The position numbers and the translations under genes are program-made. A model generated the notes under the pieces. The model saw only the letters and a list, made by a program, of their open reading frames with translations. It was not told where the DNA came from and did no database searches. Shown here piece after piece: positions 1 to 64,000 of a stretch of DNA of 64,000 bases. Each line of letters starts with the position of its first letter. Position 1 is the first letter of the stretch. The stretch is from Seramator thermalis (GTDB taxonomy: Bacteria; Bacteroidota; Bacteroidia; Bacteroidales; Dysgonomonadaceae), in NCBI RefSeq assembly GCF_004138125.1, contig NZ_RXHS01000010.1, forward strand, positions 62,001 through 126,000, read 5' to 3'.

Positions 1-74
1 TATCGGAATTCATCAGTAAATCGATAAATTATCAAATCAATCAATTGTACATTGTGCATTATCCATTATCAATT

Positions 75-297
75 GACTCTTGGGGCTTTGCCCCAAACCC
101 TACATACTTTTTTGCCTTGATGCTAAAAAGTATGCAAAAAAGATCAAGACTGCATCTCCTCATCGACCCGACAGCTGCTTGTTCGCTAAAAGACAAATAA
201 CTCTCCGTCAGCTGACGGCTCAAACAGCTTGTCTTTTGCCTGACGGCACGCTCTCTGCGCAGATCGGGTGCCCCGATGAAGAGATGAGGTCGGGACA
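75..297. repeat. Element A, copy 1 (long imperfect hairpin repeat)
   Basis: Interspersed repeat of about 220 bp. It begins with a GGGGCTTTGCCCC hairpin (82-94). The core folds back on itself: CATCTCCTCATCG (153-165) faces CGATGAAGAGATG (274-286, one mismatch), AAAAGACAA (188-196) faces TTGTCTTTT (229-237), and the apex is the perfect palindrome CGTCAGCTGACG (206-217). Copies 2 and 3 are at about 5766-5988 and 6296-6516. The origin is unknown; a non-autonomous mobile hairpin or a structured RNA are both possible. Confidence 0.8.
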
Positions 298-357
298 ATA
301 ATGGATAATTGACAATTGATAATTGAGAATTAACAAGAAGTCAGAAGTAGAGGAATA

Positions 358-486
358 TCATAACCCCTGCACTGCCTAGCGGCAGTGCTTGTCCCCTTAT
401 CTTAAGGGGACAGTTATATGGCAAGTGTGATCCGACTCCCCTCTTAAGATAAGAGGGGTACCACCGAAGGCGGGGAGGTGTTATGA
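358..486. repeat. Element B, copy 1 (129 bp, TCATAAC...GTTATGA ends)
   Basis: Interspersed repeat with inverted ends (TCATAACCCC and a GGGG-rich end closing with GTTATGA) and stacked hairpins: GCACTGCC/GGCAGTGC (369-376 and 381-388), GTCCCCTT/AAGGGGAC (391-411), a CCCCTCTTAAGATAAGAGGGG hairpin, and a CCGAAGG-type hairpin near the right end. Five more copies are in the window at 5398, 6042, 6570, 10456 and 10762, each 129-130 bp. The near-constant length and exact ends suggest a defined mobile unit. Confidence 0.8.
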
Positions 487-737
487 ATTAATTAAGAATT
501 TAAGAAAGAAGTGAAGAAGTTGGAAGTGGGGAATATCATAACCCTTGTGTTGCCTGACGGCACGCTCTCTGCGCAGATCGGGTGCCCCGATGAGGAGATG
601 AGGTCGGGAAAATTAATTGAGAATGGACAATGGGACCGGAAAAGGATGAGCGGAATTTTAGTCATAAGCCGGCTATCCGTAATTCATGAGGAAAACGCAA
701 TTTTTATCTACCCACACTATTTCACATAGAACTAAAC

Positions 738-2201
738 TTATTCAGTCCGATGATTATGGTTTTCCATTCGTACTCTACTATGTTTGCGACCGTACGAAAA
801 ATAAATCACAAACCCGATCAACATCCATCCGATCAAACGAATCCAGGTATCTTTGGGTAAAGCTGCCATCTGAGCCAGACAAATGAGCGCGCCGAGCACA
901 GGCACGAACGGAACCCAGGGAGTACGGAAAGCTCGAGGTGCATCCGGCTCTTTTTTTCGAAGAACGATCAGTCCTAAACATACAATCACAAATGCAAGCA
1001 AAGTCCCAATGGAAACAAGTTCGCCCAACAACCCGATGGGTAGAAAACCCGCAAAAAGAGCAGCGAACAGACCGGTTACAATGCTGGTGAGATAGGGCGT
1101 TTTGTATTTTGGATGTGTTTTTGCAAAACTTTTCCAGAGCAACCCGTCATGTGCCATCGAGTAAAACACGCGGGACTGGCCAAGCAGCAGCACCATGACT
1201 ACCGAACTCAGTCCTGCGATTGCTCCAATTTTGATGAAAGGACTCAACCAGGCTAACCCTTTGCCGGTTGCATCGATCGCTACGGCTATCGGAGCAGGAA
1301 CATTCAATTCGGTATATTTCACGATTCCGGTCATGACAAGGCTTACAGTCACATAAAGCAACGTGCAAACAGCCAGCGAAAGCAAAATGCCTTTCGGCAG
1401 ATCGCGTTGGGGATTGACGGCTTCCTGTGCGGTAGTCGAAACGGCATCGAATCCGATATATGCAAAAAACACAACCGCTGCACCGGTGAGCACGCCCGTC
1501 CACCCAAATTCTGAAAATTTGCCTGTGTTTTCGGGTAAAAACGGTTTCCAGTTCTCTACGTCGATATACGAAATTCCGAACCCGACAAATAACAGGATCA
1601 CCCCCACTTTGACAATCACGATGATGTTGTTGAAGCGTGCCGATTCTTTGATCCCGATTACCAACAGAGTTGTCATCAGAGCAATGATAAATACCGCAGG
1701 AAAATTGATGATGGCTCCTGTTTGGTACCAGCCATCGGGGCCGTATGCAAACGGACTCTGACAAATAGTTGCCGGTAAGTGAATTCCAAAATCGTTGAGA
1801 AAACTGATCACGTATCCCGACCAACCTACGGCTACGGTAGCAGAGCCGAACAAGTACTCCAAAATCAGATCCCACCCGATGATCCATGCCACAAATTCGC
1901 CCAAAGTAGCATAACCGTATGTGTAGGCGCTTCCCGAAACGGGAAGCATCGAAGCAAATTCGGCATAACATAAGCCGGCCAATAAACAGCCAAATGCGGA
2001 GATGATAAACGAAATCGAAATTGCCGGTCCGGCATGAAGAGCGGCAGCCGTCCCGGTGAGCACGAAAATCCCTGCCCCGATGATGGCCCCAATCCCAAGT
2101 AATACGATATTGGTGAGATCGAGATGTCTTTTTAAACTGTCTTCCTGCGCTTGTTGGTTTATTTGGTAGAGACTTTTGCGAGCAATCAGATCTTTAAGCA
2201 T
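738..2201 (-). CDS. Amino acid permease, APC superfamily (CAT/YfnA-like)
   Basis: Inner-membrane secondary transporter, probably for a cationic or neutral amino acid. The 487-residue protein is almost entirely hydrophobic, with about 12-14 membrane segments. It carries the APC signature GIGAIIGAGIFVLTG near residue 36 (unwound helix 1, substrate binding) and the family segment FFAYIGFDAVSTTAQE near the middle. The length and the soluble N-terminal extension of about 30 residues before helix 1 fit the cationic amino acid transporter branch. The gene stands alone between repeat blocks. A -7 element lies 71 bases upstream. The substrate cannot be told from sequence. Confidence 0.88.
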   Translation of the reverse strand: MLKDLIARKSLYQINQQAQEDSLKRHLDLTNIVLLGIGAIIGAGIFVLTGTAAALHAGPAISISFIISAFGCLLAGLCYAEFASMLPVSGSAYTYGYATLGEFVAWIIGWDLILEYLFGSATVAVGWSGYVISFLNDFGIHLPATICQSPFAYGPDGWYQTGAIINFPAVFIIALMTTLLVIGIKESARFNNIIVIVKVGVILLFVGFGISYIDVENWKPFLPENTGKFSEFGWTGVLTGAAVVFFAYIGFDAVSTTAQEAVNPQRDLPKGILLSLAVCTLLYVTVSLVMTGIVKYTELNVPAPIAVAIDATGKGLAWLSPFIKIGAIAGLSSVVMVLLLGQSRVFYSMAHDGLLWKSFAKTHPKYKTPYLTSIVTGLFAALFAGFLPIGLLGELVSIGTLLAFVIVCLGLIVLRKKEPDAPRAFRTPWVPFVPVLGALICLAQMAALPKDTWIRLIGWMLIGFVIYFSYGRKHSRVRMENHNHRTE

Positions 2202-2271
2202 AAAATTTCAAATAGATTGTTTTTTCGATAGAATGGTTTCATATTTCTATCAATAGTTGCGCAAAAGTAAT

Positions 2272-2279
2272 AAAAATAT
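2272..2279 (-). promoter_or_regulatory. -7 element TACTTTTG for the amino acid permease gene
   Basis: Exact match to the Bacteroidota -7 consensus TAnnTTTG on the minus strand. It would place transcription start near 2265, about 64 bases before the permease start codon. No clear -33 TTTG was identified. Confidence 0.55.
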
Positions 2280-2696
2280 ATTTATTGCAGAATATGTTTA
2301 ACTTTAATCGGAGGCTGTCGAAGTTGGAGAAAGAATTAATTGATAATTGAGAATGCACAATGAATAATTTACCGATTTACCGATGAAATTCATACCTAAT
2401 GTTCCCCTAAGATAAGAAGATAAGCTCTTCCGCCAGGCAGCTTAAGGGGTAGCAATATTTTCCGATCTCATGTTGACGCACAATTTGTCGGGTGCTCTGT
2501 AAACGTCCCGACCTGACAGATTCCCAAAATCTGTCAGGTCGCACATCATCTCACGTTTGTGAAGCGTGCGATATCAATCTGTTTTTTTTCGATGATCGAA
2601 TATGAAGCAATTTTATAGAAATACCGAATACCTGTATTTTACGTAAAGACAAACTGACAGAATATCAAAGTGAAATAGAAACAAATCTACGTTCGA
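2280..2696. other. Gene-free region with repeat debris and a strong hairpin
   Basis: No gene is seen. 2330-2380 is the AT-rich linker typical of the repeat blocks. About 2397-2460 is a scrambled relic of element B (TTCCCCTAAGATAAG and AGCTTAAGGGGTAGC). A strong hairpin sits at 2510-2540. The remainder is AT-rich and holds nothing recognisable. Confidence 0.7.
2510..2540. repeat. Perfect 13-bp stem-loop, GACCTGACAGATT type
   Basis: GACCTGACAGATT (2510-2522) is followed by a 5-base loop and its exact reverse complement (2528-2540). It resembles the longer palindrome at 55794-55826 in design (ACCT...AGGT ends). It lies about 160 bases beyond the 3' end of the DUF2202 gene, without a T tract, so it is probably a repeat and not a terminator. 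Confidence 0.7.
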
Positions 2697-3350
2697 TCAG
2701 TTCGCACCTATTATTTCGGCATATTCTGTTTGAGATAAAATAGAGGGTTGATAAACCACATTTCTGGAGGAAAGATTTTTTACAAATGCTCTCAGATGGT
2801 TTTTTGAACCATTCAATAAATTGGTGTAAACCCTGACGATGTACATGTTGCCTGTTTCGGAAATTAATTTTTCCAAATCGGCAATATCATATTCTTCGAT
2901 AAAAGCTCCAATTTTTAATGCTTCCACTTCATTCACACCCTCCGACATGAACTTATTATAAAGATTTTGAATGTCGGCATTTTCAAAAACTCCCAATTCA
3001 TTTGATGCAGGGTCGGTTAGCTTGTAAGAGTTTATCAACCAAAGGACTGCTTCCATGTGTTTTGATTCACTATTCGCAATATTTGCAAAAACGCGTAATC
3101 CAAATTTATCGTAGAAAGAAGAATACACATCATGTGCCATTTTTTCTTCTTCCCGCATTAACATTAAGCCCTCTACTTCCTCAGGAAGGAGAGTCGCCGT
3201 ATCGGATAAAATTTGAGCTTTCAGGGTTTCGGACAAAACTGCCGATTCTTGCCCCGCAATTGGCTCAAATTGTTCTGTATTGTTGTCGCAGGCAATCAGC
3301 AGAGACGATGTTGCCAAAATAAACGATACCAAGATTGTTGTCTTCATCAT
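2697..3350 (-). CDS. DUF2202 ferritin-like lipoprotein
   Basis: Predicted lipoprotein of 217 residues. The signal peptide ends in a lipobox (SLLIAC, Cys near residue 21). The body matches the DUF2202 four-helix, ferritin-like family: MREEEKMAHDVY carries the conserved Glu cluster, and ANIANSESKHMEAV supplies further Glu and His ligands. Such folds often hold a di-metal centre, but the biochemical role is unknown. It lies 105 bases downstream of the ECF-sigma cassette on the same strand and may belong to that operon or regulon. MM at the start leaves two possible start codons; both keep the signal peptide. Confidence 0.82.
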   Translation of the reverse strand: MMKTTILVSFILATSSLLIACDNNTEQFEPIAGQESAVLSETLKAQILSDTATLLPEEVEGLMLMREEEKMAHDVYSSFYDKFGLRVFANIANSESKHMEAVLWLINSYKLTDPASNELGVFENADIQNLYNKFMSEGVNEVEALKIGAFIEEYDIADLEKLISETGNMYIVRVYTNLLNGSKNHLRAFVKNLSSRNVVYQPSILSQTEYAEIIGAN

Positions 3351-3455
3351 TTTGATGATGTTATTCGATTGTTATTTGATGACCGTTGAAAGTTCTCCGT
3401 TTTTTTCTCGCAGGAGGGAATTAAAAAATATTCCCCACCTGCGAGCCAAAATCGA

Positions 3456-3767
3456 TTATCGATTGGTCCTTTGGGCATTGTTTCGTCGAAATCCTTGTCC
3501 GTTTCTTTGTCCGGTAGCGTTTCCATTTTTTCTGCCCGAACCATCGAGAAGTCGTTGGGTGCCGTTTGCTGCAGAATTGCGTGGCGTTCCGTTTTCGAAG
3601 TTATCGCAAGTCCCATTGTTGTTATTATCCACAAAAGCCTTGCCTCGTTGGGTGTTTGTGGCAGTTTCCTTATTCGTTTGCTTTTGTGTCTTACTTTGGT
3701 TTTGTGCGTCGGCTACACCGATAAATGCGACCAAAGCCAGTGTTAATAAAAATCCTTTTGTTTTCAT
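3456..3767 (-). CDS. Small secreted Asn-rich protein with a DxNxxGxCD-type motif
   Basis: 103 residues. An N-terminal signal peptide (MKTKGFLLTLALVAFIGVADA) predicts export to the periplasm or beyond. The mature part is low in complexity, rich in Asn, Gln, Arg and Gly, and holds FVDNNNNGTCDNFENG, an EF-hand-like Asp/Asn loop that could bind a divalent metal. It follows the Spy-like gene by 11 bases, so the two are co-transcribed. The C-terminal tail (GQGFRRNN) resembles that of the Spy-like neighbour (GQGFGRGNNQ). Function is unknown; the metal-binding idea is inference. Confidence 0.7.
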   Translation of the reverse strand: MKTKGFLLTLALVAFIGVADAQNQSKTQKQTNKETATNTQRGKAFVDNNNNGTCDNFENGTPRNSAANGTQRLLDGSGRKNGNATGQRNGQGFRRNNAQRTNR

Positions 3768-3778
3768 TGTTTTTAATT

Positions 3779-4357
3779 TTAATTGGAGTTGTTATTATTA
3801 ATTTGATTATTTCCACGTCCAAATCCTTGTCCGTGTCGGTAACCACTTCCGTTTCCGTTCCGCATTAAATTGTTGGCGCCATCCTCATAAAATAGCGGTT
3901 CGAAAGCGTTTTGTAGTTTTATGGCTTGTTCTTCATTGCAAATATTCTTCAATCCCAGATAAAAGGCATTGATCTGTTGTTTCAATTCGGCGTGATGTTC
4001 GCCGATTTTTATTGCCAGATCATTCACCTTCAGTGTATCAACATTCGATTTATTCAATTCGATAAACATTTCGCGTTTCATAGAGTCGATATCGAAAATC
4101 AGCATCCTTGCCGTTTCCTGAAAAGGGTGGTTCAATGCACGGAATTTATCCATCTGTATATCATCAAAACCCAGTTCTTTACGGAAAAATCGCCCATTAA
4201 TGGGGGTAGTGTTCGTTGAGGGAACTATAATTTCCCCATTCTCTGCTTTTTTCCGATAATCAAGATAGAGTATCGTCCCGATTGTCGTCAGATTAAGCAA
4301 AGCCAAAAGAACTATCACCCATACCAATATTTTGGTCGTTTTATTCATAAGCCGCAT
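3779..4357 (-). CDS. Spy/CpxP-like periplasmic protein, membrane anchored
   Basis: 192 residues. One N-terminal membrane helix (about residues 10-30) anchors a helical periplasmic domain of about 110 residues. The layout (ELGFDDIQMDKFRAL, then IDSMKREMF, then HHAELKQQINAFY) resembles the Spy/CpxP/ZraP family of periplasmic chaperones and metal-stress proteins. The C-terminal tail is Gly/Asn/Arg rich. The gene overlaps the end of the upstream anti-sigma-like gene: 17 bases from the first Met, 8 bases if translation starts at the Met three codons later. It is therefore translationally linked to it. A role in envelope or metal stress is inference from family and context. Confidence 0.72.
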   Translation of the reverse strand: MRLMNKTTKILVWVIVLLALLNLTTIGTILYLDYRKKAENGEIIVPSTNTTPINGRFFRKELGFDDIQMDKFRALNHPFQETARMLIFDIDSMKREMFIELNKSNVDTLKVNDLAIKIGEHHAELKQQINAFYLGLKNICNEEQAIKLQNAFEPLFYEDGANNLMRNGNGSGYRHGQGFGRGNNQINNNNSN

Positions 4358-4634
4358 CCATATAGTAGATTAGATTTTCTATCTGAGAGTCATTGATATT
4401 CAAAGCCATTCTGTCAATTCTATGTTCGTCGTAAATTTTCCCTATCGAAACACCCATTCTCATCACGAGTGCAATACTTGCAGCCACCACGAGCAGTCTG
4501 AAAAAGTAAACTCTTTTGTTTAACGGGGCATTCTCGGTCGCTATTTTCGACATGATCCTCGTTGACAGAAAAGGGTTCGATTCCACCTGCTTTTCTTTTT
4601 CGATTACTTTGTCTATGACATCTTCTGTTTTCAT
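4341..4634 (-). CDS. Probable anti-sigma factor, single membrane helix
   Basis: 97 residues from the Met at 4634; an upstream Met (4667) would add 11 residues (MNCLTNTTILK) that do not look conserved. The N-terminal half (about 50 residues) is soluble and charged, one membrane helix follows (FFRLLVVAASIALVMRM), then a short periplasmic tail. The gene lies 44 bases after the ECF sigma gene and overlaps the Spy-like gene. Size, topology and position suggest an anti-sigma factor. No ZAS-type His/Cys motif is present, so this is a context call. Confidence 0.6.
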   Translation of the reverse strand: MKTEDVIDKVIEKEKQVESNPFLSTRIMSKIATENAPLNKRVYFFRLLVVAASIALVMRMGVSIGKIYDEHRIDRMALNINDSQIENLIYYMDAAYE

Positions 4635-4678
4635 TTTCAGGATCGTTGTATTTGTTAGACAATTCAATCTTAATTTTC

Positions 4679-5230
4679 CTACTGCAGACGGGATAATTTT
4701 TTTTGAAGATTTGCTTTCGCTCGCTGCAAGAGCTGTTCTACAGCGCCTTCACTTATTTTCATAATATCTGCAATTTCCCGTTGCGACAAATCGTCATACT
4801 TACTCAGAACGAATGCTGTACGTTGTTTTTCCGGCAAATTGTCGATCGCATTTCGAACCATTTTATTTCTTTCGTCGCTTTCCAATCGTTGATGGGCATT
4901 TTTTTCATCCGAAGAAATATTCAACAATGCTTTTAAATTTTCGCCCGTATCTATCAACAATCGGCGTAATTTATTTCTGTTGACAAAATTGATAGACGTA
5001 TTCACCGTAATTCGATAAAGCCATGTTGAAAATTCCGATTTTTCCTGAAAAGCCGACAAGGAACGAAAAGCCTGAATAAACACTTCCTGAGTAATATCTT
5101 CGGCATCCTCTTTCGAATGAACAAATCCCATAGCCGTGCGAAACACCATTCCTTGATGCCTGTCAACGAGGATTTTAAATGCGTTAGTATTTCCGGACAA
5201 TATTTCTTTGATGAGCTGTTGTTCAGACAT
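4679..5230 (-). CDS. ECF (extracytoplasmic function) RNA polymerase sigma factor
   Basis: 183 residues, the normal length for group 4 sigma factors. Region 2 is clear (DAEDITQEVFIQAFRSL, then FSTWLYRITVN, which contacts the -10 element), and region 4.2 ends with a helix-turn-helix (LSQREIADIMKISEGAVEQLL). It is the first gene of a minus-strand cassette: sigma, anti-sigma-like, Spy-like, small secreted protein, and probably DUF2202. That arrangement suggests control of an envelope or metal stress response. Upstream lies only repeat DNA. Confidence 0.92.
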   Translation of the reverse strand: MSEQQLIKEILSGNTNAFKILVDRHQGMVFRTAMGFVHSKEDAEDITQEVFIQAFRSLSAFQEKSEFSTWLYRITVNTSINFVNRNKLRRLLIDTGENLKALLNISSDEKNAHQRLESDERNKMVRNAIDNLPEKQRTAFVLSKYDDLSQREIADIMKISEGAVEQLLQRAKANLQKKLSRLQ

Positions 5231-5397
5231 TCGAAAATGTAATTTTATGTGTTAGACAAAGGAAATAAATTTTTCCTACGGTAATATTTCGATATGGACA
5301 ACATTTTAGGTTCTACAAGAAATAGAGAAATGGGAAGTAGAGGAATAAGGGATAATTGACAATTGACAATTAACAAGAAGTCAGAAGTAGAGGAATA

Positions 5398-5526
5398 TCA
5401 TAACCCCTGCACTGCCTAGCGGCAGTGCTTGTCCCCTTATCTTAAGGGGACAGTTATATGGCAAGTGTGATCCGACTCCCCTCTTAAGATAAGAGGGGTA
5501 CCGCCGAAGGCGGGGAGGTGTTATGA
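5398..5526. repeat. Element B, copy 2
   Basis: 129 bp, nearly identical to copy 1, with the same TCATAACCCC and GTTATGA ends and the same hairpin series. It differs at the right end, where ACCGCCGAAGGCGG restores full pairing of the hairpin that copy 1 disrupts (ACCACCGAAGGCGG). Confidence 0.8.
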
Positions 5527-5765
5527 TGTAATGGATAATTGACAATTAACAAGAAATAGAGAAATGGGAAGTAGAGAAATAAGAATTTTAAATTACGAAT
5601 TTTCGTTTTGCTTGTTTTTTTGCCGGTGCAGATATTCATCTGTGCAACTGCAGTACTTTTATTCGCCACGAAGGCGCAAAGACGCGAAGTCCTCAGATTA
5701 TCGGAATTCATCAGTAAATCGATAAATCATCAAATCAATCAATTGTACATTGTGCATTATCCATT

Positions 5766-5988
5766 GACTCTTGTGGCTTTGCCCCAAACCCTACATACTT
5801 TTTTGCCTTGATGCAAAAAAGTATGCAAAAAAAATCAAGACTGCATCTCCTCATCGACCCGATAGCTGCTTGTTCGCTAAAAGACAAATAACTCACCGCC
5901 TTGCGGCGGCTCAAACAGCTTGTCTTTTGCCTGACGGCACGCTCTCTGCGCAGATCGGGTGCCCCGATGAGGAGATGAGGTCGGGACA
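5766..5988. repeat. Element A, copy 2 (different apex hairpin)
   Basis: Same design as copy 1. Its outer arms CATCTCCTCATCG (5844-5856) and CGATGAGGAGATG (5965-5977) pair perfectly. The apex differs: CCGCCTTGCGGCGG replaces the palindrome CGTCAGCTGACG of copies 1 and 3, so the sequence changes but self-complementarity is kept. Confidence 0.8.
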
Positions 5989-6041
5989 ATAATTGACAAT
6001 TGATAATTGAGAATTAACAAGAAGTCAGAAGTAGAGGAAGA

Positions 6042-6170
6042 TCATAACCCCTGCACTGCCTGTCGGCAGTGCTTGTCCCCTTATCTTAAGGGGACAGTTA
6101 TATGGCAAGTGTGATCCGACTCCCCTCTTAAGATAAGAGGGGTACCGCCGAAGGCGGGGAGGTGTTATGA
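6042..6170. repeat. Element B, copy 3
   Basis: 129 bp with intact ends. The first hairpin has CTGCCTGTCGGCAG in place of CTGCCTAGCGGCAG, so only the loop changes. It is the B half of the second composite unit. Confidence 0.8.
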
Positions 6171-6295
6171 ATTAATTGAGAATTTAAGAAAGAAGTGAAG
6201 AAGTTGGAAGCGGGAATTGAAAATTACGAGTTACGAATTACAGAGAATCATCAAATTATCGAATCGGTAAATTATGCATTATACATTATCCATTG

Positions 6296-6516
6296 ATTCT
6301 TGGGGCTTTGCCCCAAACCCCACATACTTTTTGCCTTGATGCAAAAAAGTATGCAAAAAAGATCAAGACTGCATCTCCTCATTGACCCGACAGCTGCTTG
6401 TTCGCTAAAAGACAAATAACTCTCCGTCAGCTGACGGATCAAACAGCTTGTCTTTTGCCTGACGGCACGCTCGCTGCGCAGATCGGGTGCCCCGATGAAG
6501 AGATGAGGTCGGGACA
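6296..6516. repeat. Element A, copy 3
   Basis: About 220 bp, close to copy 1, with the same CGTCAGCTGACG apex. It is the A half of the third composite unit. The right arm reads CGATGAAGAGATG, as in copy 1. Confidence 0.8.
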
Positions 6517-6569
6517 ATAATTGACAATTGATAATTGAGAATTAACAAGAAGTCAGAAGTAGAGGAAGA

Positions 6570-6698
6570 TCATAACCCCTGCACTGCCTGTCGGCAGTGC
6601 TTGTCCCCTTATCTTAAGGGGACAGTTATATGGCAAGTGTGATCCGACTCCCCTCTTAAGATAAGAGGGGTACCGCCGAAGGCGGGGAGGTGTTATGA
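6570..6698. repeat. Element B, copy 4
   Basis: 129 bp with intact TCATAAC/GTTATGA ends, nearly the same as copy 3. It is the B half of the third composite unit. Confidence 0.8.
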
Positions 6699-6810
6699 TG
6701 TAATGGATAATTGAGAATTAAAGAAGTTAGAAGTGGAAATTTTAAATTACGAATTTTCGTTTTGTTGGTTTATTTTTGCCGGCGAAGATATTTATCAATG
6801 CAGCGACAAT

Positions 6811-7012
6811 AGTTCTGCCTTTCAGGCAGCATATGTTTGTTGTATCTTTGTCCGCAGGTCGGCGGCCTGCGGTTATGAATGTTATTGCCTTTCAGGCAAA
6901 AGTGAGCCTGTGAATTGAAAACTTTTTTGGCTTGAAAAGCCGAATTTTCATAACCGCAGAATTTATTCTGCGGCATGAATCCTCGTCAGAAACCTGCCTG
7001 AAAGGCAGAACT
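6811..7012. mobile_element. 202-bp MITE-like element with perfect 19-bp terminal inverted repeats
   Basis: The left end AGTTCTGCCTTTCAGGCAG (6811-6829) is the exact reverse complement of the right end (6994-7012). Inside are nested inverted repeats: TGCGGTTATGAA faces TTCATAACCGCA, and there are local hairpins CCGCAGG/CCTGCGG and CCGCAGAA/TTCTGCGG. No open frame of note lies within. It sits in a copy of segment E. No clear target-site duplication was found, and no transposase is in the window. Confidence 0.6.
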
Positions 7013-7350
7013 TTTATTTGCCACGAAGGCTCAAAGACGCGAAGTTGGCTTCGTCCTCAGAATATCATAACCCCTGTGCTGCCCGGCGGCACGCTCTCTG
7101 CGCAGATCGGGTGCCCCGATGAGGAGATGAGGGCGGGAAAGTACCGGAGAATGGTTAATGAGAAAAGAAATGAGGGAGGGAACGGGTTATCCGTAATTCA
7201 TGAGGCAACCTCAATTTTTATCTACCCACACTATTTCACATAGAGCCACATTTTATTGGAGGTTGGAGATTGGAGATTGCGGGTTGGTGTTCGATCCAAA
7301 AAAAGAGACAAATTTTGAAAGGGTGGCGTGTCTATTAAAAAATTATGATG

Positions 7351-7358
7351 TAAATTTG
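7351..7358 (+). promoter_or_regulatory. -7 element TAAATTTG for the small membrane protein gene
   Basis: Exact TAnnTTTG match 16 bases upstream of the ATG at 7375, implying a leader of about 10 bases. No TTTG at the expected -33 spacing was identified. Confidence 0.5.
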
Positions 7359-7374
7359 TGGAAAAAGAAGAGTT

Positions 7375-7827
7375 ATGAACGAGTTAATCATCAATTACAG
7401 GATTTCGAAACGTTTGCAAATCGCTTCGATTGTTGCGGCAGGCTATCTGATTGCGATTTCGGCAGGTGTGATTATTTTCAGGATTCTTCAACATAAAATC
7501 GATTTCTATTTTTATTCGGGCCTTGTAGGCGTTTTGCTTGGAGTGCTGCTTATACTGCTTGTTACGACGCTGCAGCATGCGCTGATGATTGTTCTTGACA
7601 ACGATGCGTTCCATATCGATTTGCCTGCACAAAAAGTAAAAGGATCCATTTTGTGGGAAACGGTCACGCAAGTAGGCATCGGGCTCAGTTATCTGACAAT
7701 GCACACTACTGCGGGCAAAAATTACAAAATCGATTTGGAAAATCTGAAGTACAAAGACCTGCGAGACATCAAAACCCGACTGATTGAGATTTGTGAAGCA
7801 AAAAAAATTCCCTACAGCAACATGTAG
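7375..7827 (+). CDS. Hypothetical membrane protein with PH-like C-terminal half
   Basis: 150 residues, not recognised as a named family. Two membrane helices (about residues 17-37 and 45-67) are followed by a soluble half with alternating hydrophobic strands (ALMIVLDNDAFHIDLPAQ, SILWETVTQVGIG, YKIDLENLKYKDLRDIKTRL), which resembles the PH-like domains of small bacterial membrane proteins. It is preceded by a purine-rich stretch, GAAAAAGAAG. It converges on der with about 33 bases between the stop codons and stands alone on its strand. Confidence 0.65.
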   Translation: MNELIINYRISKRLQIASIVAAGYLIAISAGVIIFRILQHKIDFYFYSGLVGVLLGVLLILLVTTLQHALMIVLDNDAFHIDLPAQKVKGSILWETVTQVGIGLSYLTMHTTAGKNYKIDLENLKYKDLRDIKTRLIEICEAKKIPYSNM

Positions 7828-7860
7828 GTGTGGTATCGGCAGGACACCTTTTCCATCCGC

Positions 7861-9174
7861 CTATTTTTCTCTGAAAAATATGTTGATGGGTGTGCCGGTG
7901 AAGTCCCAGTTTTCACGCATCCTGTTCTCGATAAATCGGCGATAAGGTTCTTTGACCCATTGAGGCAGATTGCAGAAGAATACGAAACTTGGCACAGAGG
8001 TATTGGGCAATTGAGTTACATACTTTATTTTGATATACTTTCCTTTGTTGGACGGCGGAGGAGTTTGCTCGATGATAGGAAGCATCACTTCATTGAGTTT
8101 GTGTGTGGGCACTCTCCGTTGTTTATTTTGATACACCATTTTGGCCGTATCCATCACTTTCAGTATGCGCTGTTTGGTGAGCGCCGATCCGAAAATAATT
8201 GGAAAATCGGTGAAAGGAGCAAAACGATTCCGAATGGCATTTTCAAAAGTTTTTATCACAATGTTGTCTTTTTCTTCCACCAAATCCCACTTGTTGACCA
8301 AAACTACCACTCCGTTACGGTTTTTCTGAATAATCGAAAAAATACTCAAGTCCTGACTTTCAATACCTCGCGTTGCATCGAGGAGCAAAATGGAAACATC
8401 GGCATTTTCGATGGCACGAATGGACCGAATCACCGAAAAATACTCCAACTCTTCCGTAACCTTCGATTTTTTGCGAATTCCGGCGGTATCGATCAGATAA
8501 AAATCCATCCCGAATTTGTTGTATCGGGTATAAATAGAGTCGCGCGTGGTTCCGGCAATATCGGTTACGATGTTCCGATCTTCACCCATCAAGGCATTTA
8601 TTATCGACGATTTGCCTGCATTCGGCCTTCCTACAACTGCAAACTTCGGGATATCGGCCAACGGTTCTTCCTCGCTTTGCTTCGAAAACAACGAAAGAAT
8701 CCGATCCAACAAATCACCCGTTCCCAAGCCATTAACTGCCGAAACGCTGAACGGATCGCCCAATCCGAGCGAATAAAATTCGGCAGATTGATGTCCCAAT
8801 TCAAAATTATCGGCTTTGTTGGATACCACAATAACCGGCTTACCCGACTTGCGCAGTATCGAAGCAACACCGTTGTCCAGATCGGTCAACCCGTTGGTAA
8901 CATCCACTACAAACAGAATTACATCCGCCTCTTCAATAGCAACGCGTACCTGTTTATTGATTTCGTCCTCCATCACATCATCGGAGTTTACAACCCAACC
9001 GCCGGTATCGACGATCGAAAATTCCTGTCCTCCCCACTGAACTTTGCCATACTGGCGATCACGAGTGGTGCCGGCTGCTTCGCTCACAATTGCCCGTCGA
9101 GTTTGTGTCAGTCGATTGAACAAAGTCGATTTGCCCACATTGGGGCGTCCCACGATAGCTACTATATTTTGCAT
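7861..9174 (-). CDS. der: Ribosome biogenesis GTPase Der (EngA)
   Basis: 437 residues, the normal length. It has two tandem GTPase domains, which is unique to this family: G1 motifs GRPNVGKST (about residue 8) and GRPNAGKSS (about residue 181), G3 motifs DTGG and DTAG, and G4 motifs SNKAD and NKWD. A C-terminal KH-like domain follows. Der acts in late assembly of the 50S subunit in the cytoplasm. It lies 19 bases downstream of era on the same strand, so the two probably form an era-der operon. Confidence 0.97.
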
Positions 9175-9193
9175 AAATTTTTGTCTGATTTGT

Positions 9194-10090
9194 TTATGAA
9201 TCGAGTTTGTACCCGAAAGCCTTCAACATGTTGTCGCGATTGCGCCAATCCTTTTCTACCTTGACGTATAATTCGAGAAAAACCTTTTTTTCGAAAAAAT
9301 GTTCGATATCTTTGCGAGCCATTGTCCCCAGTTTCTTTAGCGATTCGCCTTTGTGCCCGATTACGATGCCTTTTTGCGAATCACGCTCAACCAAAATAAT
9401 AGCGCGAATGCGAAGGAGGTCCTGTTCGTCCTTAAATTCTTCCACCACAACTTCAATCGAATAGGGCACTTCCTTTTGATAAAGCAAAAGCGCTTTTTCG
9501 CGAATAATTTCTGTTACGAAAAACCGGGCAGGCTTGTCAGTCAAAGCATCTTTCTCAAAATAGGGTGGCGATTCGGGCAACAACTCGAGAATGCGTTCTT
9601 CAACGCGATCCACCTCAAAATTGTTACTTGCCGAAATCGGATAAATTTCGGCTTTTGGCAACAATAAATGCCACTGCTCCACCATCTTCTCCAACTCTGT
9701 CTGCGAAGTCAGGTCTATTTTGTTGATCAGCAACAGCACCGGCATATCGAGTTGTTGCACCCGTGCAAGAAAATCGTCGTTCTTGTCAATTTTCTCCACC
9801 ACGTCGGTAACATACAGCAACACATCGGCATCATCAAGAGCCGATAATGAAAAATTGAGCATCTGCTCCTGCAGCTTGTAATTGGGACGCAGCACTCCCG
9901 GCGTATCCGAATAAACCACCTGATAATCGGGTTTGTTGACAATGCCGATGATGCGGTGGCGCGTAGTTTGTGCCTTCGCCGTAATAATCGACAGTTTTTC
10001 CCCGACCAAACGGTTCATTAAAGTCGATTTGCCCACATTGGGATTCCCAACGATATTCACAAAACCGGAATGATGCTTTTTTTCTTCCAT
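9194..10090 (-). CDS. era: GTPase Era
   Basis: 298 residues. The N-terminal GTPase domain has G1 GNPNVGKST (about residues 15-23), the Era switch I region TTRHRI, G3 DTPG and G4 NKID. The C-terminal KH domain carries [13 protein letters not shown], which binds the 3' end of 16S rRNA during 30S maturation. It is the first gene of the era-der pair. A -7 element lies 56 bases upstream. Confidence 0.97.
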
Positions 10091-10145
10091 GAAAATGTAT
10101 CTGCAGTTTTTCTACGCCAAAACAGTCGTTGTTTGTTTTGCGCTG

Positions 10146-10153
10146 CAAAGGTA
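10146..10153 (-). promoter_or_regulatory. -7 element TACCTTTG for era-der
   Basis: Exact TAnnTTTG match on the minus strand. It predicts a start near 10139 and a leader of about 50 bases before the era ATG. Confidence 0.55.
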
Positions 10154-10347
10154 CGAAAATTAGCGAATTATAGAAAATGTTCAATGTCGAGCGAATATTT
10201 TCCGGTCGATTTTCGCAGATAACTGCTAATTTTTTCTTGCCATCCGGCTTGTTCAAGTTTAGCGTCAGCGTAACTTGGACGCAAAACGACAGGCAGTTTA
10301 TCAACTGTCGTTGTTTCCGGCACAAGTTCGAAAACTTGAGCTATTAG

Positions 10348-10449
10348 AGAAGAAGTGAAGAAGTTGGAAGAGAAGAAGTCAGAAGAGAAGAAGTCAGAAG
10401 AGAAGAAGTCAGAAGTGAAGAAGTCAGAAGTGAAGAAGTCAGAAGTGGA
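10348..10449. repeat. Short tandem repeat, unit about 15 bp (AGAAGAAGTCAGAAG)
   Basis: Six or so consecutive units of GAAGAAGTCAGAAG with small changes (GAAGTGAAGAAGTTGGAAG at the left edge, GTCAGAAGTGGAG at the right). The same motif occurs singly before most copies of element B (for example at about 335-352), so this is a local expansion of the B-flanking linker. Confidence 0.75.
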
Positions 10450-10455
10450 GGAATA

Positions 10456-10585
10456 TCATAACCCCTGCACTGCCTGACGGCAGCGCTTGTCCCCTTATCT
10501 TAAGGGGACTGTTATATGGCAAGTGTGATCCGACCCCCCTCTTAATATAAGAGGGGGTACCGCCGAAGGCGGGGAGGTGTTATGA
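10456..10585. repeat. Element B, copy 5
   Basis: 130 bp with intact ends. The second large hairpin is slightly altered (CCCCTCTTAATATAAGAGGGG), which keeps the pairing of the arms. It follows the 15-bp tandem repeat directly. Confidence 0.8.
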
Positions 10586-10761
10586 TGTAATGGAGAATTG
10601 AGAATTTAAGAAGTTAGAAATGGGAATTTTAAATTACAAATTTTCGTTTTGTTTGTTCGCTTTTTGCCGGCATGGATATTCGTCGGAAACCTGCCCGGAA
10701 GGCAGGACATTTATTCGCCACGAAGGCGCAAAGACGCGAAGTCGGCTTCGTCCTCAGAATA

Positions 10762-10891
10762 TCATAACCCTTGTGCTGCCTGGCGGCAGCACTTGTCCCC
10801 TTAAGATAAGGGGACGGTTTAGGTGAGGATACCATAATTACTCCCCTCTTAAGATAAGAGGGGTACCGCCGGAGGCGGGGAGGTGTTATGA
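10762..10891. repeat. Element B, copy 6 (one hairpin inverted)
   Basis: 130 bp. The hairpin at 10795-10815 reads GTCCCCTTAAGATAAGGGGAC, while copies 1-5 read GTCCCCTTATCTTAAGGGGAC: the stem is the same and the inner five bases are reverse-complemented, as expected after inversion of the hairpin. The gene remnant at 10922 begins 31 bases further on. Confidence 0.8.
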
Positions 10892-10921
10892 TGTAATGGA
10901 TAATTCTTCCGGATAATTCCG

Positions 10922-11113
10922 AATATTAGTTGGAGTAAAAATGAAGGTTTTAGTTTTGAAATTTCGATTATTGTTGGAATATCGGATATTGCATGTACAC
11001 AGGCAGATATTGGATATAACTTTAAAGGAAAAGACTTTAATTTTTATGTAGGTGCTACAGCTCCATTTAATCTATCGGTAAAAAAATCGTTATGTGAGGA
11101 AAAGGAAAAATAA
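10922..11113 (+). pseudogene. 3' remnant of an unrecognised gene
   Basis: An open frame of 64 codons without an ATG and with a stop codon a few codons upstream, where the repeat DNA begins. It reads NISWSKNEGFSFEISIIVG and goes on through QADIGYNFKGKDFNFYVGATAPF to a charged end (CEEKEK). The beta-strand-like pattern suggests the C-terminal part of a secreted or barrel-like protein. It directly follows element B copy 6, so the 5' part was probably lost by rearrangement. The family is not recognised. Confidence 0.55.
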
Positions 11114-11246
11114 ACCGGACACATATCGTTATCAACCTATTAAATATTTCAGGTATTTGATTTATAGCTTCATGATCAGAATAAACCTCTGTAAAATACT
11201 TCGTATCTACTACACACCGCAGACCTGACGAGTGGCGAAGAAATAC

Positions 11247-11254
11247 TACCTTTG
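11247..11254 (+). promoter_or_regulatory. -7 element TACCTTTG for the TrmH-family gene
   Basis: Exact TAnnTTTG match 28 bases upstream of the start codon. A strong ribosome binding site, AGGAGGAGG, follows at about 11266-11274, which fixes the ATG at 11282. Confidence 0.6.
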
Positions 11255-11281
11255 TGTTTCAAATAGGAGGAGGAAATCAAT

Positions 11282-12034
11282 ATGTCGCTCAGTAAGAATA
11301 AAATCAAATACATTCAGTCGCTCAAAGATAAAAAGAATCGGATGGAGCATGGAACTTTTGTGGCGGAAGGCCTTAAGACCGTTTCCGATTTGCTCTGCTC
11401 ATGCCATTGTCAATTGATAGCCGGCTTGCCTGAAGCAATAAAACAAATAAATCTACCCGAAAATGTCGAAGAAATTGTGTTGGCGACTGAGGACGAATTA
11501 AAGAAAGCCACATTTTTTAAAACGCCTCCTCCGATTATTGGCGTTTTTTACCAGCCGACAGCAAATATCGTTGATCTTGATTTGAAAACGAATTTGGTGT
11601 TGGCTCTCGACGGAATTCAAGATCCGGGCAATTTGGGAACGATCGTACGTTTGGCCGACTGGTTTGGCATTGAGCATATTTTTTGTTCGGACGATAGTGC
11701 TGACATTTATCAGCCAAAAGCGGTGCAATCCACTATGGGGGCCATAGCCCGCGTAAAAATCTGCTATGTGAATTTATTCGATTTCTTGTCGGAAAAAACG
11801 GGGATACCGATCTATGGCACCTTCCTCGAAGGGAAGAACATATATCAAACTCCTCTCGCCGGTCATGGTGTTGTTGTGATGGGTAACGAAGGAAACGGAA
11901 TACGTCCCGATGTTCAGTCACTCATTAGCGAAAAACTATACATTCCCAATTACCCGCCTCATCGACCGACTTCTGAGTCGTTGAATGTGGCAGTAGCTAC
12001 AGCAATTGTGTGTTCGGAATTCAGGAGGAGATAA
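11282..12034 (+). CDS. TrmH/SpoU-family RNA 2'-O-methyltransferase
   Basis: 250 residues. The N-terminal substrate-binding domain (SLSKNKIKYIQSLKDKKNR) is followed by a SPOUT knot domain with the three family motifs: LDGIQDPGNLGTIVRLADWFG (motif 1, Asn and Arg), VVMGNEGNGI (motif 2) and RPTSESLNVAVATAI (motif 3, SAM binding). It transfers a methyl group from SAM to a ribose in rRNA or tRNA; which site is modified cannot be told from sequence. It converges on tRNA-His. The ribosome binding site is strong. Confidence 0.9.
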   Translation: MSLSKNKIKYIQSLKDKKNRMEHGTFVAEGLKTVSDLLCSCHCQLIAGLPEAIKQINLPENVEEIVLATEDELKKATFFKTPPPIIGVFYQPTANIVDLDLKTNLVLALDGIQDPGNLGTIVRLADWFGIEHIFCSDDSADIYQPKAVQSTMGAIARVKICYVNLFDFLSEKTGIPIYGTFLEGKNIYQTPLAGHGVVVMGNEGNGIRPDVQSLISEKLYIPNYPPHRPTSESLNVAVATAIVCSEFRRR

Positions 12035-12066
12035 TAAAAAATCACGTATGAAAGAAATACGTGATT
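12035..12066 (-). terminator. Terminator of tRNA-His
   Basis: A 10-bp stem, AATCACGTAT/ATACGTGATT (12040-12049 and 12057-12066), is followed on the minus strand by a T run (A run at 12036-12041 on the plus strand). It lies about 40 bases past the tRNA 3' end and may also limit read-through from the methyltransferase gene. Confidence 0.75.
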
Positions 12067-12107
12067 ACCTAAAACAGATCTATATTATATTTGAATTTGT
12101 GGAGTGG

Positions 12108-12182
12108 GGTGGAGGATGGGGCTCGAACCCACGACCTACGGAACCACAATCCGTCGCTCTAACCAGCTGAGCTACATCCACC
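12108..12182 (-). tRNA. trnH: tRNA-His (anticodon GTG)
   Basis: 75 bases including the encoded extra G at -1 that marks tRNA-His and pairs with discriminator C73. D stem GCTC/GAGC, anticodon stem ACGGA/TCCGT with loop TTGTGGT, and T loop TTCGAGC are all in place. The acceptor stem has a U6-C67 mismatch and the T stem a G-U end pair. CCA follows the discriminator (12105-12107), either encoded or by chance, since tRNA-Phe in this window has none. Confidence 0.93.
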
Positions 12183-12195
12183 GTGTTTGCGGGTG

Positions 12196-12227
12196 CAAAG
12201 ATAAATATTTTTTTGCAACAATACAAA
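12196..12227 (-). promoter_or_regulatory. Promoter of tRNA-His (-33 TTTG, -7 TATCTTTG)
   Basis: On the minus strand TTTG (12224-12227) and TATCTTTG (12196-12203) are 20 bases apart, the consensus spacing in Bacteroidota. Transcription would start near 12189, seven bases before the tRNA. Confidence 0.8.
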
Positions 12228-12283
12228 ATCGTCCGTTTTTTTCAAAATAAAATAAATTCGACTGCAATTCGACAAAAAAAATG

Positions 12284-12291
12284 TATTTTTG
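12284..12291 (+). promoter_or_regulatory. -7 element TATTTTTG for the bifunctional nuclease gene
   Basis: Exact TAnnTTTG match. The upstream TTG at 12289, which could extend the reading frame, lies inside this element, so it cannot be the start codon. The position supports translation from the GTG at 12319. Confidence 0.6.
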
Positions 12292-12318
12292 AAGTGTAAA
12301 GTTTGTAAAATAAAAAAC

Positions 12319-12918
12319 GTGACCAAGAAAGTTAAACTATCGATACTCGGAATTTCGTTCAGCCAGGTTCAGGCGGGTGCTTATGCTCTCATTTTTGCCG
12401 AAGAAAACGGAATCAGGCGTTTGCCCATTGTCATTGGCACGCCCGAAGCCCAATCTATTGCCATTGTGATGGAAAATATCAAACCGCCACGCCCCTTGTC
12501 GCATGATTTGATTTATACTATCTTTCAAAAGTTGGATATCGAATTGAAAGAAGTATTTATCTACAAGTTCGAAGAAGGCGCATTCTTTTCCGAGCTGCTC
12601 CTGCTGCAAAATGGCCGCGAATACCGTATCGATTCACGCACGTCGGATGCTGTGGCCATTGCCATGCGTACACATTCGCCAATATATACTACCGAAGAAA
12701 TCATGCAAAATATGGCTATCGTTTTCGACGAAAACGCGCCGTTCGATGCTCCCGAAAACACTGTCCCAAGAGAAAAAGAAAATAATCGGTCGGACGATTT
12801 GTCCATGTTTTCGACAGATGAACTAAAATCTAAGCTGGAAGAGGCGGTGAAGGATGAAAACTACGAATTGGCAACCCGTCTGCGTGACGAAATTAAAAAG
12901 AGGGAACATCATTCTTAA
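12319..12918 (+). CDS. Bifunctional nuclease (BFN/DUF151) domain protein with C-terminal UVR motif
   Basis: 199 residues from GTG at 12319. An N-terminal BFN domain (KVKLSILGISFSQVQAGAYAL, then RRLPIVIGTPEAQSIAI, then REYRIDSRTSDAVAIAMR) occupies about 130 residues. A short charged linker leads to a C-terminal UvrB/UvrC motif (LKSKLEEAVKDENYELATRL). BFN proteins have been reported with DNase/RNase activity; the cellular role here is unknown. It is the first gene of a plus-strand run with rsmE (gap 11 bases). The GTG start is chosen because the -7 promoter element overlaps any earlier start. Confidence 0.85.
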   Translation: MTKKVKLSILGISFSQVQAGAYALIFAEENGIRRLPIVIGTPEAQSIAIVMENIKPPRPLSHDLIYTIFQKLDIELKEVFIYKFEEGAFFSELLLLQNGREYRIDSRTSDAVAIAMRTHSPIYTTEEIMQNMAIVFDENAPFDAPENTVPREKENNRSDDLSMFSTDELKSKLEEAVKDENYELATRLRDEIKKREHHS

Positions 12919-12929
12919 GAGGATTTCTT

Positions 12930-13682
12930 ATGTCTGACTCAATTTTTTTTGCTCCCGATATTCGTCAACATCCGTTTTTGACGGAAGACGAATCGCAACA
13001 TTGTGTCAAGGTGCTTCGGATGAAAGAGGGGGCGCAGATCGTTGTCACAGACGGAAAAGGATTTTTTTACGATTGTACGCTTTTGCAAGCTCATCCCAAA
13101 CGATGCGCTGTCGGCATTGACAGAGTTACCCAAATAGACAAAACCCGGAACGAACATATTCATATTGCATTTGCTCCCGTAAAAAATATGGATCGCAACG
13201 AATGGTTTGCGGAAAAGGCTACCGAAATAGGTGTGGACGAAATCACCCTGTTGCAATGCCGATTTTCGGAACGAAAAGAAATGAAAACGGATCGATTGAA
13301 TAAAATTATCGTTTCGGCCATGAAGCAGTCGCAACAGGCTTATCTCCCCAAACTAAATCCGATGATAGATTTCGGCCATTTCGTTCGAAGTAGCTTTGAA
13401 GGGCAAAAATTCGTCGCACACTGTTATCAGACGCCCAAAACATTGTTGGCAAAAGCATATCGGCCAAACGAAGATGTTCTTATTTTGATTGGGCCGGAAG
13501 GCGATTTCAGTGAAGAAGAAGTGCACTTGGCCATGGACGGCGGATTTCTTCCGGTGAGTTTGGGCGAGAACAGACTTCGCACCGAAACCGCCTGTTTGGC
13601 TGCAGTACACACCATTCATGTAATCGATCAAATTAATCCTTCAAGTCACTTACAAAACTCTACTAATCCTATACTAAAATGA
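12930..13682 (+). CDS. rsmE: 16S rRNA (uracil-1498-N3)-methyltransferase RsmE
   Basis: 250 residues. It has an N-terminal PUA-like barrel (HCVKVLRMKEGAQIVVTDGKG) and a C-terminal SPOUT methyltransferase domain with LIGPEGDFSEEEV and LGENRLRTETACLAAVHTI, the SAM-binding knot typical of RsmE. It methylates U1498 in the 30S decoding region. The stop codon overlaps the start of the following gene by 4 bases (ATGA). Confidence 0.95.
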   Translation: MSDSIFFAPDIRQHPFLTEDESQHCVKVLRMKEGAQIVVTDGKGFFYDCTLLQAHPKRCAVGIDRVTQIDKTRNEHIHIAFAPVKNMDRNEWFAEKATEIGVDEITLLQCRFSERKEMKTDRLNKIIVSAMKQSQQAYLPKLNPMIDFGHFVRSSFEGQKFVAHCYQTPKTLLAKAYRPNEDVLILIGPEGDFSEEEVHLAMDGGFLPVSLGENRLRTETACLAAVHTIHVIDQINPSSHLQNSTNPILK

Positions 13683-15250
13683 AAAAGGTTTTAATGACAC
13701 TCTGCATCTTGTCGGTGTTGTTTGTAATCGCTTGTAACAACAATAAAGCACAAAACGACGAACTTCCACGAATTGCCATTTGTGGATTGGCCATCGAATC
13801 GAGTACTTTTTCACCGGCTACAACCGGCGAAGAAGCTTTTAAAGCAAGAGTTGGCGATAGCGTTTTCACATACTATCCGTTTTTCGCACCCGATTCGGGA
13901 GTTATCAACCGGGCACATTGGATTCCGACGCTTCGGGGACATGCCATGCCGGGAGGTATCGTGACACGGGAAGCTTACGAATCGCTTGTGAACAAAACAC
14001 TGGCCATGCTTAAAGATGCTTTCCCGCTCGACGGCATATTTTTCGATATACACGGAGCCATGAGTGTGCAGGGATTCGACGATCCCGAAGGAGATTTCAT
14101 TGTTCGCATTCGCGATCTGGTAGGCACGGATGTGCTTATTTCTACCTCTATGGACTTGCACGGCTGCGTTTCGCAACGATTGGCTCAAAACACCGATTTG
14201 ATCACCTGTTACAGAATGGCTCCTCATGAGGATGCCGTCGTTTCGAAAAAAAGAGCGGTAACCAATCTGCTCGAGCGACTTGAGACAAAAAAAGGAAAAC
14301 CGGCTTATAAGGCATGGATAGCCGTACCCATATTGCTTCCGGGCGAAAAAACGAGTACCCGTGTAGAACCGGGAAAAAGTTTATATGCTCAAATCCCATC
14401 GGTGATCGATCAAGACAAGGTAATCGATGCCTCGATTTGGATGTCCTATCCTTGGGCTGATGAACCCCGTAACCACGGGGTTGTGATGGCTTATGGTGAT
14501 GATAAGGACGCAGTGGCGGCCGCGGCCGAAAAATTGGCAAGCCATTTTTGGAATGTCCGCAAGCAATTCGATTTTGTGGCTCCCACAACTACGCTCGAAG
14601 ATGCGCTCGACAAGGCCCTGTCGAGTGATAAAAAGCCTTTTATTATCAGTGATATGGGCGATAATCCGACGGCCGGAGGTGCCGGCGACGTTACCTGGAC
14701 GCTGACGGAAATATTTAAGCGTCCCGAGTTTAAATCCGGAGGTAAAAAGACATTGATTTACGCCTCGATTCCGGGACCGGAATTTGTGAAGAAGGCAAAG
14801 GAGATCGGTATCGGCGGAAAGATTGATGCCACGGCCGGTGCGGCTATCGATCATCGTTATGCAGGGCCTGTTCGCCTGCAGGGCGAGATTACGGCAATCA
14901 GGGAAGGCGATATTGATGCCAAAACCGAAGTGGTGGTTAAATGCGGAAATATTTCGGTGATCGTAACCGAGAGACGGAAAGGCTATCACAAAGAAAAAGA
15001 TTTCACCGGTTTGGGATTGAATCCCCGCGAAACGGATATTTTGGTAGTAAAAATAGGCTATCTCGAGCCTGAACTTTACGCGATGCGTGGCGACTGGGTA
15101 ATGGCATCGACGCCGGGAGGGGTCGATCAGGATTTGTTCCGTTTACCCTACAAACGATTGCAGCGACCCATTTTTCCGCTCGACTCTACGATGGCTGATC
15201 CGGATTTGAAAGCGCTGTTCATTCCACTTTCGGATGTGATCAAACGATAA
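13679..15250 (+). CDS. MlrC-family (M81) metallopeptidase-like lipoprotein
   Basis: 523 residues. A lipoprotein signal (SVLFVIAC, Cys near residue 19) predicts membrane anchoring. The body is the MlrC/DUF1485 family, named for microcystinase C: metal-binding segments FFDIHGAM, TSMDLHGCVSQR and DMGDNPTAGGAGD are visible, and a C-terminal MlrC domain follows. The natural substrate is unknown; a periplasmic amidohydrolase or peptidase is likely. It overlaps rsmE by 4 bases and precedes nth by 9 bases, so all three are co-transcribed. Confidence 0.87.
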   Translation: MKKVLMTLCILSVLFVIACNNNKAQNDELPRIAICGLAIESSTFSPATTGEEAFKARVGDSVFTYYPFFAPDSGVINRAHWIPTLRGHAMPGGIVTREAYESLVNKTLAMLKDAFPLDGIFFDIHGAMSVQGFDDPEGDFIVRIRDLVGTDVLISTSMDLHGCVSQRLAQNTDLITCYRMAPHEDAVVSKKRAVTNLLERLETKKGKPAYKAWIAVPILLPGEKTSTRVEPGKSLYAQIPSVIDQDKVIDASIWMSYPWADEPRNHGVVMAYGDDKDAVAAAAEKLASHFWNVRKQFDFVAPTTTLEDALDKALSSDKKPFIISDMGDNPTAGGAGDVTWTLTEIFKRPEFKSGGKKTLIYASIPGPEFVKKAKEIGIGGKIDATAGAAIDHRYAGPVRLQGEITAIREGDIDAKTEVVVKCGNISVIVTERRKGYHKEKDFTGLGLNPRETDILVVKIGYLEPELYAMRGDWVMASTPGGVDQDLFRLPYKRLQRPIFPLDSTMADPDLKALFIPLSDVIKR

Positions 15251-15259
15251 CAGGGCGAA

Positions 15260-15925
15260 ATGACGAAAAAAGAGCGTTACCAAAACATCCTCGATTGGTT
15301 TGAAGCCAATGCCGAATCGTCGGAAACCGAGCTGCATTACGGCAATCCGTATCAACTGCTGATTGCCGTAATCCTTTCGGCTCAATGTACCGATAAACGG
15401 GTGAATATGATTACCCCTGCACTTTTTGAGGCATTTCCTACTCCCGAGGTGCTAGCGGCCTCATCGCCGGATGCCGTTTTCGAGTACATCAAATCATGCT
15501 CGTATCCGAACAATAAAGCAAAAAATCTGGTGAAAATGGCTCAAAAGCTGGTGAGCGATTTCGGTGGACAAGTCCCTTCGGACATCGAATCGTTGCTCAC
15601 CATTCCGGGAGTAGGGCGTAAAACGGCCAATGTGATGTTGGCCGTAGCTTTCGACACTCCGGCCATGCCGGTTGACACGCATGTTTTTCGCGTAGCAAAC
15701 CGTATAGGTTTGACCCATGATTCGAAAAGTCCTTTGGAAACCGAAAAGGAATTGGTGAAACACATTCCTGAACAAATTCTTTCGAAAGCCCATCACTGGC
15801 TGATTTTGCACGGCAGATACGTATGCACGGCCCGGAGTCCCAAATGCAACGAATGCGGGATTAATCGTTGGTGCAACTATTACGAGAAAAAGCTGTCGGA
15901 TAAAGTCGAAGAGAAAAAGAAATAG
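15260..15925 (+). CDS. nth: Endonuclease III (DNA glycosylase/AP lyase)
   Basis: 221 residues. The HhH-GPD fold is clear: IPGVGRKTANVMLAVAFD is the hairpin-helix-hairpin with the catalytic Lys, and the Asp in PVDTHVFRVANR is the second catalytic residue. The C-terminal [4Fe-4S] loop has Cys spaced as C-x6-C-x2-C-x5-C (CTARSPKCNECGINRWC). It removes oxidised pyrimidines in base excision repair. It ends a plus-strand operon and converges on nadK. Confidence 0.96.
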   Translation: MTKKERYQNILDWFEANAESSETELHYGNPYQLLIAVILSAQCTDKRVNMITPALFEAFPTPEVLAASSPDAVFEYIKSCSYPNNKAKNLVKMAQKLVSDFGGQVPSDIESLLTIPGVGRKTANVMLAVAFDTPAMPVDTHVFRVANRIGLTHDSKSPLETEKELVKHIPEQILSKAHHWLILHGRYVCTARSPKCNECGINRWCNYYEKKLSDKVEEKKK

Positions 15926-15956
15926 ATCGATGGATAACGCCTTTTGTTTCTCGTGT

Positions 15957-16856
15957 TTATTGTCGCCTTACATCTGCACCCCACATCAATTTGTCGCGAA
16001 GCGTTTCGAAAAAGGTATGCCCTGCCCGCCTGACTACTTTCAAGGTATAAGGTGCTTTATAAACATCGAGCTTGGTGTGTTGATCAAAAACCCGAGTTTG
16101 CCCGTCGAGCGAAAGCAGGAAAGTTCGGCTTCGGCTTGTTACCTGAAGCGAAATGCGGCTATTGTCATCCACCACTAATGGTCTTGAGGTAAGGTTGTGA
16201 GGTGCGATTGCCGTCAGAATAAAACTTGGGGTTGTGGGCGCCAAGATGGAACCACCAATACTGAGCGAATATGCAGTAGATCCTGTGGGAGTTGCAATCA
16301 CCAATCCGTCGGCCTGATAGGATGTCAGGTATTCGCCATTGATGCTCGCCTTGATGGACAGCATTGAGGCTGTATCCTGACGCAGAATGGAAACCTCGTT
16401 GAGTGCATGTATATTGAATCCTTGCGGGATATCTTCATCGTCGGTAGAAATTTCGAGCAGCGTTCGGTCCTCCACGTCGAAGCGATTTTGAAATATCTCG
16501 AGCAACGTAGCATCCATATCCTGAAAATTAATGGCTGCCAAAAAACCCAGTCGTCCGGTATTGATTCCCAAAACCGGAATTCCCTGATCGCCAACTGTTG
16601 CAGCGGTCCTCAGGAAAGTGCCATCGCCACCCACACTCACCACCATATCTACCGGAGGCATCACGTCGAATAGCAATGCCAATGGCCTTATTTTATTCTG
16701 AATTGGTGTGGAAAGCGAATAAAAAAAATTGTCGGGAAGATAAAGAGCGCCGCCAAGTCGTGAAATGGCCTCACAAGCAGCCGCAATCTGTTCTTCTGCT
16801 TTGTAGGTTCTGTCGGGGAAAGTACTTCCAAACAGTGCGAATTTCAAATTCTCCAT
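15957..16856 (-). CDS. nadK: NAD kinase
   Basis: About 299 residues from the Met at 16856 (MENLKFALFG); an earlier Met at 16871 adds five residues. Motifs: VSVGGDGTFLRTA (GGDGT, ATP/NAD binding and catalytic Asp), LGINTGRLGFLA, ADGLVIATPTGSTAYSLS. It makes NADP from NAD and ATP in the cytosol. It follows the small ACT-like gene at 16877 by about 20 bases, in an operon divergent from pdxJ. Confidence 0.96.
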   Translation of the reverse strand: MENLKFALFGSTFPDRTYKAEEQIAAACEAISRLGGALYLPDNFFYSLSTPIQNKIRPLALLFDVMPPVDMVVSVGGDGTFLRTAATVGDQGIPVLGINTGRLGFLAAINFQDMDATLLEIFQNRFDVEDRTLLEISTDDEDIPQGFNIHALNEVSILRQDTASMLSIKASINGEYLTSYQADGLVIATPTGSTAYSLSIGGSILAPTTPSFILTAIAPHNLTSRPLVVDDNSRISLQVTSRSRTFLLSLDGQTRVFDQHTKLDVYKAPYTLKVVRRAGHTFFETLRDKLMWGADVRRQ

Positions 16857-16876
16857 TGTCGTATTTCTCATTGAGG

Positions 16877-17254
16877 TTACATGTCAAGATAATAGAGAAG
16901 TTCGTTGAGTCTGTCACGTTGCTTGTCGTTTATTTCTCCTTCTTTCATATAATAATAGATTACTTTGTAGTCGAAGCGTTCGAAACTCCTCAGCACAGGT
17001 GTAAGATCCGAAACATCGAGCTTGATAGAAATCAGCAATGATGACCCATCGGTCAATGGCATTACGGCAAGACTTAGTACATGAGCATTATTACTTTCGA
17101 TAAGTCTGGCAATTTCGGTGAGCGTATAATCTTTGGCCGAAACCTCAAGAATAATCAACGAATTTTCCGACTCGGAAAGTTCCGTAAATTGTTCGGGAGT
17201 TAGTGAAGATGAAAACTTTTCGACCTGTTTTTTGATAAATTCTTTGCTCGACAT
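16877..17254 (-). CDS. ACT-like regulatory protein related to CBS-domain (AcuB-like) proteins
   Basis: 125 residues. The C-terminal part (LTEIARLIESNNAHVLSL, LLISIKLDVSDL, LRSFERFDYKVIYYY, NELLYYLDM) matches the ACT-like tail of the roughly 220-residue CBS-domain proteins that sit next to nadK in many Bacteroidales. The tandem CBS domains that normally make up the N-terminal half are missing, and the 177 bases between this gene and pdxJ cannot hold them. It is intact as an open frame, so it may work as a stand-alone ligand-binding domain. First gene of the nadK operon. Confidence 0.7.
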   Translation of the reverse strand: MSSKEFIKKQVEKFSSSLTPEQFTELSESENSLIILEVSAKDYTLTEIARLIESNNAHVLSLAVMPLTDGSSLLISIKLDVSDLTPVLRSFERFDYKVIYYYMKEGEINDKQRDRLNELLYYLDM

Positions 17255-17369
17255 ATACCCAAAACGGTTAATTCGTATTACTTTTGCGTTTGATTTTACA
17301 AAGATGTAAAAATTTTGATTACGAAAAACCTTTGACGTCTCTTTTTATTGTTTATCTATTCGTCGGGTT

Positions 17370-17377
17370 TATATTTG
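17370..17377 (+). promoter_or_regulatory. -7 element TATATTTG for pdxJ
   Basis: Exact TAnnTTTG match, giving a leader of about 60 bases before the ATG at 17446. Confidence 0.55.
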
Positions 17378-17445
17378 CAATTTCTAAACAAACCATATAG
17401 AGTTGCGGTTATCAAATAACTATAGAGATATTGATTCATTTTGAA

Positions 17446-18177
17446 ATGACTAAACTTAGTGTAAATATTAACAAGATTGCAACATTGCGCAATTCTCGGG
17501 GAGGAAATCTTCCCGATGTCTGCCAGGTTGCAGTAGATTGTCAATTGTTTGGCGCAGATGGAATTACAGTACATCCGCGTCCTGACGAAAGGCATATTCG
17601 TCAAAAAGATGTTTTCGATTTGCAATCGAGGATTAGTACCGAATTTAACATCGAAGGCAACCCCACTCCCGAATTTATCGATCTCATCAAGCGGATAAGG
17701 CCGACTCAGGTGACGTTGGTGCCGGATGCACACGATGCCATCACATCCAATACCGGTTGGGATACGGTTCATAATCGCGAATTTTTATCCGATGTCGTGA
17801 ACGAATTTCAGGCTATCGGCATCCGAACTTCCATTTTTGTGAATGCCGATCTTGAAATGATACAGGGCGCATCGGCGATTGGTACAGACCGTATCGAACT
17901 CTACACAGGGCCTTACGCCGAAATGTTCCCTCGCGATAGGGAAACGGCCGTTGCGCCTTTTGTGGAAGCGGCTACCCTCGCCAAAAAACTGGGGCTGGGT
18001 GTAAATGCCGGACACGATTTGAATCTGCAAAATCTAAACTATCTCTATGTGAATATTCCCTGGCTCAAAGAGGTATCCATCGGGCATGCATTGATTTGTG
18101 ACGCACTTTATCTCGGCCTCGAAAAAACAATAAAAGCGTATAAAAATTGTTTAAAACTCCCCGAAGATCAGGCATAA
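17446..18177 (+). CDS. pdxJ: Pyridoxine 5'-phosphate synthase PdxJ
   Basis: 243 residues from the ATG at 17446; an in-frame TTG 15 bases upstream is less likely because [18 protein letters not shown] is the normal N-terminus. Family motifs: [43 protein letters not shown] and [13 protein letters not shown]. It condenses 1-deoxyxylulose 5-phosphate with aminoacetone phosphate to make pyridoxine phosphate. It lies upstream of the exbB-exbD-tonB genes, a common Bacteroidales order. Confidence 0.96.
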
Positions 18178-18248
18178 CCATTATAAGTTGCTATCTTTAC
18201 GTATCCTTTTTTGTGGAACTTGGATAAAGAAAACGAACATAAATTCAG

Positions 18249-18956
18249 ATGAAATTGCTACAAATAACACCTGCGGTTTCGGACTCGCTGCAACAACTGC
18301 AACAGGGTGTACCCGACGTCGATATTTCCTCAACCACTATAAATGCATTCGATCTTGCGCTGAAAGGTGGTTGGCTCATGATCATATTGCTTATCCTGCT
18401 GCTTTTGTCAGTTTATGTACTCATCGAGCGCCTGTTGGTTCTTCGCGATGCCGGAAAGGAAGATGATTCTTTCATGAATCGAATCAAAGATTATATCCAT
18501 GAAGGTAAGATAGATTCGGCACAGGCTCTATGCAAAAAAACCGATACCCCTTCCGCGAGAATGGTCGAAAAAGGTATTTCGCGTCTGGGTCGGCCTATGA
18601 GCGATATTACCCAAGCCATCGAAAATGCGGGAAATATAGAAATTTCGAAACTTGAAAAGGGTTTGCCTTTGCTTGCTACAACCGCTGCCGGAGCGCCCAT
18701 GATCGGCTTTTTGGGTACGGTTACCGGTATGGTAAAGGCTTTTATGAGTATGGCTAATGCAGGGGCTAACGTAGATGTAACTCACCTTTCAACCGGGATA
18801 TACGAAGCGCTCATCACCACCGTGGGAGGACTGATTGTCGGCATTATTGCTCTTTTTGCCTACAACTACCTTACTACTCAAATAAAAGGCATCGTAAACA
18901 AGATGGAGATGCGCATCATGGAGTTCATGGATATTCTGAACGAACCGGCCGTTTAA
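18249..18956 (+). CDS. exbB: ExbB/TolQ-type proton channel protein
   Basis: 235 residues with three membrane segments. The MotA/TolQ/ExbB domain is seen in LLATTAAGAPMIGFLGTVTGMVKAF and ISTGIYEALITTVGGLIVG-like stretches near residues 140-200. With ExbD it forms the inner-membrane channel that uses the proton gradient to drive TonB. The N-terminal extension before helix 1 is exposed outside the cytoplasm. First gene of exbB-exbD-tonB (gaps of 11 and about 31 bases). Confidence 0.93.
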   Translation: MKLLQITPAVSDSLQQLQQGVPDVDISSTTINAFDLALKGGWLMIILLILLLLSVYVLIERLLVLRDAGKEDDSFMNRIKDYIHEGKIDSAQALCKKTDTPSARMVEKGISRLGRPMSDITQAIENAGNIEISKLEKGLPLLATTAAGAPMIGFLGTVTGMVKAFMSMANAGANVDVTHLSTGIYEALITTVGGLIVGIIALFAYNYLTTQIKGIVNKMEMRIMEFMDILNEPAV

Positions 18957-18967
18957 AAAAAATAGTT

Positions 18968-19375
18968 ATGGCATTAAAACAGCGATTCAATATTGAACCA
19001 AATTTCAGCATGGCATCCATGACAGATGTAATTTTTCTGTTGCTGATATTTTTCATGATCACTTCAACTATCGTTGTGCCCAATTCCATAAAAGTACTTC
19101 TCCCCAAATCGCAGCAACAGGCTCAAGCCAAACCGCTAACGCGTGTAACTATCGACAAAAATCTCAATTTTTATGTAGCTAATGGCAACGAGACCGAACG
19201 CCAAGTTCCCTTCGAAGCCATTACGCCGTTTCTCAAATCGGCTTATTCGGCCGATCCCAATATTTTTGTTGCACTTTATGCCGATGAAGAAGTTCCGTAT
19301 CGTGAAATTGTTCGCGTGTTGGATATAGCCAACCAAAACAAATTTAAAATGGTGCTCATGACGAGACCCAAGTGA
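18968..19375 (+). CDS. exbD: ExbD/TolR-type biopolymer transport protein
   Basis: 135 residues. A short cytoplasmic N-terminus, then one membrane helix with the conserved Asp of the proton path (MTDVIFLLLIFFMITSTIV), then a periplasmic domain (TRVTIDKNLNFYVANG, VPYREIVRVLDIANQN). It is the partner of the preceding ExbB. Only one ExbD is present in this cluster, while many Bacteroidota have two. Confidence 0.93.
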   Translation: MALKQRFNIEPNFSMASMTDVIFLLLIFFMITSTIVVPNSIKVLLPKSQQQAQAKPLTRVTIDKNLNFYVANGNETERQVPFEAITPFLKSAYSADPNIFVALYADEEVPYREIVRVLDIANQNKFKMVLMTRPK

Positions 19376-19406
19376 GAGAATCGATTAGAACCTTTTGCAA
19401 AAAAAA

Positions 19407-20186
19407 ATGATCGCTCGCGAAAAAATAGGAGGCATTGCAGGAACAATCATTTTTGGGATATTGCTCCTGTTAATCTTGTTGTTTTCCTACTTCACCATGG
19501 CGACACCTTCTCAAGAATTAGAAGGTATTCCCGTGATGTTTGGCACGGAAGAAAATGCGGGAGGAGACATCGAACCTGTCAGGAACGAACCTGTACCCGA
19601 GCCTATCCCTGCAAGCAATAACAATGCGCCCGACGCTCCTTTGATCACACAAAACGATGAACCGTCCATAGCGGTAAAGGATAGAAGTGAAGAAATCAAA
19701 CGTCAGCAGCAATTAGCCGAAGAACGACGGCGACGAGAAGAGGCAGACCGACTGCAGCGCGAACAGGAAGCGCGGCGGCGAGAAATCAATCAGCAAATGT
19801 CGGGACTCTTTGGCGAAAATACTGCCGGAAGTCGTGGAAATACACAGGGTAGCGGCACTCAAGGCGTATCCACGGGAAATTCGCAACAGGGAGCACCCTC
19901 CGGTTCGGGTGGAATCGGAACCTACGACTTGGGCGGAAGATCATTGGGACCCGGAGGATTGGCTCAACCTCGCTACACCGTGAACGATTATGGCACTGTG
20001 GTTGTTAATATTACCGTAGATCCTGCCGGCAATGTGATTCATGTCGAAATTGGTCGCGGCACCAACACTCCAAGCGCTACACTTCGCAACGAGGCATTGC
20101 GCGCTGCCAAAATTACGAAATTCAATGCCATCAATTCGACCAATAACCAGCAGGGGACAATCACCTATAAATTCAACCTCAATTAA
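19407..20186 (+). CDS. TonB-like energy transducer
   Basis: 259 residues from ATG 19407; an in-frame TTG at 19395 is not needed. One N-terminal membrane helix (IIFGILLLLILLFSYF), a Pro-rich stretch (EPVRNEPVPEPIPAS), a charged coiled-coil (EEIKRQQQLAEERRRREEAD...), a Gly/Ser linker and a C-terminal TonB-like fold (YTVNDYGTVVVNITVDPAGN ... ITYKFNLN). It transmits energy from ExbB/ExbD to outer-membrane receptors or, given its coiled-coil TolA-like layout, may serve envelope constriction. Confidence 0.85.
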   Translation: MIAREKIGGIAGTIIFGILLLLILLFSYFTMATPSQELEGIPVMFGTEENAGGDIEPVRNEPVPEPIPASNNNAPDAPLITQNDEPSIAVKDRSEEIKRQQQLAEERRRREEADRLQREQEARRREINQQMSGLFGENTAGSRGNTQGSGTQGVSTGNSQQGAPSGSGGIGTYDLGGRSLGPGGLAQPRYTVNDYGTVVVNITVDPAGNVIHVEIGRGTNTPSATLRNEALRAAKITKFNAINSTNNQQGTITYKFNLN

Positions 20187-20200
20187 AAAGGATTTTCGAT

Positions 20201-20749
20201 ATGAAAAAAGCAGCTCTTTTTTTAGCTAACGGCTTCGAAGAAATAGAAGCGTTGGGAACAACGGACATCCTGCGCCGTGCCGAAATTTCGGTAACCACTG
20301 TATCCGTTACGGGTGATTTGAAAGTAATCGGTGCACATCAAATTCCTGTGATCGCCGATGCATTATTCGAAGAAACAGATTTTTCGAATATCGATGTTCT
20401 GATACTTCCGGGAGGAATGCCGGGAGCAAGCAACCTCAATGCACACGATGGGTTGAAAAAACTGCTCTTGAAACAAGTTGCCGAAGGCAAACAAATAGCC
20501 GCCATTTGTGCTGCTCCGCTCGTGCCGGGCGGCCTGGAACTGCTAAAAGGGAAAAATGCCACGTGCTATCCGGGATTCGAGACCCAATTGTTGGGGGCCA
20601 ACATCACCGGGGAAAAGGTAACCGTGGATGGCACTATTACTACAGGAAAAGGACCCGGACTCGTATTCGATTTTGCACTTCAACTGGTTGAAAATATAGC
20701 CGGCAAAGGCGTTCGCGATAAAGTAGCACAGGGATTGCTACTTTTGTAA
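20201..20749 (+). CDS. DJ-1/PfpI family protein (YajL-like)
   Basis: 182 residues. The DJ-1 fold is clear: ALFLANGFEEIEALGTTDILRRA at the N-terminus with the conserved Glu, LILPGGMPGASNL, and the nucleophile elbow AAICAAPLVPG with the reactive Cys. Members act as glyoxalase III, deglycase-like or redox chaperones; the exact reaction is not settled by sequence. It follows the TonB-like gene by 14 bases. Confidence 0.9.
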   Translation: MKKAALFLANGFEEIEALGTTDILRRAEISVTTVSVTGDLKVIGAHQIPVIADALFEETDFSNIDVLILPGGMPGASNLNAHDGLKKLLLKQVAEGKQIAAICAAPLVPGGLELLKGKNATCYPGFETQLLGANITGEKVTVDGTITTGKGPGLVFDFALQLVENIAGKGVRDKVAQGLLLL

Positions 20750-20852
20750 ACACATGATAATATCAGACAGACGAGCTCTCGTATTGCGAAACTCGCACAT
20801 CGTGCGAAAAAAAATCAGGGTGCAAAGAATTGGTTTATAATAAAAAACCAAC

Positions 20853-20860
20853 TATCTTTG
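20853..20860 (+). promoter_or_regulatory. -7 element TATCTTTG for rpsA
   Basis: Exact match to TAnnTTTG. A weak -33 (TTGG at 20830-20833) is 19 bases upstream. The leader to the ATG at 20918 is about 50 bases and AT-rich. Confidence 0.65.
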
Positions 20861-20917
20861 CACCGTTTTTTTGACAACATAATGTCTCACTTATTTAAAT
20901 TATTTTATTAACAACAA

Positions 20918-22819
20918 ATGACTGACAACTTAAAAAATGTAGCTCCAATCGAAGATTTCGACTGGGATTCTTATGCTGAAGGCGACACCTACAGCAAGCA
21001 AGACAAAGAAAAACTTATCGAAAGTTACAACAACACCCTCAACAAGATCAACGACAAGGAAGTTGTAACGGGACGTGTAACCTCCATGAACAAACGCGAA
21101 GTAGTGGTGAACATCGGCTACAAATCGGACGGTGTAGTTTCGATGAACGAATTTCGATATAACCCCGACCTGAAAGTAGGCGACGAAGTGGAAGTATATA
21201 TCGAAAACCAGGAAGATAAAAAAGGACAGCTCATCCTTTCGCACAAGAGCGCCCGCGCTGCCCGCGCTTGGGAACGCGTGAATGCCGCAATGGAAAACAA
21301 CGAAGTCATCAAGGGCTATATCAAATGCCGCACCAAAGGCGGTATGATTGTGGACGTATTCGGAATAGAAGCGTTCTTGCCCGGCTCGCAAATCGACGTA
21401 AAACCGATTCGCGACTACGACATGTTCGTTGACAAAACGATGGAATTCAAGGTTGTAAAAATCAATCCCGAATTCAAAAATGTAGTTGTTTCGCACAAAG
21501 CTCTCATCGAAGAGGAACTCGAACAACAAAAGAAAGAAATCATCTCGAAACTCGAAAAAGGACAAGTGCTCGAAGGCACTGTCAAGAATATTACCTCTTA
21601 TGGCGTGTTCGTCGATCTGGGAGGTGTTGATGGTTTGATTCACATCACCGACCTGTCGTGGGGACGCATTCAACATCCCGAAGAAGTGGTTCATCTCGAC
21701 GAAAAAATCAATGTGGTGATCCTCGATTTCGACGACGAAAAGAAACGCATCGCTTTGGGATTGAAACAACTCACTCCGCATCCGTGGGATGCACTGGATC
21801 CGAACCTGAAAGTGGGAGACGTAGTGAAGGGTAAAGTCGTGGTGCTTGCCGATTATGGCGCATTTGTCGAAATTGCTCCGGGCGTCGAAGGTCTTATCCA
21901 CGTTTCGGAAATGAGTTGGACACAACACCTGCATAGTGCCCAGGACTTCATGAAAGTAGGCGACGAAGTAGAAGCCGTGATCCTGACACTCGATCGCGAC
22001 GAACGCAAAATGTCGCTCGGCATGAAACAACTCAAACCCGATCCATGGGAAAATATCGAAGAAAAATATCCCGTTGGAAGCACTCACACGGCTATCGTTC
22101 GTAACTTCACCAACTTTGGTGCTTTCGTCGAAATTGAAGAAGGCGTTGAAGGATTGGTTCATATTTCCGACTTGTCATGGACGAAAAAAATCAAACATCC
22201 AAGCGAAGTTACCGAAATTGGTGCACCAATAGAAGTTCAGGTGCTCGAAATCGACAAAGAAAATCGTCGTTTGAGTCTTGGTCACAAACAATTGGAAGAA
22301 AATCCGTGGGATGTATTCGAAACCATCTTCACAGTCGGTTCGATTCACGAAGGCACAATCGTAGAGATGATGGACAAAGGCGCTGTGGTAGCTCTGCCTT
22401 ATGGAGTTGAAGGATTTGCCACCCCAAAACATTTGGTGAAAGAAGACGGTTCGCAGGCACAGGTGGACGAAAAACTCGAATTCAAGGTGATTGAATTCAA
22501 CAAAGATGCTAAACGCATCATCGTCAGTCACAGCCGTATATTCGAAGACGAACAGAACGCCGAAAAATCATCGAGCAAGAAATTGAAAAGACAAGGCAAA
22601 AAAGAGGAAAACGAATCCGCCTCTACCCCGATGATCGAGAAGACAACTCTCGGCGATATCGAAGAATTGGCCGCTCTAAAAGAAAGACTCGATAACGAGC
22701 AAGCTGCTGCCAAGAAGGAATCGAAAGCTCAAAAGAAAGCCAAAGAAGCTGAAACTCCTGTAGCAGAAGAGAAAGCTGCCGACACCGAAGTGAAATCCGA
22801 AACGGATGTGAAGGACTAA
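20918..22819 (+). CDS. rpsA: 30S ribosomal protein S1
   Basis: 633 residues with six S1 RNA-binding repeats at about residues 50, 132, 214, 299, 384 and 470. Repeats 3-5 are the most regular (GTVKNITSYGVFVDLGGVDGLIHITDLSW and related). The C-terminal 80 residues form a Lys/Glu/Ala-rich tail. It binds mRNA and helps load it on the 30S subunit. In Bacteroidota, which seldom use strong Shine-Dalgarno sites, S1 is thought to matter for start selection of AT-rich leaders. It is a single gene with its own promoter and terminator. Confidence 0.96.
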   Translation: MTDNLKNVAPIEDFDWDSYAEGDTYSKQDKEKLIESYNNTLNKINDKEVVTGRVTSMNKREVVVNIGYKSDGVVSMNEFRYNPDLKVGDEVEVYIENQEDKKGQLILSHKSARAARAWERVNAAMENNEVIKGYIKCRTKGGMIVDVFGIEAFLPGSQIDVKPIRDYDMFVDKTMEFKVVKINPEFKNVVVSHKALIEEELEQQKKEIISKLEKGQVLEGTVKNITSYGVFVDLGGVDGLIHITDLSWGRIQHPEEVVHLDEKINVVILDFDDEKKRIALGLKQLTPHPWDALDPNLKVGDVVKGKVVVLADYGAFVEIAPGVEGLIHVSEMSWTQHLHSAQDFMKVGDEVEAVILTLDRDERKMSLGMKQLKPDPWENIEEKYPVGSTHTAIVRNFTNFGAFVEIEEGVEGLVHISDLSWTKKIKHPSEVTEIGAPIEVQVLEIDKENRRLSLGHKQLEENPWDVFETIFTVGSIHEGTIVEMMDKGAVVALPYGVEGFATPKHLVKEDGSQAQVDEKLEFKVIEFNKDAKRIIVSHSRIFEDEQNAEKSSSKKLKRQGKKEENESASTPMIEKTTLGDIEELAALKERLDNEQAAAKKESKAQKKAKEAETPVAEEKAADTEVKSETDVKD

Positions 22820-22848
22820 AACGCTTCGCTTCAAATAAATTCGAAAAA

Positions 22849-22881
22849 AGCTGTACCGGCCCGGCCGGTACGGCTTTTTTT
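22849..22881 (+). terminator. Rho-independent terminator of rpsA
   Basis: A GC-rich stem with 9 perfect pairs (GTACCGGCC/GGCCGGTAC), extended to 13 pairs with one G-U, is followed by seven T. It lies 30 bases past the stop codon. Confidence 0.93.
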
Positions 22882-22889
22882 GTGTCTTG

Positions 22890-23350
22890 CTGCTACGAAA
22901 AATAAGAAAATCACCAAACCTCTGCTTCTTCGTGAAAACAGAGAGCCAACATCTATCTCGGATACCTAAAGCCCGATGGGGCGCCGAGTTTTTCAGAAGT
23001 AATAAAGGATCTTTATCGAAATGTATATAGGACAATATCCTGTGTAAATATTTTTGAATAGTATGTAAATAACTATGATCATAAGATAAATAATCATTAT
23101 CAGTTGATAAATATATCATGATGTTTATTAAATAATCGTTCAATAAAAATAAATCCTACATAACGTATAGTAAATATTACAGAATGAAAAGTAAATGATC
23201 TATATATATTATGAAATGATTTATATGAAAAGGTAAAAATTATTTCAATATCGATAAAAGTATTTTATCTTGATATAAACTGCCGTTATCAAATTTAAAT
23301 GTGTAATTTTGTCGGGTTGAGAAATAACAACGATAATTTGAAACGAGATT
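22890..23350. other. Gene-free AT-rich region
   Basis: After the terminator comes a 100-base stretch of higher GC (22920-23000, with GCCCGATGGGGCGCCGAG) of unknown nature, then 350 bases of very AT-rich DNA with many TATAAA/ATAAAT runs. No gene, tRNA or clear promoter is seen; the XRE regulator begins at 23351. Confidence 0.6.
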
Positions 23351-23689
23351 ATGCTGAAAATTAATTTGGACTTGATCATGACAAGACGGAACATTCCAAA
23401 TCCGCGTAAGTTCTTAATCAAGCAATTGAAGATAAACCATGTAACGGCCACCAAACTACTCAAAGGCAATTCCGATTTGATTCGGCTGTCGTACATAAAT
23501 GCTATTTGCACCGAACTTCGATGCACTCCCGACGAATTGTTTGAATGGGAACAACAAAAGGACGAAATGCCCTTACCCGAAAATCATCCGCTGCAAAAAT
23601 TGGCCAAACGAAAAGAGGAAGAAGCTTTTTGGGAACGAATTCGCGATATGTCTCCGGACGAATTGCGTGAAGTGATGAAGAAAATATGA
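23351..23689 (+). CDS. XRE-family helix-turn-helix regulator
   Basis: 112 residues. The N-terminal 70 residues form a Cro/CI-type DNA-binding domain of the short Bacteroidota class (LIMTRRNIPNPRKFLIKQ, VTATKLLKGN, LSYINAICTELRCTPDELFEW). The C-terminal 40 residues are charged and helical (LQKLAKRKEEEAFWERIRD). Its stop codon overlaps the start of the radical SAM gene by 4 bases, so the two are co-translated. The target is unknown. Confidence 0.82.
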   Translation: MLKINLDLIMTRRNIPNPRKFLIKQLKINHVTATKLLKGNSDLIRLSYINAICTELRCTPDELFEWEQQKDEMPLPENHPLQKLAKRKEEEAFWERIRDMSPDELREVMKKI

Positions 23690-24642
23690 CGACCGAGACA
23701 CTGTTTTTGCCGCAAATGAAGTCCGAGAAACCTTTTCGCGATTTTTCAAACTATTTGTCGTCTCGTTTTCCATATAAAGTGCAAAAAATTTCGATTGATG
23801 CCGGTTTTACCTGCCCCAACCGCGACGGGAGCAAAGGTCGCGGCGGATGCACGTATTGCAATAACCAAAGTTTCAGTCCGGGATATGGGAAGCCGCAAAA
23901 AACCGTTACACAACAGTTGAAAGACGGGATCGATTTTTTTGCCCGCAAATATCCTTCGATGAAATATTTGGCCTATTTTCAGTCGTACACCAACACTTAC
24001 GACAGTGTGGACAAACTCATTGAGTTGTATCGCGAAGCGCTTTCGTATCCCGATGTGGTGGGGTTGGTCATCAGCACGCGTCCCGATTGCATGCCCGACG
24101 AATTGCTCGATTATCTGGAAAAGCTAAATCGGCAAACGTTCGTACTCGTGGAATATGGAGTGGAAAGCACGCTTGACCGTACGTTGGAGCGTGTGAATCG
24201 ATGTCATACCTGGGAAGATTCGCAAAATGCCATTCGCAAAACCGTTGAACGAGGAATTGCTACCGGCGCGCATCTGATATTGGGCTTGCCGGGCGAATCG
24301 AAAGACGAAATGCTCGAGCATGCCGCTCGAATTTCGGCACTTTCGCTCACAACCGTAAAACTGCATCAACTGCAAATTATCAAGGGAACAGCTATGGCGC
24401 GTGATTACCGCCGGAATCCTTCTTCAATTTCTCTTTTTTCGCTCGATGAGTATATTGATTTATGCGTCAGTTTTGCCGAACGATTGAATCCCGAATTATA
24501 CATCGAACGCTTTGCTTCGCAATCGCCCAAAGAATTGCTCATTGCACCCGATTGGGGATTGAAGAATTATGAATTGACCGATCGTGTTGTCAAAAGATTT
24601 GCTCAGCGGGATACTTATCAGGGAAAATTTTTTGGACAATAA
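23686..24642 (+). CDS. Radical SAM protein, TIGR01212/YhcC family
   Basis: 318 residues. The radical SAM cluster motif is the variant CPNRDGSKGRGGCTYC (Cys-x8-x-Cys-x2-Cys type), followed by the family blocks YFQSYTNTYDS, VVGLVISTRPDC and ATGAHLILGLPGE. Members bind [4Fe-4S] and SAM; the substrate is not established. The coupling to an XRE regulator by a 4-base overlap is unusual for this housekeeping-like family. Confidence 0.88.
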   Translation: MTTETLFLPQMKSEKPFRDFSNYLSSRFPYKVQKISIDAGFTCPNRDGSKGRGGCTYCNNQSFSPGYGKPQKTVTQQLKDGIDFFARKYPSMKYLAYFQSYTNTYDSVDKLIELYREALSYPDVVGLVISTRPDCMPDELLDYLEKLNRQTFVLVEYGVESTLDRTLERVNRCHTWEDSQNAIRKTVERGIATGAHLILGLPGESKDEMLEHAARISALSLTTVKLHQLQIIKGTAMARDYRRNPSSISLFSLDEYIDLCVSFAERLNPELYIERFASQSPKELLIAPDWGLKNYELTDRVVKRFAQRDTYQGKFFGQ

Positions 24643-24672
24643 AAAAAGGCCGCTTATCCGAAATAAGCAGCC
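24641..24672 (-). terminator. Terminator of the lipoprotein/ECF locus
   Basis: Stem GCTTAT/ATAAGC (24652-24657 and 24663-24668), extended by GGC/GCC, followed on the minus strand by seven T (24641-24647). It lies about 35 bases past the stop codon of the gene at 24705. Confidence 0.75.
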
Positions 24673-24704
24673 CTTGAGGTTTAGATACGAAATGAGTCTT
24701 GTGC

Positions 24705-25448
24705 TCAGTTTACATAAACTGTCATGAAATATGAAGTGTTGGTTGTTGTAGGTGTCGTTTTCCCTTCCTCATAATAACGGAATCGAATCGGAACATTTTT
24801 TGTGGTAGTTCCGGTAAGAGGGCCGAGTGAATATCTAAGTTGACTCAAATTTACGGCAATCACATCGTCCTGAGTTTTTTCGGTTCCCGTCCCTGTGCCT
24901 GTTTTCACGAGGCGGATATCAATTAAAACTTCGTCGGAGCTGCCACTTTCATTTCCGGATGAATCGGCCTTGTAAAACTTCAAAGTTGCCGATTCGCCTT
25001 CTTTCTTTTTCCATCGGTAGGAAAACGCCCAAAAGTCGCCAAAGAAATTGGAAGAATGAAATGCAGGAGGGAAATAGATGGTAACGGGTGTTGTAAGCTC
25101 TTCGGGAGCTTCTCCCATAATAAGGCTCGTTGAAGGAATTTGTGTTTCGGAAGGATCACCCAAAATGGAGACATTCATCAGATTGAAATTGTCACTTGAT
25201 GGTGTATATCCATTGGAAGAACTCCAAGAATAGGAGATGAAATAACAGTTTTCGGGGATCAACGATTGAAGATCGGGAGACGTGATCATATTGAAACTTC
25301 CCGTACGAGCATAAATCAATCCGTTATTGTCTCTGGTTACGTAAGCAAATTCAGAATTACCCGTATAGGTTTGTTCTCCCGAATCGAGGCACGAGTTCAT
25401 CGAAATCATCATGCCAATCATACTGAATGTGAATAAAATCTTTTTCAT
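24705..25448 (-). CDS. Hypothetical lipoprotein
   Basis: 247 residues, family not recognised. The signal peptide ends in a lipobox (ISMNSC, Cys near residue 20). The mature part is rich in Ser, Thr and aromatic residues and looks all-beta; it resembles in style the NigD-like cell-surface lipoproteins of Bacteroidales, but this is not firm. The gene follows the barrel-protein gene by 31 bases on the same strand, so it probably belongs to the second ECF sigma operon. Confidence 0.7.
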   Translation of the reverse strand: MKKILFTFSMIGMMISMNSCLDSGEQTYTGNSEFAYVTRDNNGLIYARTGSFNMITSPDLQSLIPENCYFISYSWSSSNGYTPSSDNFNLMNVSILGDPSETQIPSTSLIMGEAPEELTTPVTIYFPPAFHSSNFFGDFWAFSYRWKKKEGESATLKFYKADSSGNESGSSDEVLIDIRLVKTGTGTGTEKTQDDVIAVNLSQLRYSLGPLTGTTTKNVPIRFRYYEEGKTTPTTTNTSYFMTVYVN

Positions 25449-25479
25449 TTTGCGATTAATTTATTTAAGTGTGAAGTAT

Positions 25480-26763
25480 TTAAAATCCAAATCTCAAGCC
25501 AACATTTAAATCGAGAATGATTTTTTCGTCCGAATAAATAGTTGACCATTTATTGTCGGCATCGAAATAATAGCCGCCACCAATTTTACCATATAGATAA
25601 AGATTATTCCAAACCGGATACGAAACTCCAACTCCGGCGTTGATTGACAGTTGAGGATGGGGCTGTCGAATTCGTTCGCTTACTTTTACTTCCGATTCGC
25701 TGTTTAATTCATCTTGAATGCGATTGTCTACGTAGTTATATTTTCCGTAAACATCTTTTTCGATCATTCCGCCTAACGAAAGATACAGATCTGCATTTCC
25801 GAATGAAACGAGATTGTAGTTAAGGTTGAGAGGGATGCCCAAATAATGCAATTGTTGAGTTTCCTTTTTTCGATAAATGTTGGACGTATTTTTAGCTTTC
25901 GAATGCAGGTAGGTGTACACCAGTCCGCTTTCGAGCGAAAGCTTGTCGGTCAACGGTTTTGAAATGGTTAATCCGACGGAAACGGGTTGCGAGTGTATCA
26001 TTTGTGAAACATTATCGGACGCATCTTCGGACAATTCTTGAGAAGTGAGCATAAAATTGGGTTTGGAGAAATTATTTGCAATTTCTGCACTGCGCAAAGT
26101 TACCGGCGAAGTCGTGGTTCGATTGGTCGAAGTCAGGCTTCCTCTTGTATTCAGCGCCAATGTAAGCGGTTTTTCGTCCTTGTTGTCTGCCGGTGCAAGA
26201 TAATTTTGTGTCGCAATTTGTTCTATTTCGTAAAACATTTCGTCGTTATCTGTTTTATCCTCAGAGTCTGTTGGAAGGAGTTTTTCTTCGGTTTCTTTCT
26301 CGATAGAATTTATGCTGTAGATTTCTAACTTTATGTTTTCTTCATTATCGAAATGTTCCGAACGAAGAAACGATTTCTTATTCAGGGTTTTTTCAGGTTT
26401 TTTCCCCACTTCGCTTGAAGCGATGAGTGGTTGAGCATCCGTTTTGCCGAATGATATGCTTTTGTTTTGAGTATTCTGTTCGGCATTTGTTGATGCGGTC
26501 GGCATATTCTCCGTAATGGCTTTTTTGTCGGTCATTAGGGTAGAAGGGTCATTAGATGGCAGTTTCAACAAATATGTGCTGCCGATTATTATGGCCAATA
26601 CGGCTGCGGCTCCCGACAAAATCCATCGACGCCGAATGACGCGCATTCGAGCAGAACGGGACAATGTGTCGTCGATCCGTTGCCACACATTGTCGGCCAC
26701 CGGAACTTCGCAGTCGTCGAGTTTCGAACGTAGAAAATCTTTTATTTGGTCTTTTTCATTCAT
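25480..26763 (-). CDS. Outer-membrane beta-barrel-like protein with N-terminal anti-sigma-like region
   Basis: 427 residues. The N-terminal 45 residues are cytosolic in style (DFLRSKLDDCEVPVADNVWQRID), one membrane helix follows (WILSGAAAVLAIIIGSTYLL), then about 160 residues of low-complexity linker. The last 190 residues alternate as in small outer-membrane barrels (VSVGLTISKPLTDKLSLESGLVYTY ... IILDLNVGLRFGF, ending in an aromatic residue). The start overlaps the end of the ECF sigma gene by 4 bases. It may be an anti-sigma factor joined to a barrel-type sensor domain. Confidence 0.72.
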   Translation of the reverse strand: MNEKDQIKDFLRSKLDDCEVPVADNVWQRIDDTLSRSARMRVIRRRWILSGAAAVLAIIIGSTYLLKLPSNDPSTLMTDKKAITENMPTASTNAEQNTQNKSISFGKTDAQPLIASSEVGKKPEKTLNKKSFLRSEHFDNEENIKLEIYSINSIEKETEEKLLPTDSEDKTDNDEMFYEIEQIATQNYLAPADNKDEKPLTLALNTRGSLTSTNRTTTSPVTLRSAEIANNFSKPNFMLTSQELSEDASDNVSQMIHSQPVSVGLTISKPLTDKLSLESGLVYTYLHSKAKNTSNIYRKKETQQLHYLGIPLNLNYNLVSFGNADLYLSLGGMIEKDVYGKYNYVDNRIQDELNSESEVKVSERIRQPHPQLSINAGVGVSYPVWNNLYLYGKIGGGYYFDADNKWSTIYSDEKIILDLNVGLRFGF

Positions 26764-27329
26764 TTGGGTCGTTCACCATTTTTTTTGATAACAGCATTTA
26801 TCTGTTTTTTCAACAATGCTCGGGCTCGTGAGTATTGCGATCGAGACGAGGCTTCGCTAATGCCGAGCGTATTTGCTATTTCCTTGTGCGTTTTATCTTC
26901 GAAGACAAACAGGTTGAACACTGTTTTGTATCCGAGTGGAAGCGCATTAATCAGGGCCAATAATTGCTGTTGTGAAATATTGTTCGAAAGCAAACCTTCA
27001 TCATCGTCGTCTTCTTCTATTGGTTCCGATTCCATTTGCTCGGTATCGAATCTTATTTCCCCTCGTTTTTGTTCTTTTCGCAAGTACATTAATGCCACGT
27101 TTACGAATATACGCTTCAACCAGCCTTCGAATGATCCTTTGCCCTCAAAAGATCCGATATGCGAAAAAACCTGGATGAATCCGTCGTGCAAGAGATCGTA
27201 AGCCGTTTCTTCGTCTTTGCTGTATCTGAGGCAAATAGCCATCATTTTTTTGGCATATTTTTCATACAGCATTTGCTGGGCTTTTCTGTCTTGTCTCTTA
27301 CATGCTTTTATTAGTTGCGAATCGTCCAT
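26760..27329 (-). CDS. ECF RNA polymerase sigma factor
   Basis: About 189 residues from the Met at 27329 (MDDSQLIKACKRQD); a Met five codons earlier is possible. Region 2: ETAYDLLHDGFIQVF and FEGWLKRIFVNVALMYLR. Region 4: LPLGYKTVFNLFVFEDKTHKEIANTLGISEASSRSQYSRARALL, a typical helix-turn-helix. An acidic insert (EPIEEDDDDEG) separates the two regions. It heads a three-gene minus-strand operon with the membrane/barrel protein and the lipoprotein. Confidence 0.92.
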   Translation of the reverse strand: MDDSQLIKACKRQDRKAQQMLYEKYAKKMMAICLRYSKDEETAYDLLHDGFIQVFSHIGSFEGKGSFEGWLKRIFVNVALMYLRKEQKRGEIRFDTEQMESEPIEEDDDDEGLLSNNISQQQLLALINALPLGYKTVFNLFVFEDKTHKEIANTLGISEASSRSQYSRARALLKKQINAVIKKNGERPK

Positions 27330-27397
27330 GTTTATCGCATTCAACTATTCAGATGTGAAACATTTGAAAACGTTGCGTGAGCCGTCTTCCGTTTTTA

Positions 27398-27426
27398 CAA
27401 ATTTAGCATTTTTTGTCTAACGCAAA
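27398..27426 (-). promoter_or_regulatory. Promoter of the second ECF sigma operon
   Basis: Minus-strand TTTG (27423-27426) and TAAATTTG (27398-27405) are separated by 17 bases. Both elements match the consensus; the predicted start is near 27391. Confidence 0.6.
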
Positions 27427-27550
27427 TTCTTCGGTGTTTTCAGTTTACAAATATCGTAAAAAAACTGACAGCAGGCTCATGAAGAATTTATAAATAAAAA
27501 CGGAACTCGAAAAGTATTCGGATTAAATTGGTTGATTATCCTTTTTTTTT

Positions 27551-27558
27551 TACTTTTG
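27551..27558 (+). promoter_or_regulatory. -7 element TACTTTTG for sppA
   Basis: Exact TAnnTTTG match; the leader to the ATG at 27592 is about 28 bases. Confidence 0.55.
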
Positions 27559-27591
27559 CTCCGATTAACAAACTATTTCAAACGATAATGT

Positions 27592-29367
27592 ATGAAAGAT
27601 TTTTTTAAAATTGTGCTGGCTTCGGCTTTGGGATTTGTAATTGCAACGATCCTTCTGTCGATCATTTCGATGATCATGTTTTTCTCGGTGGCATCGTCGA
27701 TGACCGCAGCCTTTAATAGCGATCAATATGTAGTGCAAGATAACAGTATTCTCAATCTTCGTTTGAGTGGTGTCATCCAAGAGCGTATTTCTGTGGATGA
27801 CCCCTTTTCGGATATCATGCCTCGCGACGAGTCTGTGATGGGATTGGATGAAATTACGAGCGCCATTCGAAAAGCTCGAAACGACAACAAAATAAAAGGC
27901 ATTTATATCGATTCGCGCATTTTTTCGGCGTCGCCGGCCACTCTTTCCGAAATTCGTCAGGAGCTGCTGCGTTTTAAGGAAAGCGGGAAATTCATTGTTG
28001 CCTATGCCGATAACTACACGCAAGCCGGATATTATTTAGCTTCGGTGGCCGACAAAGTTGCCATTAATCCTCAAGGTTCGCTCGATATACACGGATTGGC
28101 ATCCATTCCGATGTTTTTCAAGGAAGCGCTGCAGAAAATGGGAATAGAAGTACAGGTCTTCAAAGTGGGGACATACAAATCGGCGGTGGAACCTTTTACC
28201 TCCACCGAAATGAGTCCGGCAAACCGCGAACAGGTTACCTCCTACCTCAACGATTTGTGGAGCTTCATGGCGAAAGATATGACCGAATCGAGAAAATTGA
28301 AAATTTCCGACTTGGATTCCATTGCCAATCAAATGCCTGCGTTGAAAGATGCCGATTATCTTCTGCAAACAAAACTGGTTGACACCTTGCTCTATGAAAC
28401 AGAGATGAAAAACTACGTTCGCTCATTGCTCGATTTGGACGTGGATGCAAAAATTCCGGCAGCAACGGTTGACGAAATGAACGATGCAAAACCTGCTGTT
28501 GCTCAAAAAAAATCCGACAATCACATTGCTCTTCTTTACGCCTTCGGCGATATTGTTTCCGGTAGCGGTTCGACGAATATTCAGGATAAATTCATGGTCA
28601 GCGAAATCGAAAAACTTCGCAAAGACGATAAAATAAAAGCCGTAGTTTTTCGTGTCAATTCGGGAGGAGGAAGTGCTTACGCTTCCGAACAGATTTGGAA
28701 AGCCATCACCGATCTGAAAAAAGAGAAACCCGTGGTTGTTTCGATGGGCGATATGGCCGCTTCGGGCGGATATTATATCTCATGCAACGCCAGCAAAATA
28801 ATAGCACAACCAACTACCATCACAGGTTCGATAGGAATCTTCGGCATGTTCCCCAATTTCAAGGGGACATCGGAAAAACTCGGTTTGGATTTTGATGCTG
28901 TCAAGACACACCGTTTTAGCGATTTTGGCAACGTAACCCGGCCAATGGACGATAGCGAAAAATCGATGTTGCAAGCATATATCGATCGAGGTTACGATAC
29001 TTTCCTTACACGCTGCGCCGAAGGACGCAACATCCCGAAAGATACGCTCGAAAAATATGCGGAAGGTCGTGTCTGGACAGGTAATCAAGCGCTGAAAATA
29101 GGGTTGGTCGACAAACTCGGGAACATCTTGACAGCCATCGAAACAGCTGCCGAATTGGCCGAGCTCGGGGAAGATTATCTCGTGTACGAATATCCGAAAA
29201 AACGTACTTTTATCGAAGAATTTCTCAATCGGGGCAAAGAAGATCTCGCAGCTAAAACACTTAAGGAATACTTGGGCGAAAGCTATAATCTTTTCATGAC
29301 TATCAAGAATATGAAAGATGAAGATTTCATTCAGGCCCGCATTCCTTATGATTTGAATATTCGATAA
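27592..29367 (+). CDS. sppA: Signal peptide peptidase SppA (67-kDa, double-domain type)
   Basis: 591 residues. One N-terminal membrane helix, then two S49 peptidase domains. The first carries the catalytic Lys (VGTYKSAVEPF, about residue 200), the second the catalytic Ser (GDMAASGGYYISCNA, about residue 390), as in Escherichia coli SppA. It degrades cleaved signal peptides at the inner membrane, facing the periplasm. The downstream lpxK follows after 22 bases. Confidence 0.95.
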   Translation: MKDFFKIVLASALGFVIATILLSIISMIMFFSVASSMTAAFNSDQYVVQDNSILNLRLSGVIQERISVDDPFSDIMPRDESVMGLDEITSAIRKARNDNKIKGIYIDSRIFSASPATLSEIRQELLRFKESGKFIVAYADNYTQAGYYLASVADKVAINPQGSLDIHGLASIPMFFKEALQKMGIEVQVFKVGTYKSAVEPFTSTEMSPANREQVTSYLNDLWSFMAKDMTESRKLKISDLDSIANQMPALKDADYLLQTKLVDTLLYETEMKNYVRSLLDLDVDAKIPAATVDEMNDAKPAVAQKKSDNHIALLYAFGDIVSGSGSTNIQDKFMVSEIEKLRKDDKIKAVVFRVNSGGGSAYASEQIWKAITDLKKEKPVVVSMGDMAASGGYYISCNASKIIAQPTTITGSIGIFGMFPNFKGTSEKLGLDFDAVKTHRFSDFGNVTRPMDDSEKSMLQAYIDRGYDTFLTRCAEGRNIPKDTLEKYAEGRVWTGNQALKIGLVDKLGNILTAIETAAELAELGEDYLVYEYPKKRTFIEEFLNRGKEDLAAKTLKEYLGESYNLFMTIKNMKDEDFIQARIPYDLNIR

Positions 29368-29389
29368 CCGAAACATTTTTATTTATTTT

Positions 29390-30511
29390 ATGTTGTCGCA
29401 ACCTCCACCCGATACACGTCGTTTACTGCAACCATTGGCATGGTTGTACGGGATTGGAGTAGATTTTCGGAACCGGTTGTATGATGCTCATATTCTCAAA
29501 CAGACCAAATACGACATTCCTGTCATTTGTGTGGGTAACATCACTGTAGGGGGAACAGGCAAAACGCCTCATATCGAATACCTGATCGAACTTTTATCGA
29601 CAAGATATAATGTTGGCGTGCTCAGTAGAGGTTACAAACGTAAAACACGAGGGTATCGGGAAGTAACCACGCAATCAACTTCTTCGGAAGTGGGAGACGA
29701 ACCATTGCAGATAAAATTGAAATATCCGCAAACATTGGTCGTTGTTGACAAAAATCGTAATCGTGCCATTGAACGAATGATGGCTCTGCCCGAAGAGAAA
29801 AGGCCTGATGTCATCCTTATGGACGATGGATTTCAACACCGATCAATCGTTCCATCGCTTTCGATTTTGTTGGTGGATAGCAATCGTCCCGTTTATGAAG
29901 ATCATCTGCTTCCGGTAGGAAATCTTCGTGAACCTTTTTCGGGGAAAAACCGTGCCGATATGGTCATCGTTACCAAATGCGATCCGGAAATGGAACCGAT
30001 CGACTTTCGCATCTACAGCAACGGGCTAAAACTGTTTCCCTATCAATCGCTCTATTTCACATCGTTCGATTATGGCAATTTGAAACCCGTTTTCACTCAA
30101 AAAGGTAACGAAGATGAAATCGATCTTTACGACTTGCGAAAAAAGCATGTATTATTGGTTGCCGGGATAGCTTCGCCTCAACCTTTAGTGGAGAAACTCG
30201 AAAAAAAGACCTACAATTTGTATTCTCTTTTTTTCCCCGATCATCACAATTTCGGCGAAAATGACATTGCAGCCATTCAGCAAAAATTGAATGAAATTGA
30301 GGATGACGATAAAATAATTGTTACCACCGAAAAGGATGCAATGCGCTTTCGATCTATCGAAAAGAAAATACCTGATGAAATGAAAGCAATGTTGTATTAC
30401 ATTCCTGTCAGCATAAAATTTATGGAAAAATCAGAAAAAGAATCCTTTAATAAAAAAATTTTTCATCATGTTAGAAACTATACAACAAACAAGCGACTAT
30501 CTCAAAAATAA
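29390..30511 (+). CDS. lpxK: Tetraacyldisaccharide 4'-kinase LpxK
   Basis: 373 residues. The P-loop is GNITVGGTGKTPHIEYL (about residue 45), followed by GVLSRGYKRKTRGY, the DDGFQHR catalytic motif and the K-D/E rich region VTTEKDAMRF. It phosphorylates the 4'-position of the lipid A disaccharide at the inner membrane, so the organism makes lipid A. Its last 44 bases overlap the start of the purine nucleoside phosphorylase gene. Confidence 0.95.
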   Translation: MLSQPPPDTRRLLQPLAWLYGIGVDFRNRLYDAHILKQTKYDIPVICVGNITVGGTGKTPHIEYLIELLSTRYNVGVLSRGYKRKTRGYREVTTQSTSSEVGDEPLQIKLKYPQTLVVVDKNRNRAIERMMALPEEKRPDVILMDDGFQHRSIVPSLSILLVDSNRPVYEDHLLPVGNLREPFSGKNRADMVIVTKCDPEMEPIDFRIYSNGLKLFPYQSLYFTSFDYGNLKPVFTQKGNEDEIDLYDLRKKHVLLVAGIASPQPLVEKLEKKTYNLYSLFFPDHHNFGENDIAAIQQKLNEIEDDDKIIVTTEKDAMRFRSIEKKIPDEMKAMLYYIPVSIKFMEKSEKESFNKKIFHHVRNYTTNKRLSQK

Positions 30512-31280
30512 GATAGGAGAAATTCCCAACACAGCCATTATACTCGGAACCGGACTTGGAGAGCTGGCAAACGAAATCGATAACAAAACCGAAATCCCAT
30601 ATGCCGAAATTCCAAATTTTCCCATCTCCACAGTCGAAGGGCACAGCGGCAAACTTATTATCGGAACCTTGGGCGGCAAAAGAATATTGGCAATGCAGGG
30701 ACGTTTTCACTTCTATGAAGGCTATTCGATGAAAGAAGTAACCTTCCCCGTTCGCGTTTTTCAAGCGCTGGGCGTTAAATATCTTTTCGTTTCGAATGCA
30801 GCCGGAGGAATGAATCCGAGTTTCGATATTGGCGACATTATGCTTATTGAAGATCACATCAACATGTTTCCCGAACATCCTTTACGCGGAAAGAATTATG
30901 ACGAGCTCGGCACTCGTTTCCCCGACATGAGTGAGGCGTACGACAAAAAACTTAGAATGATGGCTATGCAAATTGCCAACGAAAAAAACATCAAACTGCA
31001 ACATGGCGTTTACGTCGGCGTACAGGGCCCAACTTTTGAAACTCCGGCCGAGTATCAATTTTTCCGCGTAATCGGAGGCGACGCCGTAGGCATGTCCACT
31101 GTGCCGGAAGTAATTGTAGCAAACCATGCTAAAATGAAAGTATTGGCATTTTCGATCATTACCGATTTGGGCGTTCCCGGAAAAATAGTGGAAGTATCTC
31201 ACGAAGAAGTGCAGGAAGCCGCAAAAATTGCTCAACCCAAAATGGCCGAAATCATGCGCGCTATTGTTCAAAAGATCTGA
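30468..31280 (+). CDS. punA: Purine nucleoside phosphorylase (class I)
   Basis: 270 residues. Motifs: AIILGTGLGELA, VEGHSGKLIIGTLGG, MQGRFHFYEGY, NAAGGMNPSFDIGD, VGVQGPTFETPAEY and the substrate-binding ITDLGVPG. It cleaves purine nucleosides with phosphate, typically inosine and guanosine, as a trimer. The start codon lies inside lpxK, in another frame, so the two are translationally coupled. Confidence 0.94.
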   Translation: MLETIQQTSDYLKNKIGEIPNTAIILGTGLGELANEIDNKTEIPYAEIPNFPISTVEGHSGKLIIGTLGGKRILAMQGRFHFYEGYSMKEVTFPVRVFQALGVKYLFVSNAAGGMNPSFDIGDIMLIEDHINMFPEHPLRGKNYDELGTRFPDMSEAYDKKLRMMAMQIANEKNIKLQHGVYVGVQGPTFETPAEYQFFRVIGGDAVGMSTVPEVIVANHAKMKVLAFSIITDLGVPGKIVEVSHEEVQEAAKIAQPKMAEIMRAIVQKI

Positions 31281-31365
31281 AATAACTATATTACCGAATT
31301 CGATTAAACGGGCGAACAAAGCGACAAATTGTTTGCTCGTTTATTTTATTTTAAACAAAATAGCT

Positions 31366-32394
31366 ATGAATAGAACTGAAATTGCTACCCTGGGCGAATT
31401 TGGATTAATCGAACACTTAACGAAACAGATAACCCCAACACAGCCGACTACAAAGAAAGGTATCGGGGACGATGCCGCCGTGCTTGATTCAGGAGGTAAG
31501 CTCATACTCGTAACCACCGACTTATTGCTTGAAGGAATACACTTCGATTTAACATACGTTCCGATGAAACATTTGGGATATAAAGCGGCGGTGGTGAATT
31601 TTTCGGACATTTATGCCATGAATGGTAAACCTCAACAAATAACAGTTTCGTTAGGGATTTCCAAACGATTTTCGGTAGAAGATCTGGAAGCTTTTTACGA
31701 AGGACTGAGCCTTGCCTGCGAAGTATATGGCGTGGACATTGTAGGTGGCGACACCTCTGCGTCACTCACCGGCCTCACCATCAGCATCACCTGCATTGGT
31801 TATGCCGACGAAACCGAGATTGTTTACCGCAACGGCGCTCGCGATACAGATTTAATTTGCGTTTCGGGTGATTTGGGTGCAGCCTATATGGGGTTACAAC
31901 TGCTCGAACGCGAAAAAATAGTCTTTCGCGAAAGTGGAACGGCTGAACCCGATTTTGCAGGCAAAGAATATTTGCTCGAGCGACAGCTTAAGCCCGAAGC
32001 CAGAAAAGATATCGTGAAATTGTTATCGGAAAACGGAATCATGCCTACGTCGATGATCGATGTTTCAGACGGATTATCTTCCGATTTGATGCATATTTGC
32101 AAACAAAGTAACGTGGGTTGCGTCATATATGAAGATCGCATTCCCATCGATTATCAAACGGCAATAATGGCTGAAGCCTTCAACATGAACGTGATAACCG
32201 CAGCACTCAATGGGGGAGAAGACTATGAACTGCTTTTTACCGTTCCTCTCGAAATGCACGAAAAAGTACTGATGATTCCGGGCATCCACCTCATAGGTCA
32301 TATTACATCTGCCGAAAAGGGATGTAACCTGATGACGCGCGATGGAGTGGAAATGCCGCTTCGAGCACAAGGTTGGAATCCCATAGCCCAATAA
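31366..32394 (+). CDS. thiL: Thiamine-monophosphate kinase
   Basis: 342 residues from the ATG at 31366; the frame is open further upstream but that part overlaps the end of punA and shows no family match. Motifs: KKGIGDDAAVLD (metal and ATP binding), TTDLLLEGIHFD, VGGDTSASLTGL, DVSDGLSSDLMHI and NGGEDYELLFT. It makes thiamine diphosphate from the monophosphate and ATP. No ribosome binding site is obvious, as usual in this phylum. Confidence 0.95.
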   Translation: MNRTEIATLGEFGLIEHLTKQITPTQPTTKKGIGDDAAVLDSGGKLILVTTDLLLEGIHFDLTYVPMKHLGYKAAVVNFSDIYAMNGKPQQITVSLGISKRFSVEDLEAFYEGLSLACEVYGVDIVGGDTSASLTGLTISITCIGYADETEIVYRNGARDTDLICVSGDLGAAYMGLQLLEREKIVFRESGTAEPDFAGKEYLLERQLKPEARKDIVKLLSENGIMPTSMIDVSDGLSSDLMHICKQSNVGCVIYEDRIPIDYQTAIMAEAFNMNVITAALNGGEDYELLFTVPLEMHEKVLMIPGIHLIGHITSAEKGCNLMTRDGVEMPLRAQGWNPIAQ

Positions 32395-32429
32395 ATTGAG
32401 CTTGCAACAAGTTTTTTTGTCATGATTGT

Positions 32430-32459
32430 TTTGTAATTGCAAAAAAACTTCTATCTTTG
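32430..32459 (+). promoter_or_regulatory. Promoter of tRNA-Phe (-33 TTTG, -7 TATCTTTG)
   Basis: TTTG (32430-32433) and TATCTTTG (32452-32459) are 18 bases apart. The predicted start is near 32466, about 16 bases before the tRNA. Confidence 0.75.
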
Positions 32460-32481
32460 CATTCGCAAAACGAAAAAAGTT

Positions 32482-32554
32482 GGTGCCATAGCTCAGTCGG
32501 TAGAGCAAAGGACTGAAAATCCTTGTGTCCCTGGTTCGATTCCCGGTGGCACCA
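32482..32554 (+). tRNA. trnF: tRNA-Phe (anticodon GAA)
   Basis: 73 bases. Acceptor stem GGTGCCA/TGGCACC is perfect, D stem GCTC/GAGC, anticodon stem AAGGA/TCCTT with loop CTGAAAA, T loop TTCGATT. The T stem CCTGG/CCCGG contains a U-C mismatch at its centre. The discriminator is A and CCA is not encoded. Confidence 0.94.
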
Positions 32555-32790
32555 CTTATCAAAAACGCTTAAAATTTATTTTTAGGCGTTTATTGTTGGC
32601 ATACTTATTTTTTGACAAATCTCGATCTTCAAAAATTTCACTTCATTTTAGTCGATCAGAATTTTTTTTGTCTGAATTAAGTCGATCAGCGGCACAGGTA
32701 TTTTGTTATCAAAGTGCCAAAAGTGTTTGGTAAGACAATTCATTTTTGAACCGTTTTATTTCAAAGGTTCAGAGGAAGTTTTCGTATTAG

Positions 32791-33702
32791 TTATTCAATT
32801 TGATTGATTTCTTCGGCTCGTTTTTTCTTCCAGATTTGCCAGGAATTGACCACGTTTTGCCATATCACATACATTCCGGGTCCGAGACTTGCGATAGGAT
32901 TGAGATAGGTCTGTGTGAGCCATATTGCCAAAATAGTGTTCTTCTGTCCCATTCCCTGTCCGCCGGCAATCGTCATGTGATGCCGGTTCCCGATTTTTCG
33001 TCCTAAGAAAAATTGAAGCAGACAAATGATCGCAGCAACGACAGCAATTAAGATTTCGAGCCGAAAATTACCATCGAATTCTGTAATTACGAAGTTTGTT
33101 ACGTTGGAAATGACAATAGTGAGGGCAACAGCCCAAACATAGAACGAAACGATTTGAGCCGAACGTATTTTTTTATGTACTGCAGGTGAAATTCTTTCTA
33201 ACGCCAATGCCAGCAAAAATGGGAGAATTAGTGTGGGCATTACTTTCAGAAAAATATACCCGAATGCAGTGAGAAAAGGTACACTTTGTCCCGTATGCCC
33301 GATAATAGATAAATAAACGGGAGCAATAAATGCTACCGAAAGATTGCTCATGATAGAATAAGCCGCAGTGGCCGAAACACTGCCGCCGAGAATCCCTGAA
33401 ACGACCGGCGCTGAGGTTGCTGTGGGTGCTAAAATACAAATCATAGCCGCTTGAGCCAAAATTTCATTAAACGGACGGACAATTGCATACACAAGTGCGC
33501 TCCCTATATATTGAATGGCCAGAAGCATGTAGTGAAATTGTGTCATTCGTATGTCGCGCCACGAAATGCGTGCGTACGTAAAAAACAACATTACGGCAAG
33601 TAAATAGGGCGTAGCCGGGGCGAGAATCGAGATGGAGCTATGGAATGAAATTCCGACCACCATTGCAATAGGAAGCAAATATTTTTCGATATACCTTTGC
33701 AT
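32791..33702 (-). CDS. Bile acid:sodium symporter-like (BASS/SBF-type) membrane protein
   Basis: 303 residues with about ten membrane helices. The pattern (LAPATPYLLAVMLFFTYARISW; ICILAPTATSAPVVSGILGGS; GGQGMGQKNTILAIWLT) is that of the bile acid:sodium symporter superfamily, with the crossover helices near residues 95 and 245. The substrate is unknown; in gut bacteria and environmental species members carry varied organic anions. It is transcribed on the minus strand and separated from the esterase gene by 31 bases. Confidence 0.78.
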   Translation of the reverse strand: MQRYIEKYLLPIAMVVGISFHSSISILAPATPYLLAVMLFFTYARISWRDIRMTQFHYMLLAIQYIGSALVYAIVRPFNEILAQAAMICILAPTATSAPVVSGILGGSVSATAAYSIMSNLSVAFIAPVYLSIIGHTGQSVPFLTAFGYIFLKVMPTLILPFLLALALERISPAVHKKIRSAQIVSFYVWAVALTIVISNVTNFVITEFDGNFRLEILIAVVAAIICLLQFFLGRKIGNRHHMTIAGGQGMGQKNTILAIWLTQTYLNPIASLGPGMYVIWQNVVNSWQIWKKKRAEEINQIE

Positions 33703-33733
33703 AATTATCGATAATGATTCTCTTTGAGAATCG

Positions 33734-34657
33734 TCAATTGTAATAAGAAGATGGATCGATGCTGTTGTCGGTTTGTCGGAGTTTGTCTTTGAATCGTATG
33801 TCGATCATCCATTGCTTGCGATCGAATACGAAATCATTTATAAAATTTTCTATTTCAGGGAGGAAATCCTGCATAGGATATTCAGCTACTGCGTGCCCTA
33901 TGTCTTCCATGCTGTAGAACAGATATGGATAACCTTCTTGTCGGAAACGCTTTGTAAGCGATTTAGAACCAAACATTCCTATTTTGAACAAACGCGTATT
34001 ATCGTAGGGAACCAATTTATCGGCACTTCCGTGGAAGAACAGGGTAGGAGCCGGTTTTTGCGTATATGACGGTAATCCTTCGGTACTGAAAATTCCGCCT
34101 GCAAACGATATCACTCCCGAATAACGGAATATTTCGGGAAGCATATCTGCTATTGGCTTATTGTCTCGTTCACTGTAATCCGCCTGAAGCACAGTGATGG
34201 CACCGGCACTCGATCCGCTGATGAGGATGTGTTGGGTATCGATATTCCACGTATCGGCATGATCCAACACATAATTGGTGGCCGAATACAAATCGGAAAC
34301 TGCTAAATCGATGGCGTTGCGTAACGGTTTTGTATTGAGGGGGCCGGGGGGCTTTTGCCCTTTCATTCCCAAACGGTAATCGATGGAAATGACAACAAAT
34401 TTTCGTTCGGCAAAATATTGTAAGTAATCGTGATAGATTTTTGCGTCTCTACTTCCTTCCTTAAATCCTCCGCCAAATACAAATATCAAACAGGGTTTTT
34501 TGACTTCGCCGATGTCATTGGAGGTATAGATGTCCATTTTTAGTTCATATCCGTCTTTTACGGCATAGGTTGTCGTTTCTTTTCGGATATTTTGACCGAA
34601 AAGCAGAAACGGCGCGAGAAATATAATGATGAAGAATAGGGTATTGAGTCGATTCAT
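33734..34657 (-). CDS. Secreted alpha/beta-hydrolase (carboxylesterase-like)
   Basis: 307 residues with a signal peptide (about 20 residues, IIFLAPFLLFGQ). The fold is alpha/beta hydrolase: oxyanion motif FGGGFKEGS, nucleophile elbow ISGSSAGAI (Ser in GSSAG), acid Asp in HGSADKLVPYD, and His in DIGHAVAEYP. It probably removes acyl groups in the periplasm or outside the cell; the substrate is unknown. Its start codon is 2 bases from the end of gmk. Confidence 0.84.
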   Translation of the reverse strand: MNRLNTLFFIIIFLAPFLLFGQNIRKETTTYAVKDGYELKMDIYTSNDIGEVKKPCLIFVFGGGFKEGSRDAKIYHDYLQYFAERKFVVISIDYRLGMKGQKPPGPLNTKPLRNAIDLAVSDLYSATNYVLDHADTWNIDTQHILISGSSAGAITVLQADYSERDNKPIADMLPEIFRYSGVISFAGGIFSTEGLPSYTQKPAPTLFFHGSADKLVPYDNTRLFKIGMFGSKSLTKRFRQEGYPYLFYSMEDIGHAVAEYPMQDFLPEIENFINDFVFDRKQWMIDIRFKDKLRQTDNSIDPSSYYN

Positions 34658-34659
34658 TG

Positions 34660-35223
34660 TTATTTGTCGATAAATTTTTTGACAAGATCAAGCACTTGAG
34701 CTTTGGCCCTATCGAAATCGTCGTTCATTACGATGACATCGAATTTGGGAGCAAAACTCATTTCATACTCGGCTTTCGAGAGTCGTTTTTCAATGACTTC
34801 GGGGGTATCCGTACCTCTTTTTTCGAGCCGGTGACGCAGTTCCTCCACGGATGGCGGCATCACAAAAATACTCAACGCCCGATCGCCGTAAATTTTTTTG
34901 ATATTGAGTCCACCCTTTACGTCCACATCAAAGACCACATTTTTGCCTTCCTGTAAAATATGGTCAACTTCGCTCTTGAGTGTACCGTAGAATTTATCGG
35001 GATATACTTCTTCGTATTCGAGAAAATCGCCGTTGGCAATGCGTGCACGAAACTCCTCCGGAGTGAGAAAGTAATATTCCACCCCATTTTTTTCTTCACC
35101 ACGTGGAGCTCGACTTGTCGCCGAAATAGAAAACTGCAAAGGAAGGCCTTGTTGGAGCAAATATTTCACCAGCGTGGATTTTCCTGCACCCGATGGTGCC
35201 GAAAAAATAATTAACTTGCTCAT
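34660..35223 (-). CDS. gmk: Guanylate kinase
   Basis: 187 residues. P-loop SAPSGAGKSTLV, GMP-binding TSRAPRGEEKNGVEYYF and EYEEVYPDKFYGT, and the lid region RLEKRGTDTPEVIEKRL. It converts GMP and ATP to GDP and ADP. It sits downstream of yicC (107-base gap), the usual order in many bacteria. Confidence 0.96.
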   Translation of the reverse strand: MSKLIIFSAPSGAGKSTLVKYLLQQGLPLQFSISATSRAPRGEEKNGVEYYFLTPEEFRARIANGDFLEYEEVYPDKFYGTLKSEVDHILQEGKNVVFDVDVKGGLNIKKIYGDRALSIFVMPPSVEELRHRLEKRGTDTPEVIEKRLSKAEYEMSFAPKFDVIVMNDDFDRAKAQVLDLVKKFIDK

Positions 35224-35329
35224 ATTTTTCGTTTTGAAAATGATTTATACTGTTACGTATTTATCGTCTTGAATCTTGGGATTGAAGTTCGGACTGAAAA
35301 ATAGAGTTTATCATTTTAAAATTTACAAT

Positions 35330-36202
35330 TTACAATACGTTGAGTACTTGTTCTTTGATTTGTTCCAATTCGTCTTTCATCCGGACTACGATTCTCTGCA
35401 TTTCCGATTGGTTCGATTTCGAACCAAGTGTGTTGATTTCGCGACCGATTTCTTGCGCGATGAATCCTAACTTTTTGCCCTGAGATTGCCTATCATTCAT
35501 CGTTTCTTCAAAATAGTCGAGATGATGGGCGAGGCGTGTCTTTTCTTCATTCACGTCTAATTTTTCGATATAATAAATCAATTCCTGTTCGAAACGATTT
35601 TTATCGTATTCCACACCTTCGAGGCTGTTTAACGAATCGATGAGTCGGCTTTTTACCTTCTCTACACGCTCGGCTTCGAAGGGATCGACAGCATCCAACA
35701 AGTTGCGAATGTTTCGAATTTTCTCGCGCAATACACGGTCGAGCATGGCGCCTTCCTGCTGACGAAAATTTACAACTCCTTGCACTGCTTCGTCAATAGC
35801 TTTTTGTATGATTTCCCATTCGGTTTCGCTCAATTCTTCGGTATCCTGTTTCATCACATCGGGCAGGCGCATGAGGATTGAAAACCAGTCTTGAGGTTCG
35901 GGTATACCCAATTCGACTGCCAAGTTTTTAATTTCTTTTTGATACTGACTCACCACATCGTGATCGATCTTCGACGAAACATCTTTTGAAATGATTTCGA
36001 CATTCATCGAAAAATCTATTTTGCCTCGTTCCAATTGTCGGGAAAGGTCGTTTCGCAAAGCCATCTCCTTTTCTTTATAGATGAGCGGAATGCGCGTGAA
36101 TAGATCGAATTGCTTGCTATTGAGCGAGCGGATTTCGATAGAGATTTTTTTGTTGGGAAGTTCGGCTGTAGATTTGCCGTATCCGGTCATAGAATATAGC
36201 AT
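35330..36202 (-). CDS. YicC/YloC-family endoribonuclease
   Basis: 290 residues. Family blocks: MLYSMTGYGKST at the start, EIRSLNSKQFDLFTRIP, and the C-terminal DUF1732 part with KLGFIAQEIGREINTLGSKSNQ. Members have been described as endoribonucleases linked to small RNA decay in Escherichia coli. Gene order yicC-gmk is widely conserved. A -7 element is only about 16 bases upstream, implying a very short leader. Confidence 0.92.
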   Translation of the reverse strand: MLYSMTGYGKSTAELPNKKISIEIRSLNSKQFDLFTRIPLIYKEKEMALRNDLSRQLERGKIDFSMNVEIISKDVSSKIDHDVVSQYQKEIKNLAVELGIPEPQDWFSILMRLPDVMKQDTEELSETEWEIIQKAIDEAVQGVVNFRQQEGAMLDRVLREKIRNIRNLLDAVDPFEAERVEKVKSRLIDSLNSLEGVEYDKNRFEQELIYYIEKLDVNEEKTRLAHHLDYFEETMNDRQSQGKKLGFIAQEIGREINTLGSKSNQSEMQRIVVRMKDELEQIKEQVLNVL

Positions 36203-36217
36203 CTTCGGAAATTTTTA

Positions 36218-36225
36218 CAAAGGTA
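36218..36225 (-). promoter_or_regulatory. -7 element TACCTTTG for yicC-gmk
   Basis: Exact TAnnTTTG match; the start would be near 36211, giving a leader of about 9 bases. Confidence 0.55.
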
Positions 36226-36336
36226 CGATTTTTTAGTCAAAGTACTTTGTCTTTTTTAATGTTTTGACATTGAGTTACCCGATAATCCTTTTCAGGAAGA
36301 TATGATTTTTCGAAACGTAAAGCGTGGGGCGAAAAC

Positions 36337-36368
36337 AAAAAAGCCGTTCCTTCAGGAGCGGCTTTTTT
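36337..36368 (-). terminator. Bidirectional-type terminator of rprXY
   Basis: A 14-bp stem with one G-U pair (AAAAAAGCCGTTCC against GGAGCGGCTTTTTT) and loop TTCA. T runs are present on both strands. It lies 22 bases past the rprY stop codon. Confidence 0.92.
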
Positions 36369-36389
36369 GGAATAGACCGATATACTTCT

Positions 36390-37109
36390 TTAAGCTTGCG
36401 CCGAAGCTCCGGTTTCTTCGGTAGGAACTATAAGCTTGTAGCCCTTACCGTGAATGTTGATGATTTCGATATTCGGTTCAGCTTTCAATAACTTGCGCAG
36501 TTTGGTGATATAGACATCCATGCTTCTTGCATTGAAATAGGTGTCTTCCTCCCAAATTTGCTTGAGTGCATGGTTTCGTTCCAAAATATCGTTGGCATGC
36601 GAGCAAAGCAATGTCAGCAATTCAGATTCCTTTGTGGTCAGTTTGGTTTGTTCACCATTTATGGTGAGCAATTGTTTTTGTGTGTCGAATGTCATCCCAC
36701 CAAAGGTGTAAATCTGTTGCTCCTTGGTCTTTTTGCCCCTTACGCGTCGGATAATCGCTTCGATGCGCAGCACCAATTCTTCCATGCTGAAAGGTTTGGT
36801 GATATAGTCATCCGCTCCCGCTTTGAAACCTTCCAATACATCTTCCTTCATGTTTTTGGCAGTGAGGAAAATTACCGGGATTTCAGAATTGATGGTGCGG
36901 ATTTCTTTCACGAGCGTAATACCGTCTTTTTTGGGCATCATTACATCCACAATGCACAGATCGTATTTTGTTTTAACGAATCCTTTAAATCCTGCTTCCC
37001 CATCGGGGAACAGATCTGTGTCATAACCTTTTGCCTGGAGATATTCTCTGAGCAACATGCCAAGATTTTCGTCATCTTCGCATAAAAAAATTTTTAATTT
37101 CTCTTCCAT
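36390..37109 (-). CDS. rprY: Response regulator, OmpR family (RprY-like)
   Basis: 239 residues. Receiver domain with acidic pocket (LCEDDEN), phospho-acceptor Asp in CIVDVMMPKKDGI (about residue 53) and Lys in YITKPFSMEELV. The C-terminal winged-helix domain is LLTINGEQTKLTTKESELLTLL ... RSMDVYITKLRKLL. It closely fits RprY of Bacteroides, an oxidative-stress and sodium-related regulator. It follows the kinase gene by one base. Confidence 0.92.
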   Translation of the reverse strand: MEEKLKIFLCEDDENLGMLLREYLQAKGYDTDLFPDGEAGFKGFVKTKYDLCIVDVMMPKKDGITLVKEIRTINSEIPVIFLTAKNMKEDVLEGFKAGADDYITKPFSMEELVLRIEAIIRRVRGKKTKEQQIYTFGGMTFDTQKQLLTINGEQTKLTTKESELLTLLCSHANDILERNHALKQIWEEDTYFNARSMDVYITKLRKLLKAEPNIEIINIHGKGYKLIVPTEETGASAQA

Positions 37110-37110
37110 A

Positions 37111-38679
37111 TCATTTTTGTGTTATTACGGGTAAACTAATTATAAATTTTGTTCCTTTACCTACTTCGCTTTCGGCTCTGATAGTTCCATTTAAATCGGT
37201 AACGATTTTATGAACATAAGCGAGACCGAGTCCAAAACCCTTGACGTCGTGTCTATTACCGGTAGATACTCGATAGAATCGTTCAAATATTTTTTTCAGA
37301 TCCTCCTTTCTTATTCCGATTCCGTTATCCTCAATCGAGATGATCAGTTTGTTGCCTTCGTTGCGTGTTCTGATCATTAGTTGAGGTGGAACATCGTCCC
37401 GTTTGTATTTGAGCGCATTGTCAAGTATGTTGAACAGCACGTTGGTGAAGTGCATTTCATCTACTTTAACCATCGAATTGTCGGCCTGCAAATCAATGTC
37501 GAGCGTTCCGCCGAATCTTTCGACTTTCAGAATGTGAGTATTGGCCACATTGACGATGATATCGTTTGCATCCACTTCCTTCAGTTTCAGTGTTGTGCGC
37601 TGCTGATCAAAGAGCGACATTTGCAATACTTTCTCTACTTGGAAGCTTAACCGCTTGGTCTCGTCATTGATCACGCCGGTAACATGTTTGAACACTTCGG
37701 GTGATTTTACAATAGACGGGTCTTTGAGCATTTGTGCCGCCAGAGATATTGTAGATACCGGGGTTTTCAGCTCATGAGTCATATTGTTTATAAAATCGTT
37801 TTTCATTTCAGACAAACGCTTTTGTCTGAACAGCGTAACAATCGTGAAAACGAACGTGATCAACAAAATGAAAGTGAAAATGAGCGATGGAACAAAAAAT
37901 CTCATTTCGGCCGAAACGTAGTCCCGTTTCGATGGAAAATAAACCCTCAGTGTGTTTAACTTAGCGGGAGGATCGTTAGGGAAAAGAGTTTGCGTGTAAA
38001 CGGCCCTTTTATCCCTATCGGAAAAACCCGGCGTCGAAAATACCACACGATTGTTGTTATCCACTACCTGAAAGCTGTACGGAACGTTCATTCCGTTTGA
38101 AAGCAACTCCGATCTGATGTACGAATCGAGTAGTTTGAAATCGATACGCTTTTCGATTGGTTCATTACTCGAACGATACATAATCTTCAGAATCACTTCG
38201 TCCAGCAAGGCCTGTTCGTGCAAATATCGTTTCGAGAGCATTTGCTGCATTTCGTATGAGGTATTGGGAATAGTGTTTGCCCCCTCATTTGGCGACATGA
38301 AAACACCCGAACCGGATTGCTCTCTCAGATTTTTGGGCTGGCTCGTGCTGTGATCAATCGTAATACTTGACGTTCCGTCAGGGTGAACGATCGTGGTAGA
38401 ACTCTGTTGCGGGTTGATGCTTTCTGAAGACGACAATGTCTGATTCCCGTAGCGCGAAAGTCTATCTTGTGATTCGGCCATATCTTCCTGTAAAAATCGC
38501 AGGGTCTGGTCTTTTTCGAGTTGTACCGATACGTTGTTCAAACTCCTTCTCACTGCTTCATCGAATTGTTCGGCTCGGGCATTCATTGTTGTCCGCATAT
38601 ATCTAACCTGCAAAAAGAGTAATGCCAAAAACGCCACGAACATAATCACCGCCAGTAACCAAATCGTTGATTTTTTCAT
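37111..38679 (-). CDS. rprX: Sensor histidine kinase (RprX-like)
   Basis: 522 residues. Two membrane helices (about residues 5-25 and 265-290) flank a periplasmic sensor region of about 240 residues. The H-box is NDFINNMTHELKTPVSTISLA, followed by N-box (ILDNALKYKRDD), G1 (ISIEDNGIGI), F-box and G2 (GFGLGLAYVHKI). Length and order agree with RprX of Bacteroides fragilis. It is first in the rprX-rprY operon. Confidence 0.92.
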   Translation of the reverse strand: MKKSTIWLLAVIMFVAFLALLFLQVRYMRTTMNARAEQFDEAVRRSLNNVSVQLEKDQTLRFLQEDMAESQDRLSRYGNQTLSSSESINPQQSSTTIVHPDGTSSITIDHSTSQPKNLREQSGSGVFMSPNEGANTIPNTSYEMQQMLSKRYLHEQALLDEVILKIMYRSSNEPIEKRIDFKLLDSYIRSELLSNGMNVPYSFQVVDNNNRVVFSTPGFSDRDKRAVYTQTLFPNDPPAKLNTLRVYFPSKRDYVSAEMRFFVPSLIFTFILLITFVFTIVTLFRQKRLSEMKNDFINNMTHELKTPVSTISLAAQMLKDPSIVKSPEVFKHVTGVINDETKRLSFQVEKVLQMSLFDQQRTTLKLKEVDANDIIVNVANTHILKVERFGGTLDIDLQADNSMVKVDEMHFTNVLFNILDNALKYKRDDVPPQLMIRTRNEGNKLIISIEDNGIGIRKEDLKKIFERFYRVSTGNRHDVKGFGLGLAYVHKIVTDLNGTIRAESEVGKGTKFIISLPVITQK

Positions 38680-38966
38680 TTTACTTTTTCAAAATCACTT
38701 ACCAAAGTTATCAATATTCAAATATCAAAGATCGTCATTTTTATCTTTTCATTTAACAAATTACGCACTTTTTTGTTTAACATTTCATCTTAAAATTAAA
38801 AAAACAGCCTCATTCTTCATTAAAACAACATTATTTAATAAAAATCGCTTTCAACGTTCTGTATTTTTGTATTTGTTAAAAATAAGAGTATGGCAGTTTC
38901 CCCCCATGATTAATGGAATGATTGAGGTGCAAGACTATAAAATGGCAATCGAGTAAATAAAATAAT

Positions 38967-39416
38967 TTAATCTTGCATGAAATCGAATTTATTTGTATTG
39001 GTACGTGTTTCGATTGAGCACTTTTTAAAAACCCATTGTTTTTGGAGTGTATAGTTGAAAAATATCGAAACAATGAGATCTACCATTATTCGGGTGATTT
39101 TGTAATCGAGCACGAGAAACGTAGTCAATATAAAAGTGCCGTAGGATTTCAGAAAAATGCTGTTGAGAGCAGTGACAGTAAATTTCAGGAGTTGCTTGGG
39201 AAGTGAAGATTGATATGATTCATTTTCGGAATTGAACGTCCATTTTTTGTTGAGAAAAAAATTTACAAGAGCTCCGAGAATGCCTCCAATTACGATACCT
39301 ATGGTATAGTGAATGTGAAACACTTCGGTAACGAAGATCATGGTGCCATAATCGAGCAATCCTCCTGCAAGTGCAGAAAATTGGGCCTTTGAAAAAGTGA
39401 GAATTTGCTTACGCAT
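38967..39416 (-). CDS. GtrA-like membrane protein
   Basis: 149 residues with four membrane helices. The N-terminal FSKAQFSALAGGLLDYGTMIF and the central IGGILGALVNFFLNKKWTF are typical of GtrA/DPMS flippase-like proteins that move lipid-linked sugars. Its start overlaps the end of the CDP-alcohol phosphatidyltransferase gene by 8 bases, so the two likely work in one glycolipid or phospholipid step. Confidence 0.85.
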   Translation of the reverse strand: MRKQILTFSKAQFSALAGGLLDYGTMIFVTEVFHIHYTIGIVIGGILGALVNFFLNKKWTFNSENESYQSSLPKQLLKFTVTALNSIFLKSYGTFILTTFLVLDYKITRIMVDLIVSIFFNYTLQKQWVFKKCSIETRTNTNKFDFMQD

Positions 39417-40134
39417 TTTCTTTTCTTCTATTTTGTAATTCTTGTTCTTTTGTTTGGCGCTCCTCTATGTCGCGTTGATCTGCTAATCGTAGCAGCTTTC
39501 TTGTTTCCATCAAGTTAGATATAAGTAAAAATATGCATGCCGCCGAAGCAAGAAATTGAACTGAACCGGGTATAAATACTTCGAGCGTGATGATGAATGC
39601 GAGCAGCAAGCGAACCTCGGTGGGACCAAAGATGCCTGAATCGATGGAGTATTGTCCTCCAACTTTATAACGAAGTTGTGCGGTAATCATTTCCCATCCA
39701 TAGAGTACTACGAAAATGAATCCGGTATATTTCCAAATTCCGGGAGCATAAATCATGAAGCCTAATCCGATCAGAATTGTTCCGATCCAATCCACAGTAA
39801 CATCCAGAGAAAACCCATACCATTTGCGCGGTTTATTGCGATAATATGCTAAACGTCCGTCGAGAGAATCGCCAAACCAGTTGATTAAAAATCCCAAAAG
39901 AGATAATAATAGCCAATAACGATTGACGAATGCACCCAAAACAAAACTTCCGGCAACCGTCAAATTTCCGAAAAAACCTATTGTCGTAAGCCCGTCAGAG
40001 GTGAGCCAAGATGGCATTCTTTGTACGAGATAGGCGATTGTATTTTGTTCGAATTTACGAAGTATATTGGTTCGTTTGCGGTCTTTGGCGATCAGATTAA
40101 GCGTTTTCGCCATTTTATTCCCATCTTGTTTCAT
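39409..40134 (-). CDS. CDP-alcohol phosphatidyltransferase family protein
   Basis: 241 residues with about six membrane helices. The family motif is present in GDSLDGRLAYYRNKPRKWYG and FSLDVTVD: the DG, G-x3-D-x3-D parts are kept, but the usual AR after DG is AY. This variation is seen in some branches and may change the acceptor alcohol. It probably makes a phospholipid or inositol-type lipid at the inner membrane. It is first in a two-gene operon with the GtrA-like gene. Confidence 0.85.
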   Translation of the reverse strand: MKQDGNKMAKTLNLIAKDRKRTNILRKFEQNTIAYLVQRMPSWLTSDGLTTIGFFGNLTVAGSFVLGAFVNRYWLLLSLLGFLINWFGDSLDGRLAYYRNKPRKWYGFSLDVTVDWIGTILIGLGFMIYAPGIWKYTGFIFVVLYGWEMITAQLRYKVGGQYSIDSGIFGPTEVRLLLAFIITLEVFIPGSVQFLASAACIFLLISNLMETRKLLRLADQRDIEERQTKEQELQNRRKENA

Positions 40135-40601
40135 ATGCAGATTTCGCTTTAATTTGTGTTATGTCGTTTACGAAATATTTGGGCATCCATCTCTGTTTCG
40201 TTATTTCTGAAATAAATGAATACGTTAAACGTGATGCATTTTTCGAAAAAGTTTTGCATATGCTGCTTTTCAATTTTTCAAAAAAATAAACAGGGCTTAT
40301 CCCTTATCGAGCTCCTCTCTATTGTCGAATATAACTGTTTGACTTCACCTGTTTTTTTGCGGTAAAGATTGTAAATCATTGTTTTTCAAGTCTTAATAAA
40401 CTTTTAAAACGAAGAAAAACATCCGCATTCAATTCTATTTCTGTGCAAATGTAACCAAATAATCTTAGGTTACGAATTTGTTACTCTTTTCGTTGCTATT
40501 AAATAATGTTAATTGTTTGGCTTTGCTATTATTTTTAGGACGTTACCTCATCTGTTGACAATATGAAATGGAATAATCGCGAACAAATAGCCCCTCATTT
40601 T
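40135..40601. other. Gene-free region between CDP-alcohol transferase and sprA
   Basis: AT-rich, with no gene. A minus-strand TAnnTTTG match (TACATTTG at 40446-40453) could start a 300-base leader for the CDP-alcohol transferase gene, and a GTAACC/GGTTAC inverted repeat lies at about 40451-40473. Neither is strong. No clear sprA terminator was found. Confidence 0.5.
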
Positions 40602-43600
40602 TTACTGATTTAGATTGAATTTTAGGCTGATTCCCGTGCTGGTTGTCGAAGTAGGATATGAAGTCGCCGAAACAAGTGGCGAAAGTATTGTTTTGTCGAA
40701 AAAAGCTTTCAAAGTGAGTGAGCGACTTAAGGAATAATCTGCCGAAAATTGTAGGGTGACAGTTCTCAATCCGCCGGTTGCCTGTGTCAAACCGTCTTCA
40801 ATGGTACGGATCAGTGCGCGTGTGATCTTGTTTGAAAGATCGAAACGGATGTTGAGATCGTTGTTGAACGAACTTCGTAGGTTGTCAGCCTCGATTTTCG
40901 ATGGGTCGTCTTTGGCGTTTAGAGAAGAACGTCGGCGACGGTCATCATTCTTCTGCGTATTTAATTTAATTCCCAAAAGACGATTGAAGTCGGGAATTCT
41001 GTATCCGAATCCTAACACTACATCGTTATCGCCCGTTTCTACGATTTGGTAGGATGGAATGTTGAGGTTTAATGTCCGAGTGCGATTGTATCTGATGCTT
41101 AATGACATGTTGTTGTAAAACACACTGCGAATTTCGAGTAGTGGATTGAAACTTTCTATGAGACTTGCGTGGGAAATATCGTAAGGTGACGATGGCAATG
41201 GTGCTCCACTCACTGCGTCGCGAATATATCCCAAATCGTCGTCTTCCGGTGTTGCAACCCAATTGATAAAAGAGCTATAGTTGCCAACTCGATATTGTGA
41301 GGAATATTTGTGATAAAGCGTGAGTGATTTGAAGTTCTCTCGAAGCATGGGAAAGCCATTGATGGCGTTGTAGGTGATGCTCCAATTGGGTAATGTGGAG
41401 CGCAGATCGGGAAAAGCCGTCAACGCAATGCCCGATGTTTTTTTGCCGGTATATGCTGCAAGAAATGCGGGGATCAGTACATCAGCCGAATTTTGATTAA
41501 CGTCGCCGTTGACGGGATCAAAAGGCTGTCCTGCTAATCCGTTGCCCGACAAAAATCCGGTACCGGGATAGGTGGAACTTTGGTATTTTTCGCGAATTCG
41601 CGATGCTATTACATCACGATTGGCAAGGAATCGATCAAACGATTTGGAATGATAATTGTCTTTTGCGGAAAATTTTTCGAATGCCGAAGCAAGCGAAATG
41701 GTGCTGATAGCAAAAGTACCTCCATGTATGTTGGGCATATCGTTGTACATATATCGAATTTCTGTTCGACGATTGTCTTCGTACAAAGCTTCAAGCGTGA
41801 TCTTCAATCCTCGGAAAGGTTCGATATCGGCTTCTGTCCGAAAATTTTTAGTTTCGTTGTAAAGGGCAGGTTGAATGTTGTTTTCATCCGTCACCAGCCA
41901 ATTTTTTTGTTTAGCTTTGTCGATGAATTGCGTTCCCCCTTCAAAACCGAAAGCGAAGGGTAATCCGGGAACAAATTCATCATTTTCGGGCTTTTGTCCG
42001 AATGCATCACCTATCATCGGTTTGAAGCCGTAAATATCGGTTCTTGTTTTATAGGCCAAATTAAGATTGATGTTTCGAATCATCATCAATCCTCGCGCTG
42101 CATATTGGGCTATATCATATAATGTGCGGGATGGTTCGACTTCGGGTTTGGATACGATTTTTATCATAATTTCGGCTGTGTCCTTTGAGGTGATCCGAAT
42201 TCGACTATTGTCAATGTATTTATAGGACAGAGGAAAAGATTTTCCGTCTTTTTGAGCCGAAATGTTAAGTTTTTTCGTCATCAGGTCGTGAGTAATAATC
42301 ACCCCCGAATCTTGATTCAAAACGATTGTTTTTTCATAATATTTTTGTTCCGACTTTTTTTGCGACTGATCCGGTTGGTTTTGCCTTATCGCCGGTCGCG
42401 CTTCAAATCGTTGGTTCGTTTTTTTCAGAAAAGGAATTTTGCCATAGAGCGAAACCATATTGAATCGGCTATTCAATGTGAGTGATAAGTCGTTTTGCAG
42501 AATATTACCAAGTTGTTCGCCTTCCACTTGTGTCCCACGTTCCCATTGATAATGCGAATCATATACTGCACTTGTGTTAATCCAATCGAGTATGGGGATT
42601 TGTGAAAAGGGGATAGTGTAGGTTACATTGGCGGTTTGTTGGTAGTTGTAGGGCTTACCCAAGCTTCGAATGCTTTGCATAACCGAATCCTTCCAGATTT
42701 CATAATCGGGGCGATTAATTTTTTTATTCACCTGCAAATAAGGTTCTTCGATTTCGGCAATAGTTCCCGATCGGAAGTTAAAACCAAGATTTTTTGTCAA
42801 GTTCCATAAAATGGAAAAATCGCGATTCCAGAAAAAATTTTGGCTGAACGACAAATATTCCTTTTGTGTTTGAGTATTTCCTGCAAGATAGGCATTCACG
42901 TCGCGTAATTGCGTTTCCTGATAGTTTCGAGAAAGGGTAGAGCTAGCCTGTATGCTGTTAGGAATATAATTGAAATTTAGAGATTTGATTAATTTTAGCC
43001 ATCCCAAATTACTTTTTATGTCATCGAAAGGTTCCCACGATTTTACCACCGAGTTGTAGAAATAATTGGCCTGTAGTTTTGTGTCTTGTGCCGAAAAATA
43101 TTCCGTTTCCGGATTTCGAAGCGTGCTTATGTTTTGCGAATATCCGAAACTGAAGTTCGCCGGATCATAAGGCATCGGTGTTTTGCTTTTGATATCGATT
43201 CTTACATTGCTGATACTGATGCTTTTATTGGTGGTTTTGTCGATGGAAATGGTTTTGAGTGAATCTTTTTGTTGATTTGTGTGCAAACTATTGATCGATT
43301 TTTTCATCGTAATATCCTGATTGAATGGATCGTATTGTGGTATAGAGGTCTGATTGCTATAGCTGTAATAGAATGGAGCAATCAATTTCACTTCTTTGGG
43401 CAAAAAACGTCCCAAATCGAGATTCAAAGCAATGTTCCATTCGGAATAATCGTTGTTGCGACGTTCGAGCAAACTTTGGTCGAGTGCCCCAAACCCCGAC
43501 GTTTCTTTTCTGCCCTGAACATTCACTGTTCCGATATCCGAAAGAGCTATATTCATATTACCTTGAGCAGCCCAACCTCCTTTTTCGTCGAATTCGCTCA

Positions 43601-46600
43601 ATCGAAGTTCGTCAATCCATATTTCACCCGACTTTGTCGAATTCGATTTATTTCGAACGCCAATCATCATCACTTTCACTTCTGCCAATGATGGATTTCC
43701 CATGATGGTTATTGTATTCTCCGTTTTGTCGGGATCGCTTTCCGAATAGGGAGTCAAATAAGTTACATTGCTATTTTCTCCTTTTTCGAAGTTTCGTTTC
43801 AATTTAAGATTTGTCAGTGCTTCCAGAGGAAAATCGAACATGTTATCGGGAATCCAGACTGCTTTTTGGTCGGAAAGATTGCGAGAATTATATTTTCCGG
43901 GAGGAGTGATATGCAGTGGAATTTCGTATTCGTAATAATTTTGACGATAATCGGATCCAATGCGGAGAAAAACAGTGAAGTCGCCGTCAAACAAGTCCTC
44001 AGAAGCATCGGCCATTTTTTCGCCATGAACAAACATTTGCAATCGTTTGTATCGACGCAAGTCGAGAATTGTATTTTTATAAACAGATCGACTATCGTTC
44101 GGTTCGAGGTATTTTATTTTGAGCGAAATAGATTGTTCGTTTTCCTGTCGCAGTTGCGGTTGGCTTGGATCGAGAATGCGGGTTACTCCCGGTGGCAACA
44201 CATAGTTTACCGGCGTACGATCGCCATTTTCTTCGATATTCACGGTTGATATTTCCAATTGGCCCATTCCTGTTTCCGATCCTCCGGTAAGAAGGTTTTG
44301 CGTGTAATTTCGCCATTCGCTGCGAACCAGATCGAGTGTAGCAATGCGAAGGAAAGTCGGTTCATCGAATCCCGTAAGAAACATGCGCATAAACCGAATT
44401 GTTTTGAATCCCTGAATGCTTCCGACTTTAGTTTGATAATCGGATATGGGAATTTTGAATTGATACCATGTTACCTTCCCATCCTGTCCGTTACGAAGAC
44501 GCACCGTTGTTTCGCGTTTATCCACGATATAGTTGCTGCCAACTTGCATATCCTGCGGGCGAAGTCGAACTTTATACTGATAATAAGATTCGTTTTCGTT
44601 CATCGTGTTGTCTCCGTCGATATCTTCAACATCGGGAGTTGTGCGCGAGGCAGTGGCATAATTCTGCCCCTCATAGGGAGCGAGCGAATTTCCTTCGGTT
44701 CCATTATAATATTTGTAACGATTCAGAATGCTTGATTTCTTTTCGTCCTGTTCCGTGCAGCGATAAGGCATGAATTTGTCGCCCGAAGGCGTATTCAATG
44801 GCGACATAGGATCGGCTTTCATTGCTTCGAGCGCAGATGACGAAACTTTCGATTGGATTTGCTGAAGATAATCGGAATAAGTAGGAAACAATTTTTCTTC
44901 TTCGCTGCTCAAACCATTGAGACCCACGTCCTGAATTTTTCGCAAATCACTTCCCTGAGAGTTATCGAATGCATAAACGGTCGATTGTTTTTTTGGAACT
45001 TTGCCCCAAACTGTTTCTTCAACTGCAGTCTCGTCGTTTGTCAGTGGTAAACCGTTTTCGTAGAATTTCTTGCCGTCTTTCAGAACATCTTCCGAAATTT
45101 CGCCCAAATTGAAATACAAATCACCCCCTTTCGATGTTTTCAGAGTGTCGTTTACAAAGGGATCCATTAGCCAAAACTCTATATATCCGATATTTGCCGA
45201 TTCGAAATCGCGCACATCCAATTTTCGCATGATTCCGCCCCAACGTTTATATGGATTGAGCAGATATCCATTGGCATCGATATTGGTATCCAAATTGTAG
45301 GGTCCGCGTTCGTTCGGATAGAATGACACGTTGAGAACCGGGATAGTAGGCGGATCGCCATAAGCAGTTTCCCTGTTCGGGTAAATTTCACGTTCGTACA
45401 CTTCACGCACCAAATGGTTCGAAAGTTGATCTAAATCTTTTTTTAGGTGTGGTGGCGTCAACGATGAATTTTTTCGGGTGAAAATTCCGTCGATATAAAA
45501 CCATGCCAATTGGGCTCTGTTTTTGCCATAATCGATATTGTTGGATAAACTCGCTTCGGGGAACAAACCGGTTGAAGTGTTGTTGAAAGGTGTGGACGCA
45601 AGAGTCCATGCATAGGGTGAATGCAAATCGATATTGGAAGTCGAGGTTTCGAAATCATCCAGATACGAATAACTTCCGGTATAGGGATTGGTATAATGAC
45701 CGGGAAGGATTTGGGCGAATTCGGCGTTAGCCGTTATTTGCGAGGGCGCAACCGCTTCCACGAAAGGCAGCTTGTCGAGCAAATTGGTAATGACATACGA
45801 TTCTTTTCGCAATGAGGCATTGAGTCCCCACAACGTATTGTTTACCGCTTCCTCTCCGAAGTTGGTTTTCATGGTGAGCGGTTTTTCGGACAGGTGCATA
45901 ATGGTGGCTCCCAGAGAGAAATTTTTTGAAAAATCGTAAAGCAGGTTAGTCCCTATCAATGTTTTGCGCTGCATCGAAAACATCGACTGATTTTCTACCG
46001 AAACGCTCAGCGGCGTTCCGGCATCCAAAATCGCCTGATTGAGAATGTTGACACTCCCTGAAACGTAATCCACCGTATAATCTACCCCTTCGGTGAGCGT
46101 ATTTCCGGCAGCGATTACTTTCACTGTGCCCGGCTGAACATTCATGGCATTGAGGCTGATGCCGCTGCCCGATGTGCCTCGATATTCGCCACTCATGCGG
46201 AATTTATTTTTTTCTGCTATCTGTCGTGCCACCGTGAGTGTTGAATCGTAGAGTTCCTGATATACATATTTTTTAGCAATAGCATCATCTCCAATCATTT
46301 GGCGGAAATGAGAACCAAATGGTTCGACGACCGGAAAAATGATTTGCCCGTTTGCGGACGAAACAGTATAACCTTCGAGATAATCGAACTGTCCGTCGGG
46401 ATAAGGGTTACCTTTCGAATTTAACCGATCGAGATTCATCACCTGAAGCAACAGTTTGTTCTTAATGTTTCCGTCCGGAATATAATTCAGATAAACACCT
46501 GTTGTATCGCTCTGATAGAGAATGTTCATACGAAATCTGTCTGCCAGTATGTTTTTAGCGCCGTAGTCGATGGTATAAATATTTTTCATCATCAACGGCC

Positions 46601-48149
46601 ATGTATAGGATTGAGGCGAAAACGAAATCGGCTTCAACAATTTTAAGAAGAGGGCACCGTTTGTTGCGGAGGTTCCTCCGTTTGTTTCGCGGCCCACGTT
46701 GTTTGAGAATTCGCCGACCTGATAAACTTTTCCGTTGTAGGTATATTCGTAAGCCACGGCCAGCACCTCATCCGATTGGAGTGCCGTACGGAGCGAAATA
46801 TAACCGAGTTGTGGTTGTAAGGTATATTCCGAGGCGGTAAGCAAACGGGCATTTTCGATTTTCTCGTAGTCTCTTCCGATCATCATTTGCGCAGGCAAAA
46901 CGTTTGCAACCATACTGATGTCGCGAGCACCCATATACGACGAAATCATTTGACCGTAAAGTGTGTTTGCATCATTCGAGGGAATATCGATCGAACCTTG
47001 TGCCATCCACAAGGGATTGTGAATCGTACTGTGTTCCGCCAAATCGGCAAAAGCAACGATATTTCGTGCCTGATCATAATTGCCTTTTTTGTTGGTGATC
47101 CAAACTTCGATACGTGTAATCGAAACCGCAGACTGAATGTAAGGCGCTTTGCTCATCGCCTTGTCAAATTGATTACGGAAAAAATAACCGAGAAAAAAAT
47201 GTCTGTTTTCATCGTACTGATCGGCTCCAAATTCGAAGGGTGTAGTTTGTACACCTCCTTGTGAACTTACGGTTTTTGCTTCTGAATTTTGTTGGGAAAA
47301 CACCGTATTCACATGCAATTTGCCAAACTGTAAATCGGCTTTGATTCCGAAAAGTGCAGCACCGCCATTGATCAGGGAGTTGGAGGTGGTCATACTCACA
47401 TTTCCGGCTTCGATGTGCTTGAGGATTTCGTCTTCCTTGCCGTCATAGGCCAGTTTAATGCGTTTGGCATCGAAGTCGAACATGGCTTCGGTGTCGTAAT
47501 TGATGCCGAAATTGATTTTGTCTCCCACTTTCACATCTGCGTTCAATTGAATGTTTTGGTCGAAATCGAGCATCGTCCTTTTACGCGAATGCTCCGGCAA
47601 CACAGGATTGTCGGTTACCGTTCGTTTGATGCCGGTTGTCAGATCAATCGAGCCGCGAGCATTGAATTGCACTCCTCCCGGGCCGAAAATTTCACCAAGT
47701 ATATTATTGGATTTTCTCAGAGAAGAAAATGAGAGCGGTTCGTTCTCTTTCTGTTTCGTTTGGTGATTAAAGGCATTTTTTTCTTTGAAATAGTTTTGGG
47801 TAGCCATTCGAACTCTATAACGCGTATATTCGTCCGGAGTCATGCTGAAAGGCTCGTCGATAACCGTATTTCCGATGATATTGCGAAAAACATAGCGATT
47901 CGTTTTCGGGTCGAATTCGACGTTGGTCTGAATATTTGAAGGTGTTTGCAAATCTACGGCCGTAGATTTGGTAAGATCTTCCGGTTTCTCGACAATGGTT
48001 TTCTTCACGGGAAACCGAATGTCAGTGCTATCTTTTGAGACATTATCCTGACAAAAAAGATTTCTGTTTCCGTTGAATATCAATAGAAACAGAAAAAAAA
48101 TACCTATGTATTCGAATCTTTTCAGAGAAGCCGTTTTATCGATTGACAA
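40602..48149 (-). CDS. sprA: SprA/Sov, outer-membrane translocon of the type IX secretion system
   Basis: 2515 residues, the expected giant size. An N-terminal hydrophobic signal stretch ends at about residue 33. Family blocks include GPGGVQFNARGSIDLTTGIKR near the N-terminus, repeated LDFDQNIQLNADVKVGDKI-type strands, KGNYDQARNIVAFADL, and many amphipathic beta strands up to the C-terminal SLKFNLN with its final hydrophobic residue pattern. SprA forms the 36-strand barrel through which T9SS cargo leaves. The other T9SS genes are not in the window. It follows ruvA by 44 bases on the same strand, an order common in the phylum. Confidence 0.95.
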   Translation of the reverse strand: MSIDKTASLKRFEYIGIFFLFLLIFNGNRNLFCQDNVSKDSTDIRFPVKKTIVEKPEDLTKSTAVDLQTPSNIQTNVEFDPKTNRYVFRNIIGNTVIDEPFSMTPDEYTRYRVRMATQNYFKEKNAFNHQTKQKENEPLSFSSLRKSNNILGEIFGPGGVQFNARGSIDLTTGIKRTVTDNPVLPEHSRKRTMLDFDQNIQLNADVKVGDKINFGINYDTEAMFDFDAKRIKLAYDGKEDEILKHIEAGNVSMTTSNSLINGGAALFGIKADLQFGKLHVNTVFSQQNSEAKTVSSQGGVQTTPFEFGADQYDENRHFFLGYFFRNQFDKAMSKAPYIQSAVSITRIEVWITNKKGNYDQARNIVAFADLAEHSTIHNPLWMAQGSIDIPSNDANTLYGQMISSYMGARDISMVANVLPAQMMIGRDYEKIENARLLTASEYTLQPQLGYISLRTALQSDEVLAVAYEYTYNGKVYQVGEFSNNVGRETNGGTSATNGALFLKLLKPISFSPQSYTWPLMMKNIYTIDYGAKNILADRFRMNILYQSDTTGVYLNYIPDGNIKNKLLLQVMNLDRLNSKGNPYPDGQFDYLEGYTVSSANGQIIFPVVEPFGSHFRQMIGDDAIAKKYVYQELYDSTLTVARQIAEKNKFRMSGEYRGTSGSGISLNAMNVQPGTVKVIAAGNTLTEGVDYTVDYVSGSVNILNQAILDAGTPLSVSVENQSMFSMQRKTLIGTNLLYDFSKNFSLGATIMHLSEKPLTMKTNFGEEAVNNTLWGLNASLRKESYVITNLLDKLPFVEAVAPSQITANAEFAQILPGHYTNPYTGSYSYLDDFETSTSNIDLHSPYAWTLASTPFNNTSTGLFPEASLSNNIDYGKNRAQLAWFYIDGIFTRKNSSLTPPHLKKDLDQLSNHLVREVYEREIYPNRETAYGDPPTIPVLNVSFYPNERGPYNLDTNIDANGYLLNPYKRWGGIMRKLDVRDFESANIGYIEFWLMDPFVNDTLKTSKGGDLYFNLGEISEDVLKDGKKFYENGLPLTNDETAVEETVWGKVPKKQSTVYAFDNSQGSDLRKIQDVGLNGLSSEEEKLFPTYSDYLQQIQSKVSSSALEAMKADPMSPLNTPSGDKFMPYRCTEQDEKKSSILNRYKYYNGTEGNSLAPYEGQNYATASRTTPDVEDIDGDNTMNENESYYQYKVRLRPQDMQVGSNYIVDKRETTVRLRNGQDGKVTWYQFKIPISDYQTKVGSIQGFKTIRFMRMFLTGFDEPTFLRIATLDLVRSEWRNYTQNLLTGGSETGMGQLEISTVNIEENGDRTPVNYVLPPGVTRILDPSQPQLRQENEQSISLKIKYLEPNDSRSVYKNTILDLRRYKRLQMFVHGEKMADASEDLFDGDFTVFLRIGSDYRQNYYEYEIPLHITPPGKYNSRNLSDQKAVWIPDNMFDFPLEALTNLKLKRNFEKGENSNVTYLTPYSESDPDKTENTITIMGNPSLAEVKVMMIGVRNKSNSTKSGEIWIDELRLSEFDEKGGWAAQGNMNIALSDIGTVNVQGRKETSGFGALDQSLLERRNNDYSEWNIALNLDLGRFLPKEVKLIAPFYYSYSNQTSIPQYDPFNQDITMKKSINSLHTNQQKDSLKTISIDKTTNKSISISNVRIDIKSKTPMPYDPANFSFGYSQNISTLRNPETEYFSAQDTKLQANYFYNSVVKSWEPFDDIKSNLGWLKLIKSLNFNYIPNSIQASSTLSRNYQETQLRDVNAYLAGNTQTQKEYLSFSQNFFWNRDFSILWNLTKNLGFNFRSGTIAEIEEPYLQVNKKINRPDYEIWKDSVMQSIRSLGKPYNYQQTANVTYTIPFSQIPILDWINTSAVYDSHYQWERGTQVEGEQLGNILQNDLSLTLNSRFNMVSLYGKIPFLKKTNQRFEARPAIRQNQPDQSQKKSEQKYYEKTIVLNQDSGVIITHDLMTKKLNISAQKDGKSFPLSYKYIDNSRIRITSKDTAEIMIKIVSKPEVEPSRTLYDIAQYAARGLMMIRNINLNLAYKTRTDIYGFKPMIGDAFGQKPENDEFVPGLPFAFGFEGGTQFIDKAKQKNWLVTDENNIQPALYNETKNFRTEADIEPFRGLKITLEALYEDNRRTEIRYMYNDMPNIHGGTFAISTISLASAFEKFSAKDNYHSKSFDRFLANRDVIASRIREKYQSSTYPGTGFLSGNGLAGQPFDPVNGDVNQNSADVLIPAFLAAYTGKKTSGIALTAFPDLRSTLPNWSITYNAINGFPMLRENFKSLTLYHKYSSQYRVGNYSSFINWVATPEDDDLGYIRDAVSGAPLPSSPYDISHASLIESFNPLLEIRSVFYNNMSLSIRYNRTRTLNLNIPSYQIVETGDNDVVLGFGYRIPDFNRLLGIKLNTQKNDDRRRRSSLNAKDDPSKIEADNLRSSFNNDLNIRFDLSNKITRALIRTIEDGLTQATGGLRTVTLQFSADYSLSRSLTLKAFFDKTILSPLVSATSYPTSTTSTGISLKFNLNQ

Positions 48150-48193
48150 AAGGCGCCTGCGATAAGAGGGCGCATTTCTCTGAAATTACGCAA

Positions 48194-48796
48194 TCACAAT
48201 CTTTTGAGCGCTTCCTTAATGATTGCTTCAACCGGAAGAGACGAAGATTCTTTGAGAATCGCCGAAACGACTTTTTGTGAAGCAACTTGCGGAAATCCGA
48301 GCATCACCAATGCCGCAATTGCTTCATGGCCAGTGCCCGACAAGTCGGCTTTGGTCGGCAATTGAATGCTGCCTTGCGAATCGGTCATTTTGATTTTGTC
48401 CTTGAGATCGACAATGATGCGTTGTGCCGTTTTTGCTCCGATTCCCTTCACGGATTGCAATACCGCAACGTTTTCGGTAGCAATCACCGATTCCAGTTCT
48501 TTTGCACTCAGCGACGACAATATAACTCTCGCAGTACTTGGCCCGACTCCCGAAACGCTTATCAGCAAAAGAAAAATATCGCGTTCGTGTTTGTCGGCAA
48601 AGCCGAAAAGAACATGCGCATCTTCACGAATGACTTCGTGGACAAAGATTTTTGCCGATTTTTCACCGTTGAGAATGCTGTAAGTATTTAGCGAAATATT
48701 CGCGAAAAATCCTATTCCGTTGCAGTCAATCGTAATGGACGCAGGTGTCAGCTCGGCTATTTCGCCTTTCAAGTAATCTATCATCGTTTCTTTCAA
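48194..48796 (-). CDS. ruvA: Holliday junction branch migration protein RuvA
   Basis: 200 residues. N-terminal OB fold (MIDYLKGEIAELTPASITID from the second Met), two helix-hairpin-helix motifs (LLISVSGVGPSTARVIL and LQSVKGIGAKTAQRIIVDLKDK) and a C-terminal domain III (AIAALVMLGFPQVASQKVV) that binds RuvB. The usual start may be MIDYLK (48784), four codons after the first Met. It binds four-way junctions in recombination repair. First gene of the ruvA-sprA pair. Confidence 0.95.
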   Translation of the reverse strand: MKETMIDYLKGEIAELTPASITIDCNGIGFFANISLNTYSILNGEKSAKIFVHEVIREDAHVLFGFADKHERDIFLLLISVSGVGPSTARVILSSLSAKELESVIATENVAVLQSVKGIGAKTAQRIIVDLKDKIKMTDSQGSIQLPTKADLSGTGHEAIAALVMLGFPQVASQKVVSAILKESSSLPVEAIIKEALKRL

Positions 48797-48930
48797 AAAA
48801 AAGTTGGAATATTGCGTAATTCCGTACTAATAACGGAAAAAACGGCAATAACGTATATTTTTTATAATCTTTCTTTAACCCGGTTATATCTTTAAAGCGT
48901 TTCATAAAACCGAGCGTTTTTTCTTGTTGT

Positions 48931-50160
48931 TTAAAAAATATTATGATCAAACTCATGTGTTTTCGCCAATCCGCCTTCGCCCGTTTCTTTGTAGAGCGAC
49001 GGCAGGTCGTGGCCGGTTTGTTTCATTACGGCTACGACACGGTCGAATGAAACGCGATGGATTCCGTCGGTGAACGACGAGTAAAGATTGGCATCGAGTG
49101 CTCGTGCGGCGGCATAAGCATTTCGTTCGATACAGGGAATTTGAACCAGACCGCATACCGGATCGCACGTCATACCCAAATGATGTTCGAGTCCCATTTC
49201 GGCGGCATATTCTATTTGTGCCGGACTTCCACCGAAAAGTTGACTTGCTGCAGCTGCCGCCATAGCACAAGCCACACCCACTTCGCCCTGACAGCCCACT
49301 TCTGCACCCGAGATGGATGCATTCGTTTTAACCGTGTTGCCGAACAAACCGGCCGTAGCAAGTGCGCGCAGAATCCGCATATCGCTAAATTCGCGAATTT
49401 CCTGCAGATGATATAGTACCGCCGGCATCACCCCGCTCGAACCACAAGTGGGAGCGGTTACGATTTCGCCGCCTGCGGCGTTTTCTTCCGCAACGGCAAG
49501 TGCATACGCAAAGACGAGACCACGCGATTGAAGCGATGCTTTGTAGCCTTTGGCTTTGATGTAGTAGCTCGCAGCCTTACGATGCAGCCCGAGTGGCCCG
49601 GGAAGCACGCCTTCGTTGTCGAGTCCTCTTTTTACGGCGGCGCGCATGACTTCCCACACGCGCTGCAGATAATTCCATATATTATTCCCTTCGCATTCTT
49701 CTACATATTCCCAATAACTTTTCCCCGTTTTTTTGCACCAGGCAAGAATTTCGGTAATGGTATTCATATTGTAGATTTCGCGCTCCTGCTCAGGGTCGAG
49801 CCCTACGATTTTTTCTCCGTCGGAAAGCGCACCGCCACCTATACTGTAAACCGTCCACGAATCTACAACTTTTTCGTCTGCGCCTATTGCTTCGAACTTC
49901 ATAGCGTTGGGATGGAACGGCAAAAATATTTGTGCTTGCCATTCGATGGTAGTCGGTGCTATAGGATTGAGAACGCCCATGATTGCCACATCCGTGAGGT
50001 GGCCTTTACCGGTAGCAGCGAGGCTGCCGTAAAGCGTTACCACGAAGCGCGAAGCATGAGGATTACGTTCGAGAAAAAGTTGGGCAGCTCTTTTGGGCCC
50101 CATCGTGTGGCTGCTTGATGGTCCGTTTCCGATGCGATAGAGTTGTTTGAGCGATTTCAT
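48931..50160 (-). CDS. sdaA: L-serine ammonia-lyase, iron-sulfur type, single chain
   Basis: 409 residues. The N-terminal beta-type domain has GPSSSHTMGPKRAAQLF. The alpha-type domain follows, with cluster ligands and substrate-site residues: VTAPTCGSSGVMPAVLYH, GCQGEVGVACAMAAAA and MTCDPVCGLVQIPCIERN. It turns L-serine into pyruvate and ammonia with a [4Fe-4S] cluster. It lies 24 bases after the beta-mannosidase gene, so both may come from the promoter at 52852. Confidence 0.94.
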   Translation of the reverse strand: MKSLKQLYRIGNGPSSSHTMGPKRAAQLFLERNPHASRFVVTLYGSLAATGKGHLTDVAIMGVLNPIAPTTIEWQAQIFLPFHPNAMKFEAIGADEKVVDSWTVYSIGGGALSDGEKIVGLDPEQEREIYNMNTITEILAWCKKTGKSYWEYVEECEGNNIWNYLQRVWEVMRAAVKRGLDNEGVLPGPLGLHRKAASYYIKAKGYKASLQSRGLVFAYALAVAEENAAGGEIVTAPTCGSSGVMPAVLYHLQEIREFSDMRILRALATAGLFGNTVKTNASISGAEVGCQGEVGVACAMAAAAASQLFGGSPAQIEYAAEMGLEHHLGMTCDPVCGLVQIPCIERNAYAAARALDANLYSSFTDGIHRVSFDRVVAVMKQTGHDLPSLYKETGEGGLAKTHEFDHNIF

Positions 50161-50184
50161 TCAGCTATCTCATAATTTTTTTTG

Positions 50185-52746
50185 TCAATAAGTCTCCCTG
50201 ATATGGCGGATGGTTATCGGCGTTTTTTTGGCAGCTTTGAGCTCGGGTGAAGTGATTTCGATAACACGCTTTTCGCCGGGCATCAAATCGATGAAGTTAT
50301 CCGAGAATCGGGCGCCGAGTACGGGTATTTCGATAAACACATCTTTTGCCAGCTTCGAACTTGACAGTGTAACCGTATATTTGCCGTCGGCATAGACGAT
50401 TTTGGAATTCACCTTCGTTTCGGGTAGATTTAGTTTGTTAGGCCAATAAAAGAAGTAATCTTTTGAAGAAACCATTTTCCCTTTCGCGTCGCTTAACCAG
50501 GCATGAATGACCGTGTTTGCTTTGTCGGATTCCGAAATCAGCGACGAAACATCAATGCTTTTGACGATTTGGCTCGAATTGGCTTTTGCGTTCACTTTTT
50601 CTTTCAATTCCTTCACCACGCCTTTCGAAAAATCGATCACTTGAATGGTCAGTTTTAGATTGTCGATATCGCTCAGGTAGTCCGACATGGTATAATAATT
50701 CAGCTTGTTGTCAGCGAATTTTACGCCGAGTGCGAGTGGAGCAAACACATCGCGCATGCGATAGTGTTGCGCCTTCCAATTGTTGTAGTAATCGATGCTC
50801 GACCACGAAACTACAGGCCAGTCGTCGTTGATTTGCCAATACAGGGCACCCATGCAGTAAGGTCTGCCACGACGATTGGCTTCAACGGCTTCTTCCATGC
50901 CGTTGCCCTGCATTACCAGACCCAGATATACGAAATCTTCGAAGTTTTTCGGTTCATGGAAATACATATCCATATATTGCTTGATGATGACGTTCCCCAC
51001 GCCACTTTTCTGATGAATTTTCATCACATCCGAATTGATGTCGAAATCCTTTTCGGTGGCAAACGTGCGAATGGTTTTCATCTCGGGAAACGATTGAAAT
51101 CCGAATTCGCTTGCGAATCGTGGAAGTCGGTCGGCCATTGCCTCGAATGGCATTCGCCCGTGCCATAATCCCCAGTCGTGTACATCGCTCGATTTGAACG
51201 ATTCTATTTTTCCCCAACTCGAATTATAGGGCGAACCGTGAATATAGCTTCGTGTGCCGTCGTATTGCGACAACAGATCGGGAATCAAAGTTCTGAAGGT
51301 TTTATCATATCCTTTTTTCCACAGCTCCATTGTTTCAGGCGTATATCTTTTGTCCCAGCCCCAATAGCGCAATCCTTCTTCTATTTCGTTGTTGCCGCAC
51401 CAGAAAGCGAGCGAGGCATGATTGCGTAATCGTTTCACGTTGTAAATCACTTCTTCGCTCACATTTTTCAGAAATGCATCGTCGGACGGGTAGGGCGTAC
51501 ATCCGAAAATGAAATCCTGCCACACGAGAATCCCTTTTTCGTCGGCCAGGTGATAAAAATAATCGTCTTCATAGGTTCCGCCTCCCCACACACGGATGAA
51601 ATTCATGTTGGCCGAAGTAATATTGTCGAACAATCGCTGATAGTAGGCCGAGTCCTGCTGCGTGCGGAGAATTTCGCCCGGAATATAATTGGCGCCCTTA
51701 GCGAAAAACGGAATATCGTTTACTTCGAAATAAAACGATTTCCCGATCTCGTCGTCTTTCTGAACCAGTTGCACTTTGCGCAGTCCGACTCTCTCGGATT
51801 TTTCGGCAATTGCCTGATTTCCAAACAACAGTTTTGCCCTAAAGTCATACAAATAAGGCTTGACCCAATTAACGGGCATCCATCTTTTGGGATGATCGAT
51901 TTGAAGCGGAATCGATACCACATTTTTACCCGGATTGAGCACTACGTCTTTTGAAATGGTTTTTTTGGATTCATCTTTCAATCCATATTCAATGGTAATG
52001 CTTGCATTGACAGGTTGCGGCTCTATAGAATAAATTTCGAGCTGATTATCGATGATCGCTTTCTCTTTCGTTACGGAAGTTTGTTTCACGAAAAAATCGT
52101 CGATGCGGGCTTTATCGTAAAAAGTGAGTGTAACAGGCTTCCAAATTCCCATCTGCACCAGCCGCATTCCCCAGTCCCAACCGAACTGGTAAGGCGCTTT
52201 CCGGCTGTAAACGCTAAGCTTGGGCGTTCCGTGATCGTTATCCGCCGGATAGTCGAACCCGGCCGTAGCTGCTGCCGGCAACATGCGGGTGATGGGCGAA
52301 AAAAATCGGACGTAAAGATTATTTTCCCCTTTGCGAAGAAGATGCTTTACCGAAATTTTGTGACCGACAAACATGTTTTGTGATTGGAGAATGCGCGATC
52401 CGTTGAGGAAAACATCGGCATGCGTGTCCAACCCTTCGAAAAACAAAAGGGCATCATCGTGATTGAGCAGCTCTTCGGAGAGTGTAAACGATTTTTTGAA
52501 ATCCCAATCTTCTTTTTCGGGCCATTGAACCTCATTTTCGTTTGTTCCGAAATAGGGATCGGGAAGCACTTTGTGACGGATCAGATCACGTTGCACGGAG
52601 CCGGGAACCTCGGCGTCGTACCATTGATTTTTGCCGGTTTGCGAAAATTGCCAGCCGTCATTCAGCTTCAGCGTTTCAACTTTGCTTTGGCCAAAAAGCA
52701 GACAGGGCAAAAAGGCGATCCAAAGGAAAATAATCGATTTCTTCAT
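50185..52746 (-). CDS. Beta-mannosidase, glycoside hydrolase family 2
   Basis: 853 residues with a signal peptide (about 19 residues). GH2 domains in order: sugar-binding jelly roll (EVPGSVQRDLIRHKVLPDPY), immunoglobulin-like domain, TIM barrel with acid/base Glu in CGNNEIEEGLRYWGW and nucleophile Glu in FASEFGFQSFPEM, and two C-terminal beta domains. WGGGTYEDDYFY and IWQ-type segments mark the mannosidase branch. It removes terminal beta-mannose from N-glycans or mannans in the periplasm. Confidence 0.93.
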   Translation of the reverse strand: MKKSIIFLWIAFLPCLLFGQSKVETLKLNDGWQFSQTGKNQWYDAEVPGSVQRDLIRHKVLPDPYFGTNENEVQWPEKEDWDFKKSFTLSEELLNHDDALLFFEGLDTHADVFLNGSRILQSQNMFVGHKISVKHLLRKGENNLYVRFFSPITRMLPAAATAGFDYPADNDHGTPKLSVYSRKAPYQFGWDWGMRLVQMGIWKPVTLTFYDKARIDDFFVKQTSVTKEKAIIDNQLEIYSIEPQPVNASITIEYGLKDESKKTISKDVVLNPGKNVVSIPLQIDHPKRWMPVNWVKPYLYDFRAKLLFGNQAIAEKSERVGLRKVQLVQKDDEIGKSFYFEVNDIPFFAKGANYIPGEILRTQQDSAYYQRLFDNITSANMNFIRVWGGGTYEDDYFYHLADEKGILVWQDFIFGCTPYPSDDAFLKNVSEEVIYNVKRLRNHASLAFWCGNNEIEEGLRYWGWDKRYTPETMELWKKGYDKTFRTLIPDLLSQYDGTRSYIHGSPYNSSWGKIESFKSSDVHDWGLWHGRMPFEAMADRLPRFASEFGFQSFPEMKTIRTFATEKDFDINSDVMKIHQKSGVGNVIIKQYMDMYFHEPKNFEDFVYLGLVMQGNGMEEAVEANRRGRPYCMGALYWQINDDWPVVSWSSIDYYNNWKAQHYRMRDVFAPLALGVKFADNKLNYYTMSDYLSDIDNLKLTIQVIDFSKGVVKELKEKVNAKANSSQIVKSIDVSSLISESDKANTVIHAWLSDAKGKMVSSKDYFFYWPNKLNLPETKVNSKIVYADGKYTVTLSSSKLAKDVFIEIPVLGARFSDNFIDLMPGEKRVIEITSPELKAAKKTPITIRHIRETY

Positions 52747-52851
52747 GTTTACGAATGATATGTCGGTTTATGAATATTTTCGGAAAAAATTGGTGATCTT
52801 CAATAAAAAGCTAAATCTGCATCATATGAATTGTTCTCCCATAATTGGCTG

Positions 52852-52859
52852 CAAATATA
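52852..52859 (-). promoter_or_regulatory. -7 element TATATTTG for the beta-mannosidase gene
   Basis: Exact TAnnTTTG match on the minus strand, about 106 bases before the start codon. It is divergent from the relA promoter 100 bases away. Confidence 0.5.
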
Positions 52860-52959
52860 ACCATAAGTTAAGAAACTGCAGCCCAAAAAAGAATAAAATG
52901 AACGACTTTTGGAAACGGTATTTTAGGTTCATTTGTTGTAATAATGCGGGAAAAATTCT

Positions 52960-52967
52960 TATTTTTG
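52960..52967 (+). promoter_or_regulatory. -7 element TATTTTTG for relA
   Basis: Exact TAnnTTTG match 48 bases upstream of the ATG. A TTTG at 52932-52935 is 24 bases away, slightly further than the ideal -33 spacing. Confidence 0.55.
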
Positions 52968-53014
52968 TTTCTCGATAACGCATTTTTGCGACATAAATTT
53001 GCTAAAATACAGAA

Positions 53015-55207
53015 ATGGCCGAAAAAGGTACATCAACATTCAAACAGTCCTACAAACAGCTTTATTCGTTTCTTCGCAAGAAAATGAATAGAGCAGAGGT
53101 GACGAAGCTTAAAAACATTGTCGAAAAATCGGTACTCTCGGCATTGGAAAGATCCGAAACCGATGCATTCGAAAAGTTGTGGGCCGAAATTCGCACGGCT
53201 ATCACGGCTATCGAAGAGTTGAATGTGCGACAACCCGAAGTTTGTGCCATCCTGCTCTACCATCCTATTCTGCGAGGAGATTACTCTATGGAGGAGGCCG
53301 CAAAATCGTTTGGAGAAGAGACTTCCATCATTTTGCGCGGGATTGAAAAAATCAACGAATTCGGCGATAAAAAAGCTGCGGTGGAATCGGAAAACTACAT
53401 CAAGTTACTGCTATCGATGGCAGAAGATATCAGGGTAGTTTTCATTATTATTGCCCAACATTTGCGACAGATGCGCGAAGCCAAAAATTTGGATAACGCT
53501 GCGCGCTTGGCCCTTTCGGTGGAATCCACCTATCTGTATGCGCCGCTGGCACATCGAATGGGTTTGTATTCCATCAAATCGGAGCTTGAAGACCTTTCGC
53601 TCAAATATACCGATCGGAAGACGTACGACTTCATCGCTCACAAACTCAATGAAACCAAGCGTTCGCGCGACCGGTATATTCAGGAATTTATCGAACCGTT
53701 AAAGTCCCGCCTCGATCAGACAGGATTGAAGTACGAGATAAAGGGGCGTACCAAATCGATACATTCCATCAACAACAAGCTCAAAAAACAGCAGGTAGAA
53801 TTCGAAGGAATATATGACCTGTTTGCCATCCGCATTATCCTCGATGCCCCGATAGAACAGGAAAAGGCACAATGCTGGCAGGTTTATTCTATCGTTACCG
53901 ATATGTATCAGCCTAATCCCAAGCGATTGAAAGATTGGCTTTCCATCCCCAAAAGCAATGGATACGAGTCGCTGCATATTACCGTGCTGGGTCCCGAATC
54001 GAAATGGGTGGAGGTGCAAATTCGCACGCGCCGCATGGATGAAATTGCCGAACACGGCTTGGCTGCACATTGGAAATATAAGGGAGTGAAAGAGGAAAGC
54101 GAATTTGACGGGTGGCTCAATTCGCTGCGCGAGTCACTTGAAGACAAGGATGTTGAGCTCAAGGAAAAATTGGTGGATTTTCGTCTTGATCTTTACGATG
54201 AGGAAATTTTCGTTTTCACGCCCAAAGGAGATCTTATTCGATTGCCCAAAGGTGCCACGGTGCTCGATTTTGCCTTTGCCATCCACTCCAAACTGGGCGC
54301 AAGTTGCGTTTCGGGCAACGTCAACGGCAAGAATGTCCCCATTAAATATGTTCTCAAAAGCGGCGATCAGGTTTCCATCAACACGTCCTCGCATCAGTCT
54401 CCCAAACAAGATTGGCTCAACATTGTGGTAACCTCGAAAGCAAAGAGCAAGATTCGACAACTGCTGAAAGAGGAAGCCGCCAAACAGGCAGATTTGGCTA
54501 AAGAAATGCTTGCGCGCCGCATGAAAAACCGCAAAATAGAGATGGATGACGGCATTTTCATGCAGCTTATCAAAAAACTGAAATACAAAACAGCAACCGA
54601 TTTTTATGCCGATATCGCTTCCGAAAAAATAGATGCCAATTGGGTTATCGATCGCTATGTGGAACTCGAAAATCGGGATGCGGCTTCTTATAACACTGTG
54701 AACACGGCGAGCGCCGAAAATTTTGTTCTCAATCCCGAACGAGTTTCGGATGAACAGGACGAACTCATCATCGATCAGAATCTTACGGGAATCGAATACA
54801 AACTGGCCAAATGTTGCAATCCGATTTTCGGAGACGAGATTTTTGGATTTGTTTCTTCCAACGGCATTAAAATACATCGCGTCAACTGTCCGAATGCCGA
54901 AAATATGTTTTCGCGGTTTGGATACCGCATCGTTAAAGCCCGCTGGTCGGGGAAATCGAGCGGCACTTCAAATTATACCACTATTTTAAGGGTAATCGGA
55001 AACGATCAGATTAATATTGTGTCCAACCTTATGTCCATTATTTCGAAAGAGGCGGACGTGAAAATGCGTTCGATCAGCATCGATTCCAACGATGGACTGT
55101 TTCAGGGGAATATCTCTGTTTCATTGGCAAATACATCCATCCTCGAGCAACTTATCCGCAAACTGAGTGCCGTGAAAGGCGTAAAATCGGTTAGTCGTCT
55201 CAATTGA
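53015..55207 (+). CDS. relA: RelA/SpoT-family (p)ppGpp synthetase with degenerate hydrolase domain
   Basis: 730 residues. The synthetase domain is well kept (GRTKSIHSINNKL, FEGIYDLFAIRIIL, GYESLHITVLGP, VEVQIRTRRMDEIAEHGLAAHWKYK). TGS domain (FVFTPKGDLIRLPKGATVLDFAF), a Cys-containing zinc-finger region (YKLAKCCNPIFGDEIFGF) and a C-terminal ACT domain follow. The N-terminal HD hydrolase domain lacks its signature: where HDxxED is expected the text reads LLYHPILRGDY, and the later AD is AQ (IIIAQHLRQM). It is therefore probably a synthetase only, like RelA of gamma-proteobacteria. A second, SpoT-like enzyme is expected elsewhere. Confidence 0.9.
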   Translation: MAEKGTSTFKQSYKQLYSFLRKKMNRAEVTKLKNIVEKSVLSALERSETDAFEKLWAEIRTAITAIEELNVRQPEVCAILLYHPILRGDYSMEEAAKSFGEETSIILRGIEKINEFGDKKAAVESENYIKLLLSMAEDIRVVFIIIAQHLRQMREAKNLDNAARLALSVESTYLYAPLAHRMGLYSIKSELEDLSLKYTDRKTYDFIAHKLNETKRSRDRYIQEFIEPLKSRLDQTGLKYEIKGRTKSIHSINNKLKKQQVEFEGIYDLFAIRIILDAPIEQEKAQCWQVYSIVTDMYQPNPKRLKDWLSIPKSNGYESLHITVLGPESKWVEVQIRTRRMDEIAEHGLAAHWKYKGVKEESEFDGWLNSLRESLEDKDVELKEKLVDFRLDLYDEEIFVFTPKGDLIRLPKGATVLDFAFAIHSKLGASCVSGNVNGKNVPIKYVLKSGDQVSINTSSHQSPKQDWLNIVVTSKAKSKIRQLLKEEAAKQADLAKEMLARRMKNRKIEMDDGIFMQLIKKLKYKTATDFYADIASEKIDANWVIDRYVELENRDAASYNTVNTASAENFVLNPERVSDEQDELIIDQNLTGIEYKLAKCCNPIFGDEIFGFVSSNGIKIHRVNCPNAENMFSRFGYRIVKARWSGKSSGTSNYTTILRVIGNDQINIVSNLMSIISKEADVKMRSISIDSNDGLFQGNISVSLANTSILEQLIRKLSAVKGVKSVSRLN

Positions 55208-55610
55208 ACGGTTTCACTGCTTTTTTTGCAGGCGCGGCCTTGCTATCGATTTGTGGAAGCAAGTCCTGCACATAACTTCGTTCGAAATCTTTGGGGCGAA
55301 GAATCTCGCCGTCGGCAGCAATCAAATCAAGATCGATCACCACTTTACCCTTTGCTTTGTCCTCCGGGGTTCTGCCCAAACGTTTTTCGATCTCTTTCAA
55401 CTGTGCATTAATTTCGTCGGCACCGGCCGAATGATAGGCGACGGCAAGAACATTCACAAACGGGCGCTTGTAATGGTCGCTATGAGGCTTTGTCGTCAAA
55501 GCTTCCGTAAAAACAATTTCCGGAAACAGATTTTCGAGCATTTGTCGGGCTTCGGTCAAGTTCGACCGCGCCTGAAAATTTGAACTGATGCTTAACAAAT
55601 AGGCGTGCAT
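55200..55610 (-). CDS. FolK-like (HPPK) protein, short and divergent
   Basis: 136 residues. It looks like 6-hydroxymethyl-7,8-dihydropterin pyrophosphokinase: the ATP/metal motif VVIDLDLIA is intact and LGRTPEDKAKGK precedes it, and FVNVLAVAY corresponds to the FxNxV block. The usual GSN start is SISSN, the Arg/Trp loop before IDLDL is lost, and the family is normally about 20 residues longer. It may be a working short form or a homologue with another role. It converges on relA and overlaps its end by 8 bases. Confidence 0.7.
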   Translation of the reverse strand: MHAYLLSISSNFQARSNLTEARQMLENLFPEIVFTEALTTKPHSDHYKRPFVNVLAVAYHSAGADEINAQLKEIEKRLGRTPEDKAKGKVVIDLDLIAADGEILRPKDFERSYVQDLLPQIDSKAAPAKKAVKPFN

Positions 55611-55955
55611 ATCTACGATTGAAACGACAAAGATACTCCGGATTTTTCATGAAATGTATCCCTGTTTTGAAAAATTCAGCCGTCGGGTTGAATGCCAAAG
55701 CTATTTGTTAAATAGATTTTACTCGCTCTGCGAATAGTAATATCGCTCCACGTAGAAATAGTTTATCTTCCTTGTTATACGAATCAATCGCTTAAACCTA
55801 ACAAGTTTTCAAAACTTGTTAGGTTTTTAGTTAACTAATAAAAATAACTGCAAATATTCACCTAATATCACATTCTTTTCAATTCGTAAATTTGTTCACG
55901 TTCATTTATGTTTATGTATAGATATTAAGCCGAAATGTCTCTTTTATATTGATTT
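55611..55955. other. Gene-free region with a perfect 33-bp palindrome
   Basis: No gene is seen. The stretch is moderately AT-rich and contains the palindrome at 55794-55826. It leads into the 43-bp degenerate array. Confidence 0.6.
55794..55826. repeat. Perfect 16-bp-arm palindrome (AAACCTAACAAGTTTT type)
   Basis: AAACCTAACAAGTTTT, one central C, and the exact reverse complement. It resembles the hairpin at 2510-2540 in plan. A short T run follows on the plus strand, but no plus-strand gene ends nearby (relA ended 590 bases before), so it is more likely an interspersed palindrome than a terminator. Confidence 0.75.
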
Positions 55956-56640
55956 TCACACTTTCTAACGCGATGAGTAGGTTTTGCGTCACAACATTTG
56001 TCACTTTCCATTTTGCGGACCGACTTTTGACCGCGAACAAAATGTACTTTCCAAAATGACCAACGGCATTTTACCGCAGATAAAGGTCACTTTCCGTATT
56101 GAGGAACGACTTTTCATCCACTACTATGCTTAGTTCGTTAACAAAACATGATATATTTCTTCTTTTTCGATAACTATTTTTAAGGGAGAGTGGCTTTTGA
56201 CCGCGGTCAAAAGCCGTTCCTCGCGGCGACGAGTAGGTTTTATCCGTGAACAAAGGTCGTTCGTTTTAACGTCGAATAACCTTTTTCGGATGACAACGAT
56301 CGTTCCTCATTTTGCGGAGTGAACATTTCAAACAGACATTGGTCGTTCCGCGCAATGCGTAGTAAGCAAATCGGCAAAAAAAGGTCGTTCCGCATCCTGC
56401 GGAAAGGGTGTTTTACCGATAAAAACCTGTTCCGCAAAGTGAAAAGTAGGTTTTGTCTCTGCACAAAAGCCGTTCCTCGTGATAACAAACGATAAATTTT
56501 CGTGTGAAATTACCGTTCCTTTAACAGTTCATCGACCTTTTCGGGCAGCGATTGGTTGTTCGGCAAAACGATGAGTAAGAATTTCGCCGGGGTGAATGGA
56601 AGAATGAAGGAAAGGAAGAAAAAATTTGTGTTTGAAGATG
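55956..56640. repeat. Degenerate tandem array, period 42-44 bp, about 16 units
   Basis: Units start at about 55956, 55999, 56043, 56085, 56128, 56170, 56213, 56255, 56298, 56341, 56383, 56426, 56469, 56512, 56555 and 56599; the lengths are 42, 43 or 44. From 56213 to 56554 nearly every unit opens with a variant of GGTCGTTCC. A rough consensus has two dyads: GTTCCGCA..TGCGGAAC in the first half and TTTTGaCCGcGaaCAAAA in the second, often with GAGTAGG between. Sequence identity between units is low but the period is strict. No open frame with a credible start crosses it. The function is unknown. Confidence 0.8.
56192..56215. repeat. Perfect 24-bp palindrome within the array
   Basis: The half-site GGCTTTTGACCG (56192-56203) is followed directly by its exact reverse complement (56204-56215). 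It falls on the junction of the sixth and seventh array units and is the most perfect copy of the array's second dyad. Confidence 0.85.
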
Positions 56641-56773
56641 GACCCTTTTTGAACGGAAATAACGAAATCCCTTTTTTCAAAAGAAATAACTATGTTTGCT
56701 TATGTAGCCGGCGAATCGGAAGAACCGTTTAAAAGCAATTTAAATATCGATTAAACAGGATAGATATATATAT

Positions 56774-56804
56774 AAAAATGCCTCCTGATTGATGGACAAG
56801 AGGC
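56774..56804 (-). terminator. Terminator of the tracrRNA
   Basis: An 8-bp stem with one G-U pair (GCCTCTTG against CAGGAGGC), followed on the minus strand by ATTTTT and AT-rich DNA. It also forms the 3' hairpin of the mature tracrRNA. Confidence 0.85.
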
Positions 56805-56858
56805 AACCCAAATGTTTTCACAACGGAATCATCCTTATTGTGATTTGCTTTCAAATTT
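56774..56858 (-). ncRNA. tracrRNA: tracrRNA of the type II-C CRISPR-Cas system
   Basis: Read on the minus strand, divergent from cas9. The 5' part is an anti-repeat, AATTTGAAAGCAAATCACAA (complement of 56838-56857), which is complementary to the start of the known Bacteroides type II-C CRISPR repeat (TTGTGATTTGCTTTCAAATT, recalled from memory). Next is a nexus-like hairpin AAGGA/TCCGTT with loop TGAT, then GTGAAAACATTTGGGTT, then the terminator hairpin GCCTCTTG/CAGGAGGC (56780-56804) followed by ATTTTT. A -7 element lies seven bases upstream. Only the exact 5' end is uncertain. Confidence 0.85.
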
Positions 56859-56864
56859 ATGCTT

Positions 56865-56872
56865 CAAAGATA
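56865..56872 (-). promoter_or_regulatory. -7 element TATCTTTG for the tracrRNA
   Basis: Exact TAnnTTTG match on the minus strand. Transcription would start near 56858, right at the first base of the anti-repeat. The -33 is weak: only T-rich DNA about 20 bases upstream. Confidence 0.6.
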
Positions 56873-56916
56873 AAGCTTTTTTCTTATAGAAAAAATATTT
56901 AACACAAAAAAATGAT

Positions 56917-56924
56917 TATATTTA
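56917..56924 (+). promoter_or_regulatory. Likely -7 element (TATATTTA) for cas9
   Basis: Seven of eight bases fit TAnnTTTG, with the last G replaced by A. It is 49 bases upstream of the cas9 ATG and 45 bases away from the divergent tracrRNA -7 element. The region between them is extremely AT-rich. Confidence 0.4.
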
Positions 56925-56972
56925 CAGCCGAATATAATGAATTGAAAATTAATATTATATAAAATATAAACT

Positions 56973-59900
56973 ATGAAGACCGTATTAGGCCTCGATTTAG
57001 GCACAAATTCAATTGGTTGGGCGTTGGTGAAAGAGGCAGAAAATGAAAGCGAAAAATCCGAAATTATTAGACTTGGCGTACGAGTAAATCCTTTGACAGT
57101 GGATGAATTGCAAAATTTTGAAAAAGGGAAAAGCATTACCACGAATGCAGATAGAACCTTAAAGAGAAGTATGCGTCGCAATTTGCAGCGCTACAAATTA
57201 AGGCGAGAAAACTTAATCAAAATTCTTAAAGAAAATAATTTCATCACGGATGAAACCATTTTATCGGAAAATGGCAATTTCACTACTTTCGAAACTTATC
57301 GTTTGAGAGCTAAAGCAGCTACGGAAGAAATAACACTTGAACAATTTGCCCGCGTACTATTAATGATCAACAAAAAACGTGGCTATAAAAGCAGCAGAAA
57401 AGCCAAAGGCAATGAAGATGGAGCTTTAATTGACGGAATGGAGGTTGCTAAAAAACTTTATGACGAACAATTGACTCCGGGTCAGTATTGCTTGGAACTA
57501 CTTCAAAATGGGAAAAAGTATCTCCCTGATTTTTATCGTTCCGACTTACTACAGGAATTTGACAGGATTTTTGAGAAACAAATGACTTTCTATCCGGAAG
57601 TGCTTACGAAAGAATTACAGGAGGAGCTACGTGGTAAAAAACGAGATGCCGTATGGGCAATCTGTTCGAAAGCATTTAAAGAAAAAGGGTTTGAATTAGT
57701 TGGCACCAAACGTCAAGGAAATGCAGGGGATCAAAAAATCGAAAATTTTGTATGGAGAGCCAAAGGTTTAACCGAAAAGCTGGATTTAGAGCAATTTGTA
57801 ATTGTGATACAGCAAATAAACATTCAGATTAATAGTTCGAGTGGATATTTGGGCGCAATAAGCGACCGCAGCAAAGAGTTATACTTCCATAAGATAACAA
57901 ATCCTGATGGAACTACACGAGCTCAAACAGTTGGAGAATATCAAATGGAAATATTGAAGAATAATCCCAATGCAAGTTTACGAAATATGGTATTTTATCG
58001 TCAGGATTATTTGGATGAATTTAATACGATTTGGGAAACACAAGCCGCATTTCATAAGGAATTAACGGCTGAATTGAAACGGGAAATTCGCGATGTCGTG
58101 ATTTTTTATCAACGTCCGTTGAAAAGTCAGAAAAGTTTGATCAGCTTTTGCGAATTTGAAAGTCGAAAAATCGAAGTTGAAATGAATGGCAAAAAGAAAA
58201 TCCAGACGATTGGTAGCAGGGTAATTCCACGCTCTTCTCCATTGTTTCAGGAATTTAAGATTTGGCAAATTTTGAATAATATTGAAGTATTTGGCAAAGG
58301 ACGAAAAAACAAGAAACAAAAAGAAAAATCCCTTTTTAGCGATATGGAAGACCCTTTGCAAATTGGAGGAAGGAGAGAATTATATCAGGAGGAAAAAGAA
58401 CTATTGGCAGAGGAGCTTTCGATAAGAAAAGAGTTGAAAAAGACAGATGTATTAAAATTATTGTTTGATAACCCGAAAGAACTGGATATGAATTTTAATT
58501 CCATTCAGGGAAATTTAACCCAAGCAGTATTTTTTGAAGCATACAAGCGGATTATTGAATTAAGCGGGCACGAAATAGAGATTGAAAAAAAATCTGCCAA
58601 AGAGATTCTAAAAGCTGTTGAAGAGGTTTTCAGTGTATTAGGTTTTAATACAGATATTTTGTATTTTGATTCGAACAAGATGCTTGACAAACAACCGATG
58701 TATAAATTATGGCATTTGTTATACTCTTTTGAAGGAGATAGCTCTAAAACAGGAAATCAAAACTTAATTGATAAGATTACAGAACTTTGCGGATTTGATA
58801 AAGAATTTTCTAAAATTTTGGCGAATGTAACTTTTCAGGACGATTATGGTAGCCTTTCAACTAAAGCAATACGAAAAATATTACCTTATTTGAAAGCAGG
58901 TAACAAATATGATGTTGCATGCCAATATGCAGGATATCGACATTCAGCGAGCTCTTTGAACAAGGAAGAAATAAACACTAAAAACTACAAAGAGCGTCTT
59001 AATATTTTGCCGAAAAATTCATTGCGGAATCCGGTAGTGGAAAAAATCCTTAACCAAATGATCAATGTAATTAATTTGATTATTGACACTTATGGTAAAC
59101 CGGATGAAATACGGATCGAATTGGCTCGTGAATTGAAAAAGAATGCAAAAGAAAGGGAAGAACTAACCAAATCAATTGCCGATACAACCAAATTGCATGA
59201 GCAATATAAAGAGACTTTGTATAGACCACCATTCAATCTCTCTTATATTAGCCACAACGATATTGTTCGTTATAAGCTTTATGAGGAATTGAAAGAAAAT
59301 GGATATAAAACATTGTATTCCAATACATATATATCTCCTGCAGCATTATTCAGCGGAGATTTTGATATTGAGCATATTATTCCTCAGTCGCGTCTTTTTG
59401 ACGATTCTTTTTCCAATAAAACATTGGAACTTAGAAGCATTAATATTGAAAAAGGGAATAGAACTGCTTACGATTTTATCAAAGAAAAATATGGCGAATC
59501 AGGCGAAGAAAACAACTTGGACAATTATCTTTCCCGCATTGAGGATTTGTACAAAAAAGGTATCCTTTCACGAGCTAAATACAACAAATTAAAAATGCAG
59601 GAAAAAGATATTCCCGAAGGTTTTATTAATCGAGATTTAGCTAATTCACAATACATTGCAAAATATGCCAAAACGATGTTGGGCGAATTGGTTAAATTTG
59701 TGGTATCTACAACAGGCTCGATTACAGATAGATTACGTGAGGATTGGCAGTTGGTTGACGTAATGAAAGAATTGAATTGGGAAAAATATTATAATCTTGG
59801 TTTGACAGAAGAATTTATCAACGAAGAAGGACAGAGAATCCGTAAAATTAAGGACTGGACGAAACGAAATGATCATCGGCATCACGCAATGGATGCGCTT

Positions 59901-61283
59901 ACTGTTGCTTTTACCAAACGCCAATTTATTCAGTATCTCAACAACCTTAATGCTCGACGACTTGATGAGAGTCAAGGCATTTCAAATGCAGAAAAAGAAG
60001 AACAGGATAATTATGCCATTGGTGCCGAAGATGTTATTTTAAGTACGAGAGATGTACTGGGTATAGAAAAGAAATACTTATACCGCGATAACAAAAACAA
60101 ACTCCGTTTTGTCCCTCCCATACCGCTTGACGAATTCAGAGCAGAAGCAAAACGTCAGTTAGAAAACACATTGATTTCAATTAAGGCGAAAAATAAAGTA
60201 ACGACCAAAAATATCAATATAACGAAGAAAAAGGGCGGCGTAAATAAAAAAGAACAGTTAACACCTCGTGGACAGCTACACAACGAAACAGTTTACGGAA
60301 GCCATAAAGAATATGTAGTGAAAATAGAAACGGTTAATGCAAAATTCGATAACGAAAAAATTGCCACAGTAGCCAACCCTGCTTATCGAGTAGCTCTAAC
60401 TGAACGGTTGCAACAATTCAACAATGATCCGAAAAAAGCATTTACAGGGGGAAACGCTCTCTCAAAAAAGCCGATATGGTTGGACGAACTTCATACCAAA
60501 CAAGTTCCTGAAAAAGTTAAAACGGTGAGTTTTGAAATCGTCTATACTATTCGTAAGGATATATCACCTGATTTGAAGGTGGATAAGGTAATTGATAAAA
60601 AAATCAGACAAATACTCGAGAATCGATTGAAAGAGTTTGGCGGAAATGCCAAGCAGGCATTCTCCAATTTAGATGAAAATCCTATTTGGCTCAACAAGGA
60701 GAAAGGAATTTCCATAAAACGTGTTACAATTTATGGGGTGAATAATGTAGAATCATTGCATGACAAAAAGAATAAGGAAGGAAAATTGATTTTAGATGAA
60801 AATGGGAATAAGCAACCGGTTGATTTTGTAAATACTGGTAATAATCACCACGTCGCTATTTATCGAGATGCAGAGGGTAATTTGCAAGAAAAGGTTGTAT
60901 CGTTTTACGAAGCAGTAAACAGACGCAATCTCGGGTTACCTGTGATAGATAAAAATTATAAATCCGATGAAGGATGGGAATTTCTCTTCAGCATGAAACA
61001 AAACGAATATTTTGTATTCCCAAACGAAAAAACGGGATTTAATCCCAACGAAATAGACTTGCTCGATCCTGACAACTATTCGTTGATCAGCACGAACTTG
61101 TTTAGAGTTCAAAAAATTACAACAAAGGATTATACTTTCAGGCATCATTTAGAAACAAATGTTGAAAACAATAATCTATTAAAAGGGATTACATGGATTA
61201 GAACCGGATTAAATGGTTTGTCAAACATTGTAAAGATAAGGATAAATCATTTGGGTCAAATCGTTTCGGTAGGAGAATATTAA
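56973..61283 (+). CDS. cas9: CRISPR-associated endonuclease Cas9, type II-C
   Basis: 1436 residues, in the size class of Bacteroides Cas9. RuvC-I is VLGLDLGTNSIGWALV with Asp8. The Arg-rich bridge helix is SMRRNLQRYKLRRENLIK. RuvC-II is PDEIRIELARELK with Glu716, the HNH site is FDIEHIIPQSRLFDDSFSNK with His801, and RuvC-III is HHAMDALTVAF (970-980) with Asp974. All catalytic residues are kept, so both DNA strands should be cut. The last 400 residues are the PAM-interacting region. Base composition is lower in GC than the next genes. It heads an operon with a DUF6155-like gene, cas1, cas2 and two more genes; there is no csn2 or cas4. Confidence 0.97.
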   Translation: MKTVLGLDLGTNSIGWALVKEAENESEKSEIIRLGVRVNPLTVDELQNFEKGKSITTNADRTLKRSMRRNLQRYKLRRENLIKILKENNFITDETILSENGNFTTFETYRLRAKAATEEITLEQFARVLLMINKKRGYKSSRKAKGNEDGALIDGMEVAKKLYDEQLTPGQYCLELLQNGKKYLPDFYRSDLLQEFDRIFEKQMTFYPEVLTKELQEELRGKKRDAVWAICSKAFKEKGFELVGTKRQGNAGDQKIENFVWRAKGLTEKLDLEQFVIVIQQINIQINSSSGYLGAISDRSKELYFHKITNPDGTTRAQTVGEYQMEILKNNPNASLRNMVFYRQDYLDEFNTIWETQAAFHKELTAELKREIRDVVIFYQRPLKSQKSLISFCEFESRKIEVEMNGKKKIQTIGSRVIPRSSPLFQEFKIWQILNNIEVFGKGRKNKKQKEKSLFSDMEDPLQIGGRRELYQEEKELLAEELSIRKELKKTDVLKLLFDNPKELDMNFNSIQGNLTQAVFFEAYKRIIELSGHEIEIEKKSAKEILKAVEEVFSVLGFNTDILYFDSNKMLDKQPMYKLWHLLYSFEGDSSKTGNQNLIDKITELCGFDKEFSKILANVTFQDDYGSLSTKAIRKILPYLKAGNKYDVACQYAGYRHSASSLNKEEINTKNYKERLNILPKNSLRNPVVEKILNQMINVINLIIDTYGKPDEIRIELARELKKNAKEREELTKSIADTTKLHEQYKETLYRPPFNLSYISHNDIVRYKLYEELKENGYKTLYSNTYISPAALFSGDFDIEHIIPQSRLFDDSFSNKTLELRSINIEKGNRTAYDFIKEKYGESGEENNLDNYLSRIEDLYKKGILSRAKYNKLKMQEKDIPEGFINRDLANSQYIAKYAKTMLGELVKFVVSTTGSITDRLREDWQLVDVMKELNWEKYYNLGLTEEFINEEGQRIRKIKDWTKRNDHRHHAMDALTVAFTKRQFIQYLNNLNARRLDESQGISNAEKEEQDNYAIGAEDVILSTRDVLGIEKKYLYRDNKNKLRFVPPIPLDEFRAEAKRQLENTLISIKAKNKVTTKNINITKKKGGVNKKEQLTPRGQLHNETVYGSHKEYVVKIETVNAKFDNEKIATVANPAYRVALTERLQQFNNDPKKAFTGGNALSKKPIWLDELHTKQVPEKVKTVSFEIVYTIRKDISPDLKVDKVIDKKIRQILENRLKEFGGNAKQAFSNLDENPIWLNKEKGISIKRVTIYGVNNVESLHDKKNKEGKLILDENGNKQPVDFVNTGNNHHVAIYRDAEGNLQEKVVSFYEAVNRRNLGLPVIDKNYKSDEGWEFLFSMKQNEYFVFPNEKTGFNPNEIDLLDPDNYSLISTNLFRVQKITTKDYTFRHHLETNVENNNLLKGITWIRTGLNGLSNIVKIRINHLGQIVSVGEY

Positions 61284-61300
61284 TTCATAAAAATAAACTT

Positions 61301-61822
61301 ATGTCCAAATCAGCCTTAAAGAAAGAATTGCTCAAACTCACCAAAGAGCAATTGGTAGAGCAAATCCTCGATTTGTATGAAAAGAATAAATCGATAAAAG
61401 AGTTTTACGATTTTTATCTCAATCCACACAATGAAAAAGAGTTGGTGGAGAAGTACAAAAAGATCATTCGGAAAGAGTTCAATGTGGAAAGGCCTGAACG
61501 AGGCAGCGAGAAATTCTCGGTAGCCAAAAAAGCGATTTCAGAATTTAAAAGCTTGCAGCCTTCGCCCGAGGCTTTGGCTGATGTAATGCTCTATTTGCCC
61601 GAAAGTGCCTGCGAACTGACGTATTGTTACGGCGATTATTCCGAACAATTTTATGATTCGACGTACAACAACTACAAGGCCGCATTGGAGTTTATCGCAA
61701 AACACCATCTGCTGGATGAGTTCAAACTGCGTGCCGAGCAATGTGTCAAATGGGCTTCTCCCTGTGGATACGGTTTTGCAAATGATATTGCAGATATTTA
61801 TTATGAATTTTATCAAGATTAA
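61301..61822 (+). CDS. DUF6155-like protein within the cas operon
   Basis: 173 residues. The sequence is the DUF6155 type as I recall it: SALKKELLKLTKEQLVEQIL, then YDFYLNPHNEKELVEKYKKII, FSVAKKAISEFKSLQPSPEALADVMLYLPE, YKAALEFIAKHHLLDEFKLR and ASPCGYGFANDIADIYYEF. It is all-helical with no catalytic motif I can name. It lies between cas9 and cas1 with gaps of 17 and 15 bases, so it is part of the operon. In other Bacteroidota such proteins are usually outside CRISPR loci. A role in adaptation or in Cas9 control is possible but not shown. Confidence 0.72.
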   Translation: MSKSALKKELLKLTKEQLVEQILDLYEKNKSIKEFYDFYLNPHNEKELVEKYKKIIRKEFNVERPERGSEKFSVAKKAISEFKSLQPSPEALADVMLYLPESACELTYCYGDYSEQFYDSTYNNYKAALEFIAKHHLLDEFKLRAEQCVKWASPCGYGFANDIADIYYEFYQD

Positions 61823-61837
61823 AACGATTCTGAGTGT

Positions 61838-62773
61838 ATGATCAAGCGCACGCTCTATTTTGGCAATCCGGCTTATCTTTCGTTGAAAAAGGAGCAATTG
61901 GTCGTTCAACTGCCCGAAGTAGTCAAAAATGAAGATTTGCCCGAAAAAATGAAGCAGGAATCGGTTGTCACCATTCCCATCGAAGACATTGGCGTGGTGA
62001 TTCTCGACCACAAGCAAATTACGGTTACCCAAGGCTTGATGGAGAAACTACTTGAGAATAACTGTGCACTCATTACTTGCGACAGCAACCACATGCCTGT
62101 CGGACTGATGTTGCCTTTAGCGGGGAACACGATTCAAACGGAACGTTTCAGCGATCAAATCAATGCCTCCGTTCCACTAAAAAAGCAGCTTTGGCAGCAA
62201 ACCGTTCAAGCCAAAATCGAAAATCAGGCCTACGTGCTCGATAAAATGGCCGGAGGAGTCATTAAGAATATGAACGCTTGGGCGGCTGACGTTAAAAGTG
62301 GCGATCCCGACAATTACGAAGCTCGTGCCGCGGTGTATTATTGGGCAAATCTTTTTCCGAATATTCGAGGATTTTCCAGAAATCGGGATGGCGTTCCACC
62401 CAACAATCTGTTGAATTATGGTTATGCCGTTTTGCGTGCAGTGGTAGCCCGATCGCTTGTAGCAAGTGGATTGCTTCCGACGCTGGGCATTCATCATCGC
62501 AACAAATACAACGCCTATTGTTTGGCCGACGATGTGATGGAGCCTTACAGGCCATTTGTCGATCGCTTGGTTTTTGAAATCGTTGCCGAAAATGAAAATA
62601 TTGACGAAATAACACAACCTATGAAAACCCGATTATTGGGAATTCCGATTCTCGACGTAATGATCAACGGGCAACGAAGCCCGTTGATGGTCGCCGTGGG
62701 GCAAACCACGGCATCCCTCTATCACTGTTTTTCGGGAGAAATCCGAAAAATAAAATATCCTTCATTTACTTAA
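61838..62773 (+). CDS. cas1: CRISPR-associated integrase Cas1, type II
   Basis: 311 residues. An N-terminal beta-sheet domain (RTLYFGNPAYLSLKKEQLVV ... IPIEDIGVVILDHKQITVT) is followed by the helical catalytic domain. Metal ligands are seen in NYEARAAVYYW (Glu), LGIHHRNKYN (His) and LADDVMEPYRPFVDRL (Asp/Glu). With Cas2 it inserts new spacers at the leader end of the array. The gene starts 15 bases after the DUF6155-like gene. Confidence 0.96.
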   Translation: MIKRTLYFGNPAYLSLKKEQLVVQLPEVVKNEDLPEKMKQESVVTIPIEDIGVVILDHKQITVTQGLMEKLLENNCALITCDSNHMPVGLMLPLAGNTIQTERFSDQINASVPLKKQLWQQTVQAKIENQAYVLDKMAGGVIKNMNAWAADVKSGDPDNYEARAAVYYWANLFPNIRGFSRNRDGVPPNNLLNYGYAVLRAVVARSLVASGLLPTLGIHHRNKYNAYCLADDVMEPYRPFVDRLVFEIVAENENIDEITQPMKTRLLGIPILDVMINGQRSPLMVAVGQTTASLYHCFSGEIRKIKYPSFT

Positions 62774-62802
62774 AATGTCGATTTGGAGGATTAGGGGCAT
62801 TT

Positions 62803-63135
62803 ATGGAACGTTTTAGCGAATACAGAATTATGTGGGTTTTGGTTTTTTTCGACTTGCCGACCGAAACAAAAAAAGATCGGAAAACATACACCGATTTCAG
62901 GGATAAACTGATCAAAGACGGATTCACCATGTTTCAATTTTCCATTTACCTGCGTCATTGTGCCAGTGCAGAAAATGCACAGGTTCATATCCAACGGGTA
63001 AAAAAGAATTTGCCGCCCAAAGGGAATATAGGCATTTTGTGCATTACCGACAAGCAGTTTGGCAATATGGAACTGTTCGTTGGGAAAGAAGAGAAAAAAG
63101 TATCCACGCCCTATCAACAGTTGGAATTGTTTTAA
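62803..63135 (+). CDS. cas2: CRISPR-associated protein Cas2
   Basis: 110 residues. The ferredoxin-like fold begins with YRIMWVLVFFDLPTETKKDRKTYTDFRDKL (Asp in FFDLP), then FTMFQFSIYLRHCAS and IGILCITDKQFGNMELFVG. It forms the bridge of the Cas1-Cas2 integrase. The gap to cas1 is 29 bases. Its stop codon overlaps the ATG of the next gene (TAATG). Confidence 0.95.
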   Translation: MERFSEYRIMWVLVFFDLPTETKKDRKTYTDFRDKLIKDGFTMFQFSIYLRHCASAENAQVHIQRVKKNLPPKGNIGILCITDKQFGNMELFVGKEEKKVSTPYQQLELF

Positions 63136-63932
63136 TGAATATGGACAAAAAAGAATTGCTGAAAACTCACGAATTACTTTGTGAATCATACATTAAACTT
63201 ATGAACGACAAAGAAGTAATGTTGAATTTTACCAAACCGCAATTGGAATCGATGTATGCATCCAAAATTGGTGTATTGCAAATAGAGATTTTAAAACTGC
63301 AGCTCGAAATCAAAGCACTCAAACGCCAAATCGAAATGGCACAAGCCGAAATCAATCAAAACAAAGTTCCCAATTTCGATCAAATAGAAGCGGATATTGC
63401 CGGTCAACTTTTGGAAGCTCAAATGGAGATTATGTTCAAAACTTACGAATTGGAGGTGGCCAAACAATTTTTAAGTCATTTGGCCTCTCCCGACAAAAAA
63501 GTCGATATAAGAAAATTTTTCAGGCGATTGGCCAAGGCATTGCATCCGGATGTGAATCCCGAATTATCGTCGTCGAAAAAAGAGATTTGGAACAAAGTGC
63601 TTTGGGCCTACGAGCATGGCGATATGGAACAACTGAAAGCATTGGAAATCATTTATGCAAAAGAAATTTCGGAATCGGAAAATGCCAAAAACGAAATGAG
63701 TGAAGATGAACTCAACTTGTTAAATCACACACTTTCAGAAGGAATCGGAGTGCTTGAACAACAAATAACAGAGCTCAACAACTCCTTTCCGTTTTCGATG
63801 CGGGAACAAATCTTAAATGAAGATTGGATAAATGGAGAAAGATCGAGATTGCAATTACAAATGGAAGAATTGAAAACATATGGCGAAGAACAAAAACAAA
63901 AATACGCTCTAATAAAAGCCGCTTATGAATAA
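63135..63932 (+). CDS. J-domain-like protein with coiled coils, fused to the cas operon
   Basis: 265 residues from the ATG at 63135, which overlaps the cas2 stop by one base; a Met two codons later is also possible. The N-terminal 115 residues are mainly coiled coil (IGVLQIEILKLQLEIKALKRQ). Residues about 124-165 resemble the core of a J domain: helix II IRKFFRRLAKAL, the HPD motif at 137-139, then helix III EIWNKVLWAYEHG. Coiled coil continues to the end. HPD is the Hsp70-activating tripeptide, so DnaK may be a partner. I do not know this family as part of any CRISPR system. Confidence 0.75.
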   Translation: MNMDKKELLKTHELLCESYIKLMNDKEVMLNFTKPQLESMYASKIGVLQIEILKLQLEIKALKRQIEMAQAEINQNKVPNFDQIEADIAGQLLEAQMEIMFKTYELEVAKQFLSHLASPDKKVDIRKFFRRLAKALHPDVNPELSSSKKEIWNKVLWAYEHGDMEQLKALEIIYAKEISESENAKNEMSEDELNLLNHTLSEGIGVLEQQITELNNSFPFSMREQILNEDWINGERSRLQLQMEELKTYGEEQKQKYALIKAAYE

Positions 63933-64000
63933 CGATGAAAGCTTAATTAAAGTTGATTCTGCGCTTTTGGCAGCATTAAGCTCGCATGCCATCCAATTCA
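63925..64000 (+). CDS. Unidentified gene, 5' part only (cut by window end)
   Basis: Starts at ATG 63925, overlapping the end of the J-domain gene by 8 bases, and is open to the window edge (25 codons: MNNDESLIKVDSALL, then AALSSHAIQF). Too short to assign. The overlap suggests it is translationally coupled to the J-domain gene, so the operon goes on beyond position 64,000. Confidence 0.55.
   Translation, partial: MNNDESLIKVDSALLAALSSHAIQF

Follow-up and report, generated by a model that had tools for sequence, protein, structure and literature searches.

The 64,000 nucleotides of Seramator thermalis DNA analysed here (the window, positions 62001 to 126000 of contig C38 in an assembly of 2.98 Mb and 39 contigs) contain the cas genes of a CRISPR-Cas locus. 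Between cas9 and a folK-like gene lies an element built largely of periodic DNA. Its parts, and the features around it, are listed in Table 1. The window also carries an SprA gene, which points to Bacteroidota. The stretch on the minus strand next to cas9 is likely the tracrRNA. The CRISPR array has near-identical repeats, with at least 22 copies among those listed, and unique spacers; it is followed by a partial repeat and then, by eye, an IS3-type transposase-like gene.

Table 1. Features in and around the periodic element (window positions unless a contig is named; the strand is left empty where none applies)
Feature	Position	Strand	Remarks
folK-like gene (HPPK)	55200-55610	-	on the other side of the element from cas9
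Flanking palindrome	55794-55826		16-bp arms; immediately left of the element
AT-rich leader	55830-55955		non-periodic; common to ten full copies; mean majority identity 0.90 in the alignment
Left array part	55956-56126		four units of 42-43 bp, starting at 55956, 55998, 56041 and 56084
Middle	56127-56212		barely recognisable unit (56127-56169), then an invariant tract and the best A dyad
Right array part	56213-56575		units starting at 56213, 56255, 56298, 56341, 56383, 56426, 56469 and 56512; partial unit at 56555
tracrRNA-like stretch	56770-56890	-	would pair with part of the 47-bp CRISPR repeat; a terminator-like hairpin follows (both by eye); outside the element
cas9 (HNH_4, RuvC_III)	56973-61283	+	followed by the DUF6155 gene, cas1 and cas2
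DUF6155 gene	61301-61822	+	between cas9 and cas1
CRISPR array	C38, ~126.4-128.1 kb (L062, ~17447-19100)		47-bp repeats, 76-77 bp spacing; just outside the window

An earlier, sequence-only reading of this DNA had described a strictly periodic array at 55956-56640, and autocorrelation with shuffled controls bears this out. Identity peaks at a lag of 43 bp (0.436, z 10.2), with further peaks at lags 86 (z 6.5) and 129 (z 4.7), and the mean over lags 42-44 was reached in 0 of 1000 dinucleotide shuffles. When the window was scanned in 400-bp stretches, the best four all fell inside this array, again with a lag of 43. TRF at a score of 40 reported no array there. The GTTCC-type openings claimed for the units from 56213 to 56512 are present (the one at 56255 reads GTTCG in the window copy), and the perfect stems claimed were found at 56388-56404 and 56192-56215.

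Other parts of that description had to be amended. The tandem run with its constant period stands, but the count of about 16 units does not: the fit gives 14 A-type and 14 B-type dyad centres between 55969 and 56545.5, that is, 14 units, several of which fit poorly. The bounds move as well. Alignment with the flanks places the start of the part common to all copies at about 55830; on the right the copies end raggedly, the window copy diverging from the others past about 56575. The two dyads noted in each unit exist, but they are not two separate features. The unit is a palindrome repeated in tandem, and any such arrangement yields both. Finally, the decay of the sequence and the preservation of the period are both real, but the entire diverged array has been copied as a block to eight places. 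The units therefore diverged long ago, and the copies inherited their differences.

A scan for dyad centres across ten full copies, eight from this genome and two from a congener, revealed the underlying design. A-type dyads (TTTTG..CAAAA) alternate with B-type dyads (GGTCRYTCC..GGARYGACC), their centres mostly 21.5 bp apart. Of the 27 steps in the resulting lattice, 24 measure 21.5 bp, two 20.5 and one 19.5. Watson-Crick complementarity averages 0.478 on the lattice; at centres elsewhere it is 0.25, and shifting the register by half a base lowers it to 0.28-0.31. Part of this contrast is selected, because the 28 centres were placed manually, guided by the scan of that very alignment. The array is a single module in alternating orientation, in other words a series of tandem palindromes; in the right part the module reads AMAAAGGTCRYTCC. 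The left part has several column blocks with alternative versions among the copies. In the middle, a 17-bp tract (56169-56185) is invariant across the ten full copies and runs into the best A dyad, which is centred at 56203.5 and has perfect 12-bp arms in the window copy. The majority sequence of the leader in the ten aligned copies rises from 16% GC at the left end to 34%.

A search of the whole assembly found eight full-length copies of a block of about 750 bp, the window copy and seven others. Each consists of the AT-rich leader followed by about 14 diverged units in fixed order. The copies are colinear with the query over 376-381 of its 381 bases, at 80-84% identity, and the DNA outside is mostly unrelated, with some shared stretches. 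All eight are intergenic in the ORF maps. According to these maps and Pfam, the window copy has folK and cas9 as its neighbours; the other pairs are a helicase and a DUF6261 gene; a class I tRNA synthetase (W/Y) and a gene without assignment; a GTPase and creD; a YjeF-Carb_kinase gene and a tRNA-Leu; a HAD hydrolase and arginine deiminase; a class I tRNA synthetase (I/L/M/V) and namZ; and a 208-aa gene without assignment and a pyridine nucleotide-disulphide oxidoreductase. Convergent, divergent and tandem contexts all occur. Since the contexts differ and follow no orientation rule, we rejected control of a fixed neighbour gene, and a fixed orientation relative to GC skew was rejected as well. 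Isolated modules are not enriched outside the arrays (9 of 42 matches, against 16 control matches genome-wide) and so give no sign of a single-site regulon.

The block shows no coding signal. Variable columns are spread evenly over the three frames (47, 48 and 49) without codon-position bias, which led us to reject a protein-coding repeat. Antisense frames of 102 aa in the C6 copy and 93 aa in the C1 copy have no Pfam match. Between the approximate ends of the copies, terminal inverted repeats exceed the 95% shuffle score in none of the eight, and a MITE bounded by such repeats was therefore rejected. An IS5-like end pattern had no match around the eight copies or in the window.

It is doubtful whether the palindrome immediately left of the window copy belongs to the element. 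By eye, palindromes that resemble it without being identical occur near the same spot in the C6, C23, C11 and C35 copies. A pattern search for its shorter form (55798-55822, up to two mismatches) gave four places, in the window, at C6:31441-31465, at C32:295525 and at C34:5666; two of the four lie directly left of an element copy.

Which positions of the module are conserved? Variability among the ten copies depends on module phase (chi2 86.5, 20 df, p 3e-10), in a count that takes related copies as independent and uses a lattice fitted on the same alignment. The effect holds within columns that share a majority base (p 0.0014 for A, 0.0001 for C, 0.037 for G and 0.010 for T). Phases 5, 14 and 18 vary least, in 2, 5 and 4 of 28 columns respectively (11 of 84 together), and the greatest variability is found at the A centre, in phases 0-2 (62 of 83 columns). 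The more constrained part of the unit would therefore span about 33 bp around the B dyad, with the A centre as a variable linker of about 10 bp; as we read the module profile, it is about AAAGGTCRYTCCKCA N3 TGMGGARYGACCTTT. Inside this proposed site, phases 10-12, 16 and 17 are still variable in 43-61% of columns. Columns that match the consensus are variable less often than others (36% versus 51%; rank test p 1.6e-4), and phases of higher information vary less (rho -0.60, p 0.004); within phases, the advantage of consensus-matching columns reaches only z -1.78. In each of the ten copies, the power of AAA and TTT tracts at 10.7 bp exceeds the 95% level of shuffles. Because a 14.25-bp harmonic is as strong, helical phasing of these tracts is compatible with the data, not proven by them.

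Comparison with the congener, the other member of the genus compared, shows how the copies have evolved. Element matches occur there at six loci, making both genomes of the genus positive. Four sites of our genome are occupied, as judged from at least one flank: the window site, C33, C1 and C35, of which the C1-site copy is split into two by a contig break and the C35-site copy is decayed. The C6 site is empty: on congener contig C124, 17 bp lie between the aligned flanks, with no obvious target-site duplication by eye and with uncertain edges. These two cases mean that the C6 and C35 copies are dispensable in the congener. A locus on congener contig C75 (L044) has the left flank of C23 on one side and the right flank of C11 on the other, pointing either to misassembly or to copies that have recombined. 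The C22 site allows no comparison, its neighbours being different in the congener, and the C11 left flank lies near a contig end, with the element absent from the 505 bp there. Copies cluster by species and not by locus, except for the window copy, which stands apart from the other seven; over the array it is 77-82% identical to them and 81-84% identical to the congener copies. On the strength of these alignments, we take the element to be under concerted evolution at largely fixed sites.

Length is nearly constant. Orthologous stretches of the element differ by 0-1 nt in five of five comparisons, whereas flanking intergenic stretches differ by 1-16 nt in seven of seven. Stiff gap costs give 556 substitutions to 7 indels in the element against 300 to 28 in the flanks (Fisher p 2e-7), in a comparison that pairs the C23 copy with the C75 locus of the congener, which shares only its left flank, counts C1 twice (as two pieces), splits the C1 tRNA flank in two, and leaves out both C11 versus C75 and the C11 right flank (0 indels, 44 substitutions). 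With permissive gap costs the contrast in indels vanishes: element pairs have 3.1-11.2 substitutions per indel and flanks 2.5-44. For this reason our main evidence is the net difference in length, a measure less sensitive to gap costs than indel tallies are. Within our genome, the 28 pairs of the eight copies contain seven gaps, all in pairs with the C23 copy, which lacks one base. Repeat number is constant, in that no gap longer than a single base interrupts the alignment of the ten full copies over the array, the ragged right end excluded. That length is kept almost exactly while about 5-23% of bases differ between copies points to selection on spacing.

Searches beyond the genus found no convincing relatives. 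By blastn (E<=0.001) the element occurs in 2 of 41 genomes, our own included. A covariance model of 151 positions (R1), for which we used an RNAalifold structure that includes pairs off the lattice, placed all 22 matches listed for our genome within the eight copies. In the family, 4 of 101 genomes had matches at E<=0.01: the two genus members and two genomes of another genus (G010, E 3.5e-4; G081, E 5.3e-4), whose matches we judged to be chance, as they show no 43-bp period and, by eye, a terminator-like hairpin. Across the order, 1 of 393 genomes matched at E<=1e-4, our own, and the 392 others had none. The family-wide search scored 30 candidates per genome under strict filters and the order-wide search few, recovering seven of the eight copies in our genome, so that weak relatives could be missed by both. 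A core pattern of 22 fixed bases had no exact match in genome_contigs or viral_contigs, collections from which records very near our own genome are possibly excluded. As far as these searches reach, the element is genus-restricted, dispersed, non-coding and intergenic.

What, then, is the element? Its position suggests a part of the CRISPR-Cas locus, such as a decayed array, a leader or the tracrRNA. It lies between folK and cas9, an arrangement kept in the congener, and, like a CRISPR array, it is periodic. The link to CRISPR did not survive a look at the other copies. Only the window copy adjoins cas genes; the seven others sit beside unrelated genes, away from these. Its units are diverged, contiguous and palindromic, unlike near-identical repeats that are spaced 76-77 bp apart by unique spacers, and the likely anti-repeat, identified by eye, is separate from it. 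A CRISPR origin has next to no probability; dispersed copies and separate anti-repeat together rule out a CRISPR remnant or tracrRNA. Proximity to cas genes does not by itself make a periodic array a CRISPR feature. We also consider it improbable that the element is a transcribed multi-hairpin RNA, although several measurements lean that way. Fold energies lie below those of 40 shuffles each (z -2.6 to -9.6 on the plus strand and -1.8 to -9.0 on the minus strand), but both strands fold alike, as palindromes would. A check for covariation between dyad arms gave a divided answer. The covariation score was reached by none of 500 shuffles and exceeds every slid version, cells changed on both sides outnumber those in nearly all shuffles (21 versus 11.4 and 33 versus 24.4), and compensatory changes occur at the 56203.5 stem, the sole dyad at which the copies show double-sided changes in three pairs. 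The number of pairs with double changes, however, is not above shuffles (10 versus 8.5; 12 versus 15.6), and partners across B match each other no better than modules paired at random (z -0.4 to -0.6). Selected hairpins should make neighbours match better, so the latter result disfavours hairpin selection; A partners exceed random pairing marginally (z 1.8-2.3 for the arms, 0.6 for the full module and 1.3 for the arms without the best dyad). The excess of G-T over A-C pairs at the dyads is somewhat larger than expected (1.36 and 1.61 versus 1.15), which speaks weakly for a plus-strand RNA, and there are five terminator-like hairpins against a shuffle mean of 1.1, three of them inside the array. 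A Bacteroidota promoter pattern has no exact match in ten copies; in nine of the ten, its one-mismatch matches on the plus strand fall within the array, at positions that differ between copies, and sigma-70-like sites fall below shuffle level. No Rfam family matched (Rfam 15, E<=1, 55600-64000), and we rejected membership in one.

A stronger competitor is a repeat without any function. A MITE-like or minisatellite-bearing sequence may have spread in the ancestor of the genus and then been homogenised by gene conversion, the lattice being a fossil of the tandem amplification of a palindrome. We regard this as possible, if doubtful. Confinement to one genus agrees with it, as do multiple intergenic copies that group by species (the window copy excepted), the empty site and the decayed copy in the congener, and the possible exchange of flanks between the C23 and C11 sites. 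Parallels are described in Porphyromonas gingivalis, where the 23-nt BrickBuilt and 41-nt 464/PgRS tandem repeats form dispersed intergenic elements (PMC4596501). They have some ten to twenty dispersed intergenic copies, a narrow host range, a non-repeat leader and internal tandem repeats predicted as stem-loops, at sites largely common to related genomes and sometimes empty; BrickBuilt has 1 to 22.8 repeats, expanding and contracting between strains (PMC4596501). The statement in the sequence-only reading that no element of this kind has been described was thus too strong, though several features that define these families failed here. Like them, our element is dispersed between genes in several copies, each with a leader and tandem repeats inside. 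It differs in its 43-bp palindromic unit (PgRS being compared by description only, not by sequence), in units that are strongly diverged and yet in fixed order, and in two respects that keep us from filing it with them: no terminal inverted repeats were found, and the ten full copies contain the same units. The same facts weigh against a passive repeat. The unit set is identical over the aligned part of the eight copies here and the two full congener copies, length is near-constant, constraint is specific to phase, and none of the eight copies has terminal inverted repeats above shuffle level. REP and BIME sequences, the other nearest kind that we found in the literature (none nearer was among the papers listed), are regularly spaced intergenic palindromic repeats of alternating orientation described as protein-binding sites (PMC2817692, PMC3733652). 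The element has palindromic modules, alternating orientation and regular spacing, and our genome has two Y1_Tnp matches (C38:17.8 kb and C7:37.6 kb). Still, it is a long block of fixed length at eight loci, not a sequence present in more than 100 copies; modules outside the arrays are below control, and neither Y1_Tnp gene adjoins an element copy, leaving no linked transposase (RAYT). Dispersal by a REP-associated Y1 transposase is very unlikely.

We favour a role at the level of DNA over both the passive fossil and the RNA. REP and BIME sequences are bound by gyrase, IHF or Pol I, and iteron and centromere-type arrays are helically phased tandem protein-binding sites. The element resembles the latter in its putative helically phased tandem sites and differs from them in occurring as eight chromosomal intergenic copies; among the flanking proteins scanned, none matched a Pfam partition or replication-initiation family. 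The reading that we prefer, with a probability of about 0.48, is a genus-restricted dispersed intergenic element carrying a DNA-level array of putative palindromic protein-binding sites in helical phase. The suggestion of binding sites on one face of the DNA had already been made in the sequence-only reading, and it gains from the 24 of 27 steps of 21.5 bp, the near-constant length and the phase-specific constraint. A unit of 43 bp makes about four helical turns, and dyad centres mostly follow one another at 21.5 bp, so that the putative sites would face the same side. A dimeric or oligomeric DNA-binding protein, perhaps nucleoid-associated, repressor-like or gyrase-like, would occupy the 14 or so tandem 43-bp palindromes, probably cooperatively, and a local nucleoprotein structure would form at eight places in the genome. 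Its role would be architectural and not the control of neighbouring genes.

Several observations favour such a binding array. The dyad lattice holds only in exact register. If half-sites are read independently of each other, module partners should not covary across B, and they do not. The mixture of convergent, divergent and tandem contexts speaks against a promoter or operator that serves one particular gene. Other observations count against it: the isolated modules that are not enriched, the empty and decayed congener copies, the indel contrast that is absent with permissive gap costs, the variable phases 10-12, 16 and 17 within the 33-bp site, and the 14.25-bp A-tract harmonic. The excess of terminator-like hairpins would also be explained by a role at the level of transcription. 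We conclude that the element is a lineage-specific intergenic repeat with unusual evidence of spacing constraint. The nearest described intergenic repeats change their repeat number, as BrickBuilt does, or are numerous, as REP sequences are, whereas this one keeps its length almost exactly. A bolder version, which we think somewhat unlikely, is a chromosome-organising element of new design: eight phased runs of about 14 palindromic operators each, of near-constant length and homogenised by gene conversion, at which a putative oligomeric protein would fold, insulate or tether the nucleoid in one genus. If a protein does bind, the genome would offer a naturally phased lattice of operators, replicated eight times and useful for studies of nucleoid architecture.

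Other dispersed repeats, unlike the 43-bp array, lie in the window at about 171-295, 676-728, 5865-5986, 6390-6514 and 7157-7242, and in locus L026 at about 4220-4358. They also occur at many places in the congener.
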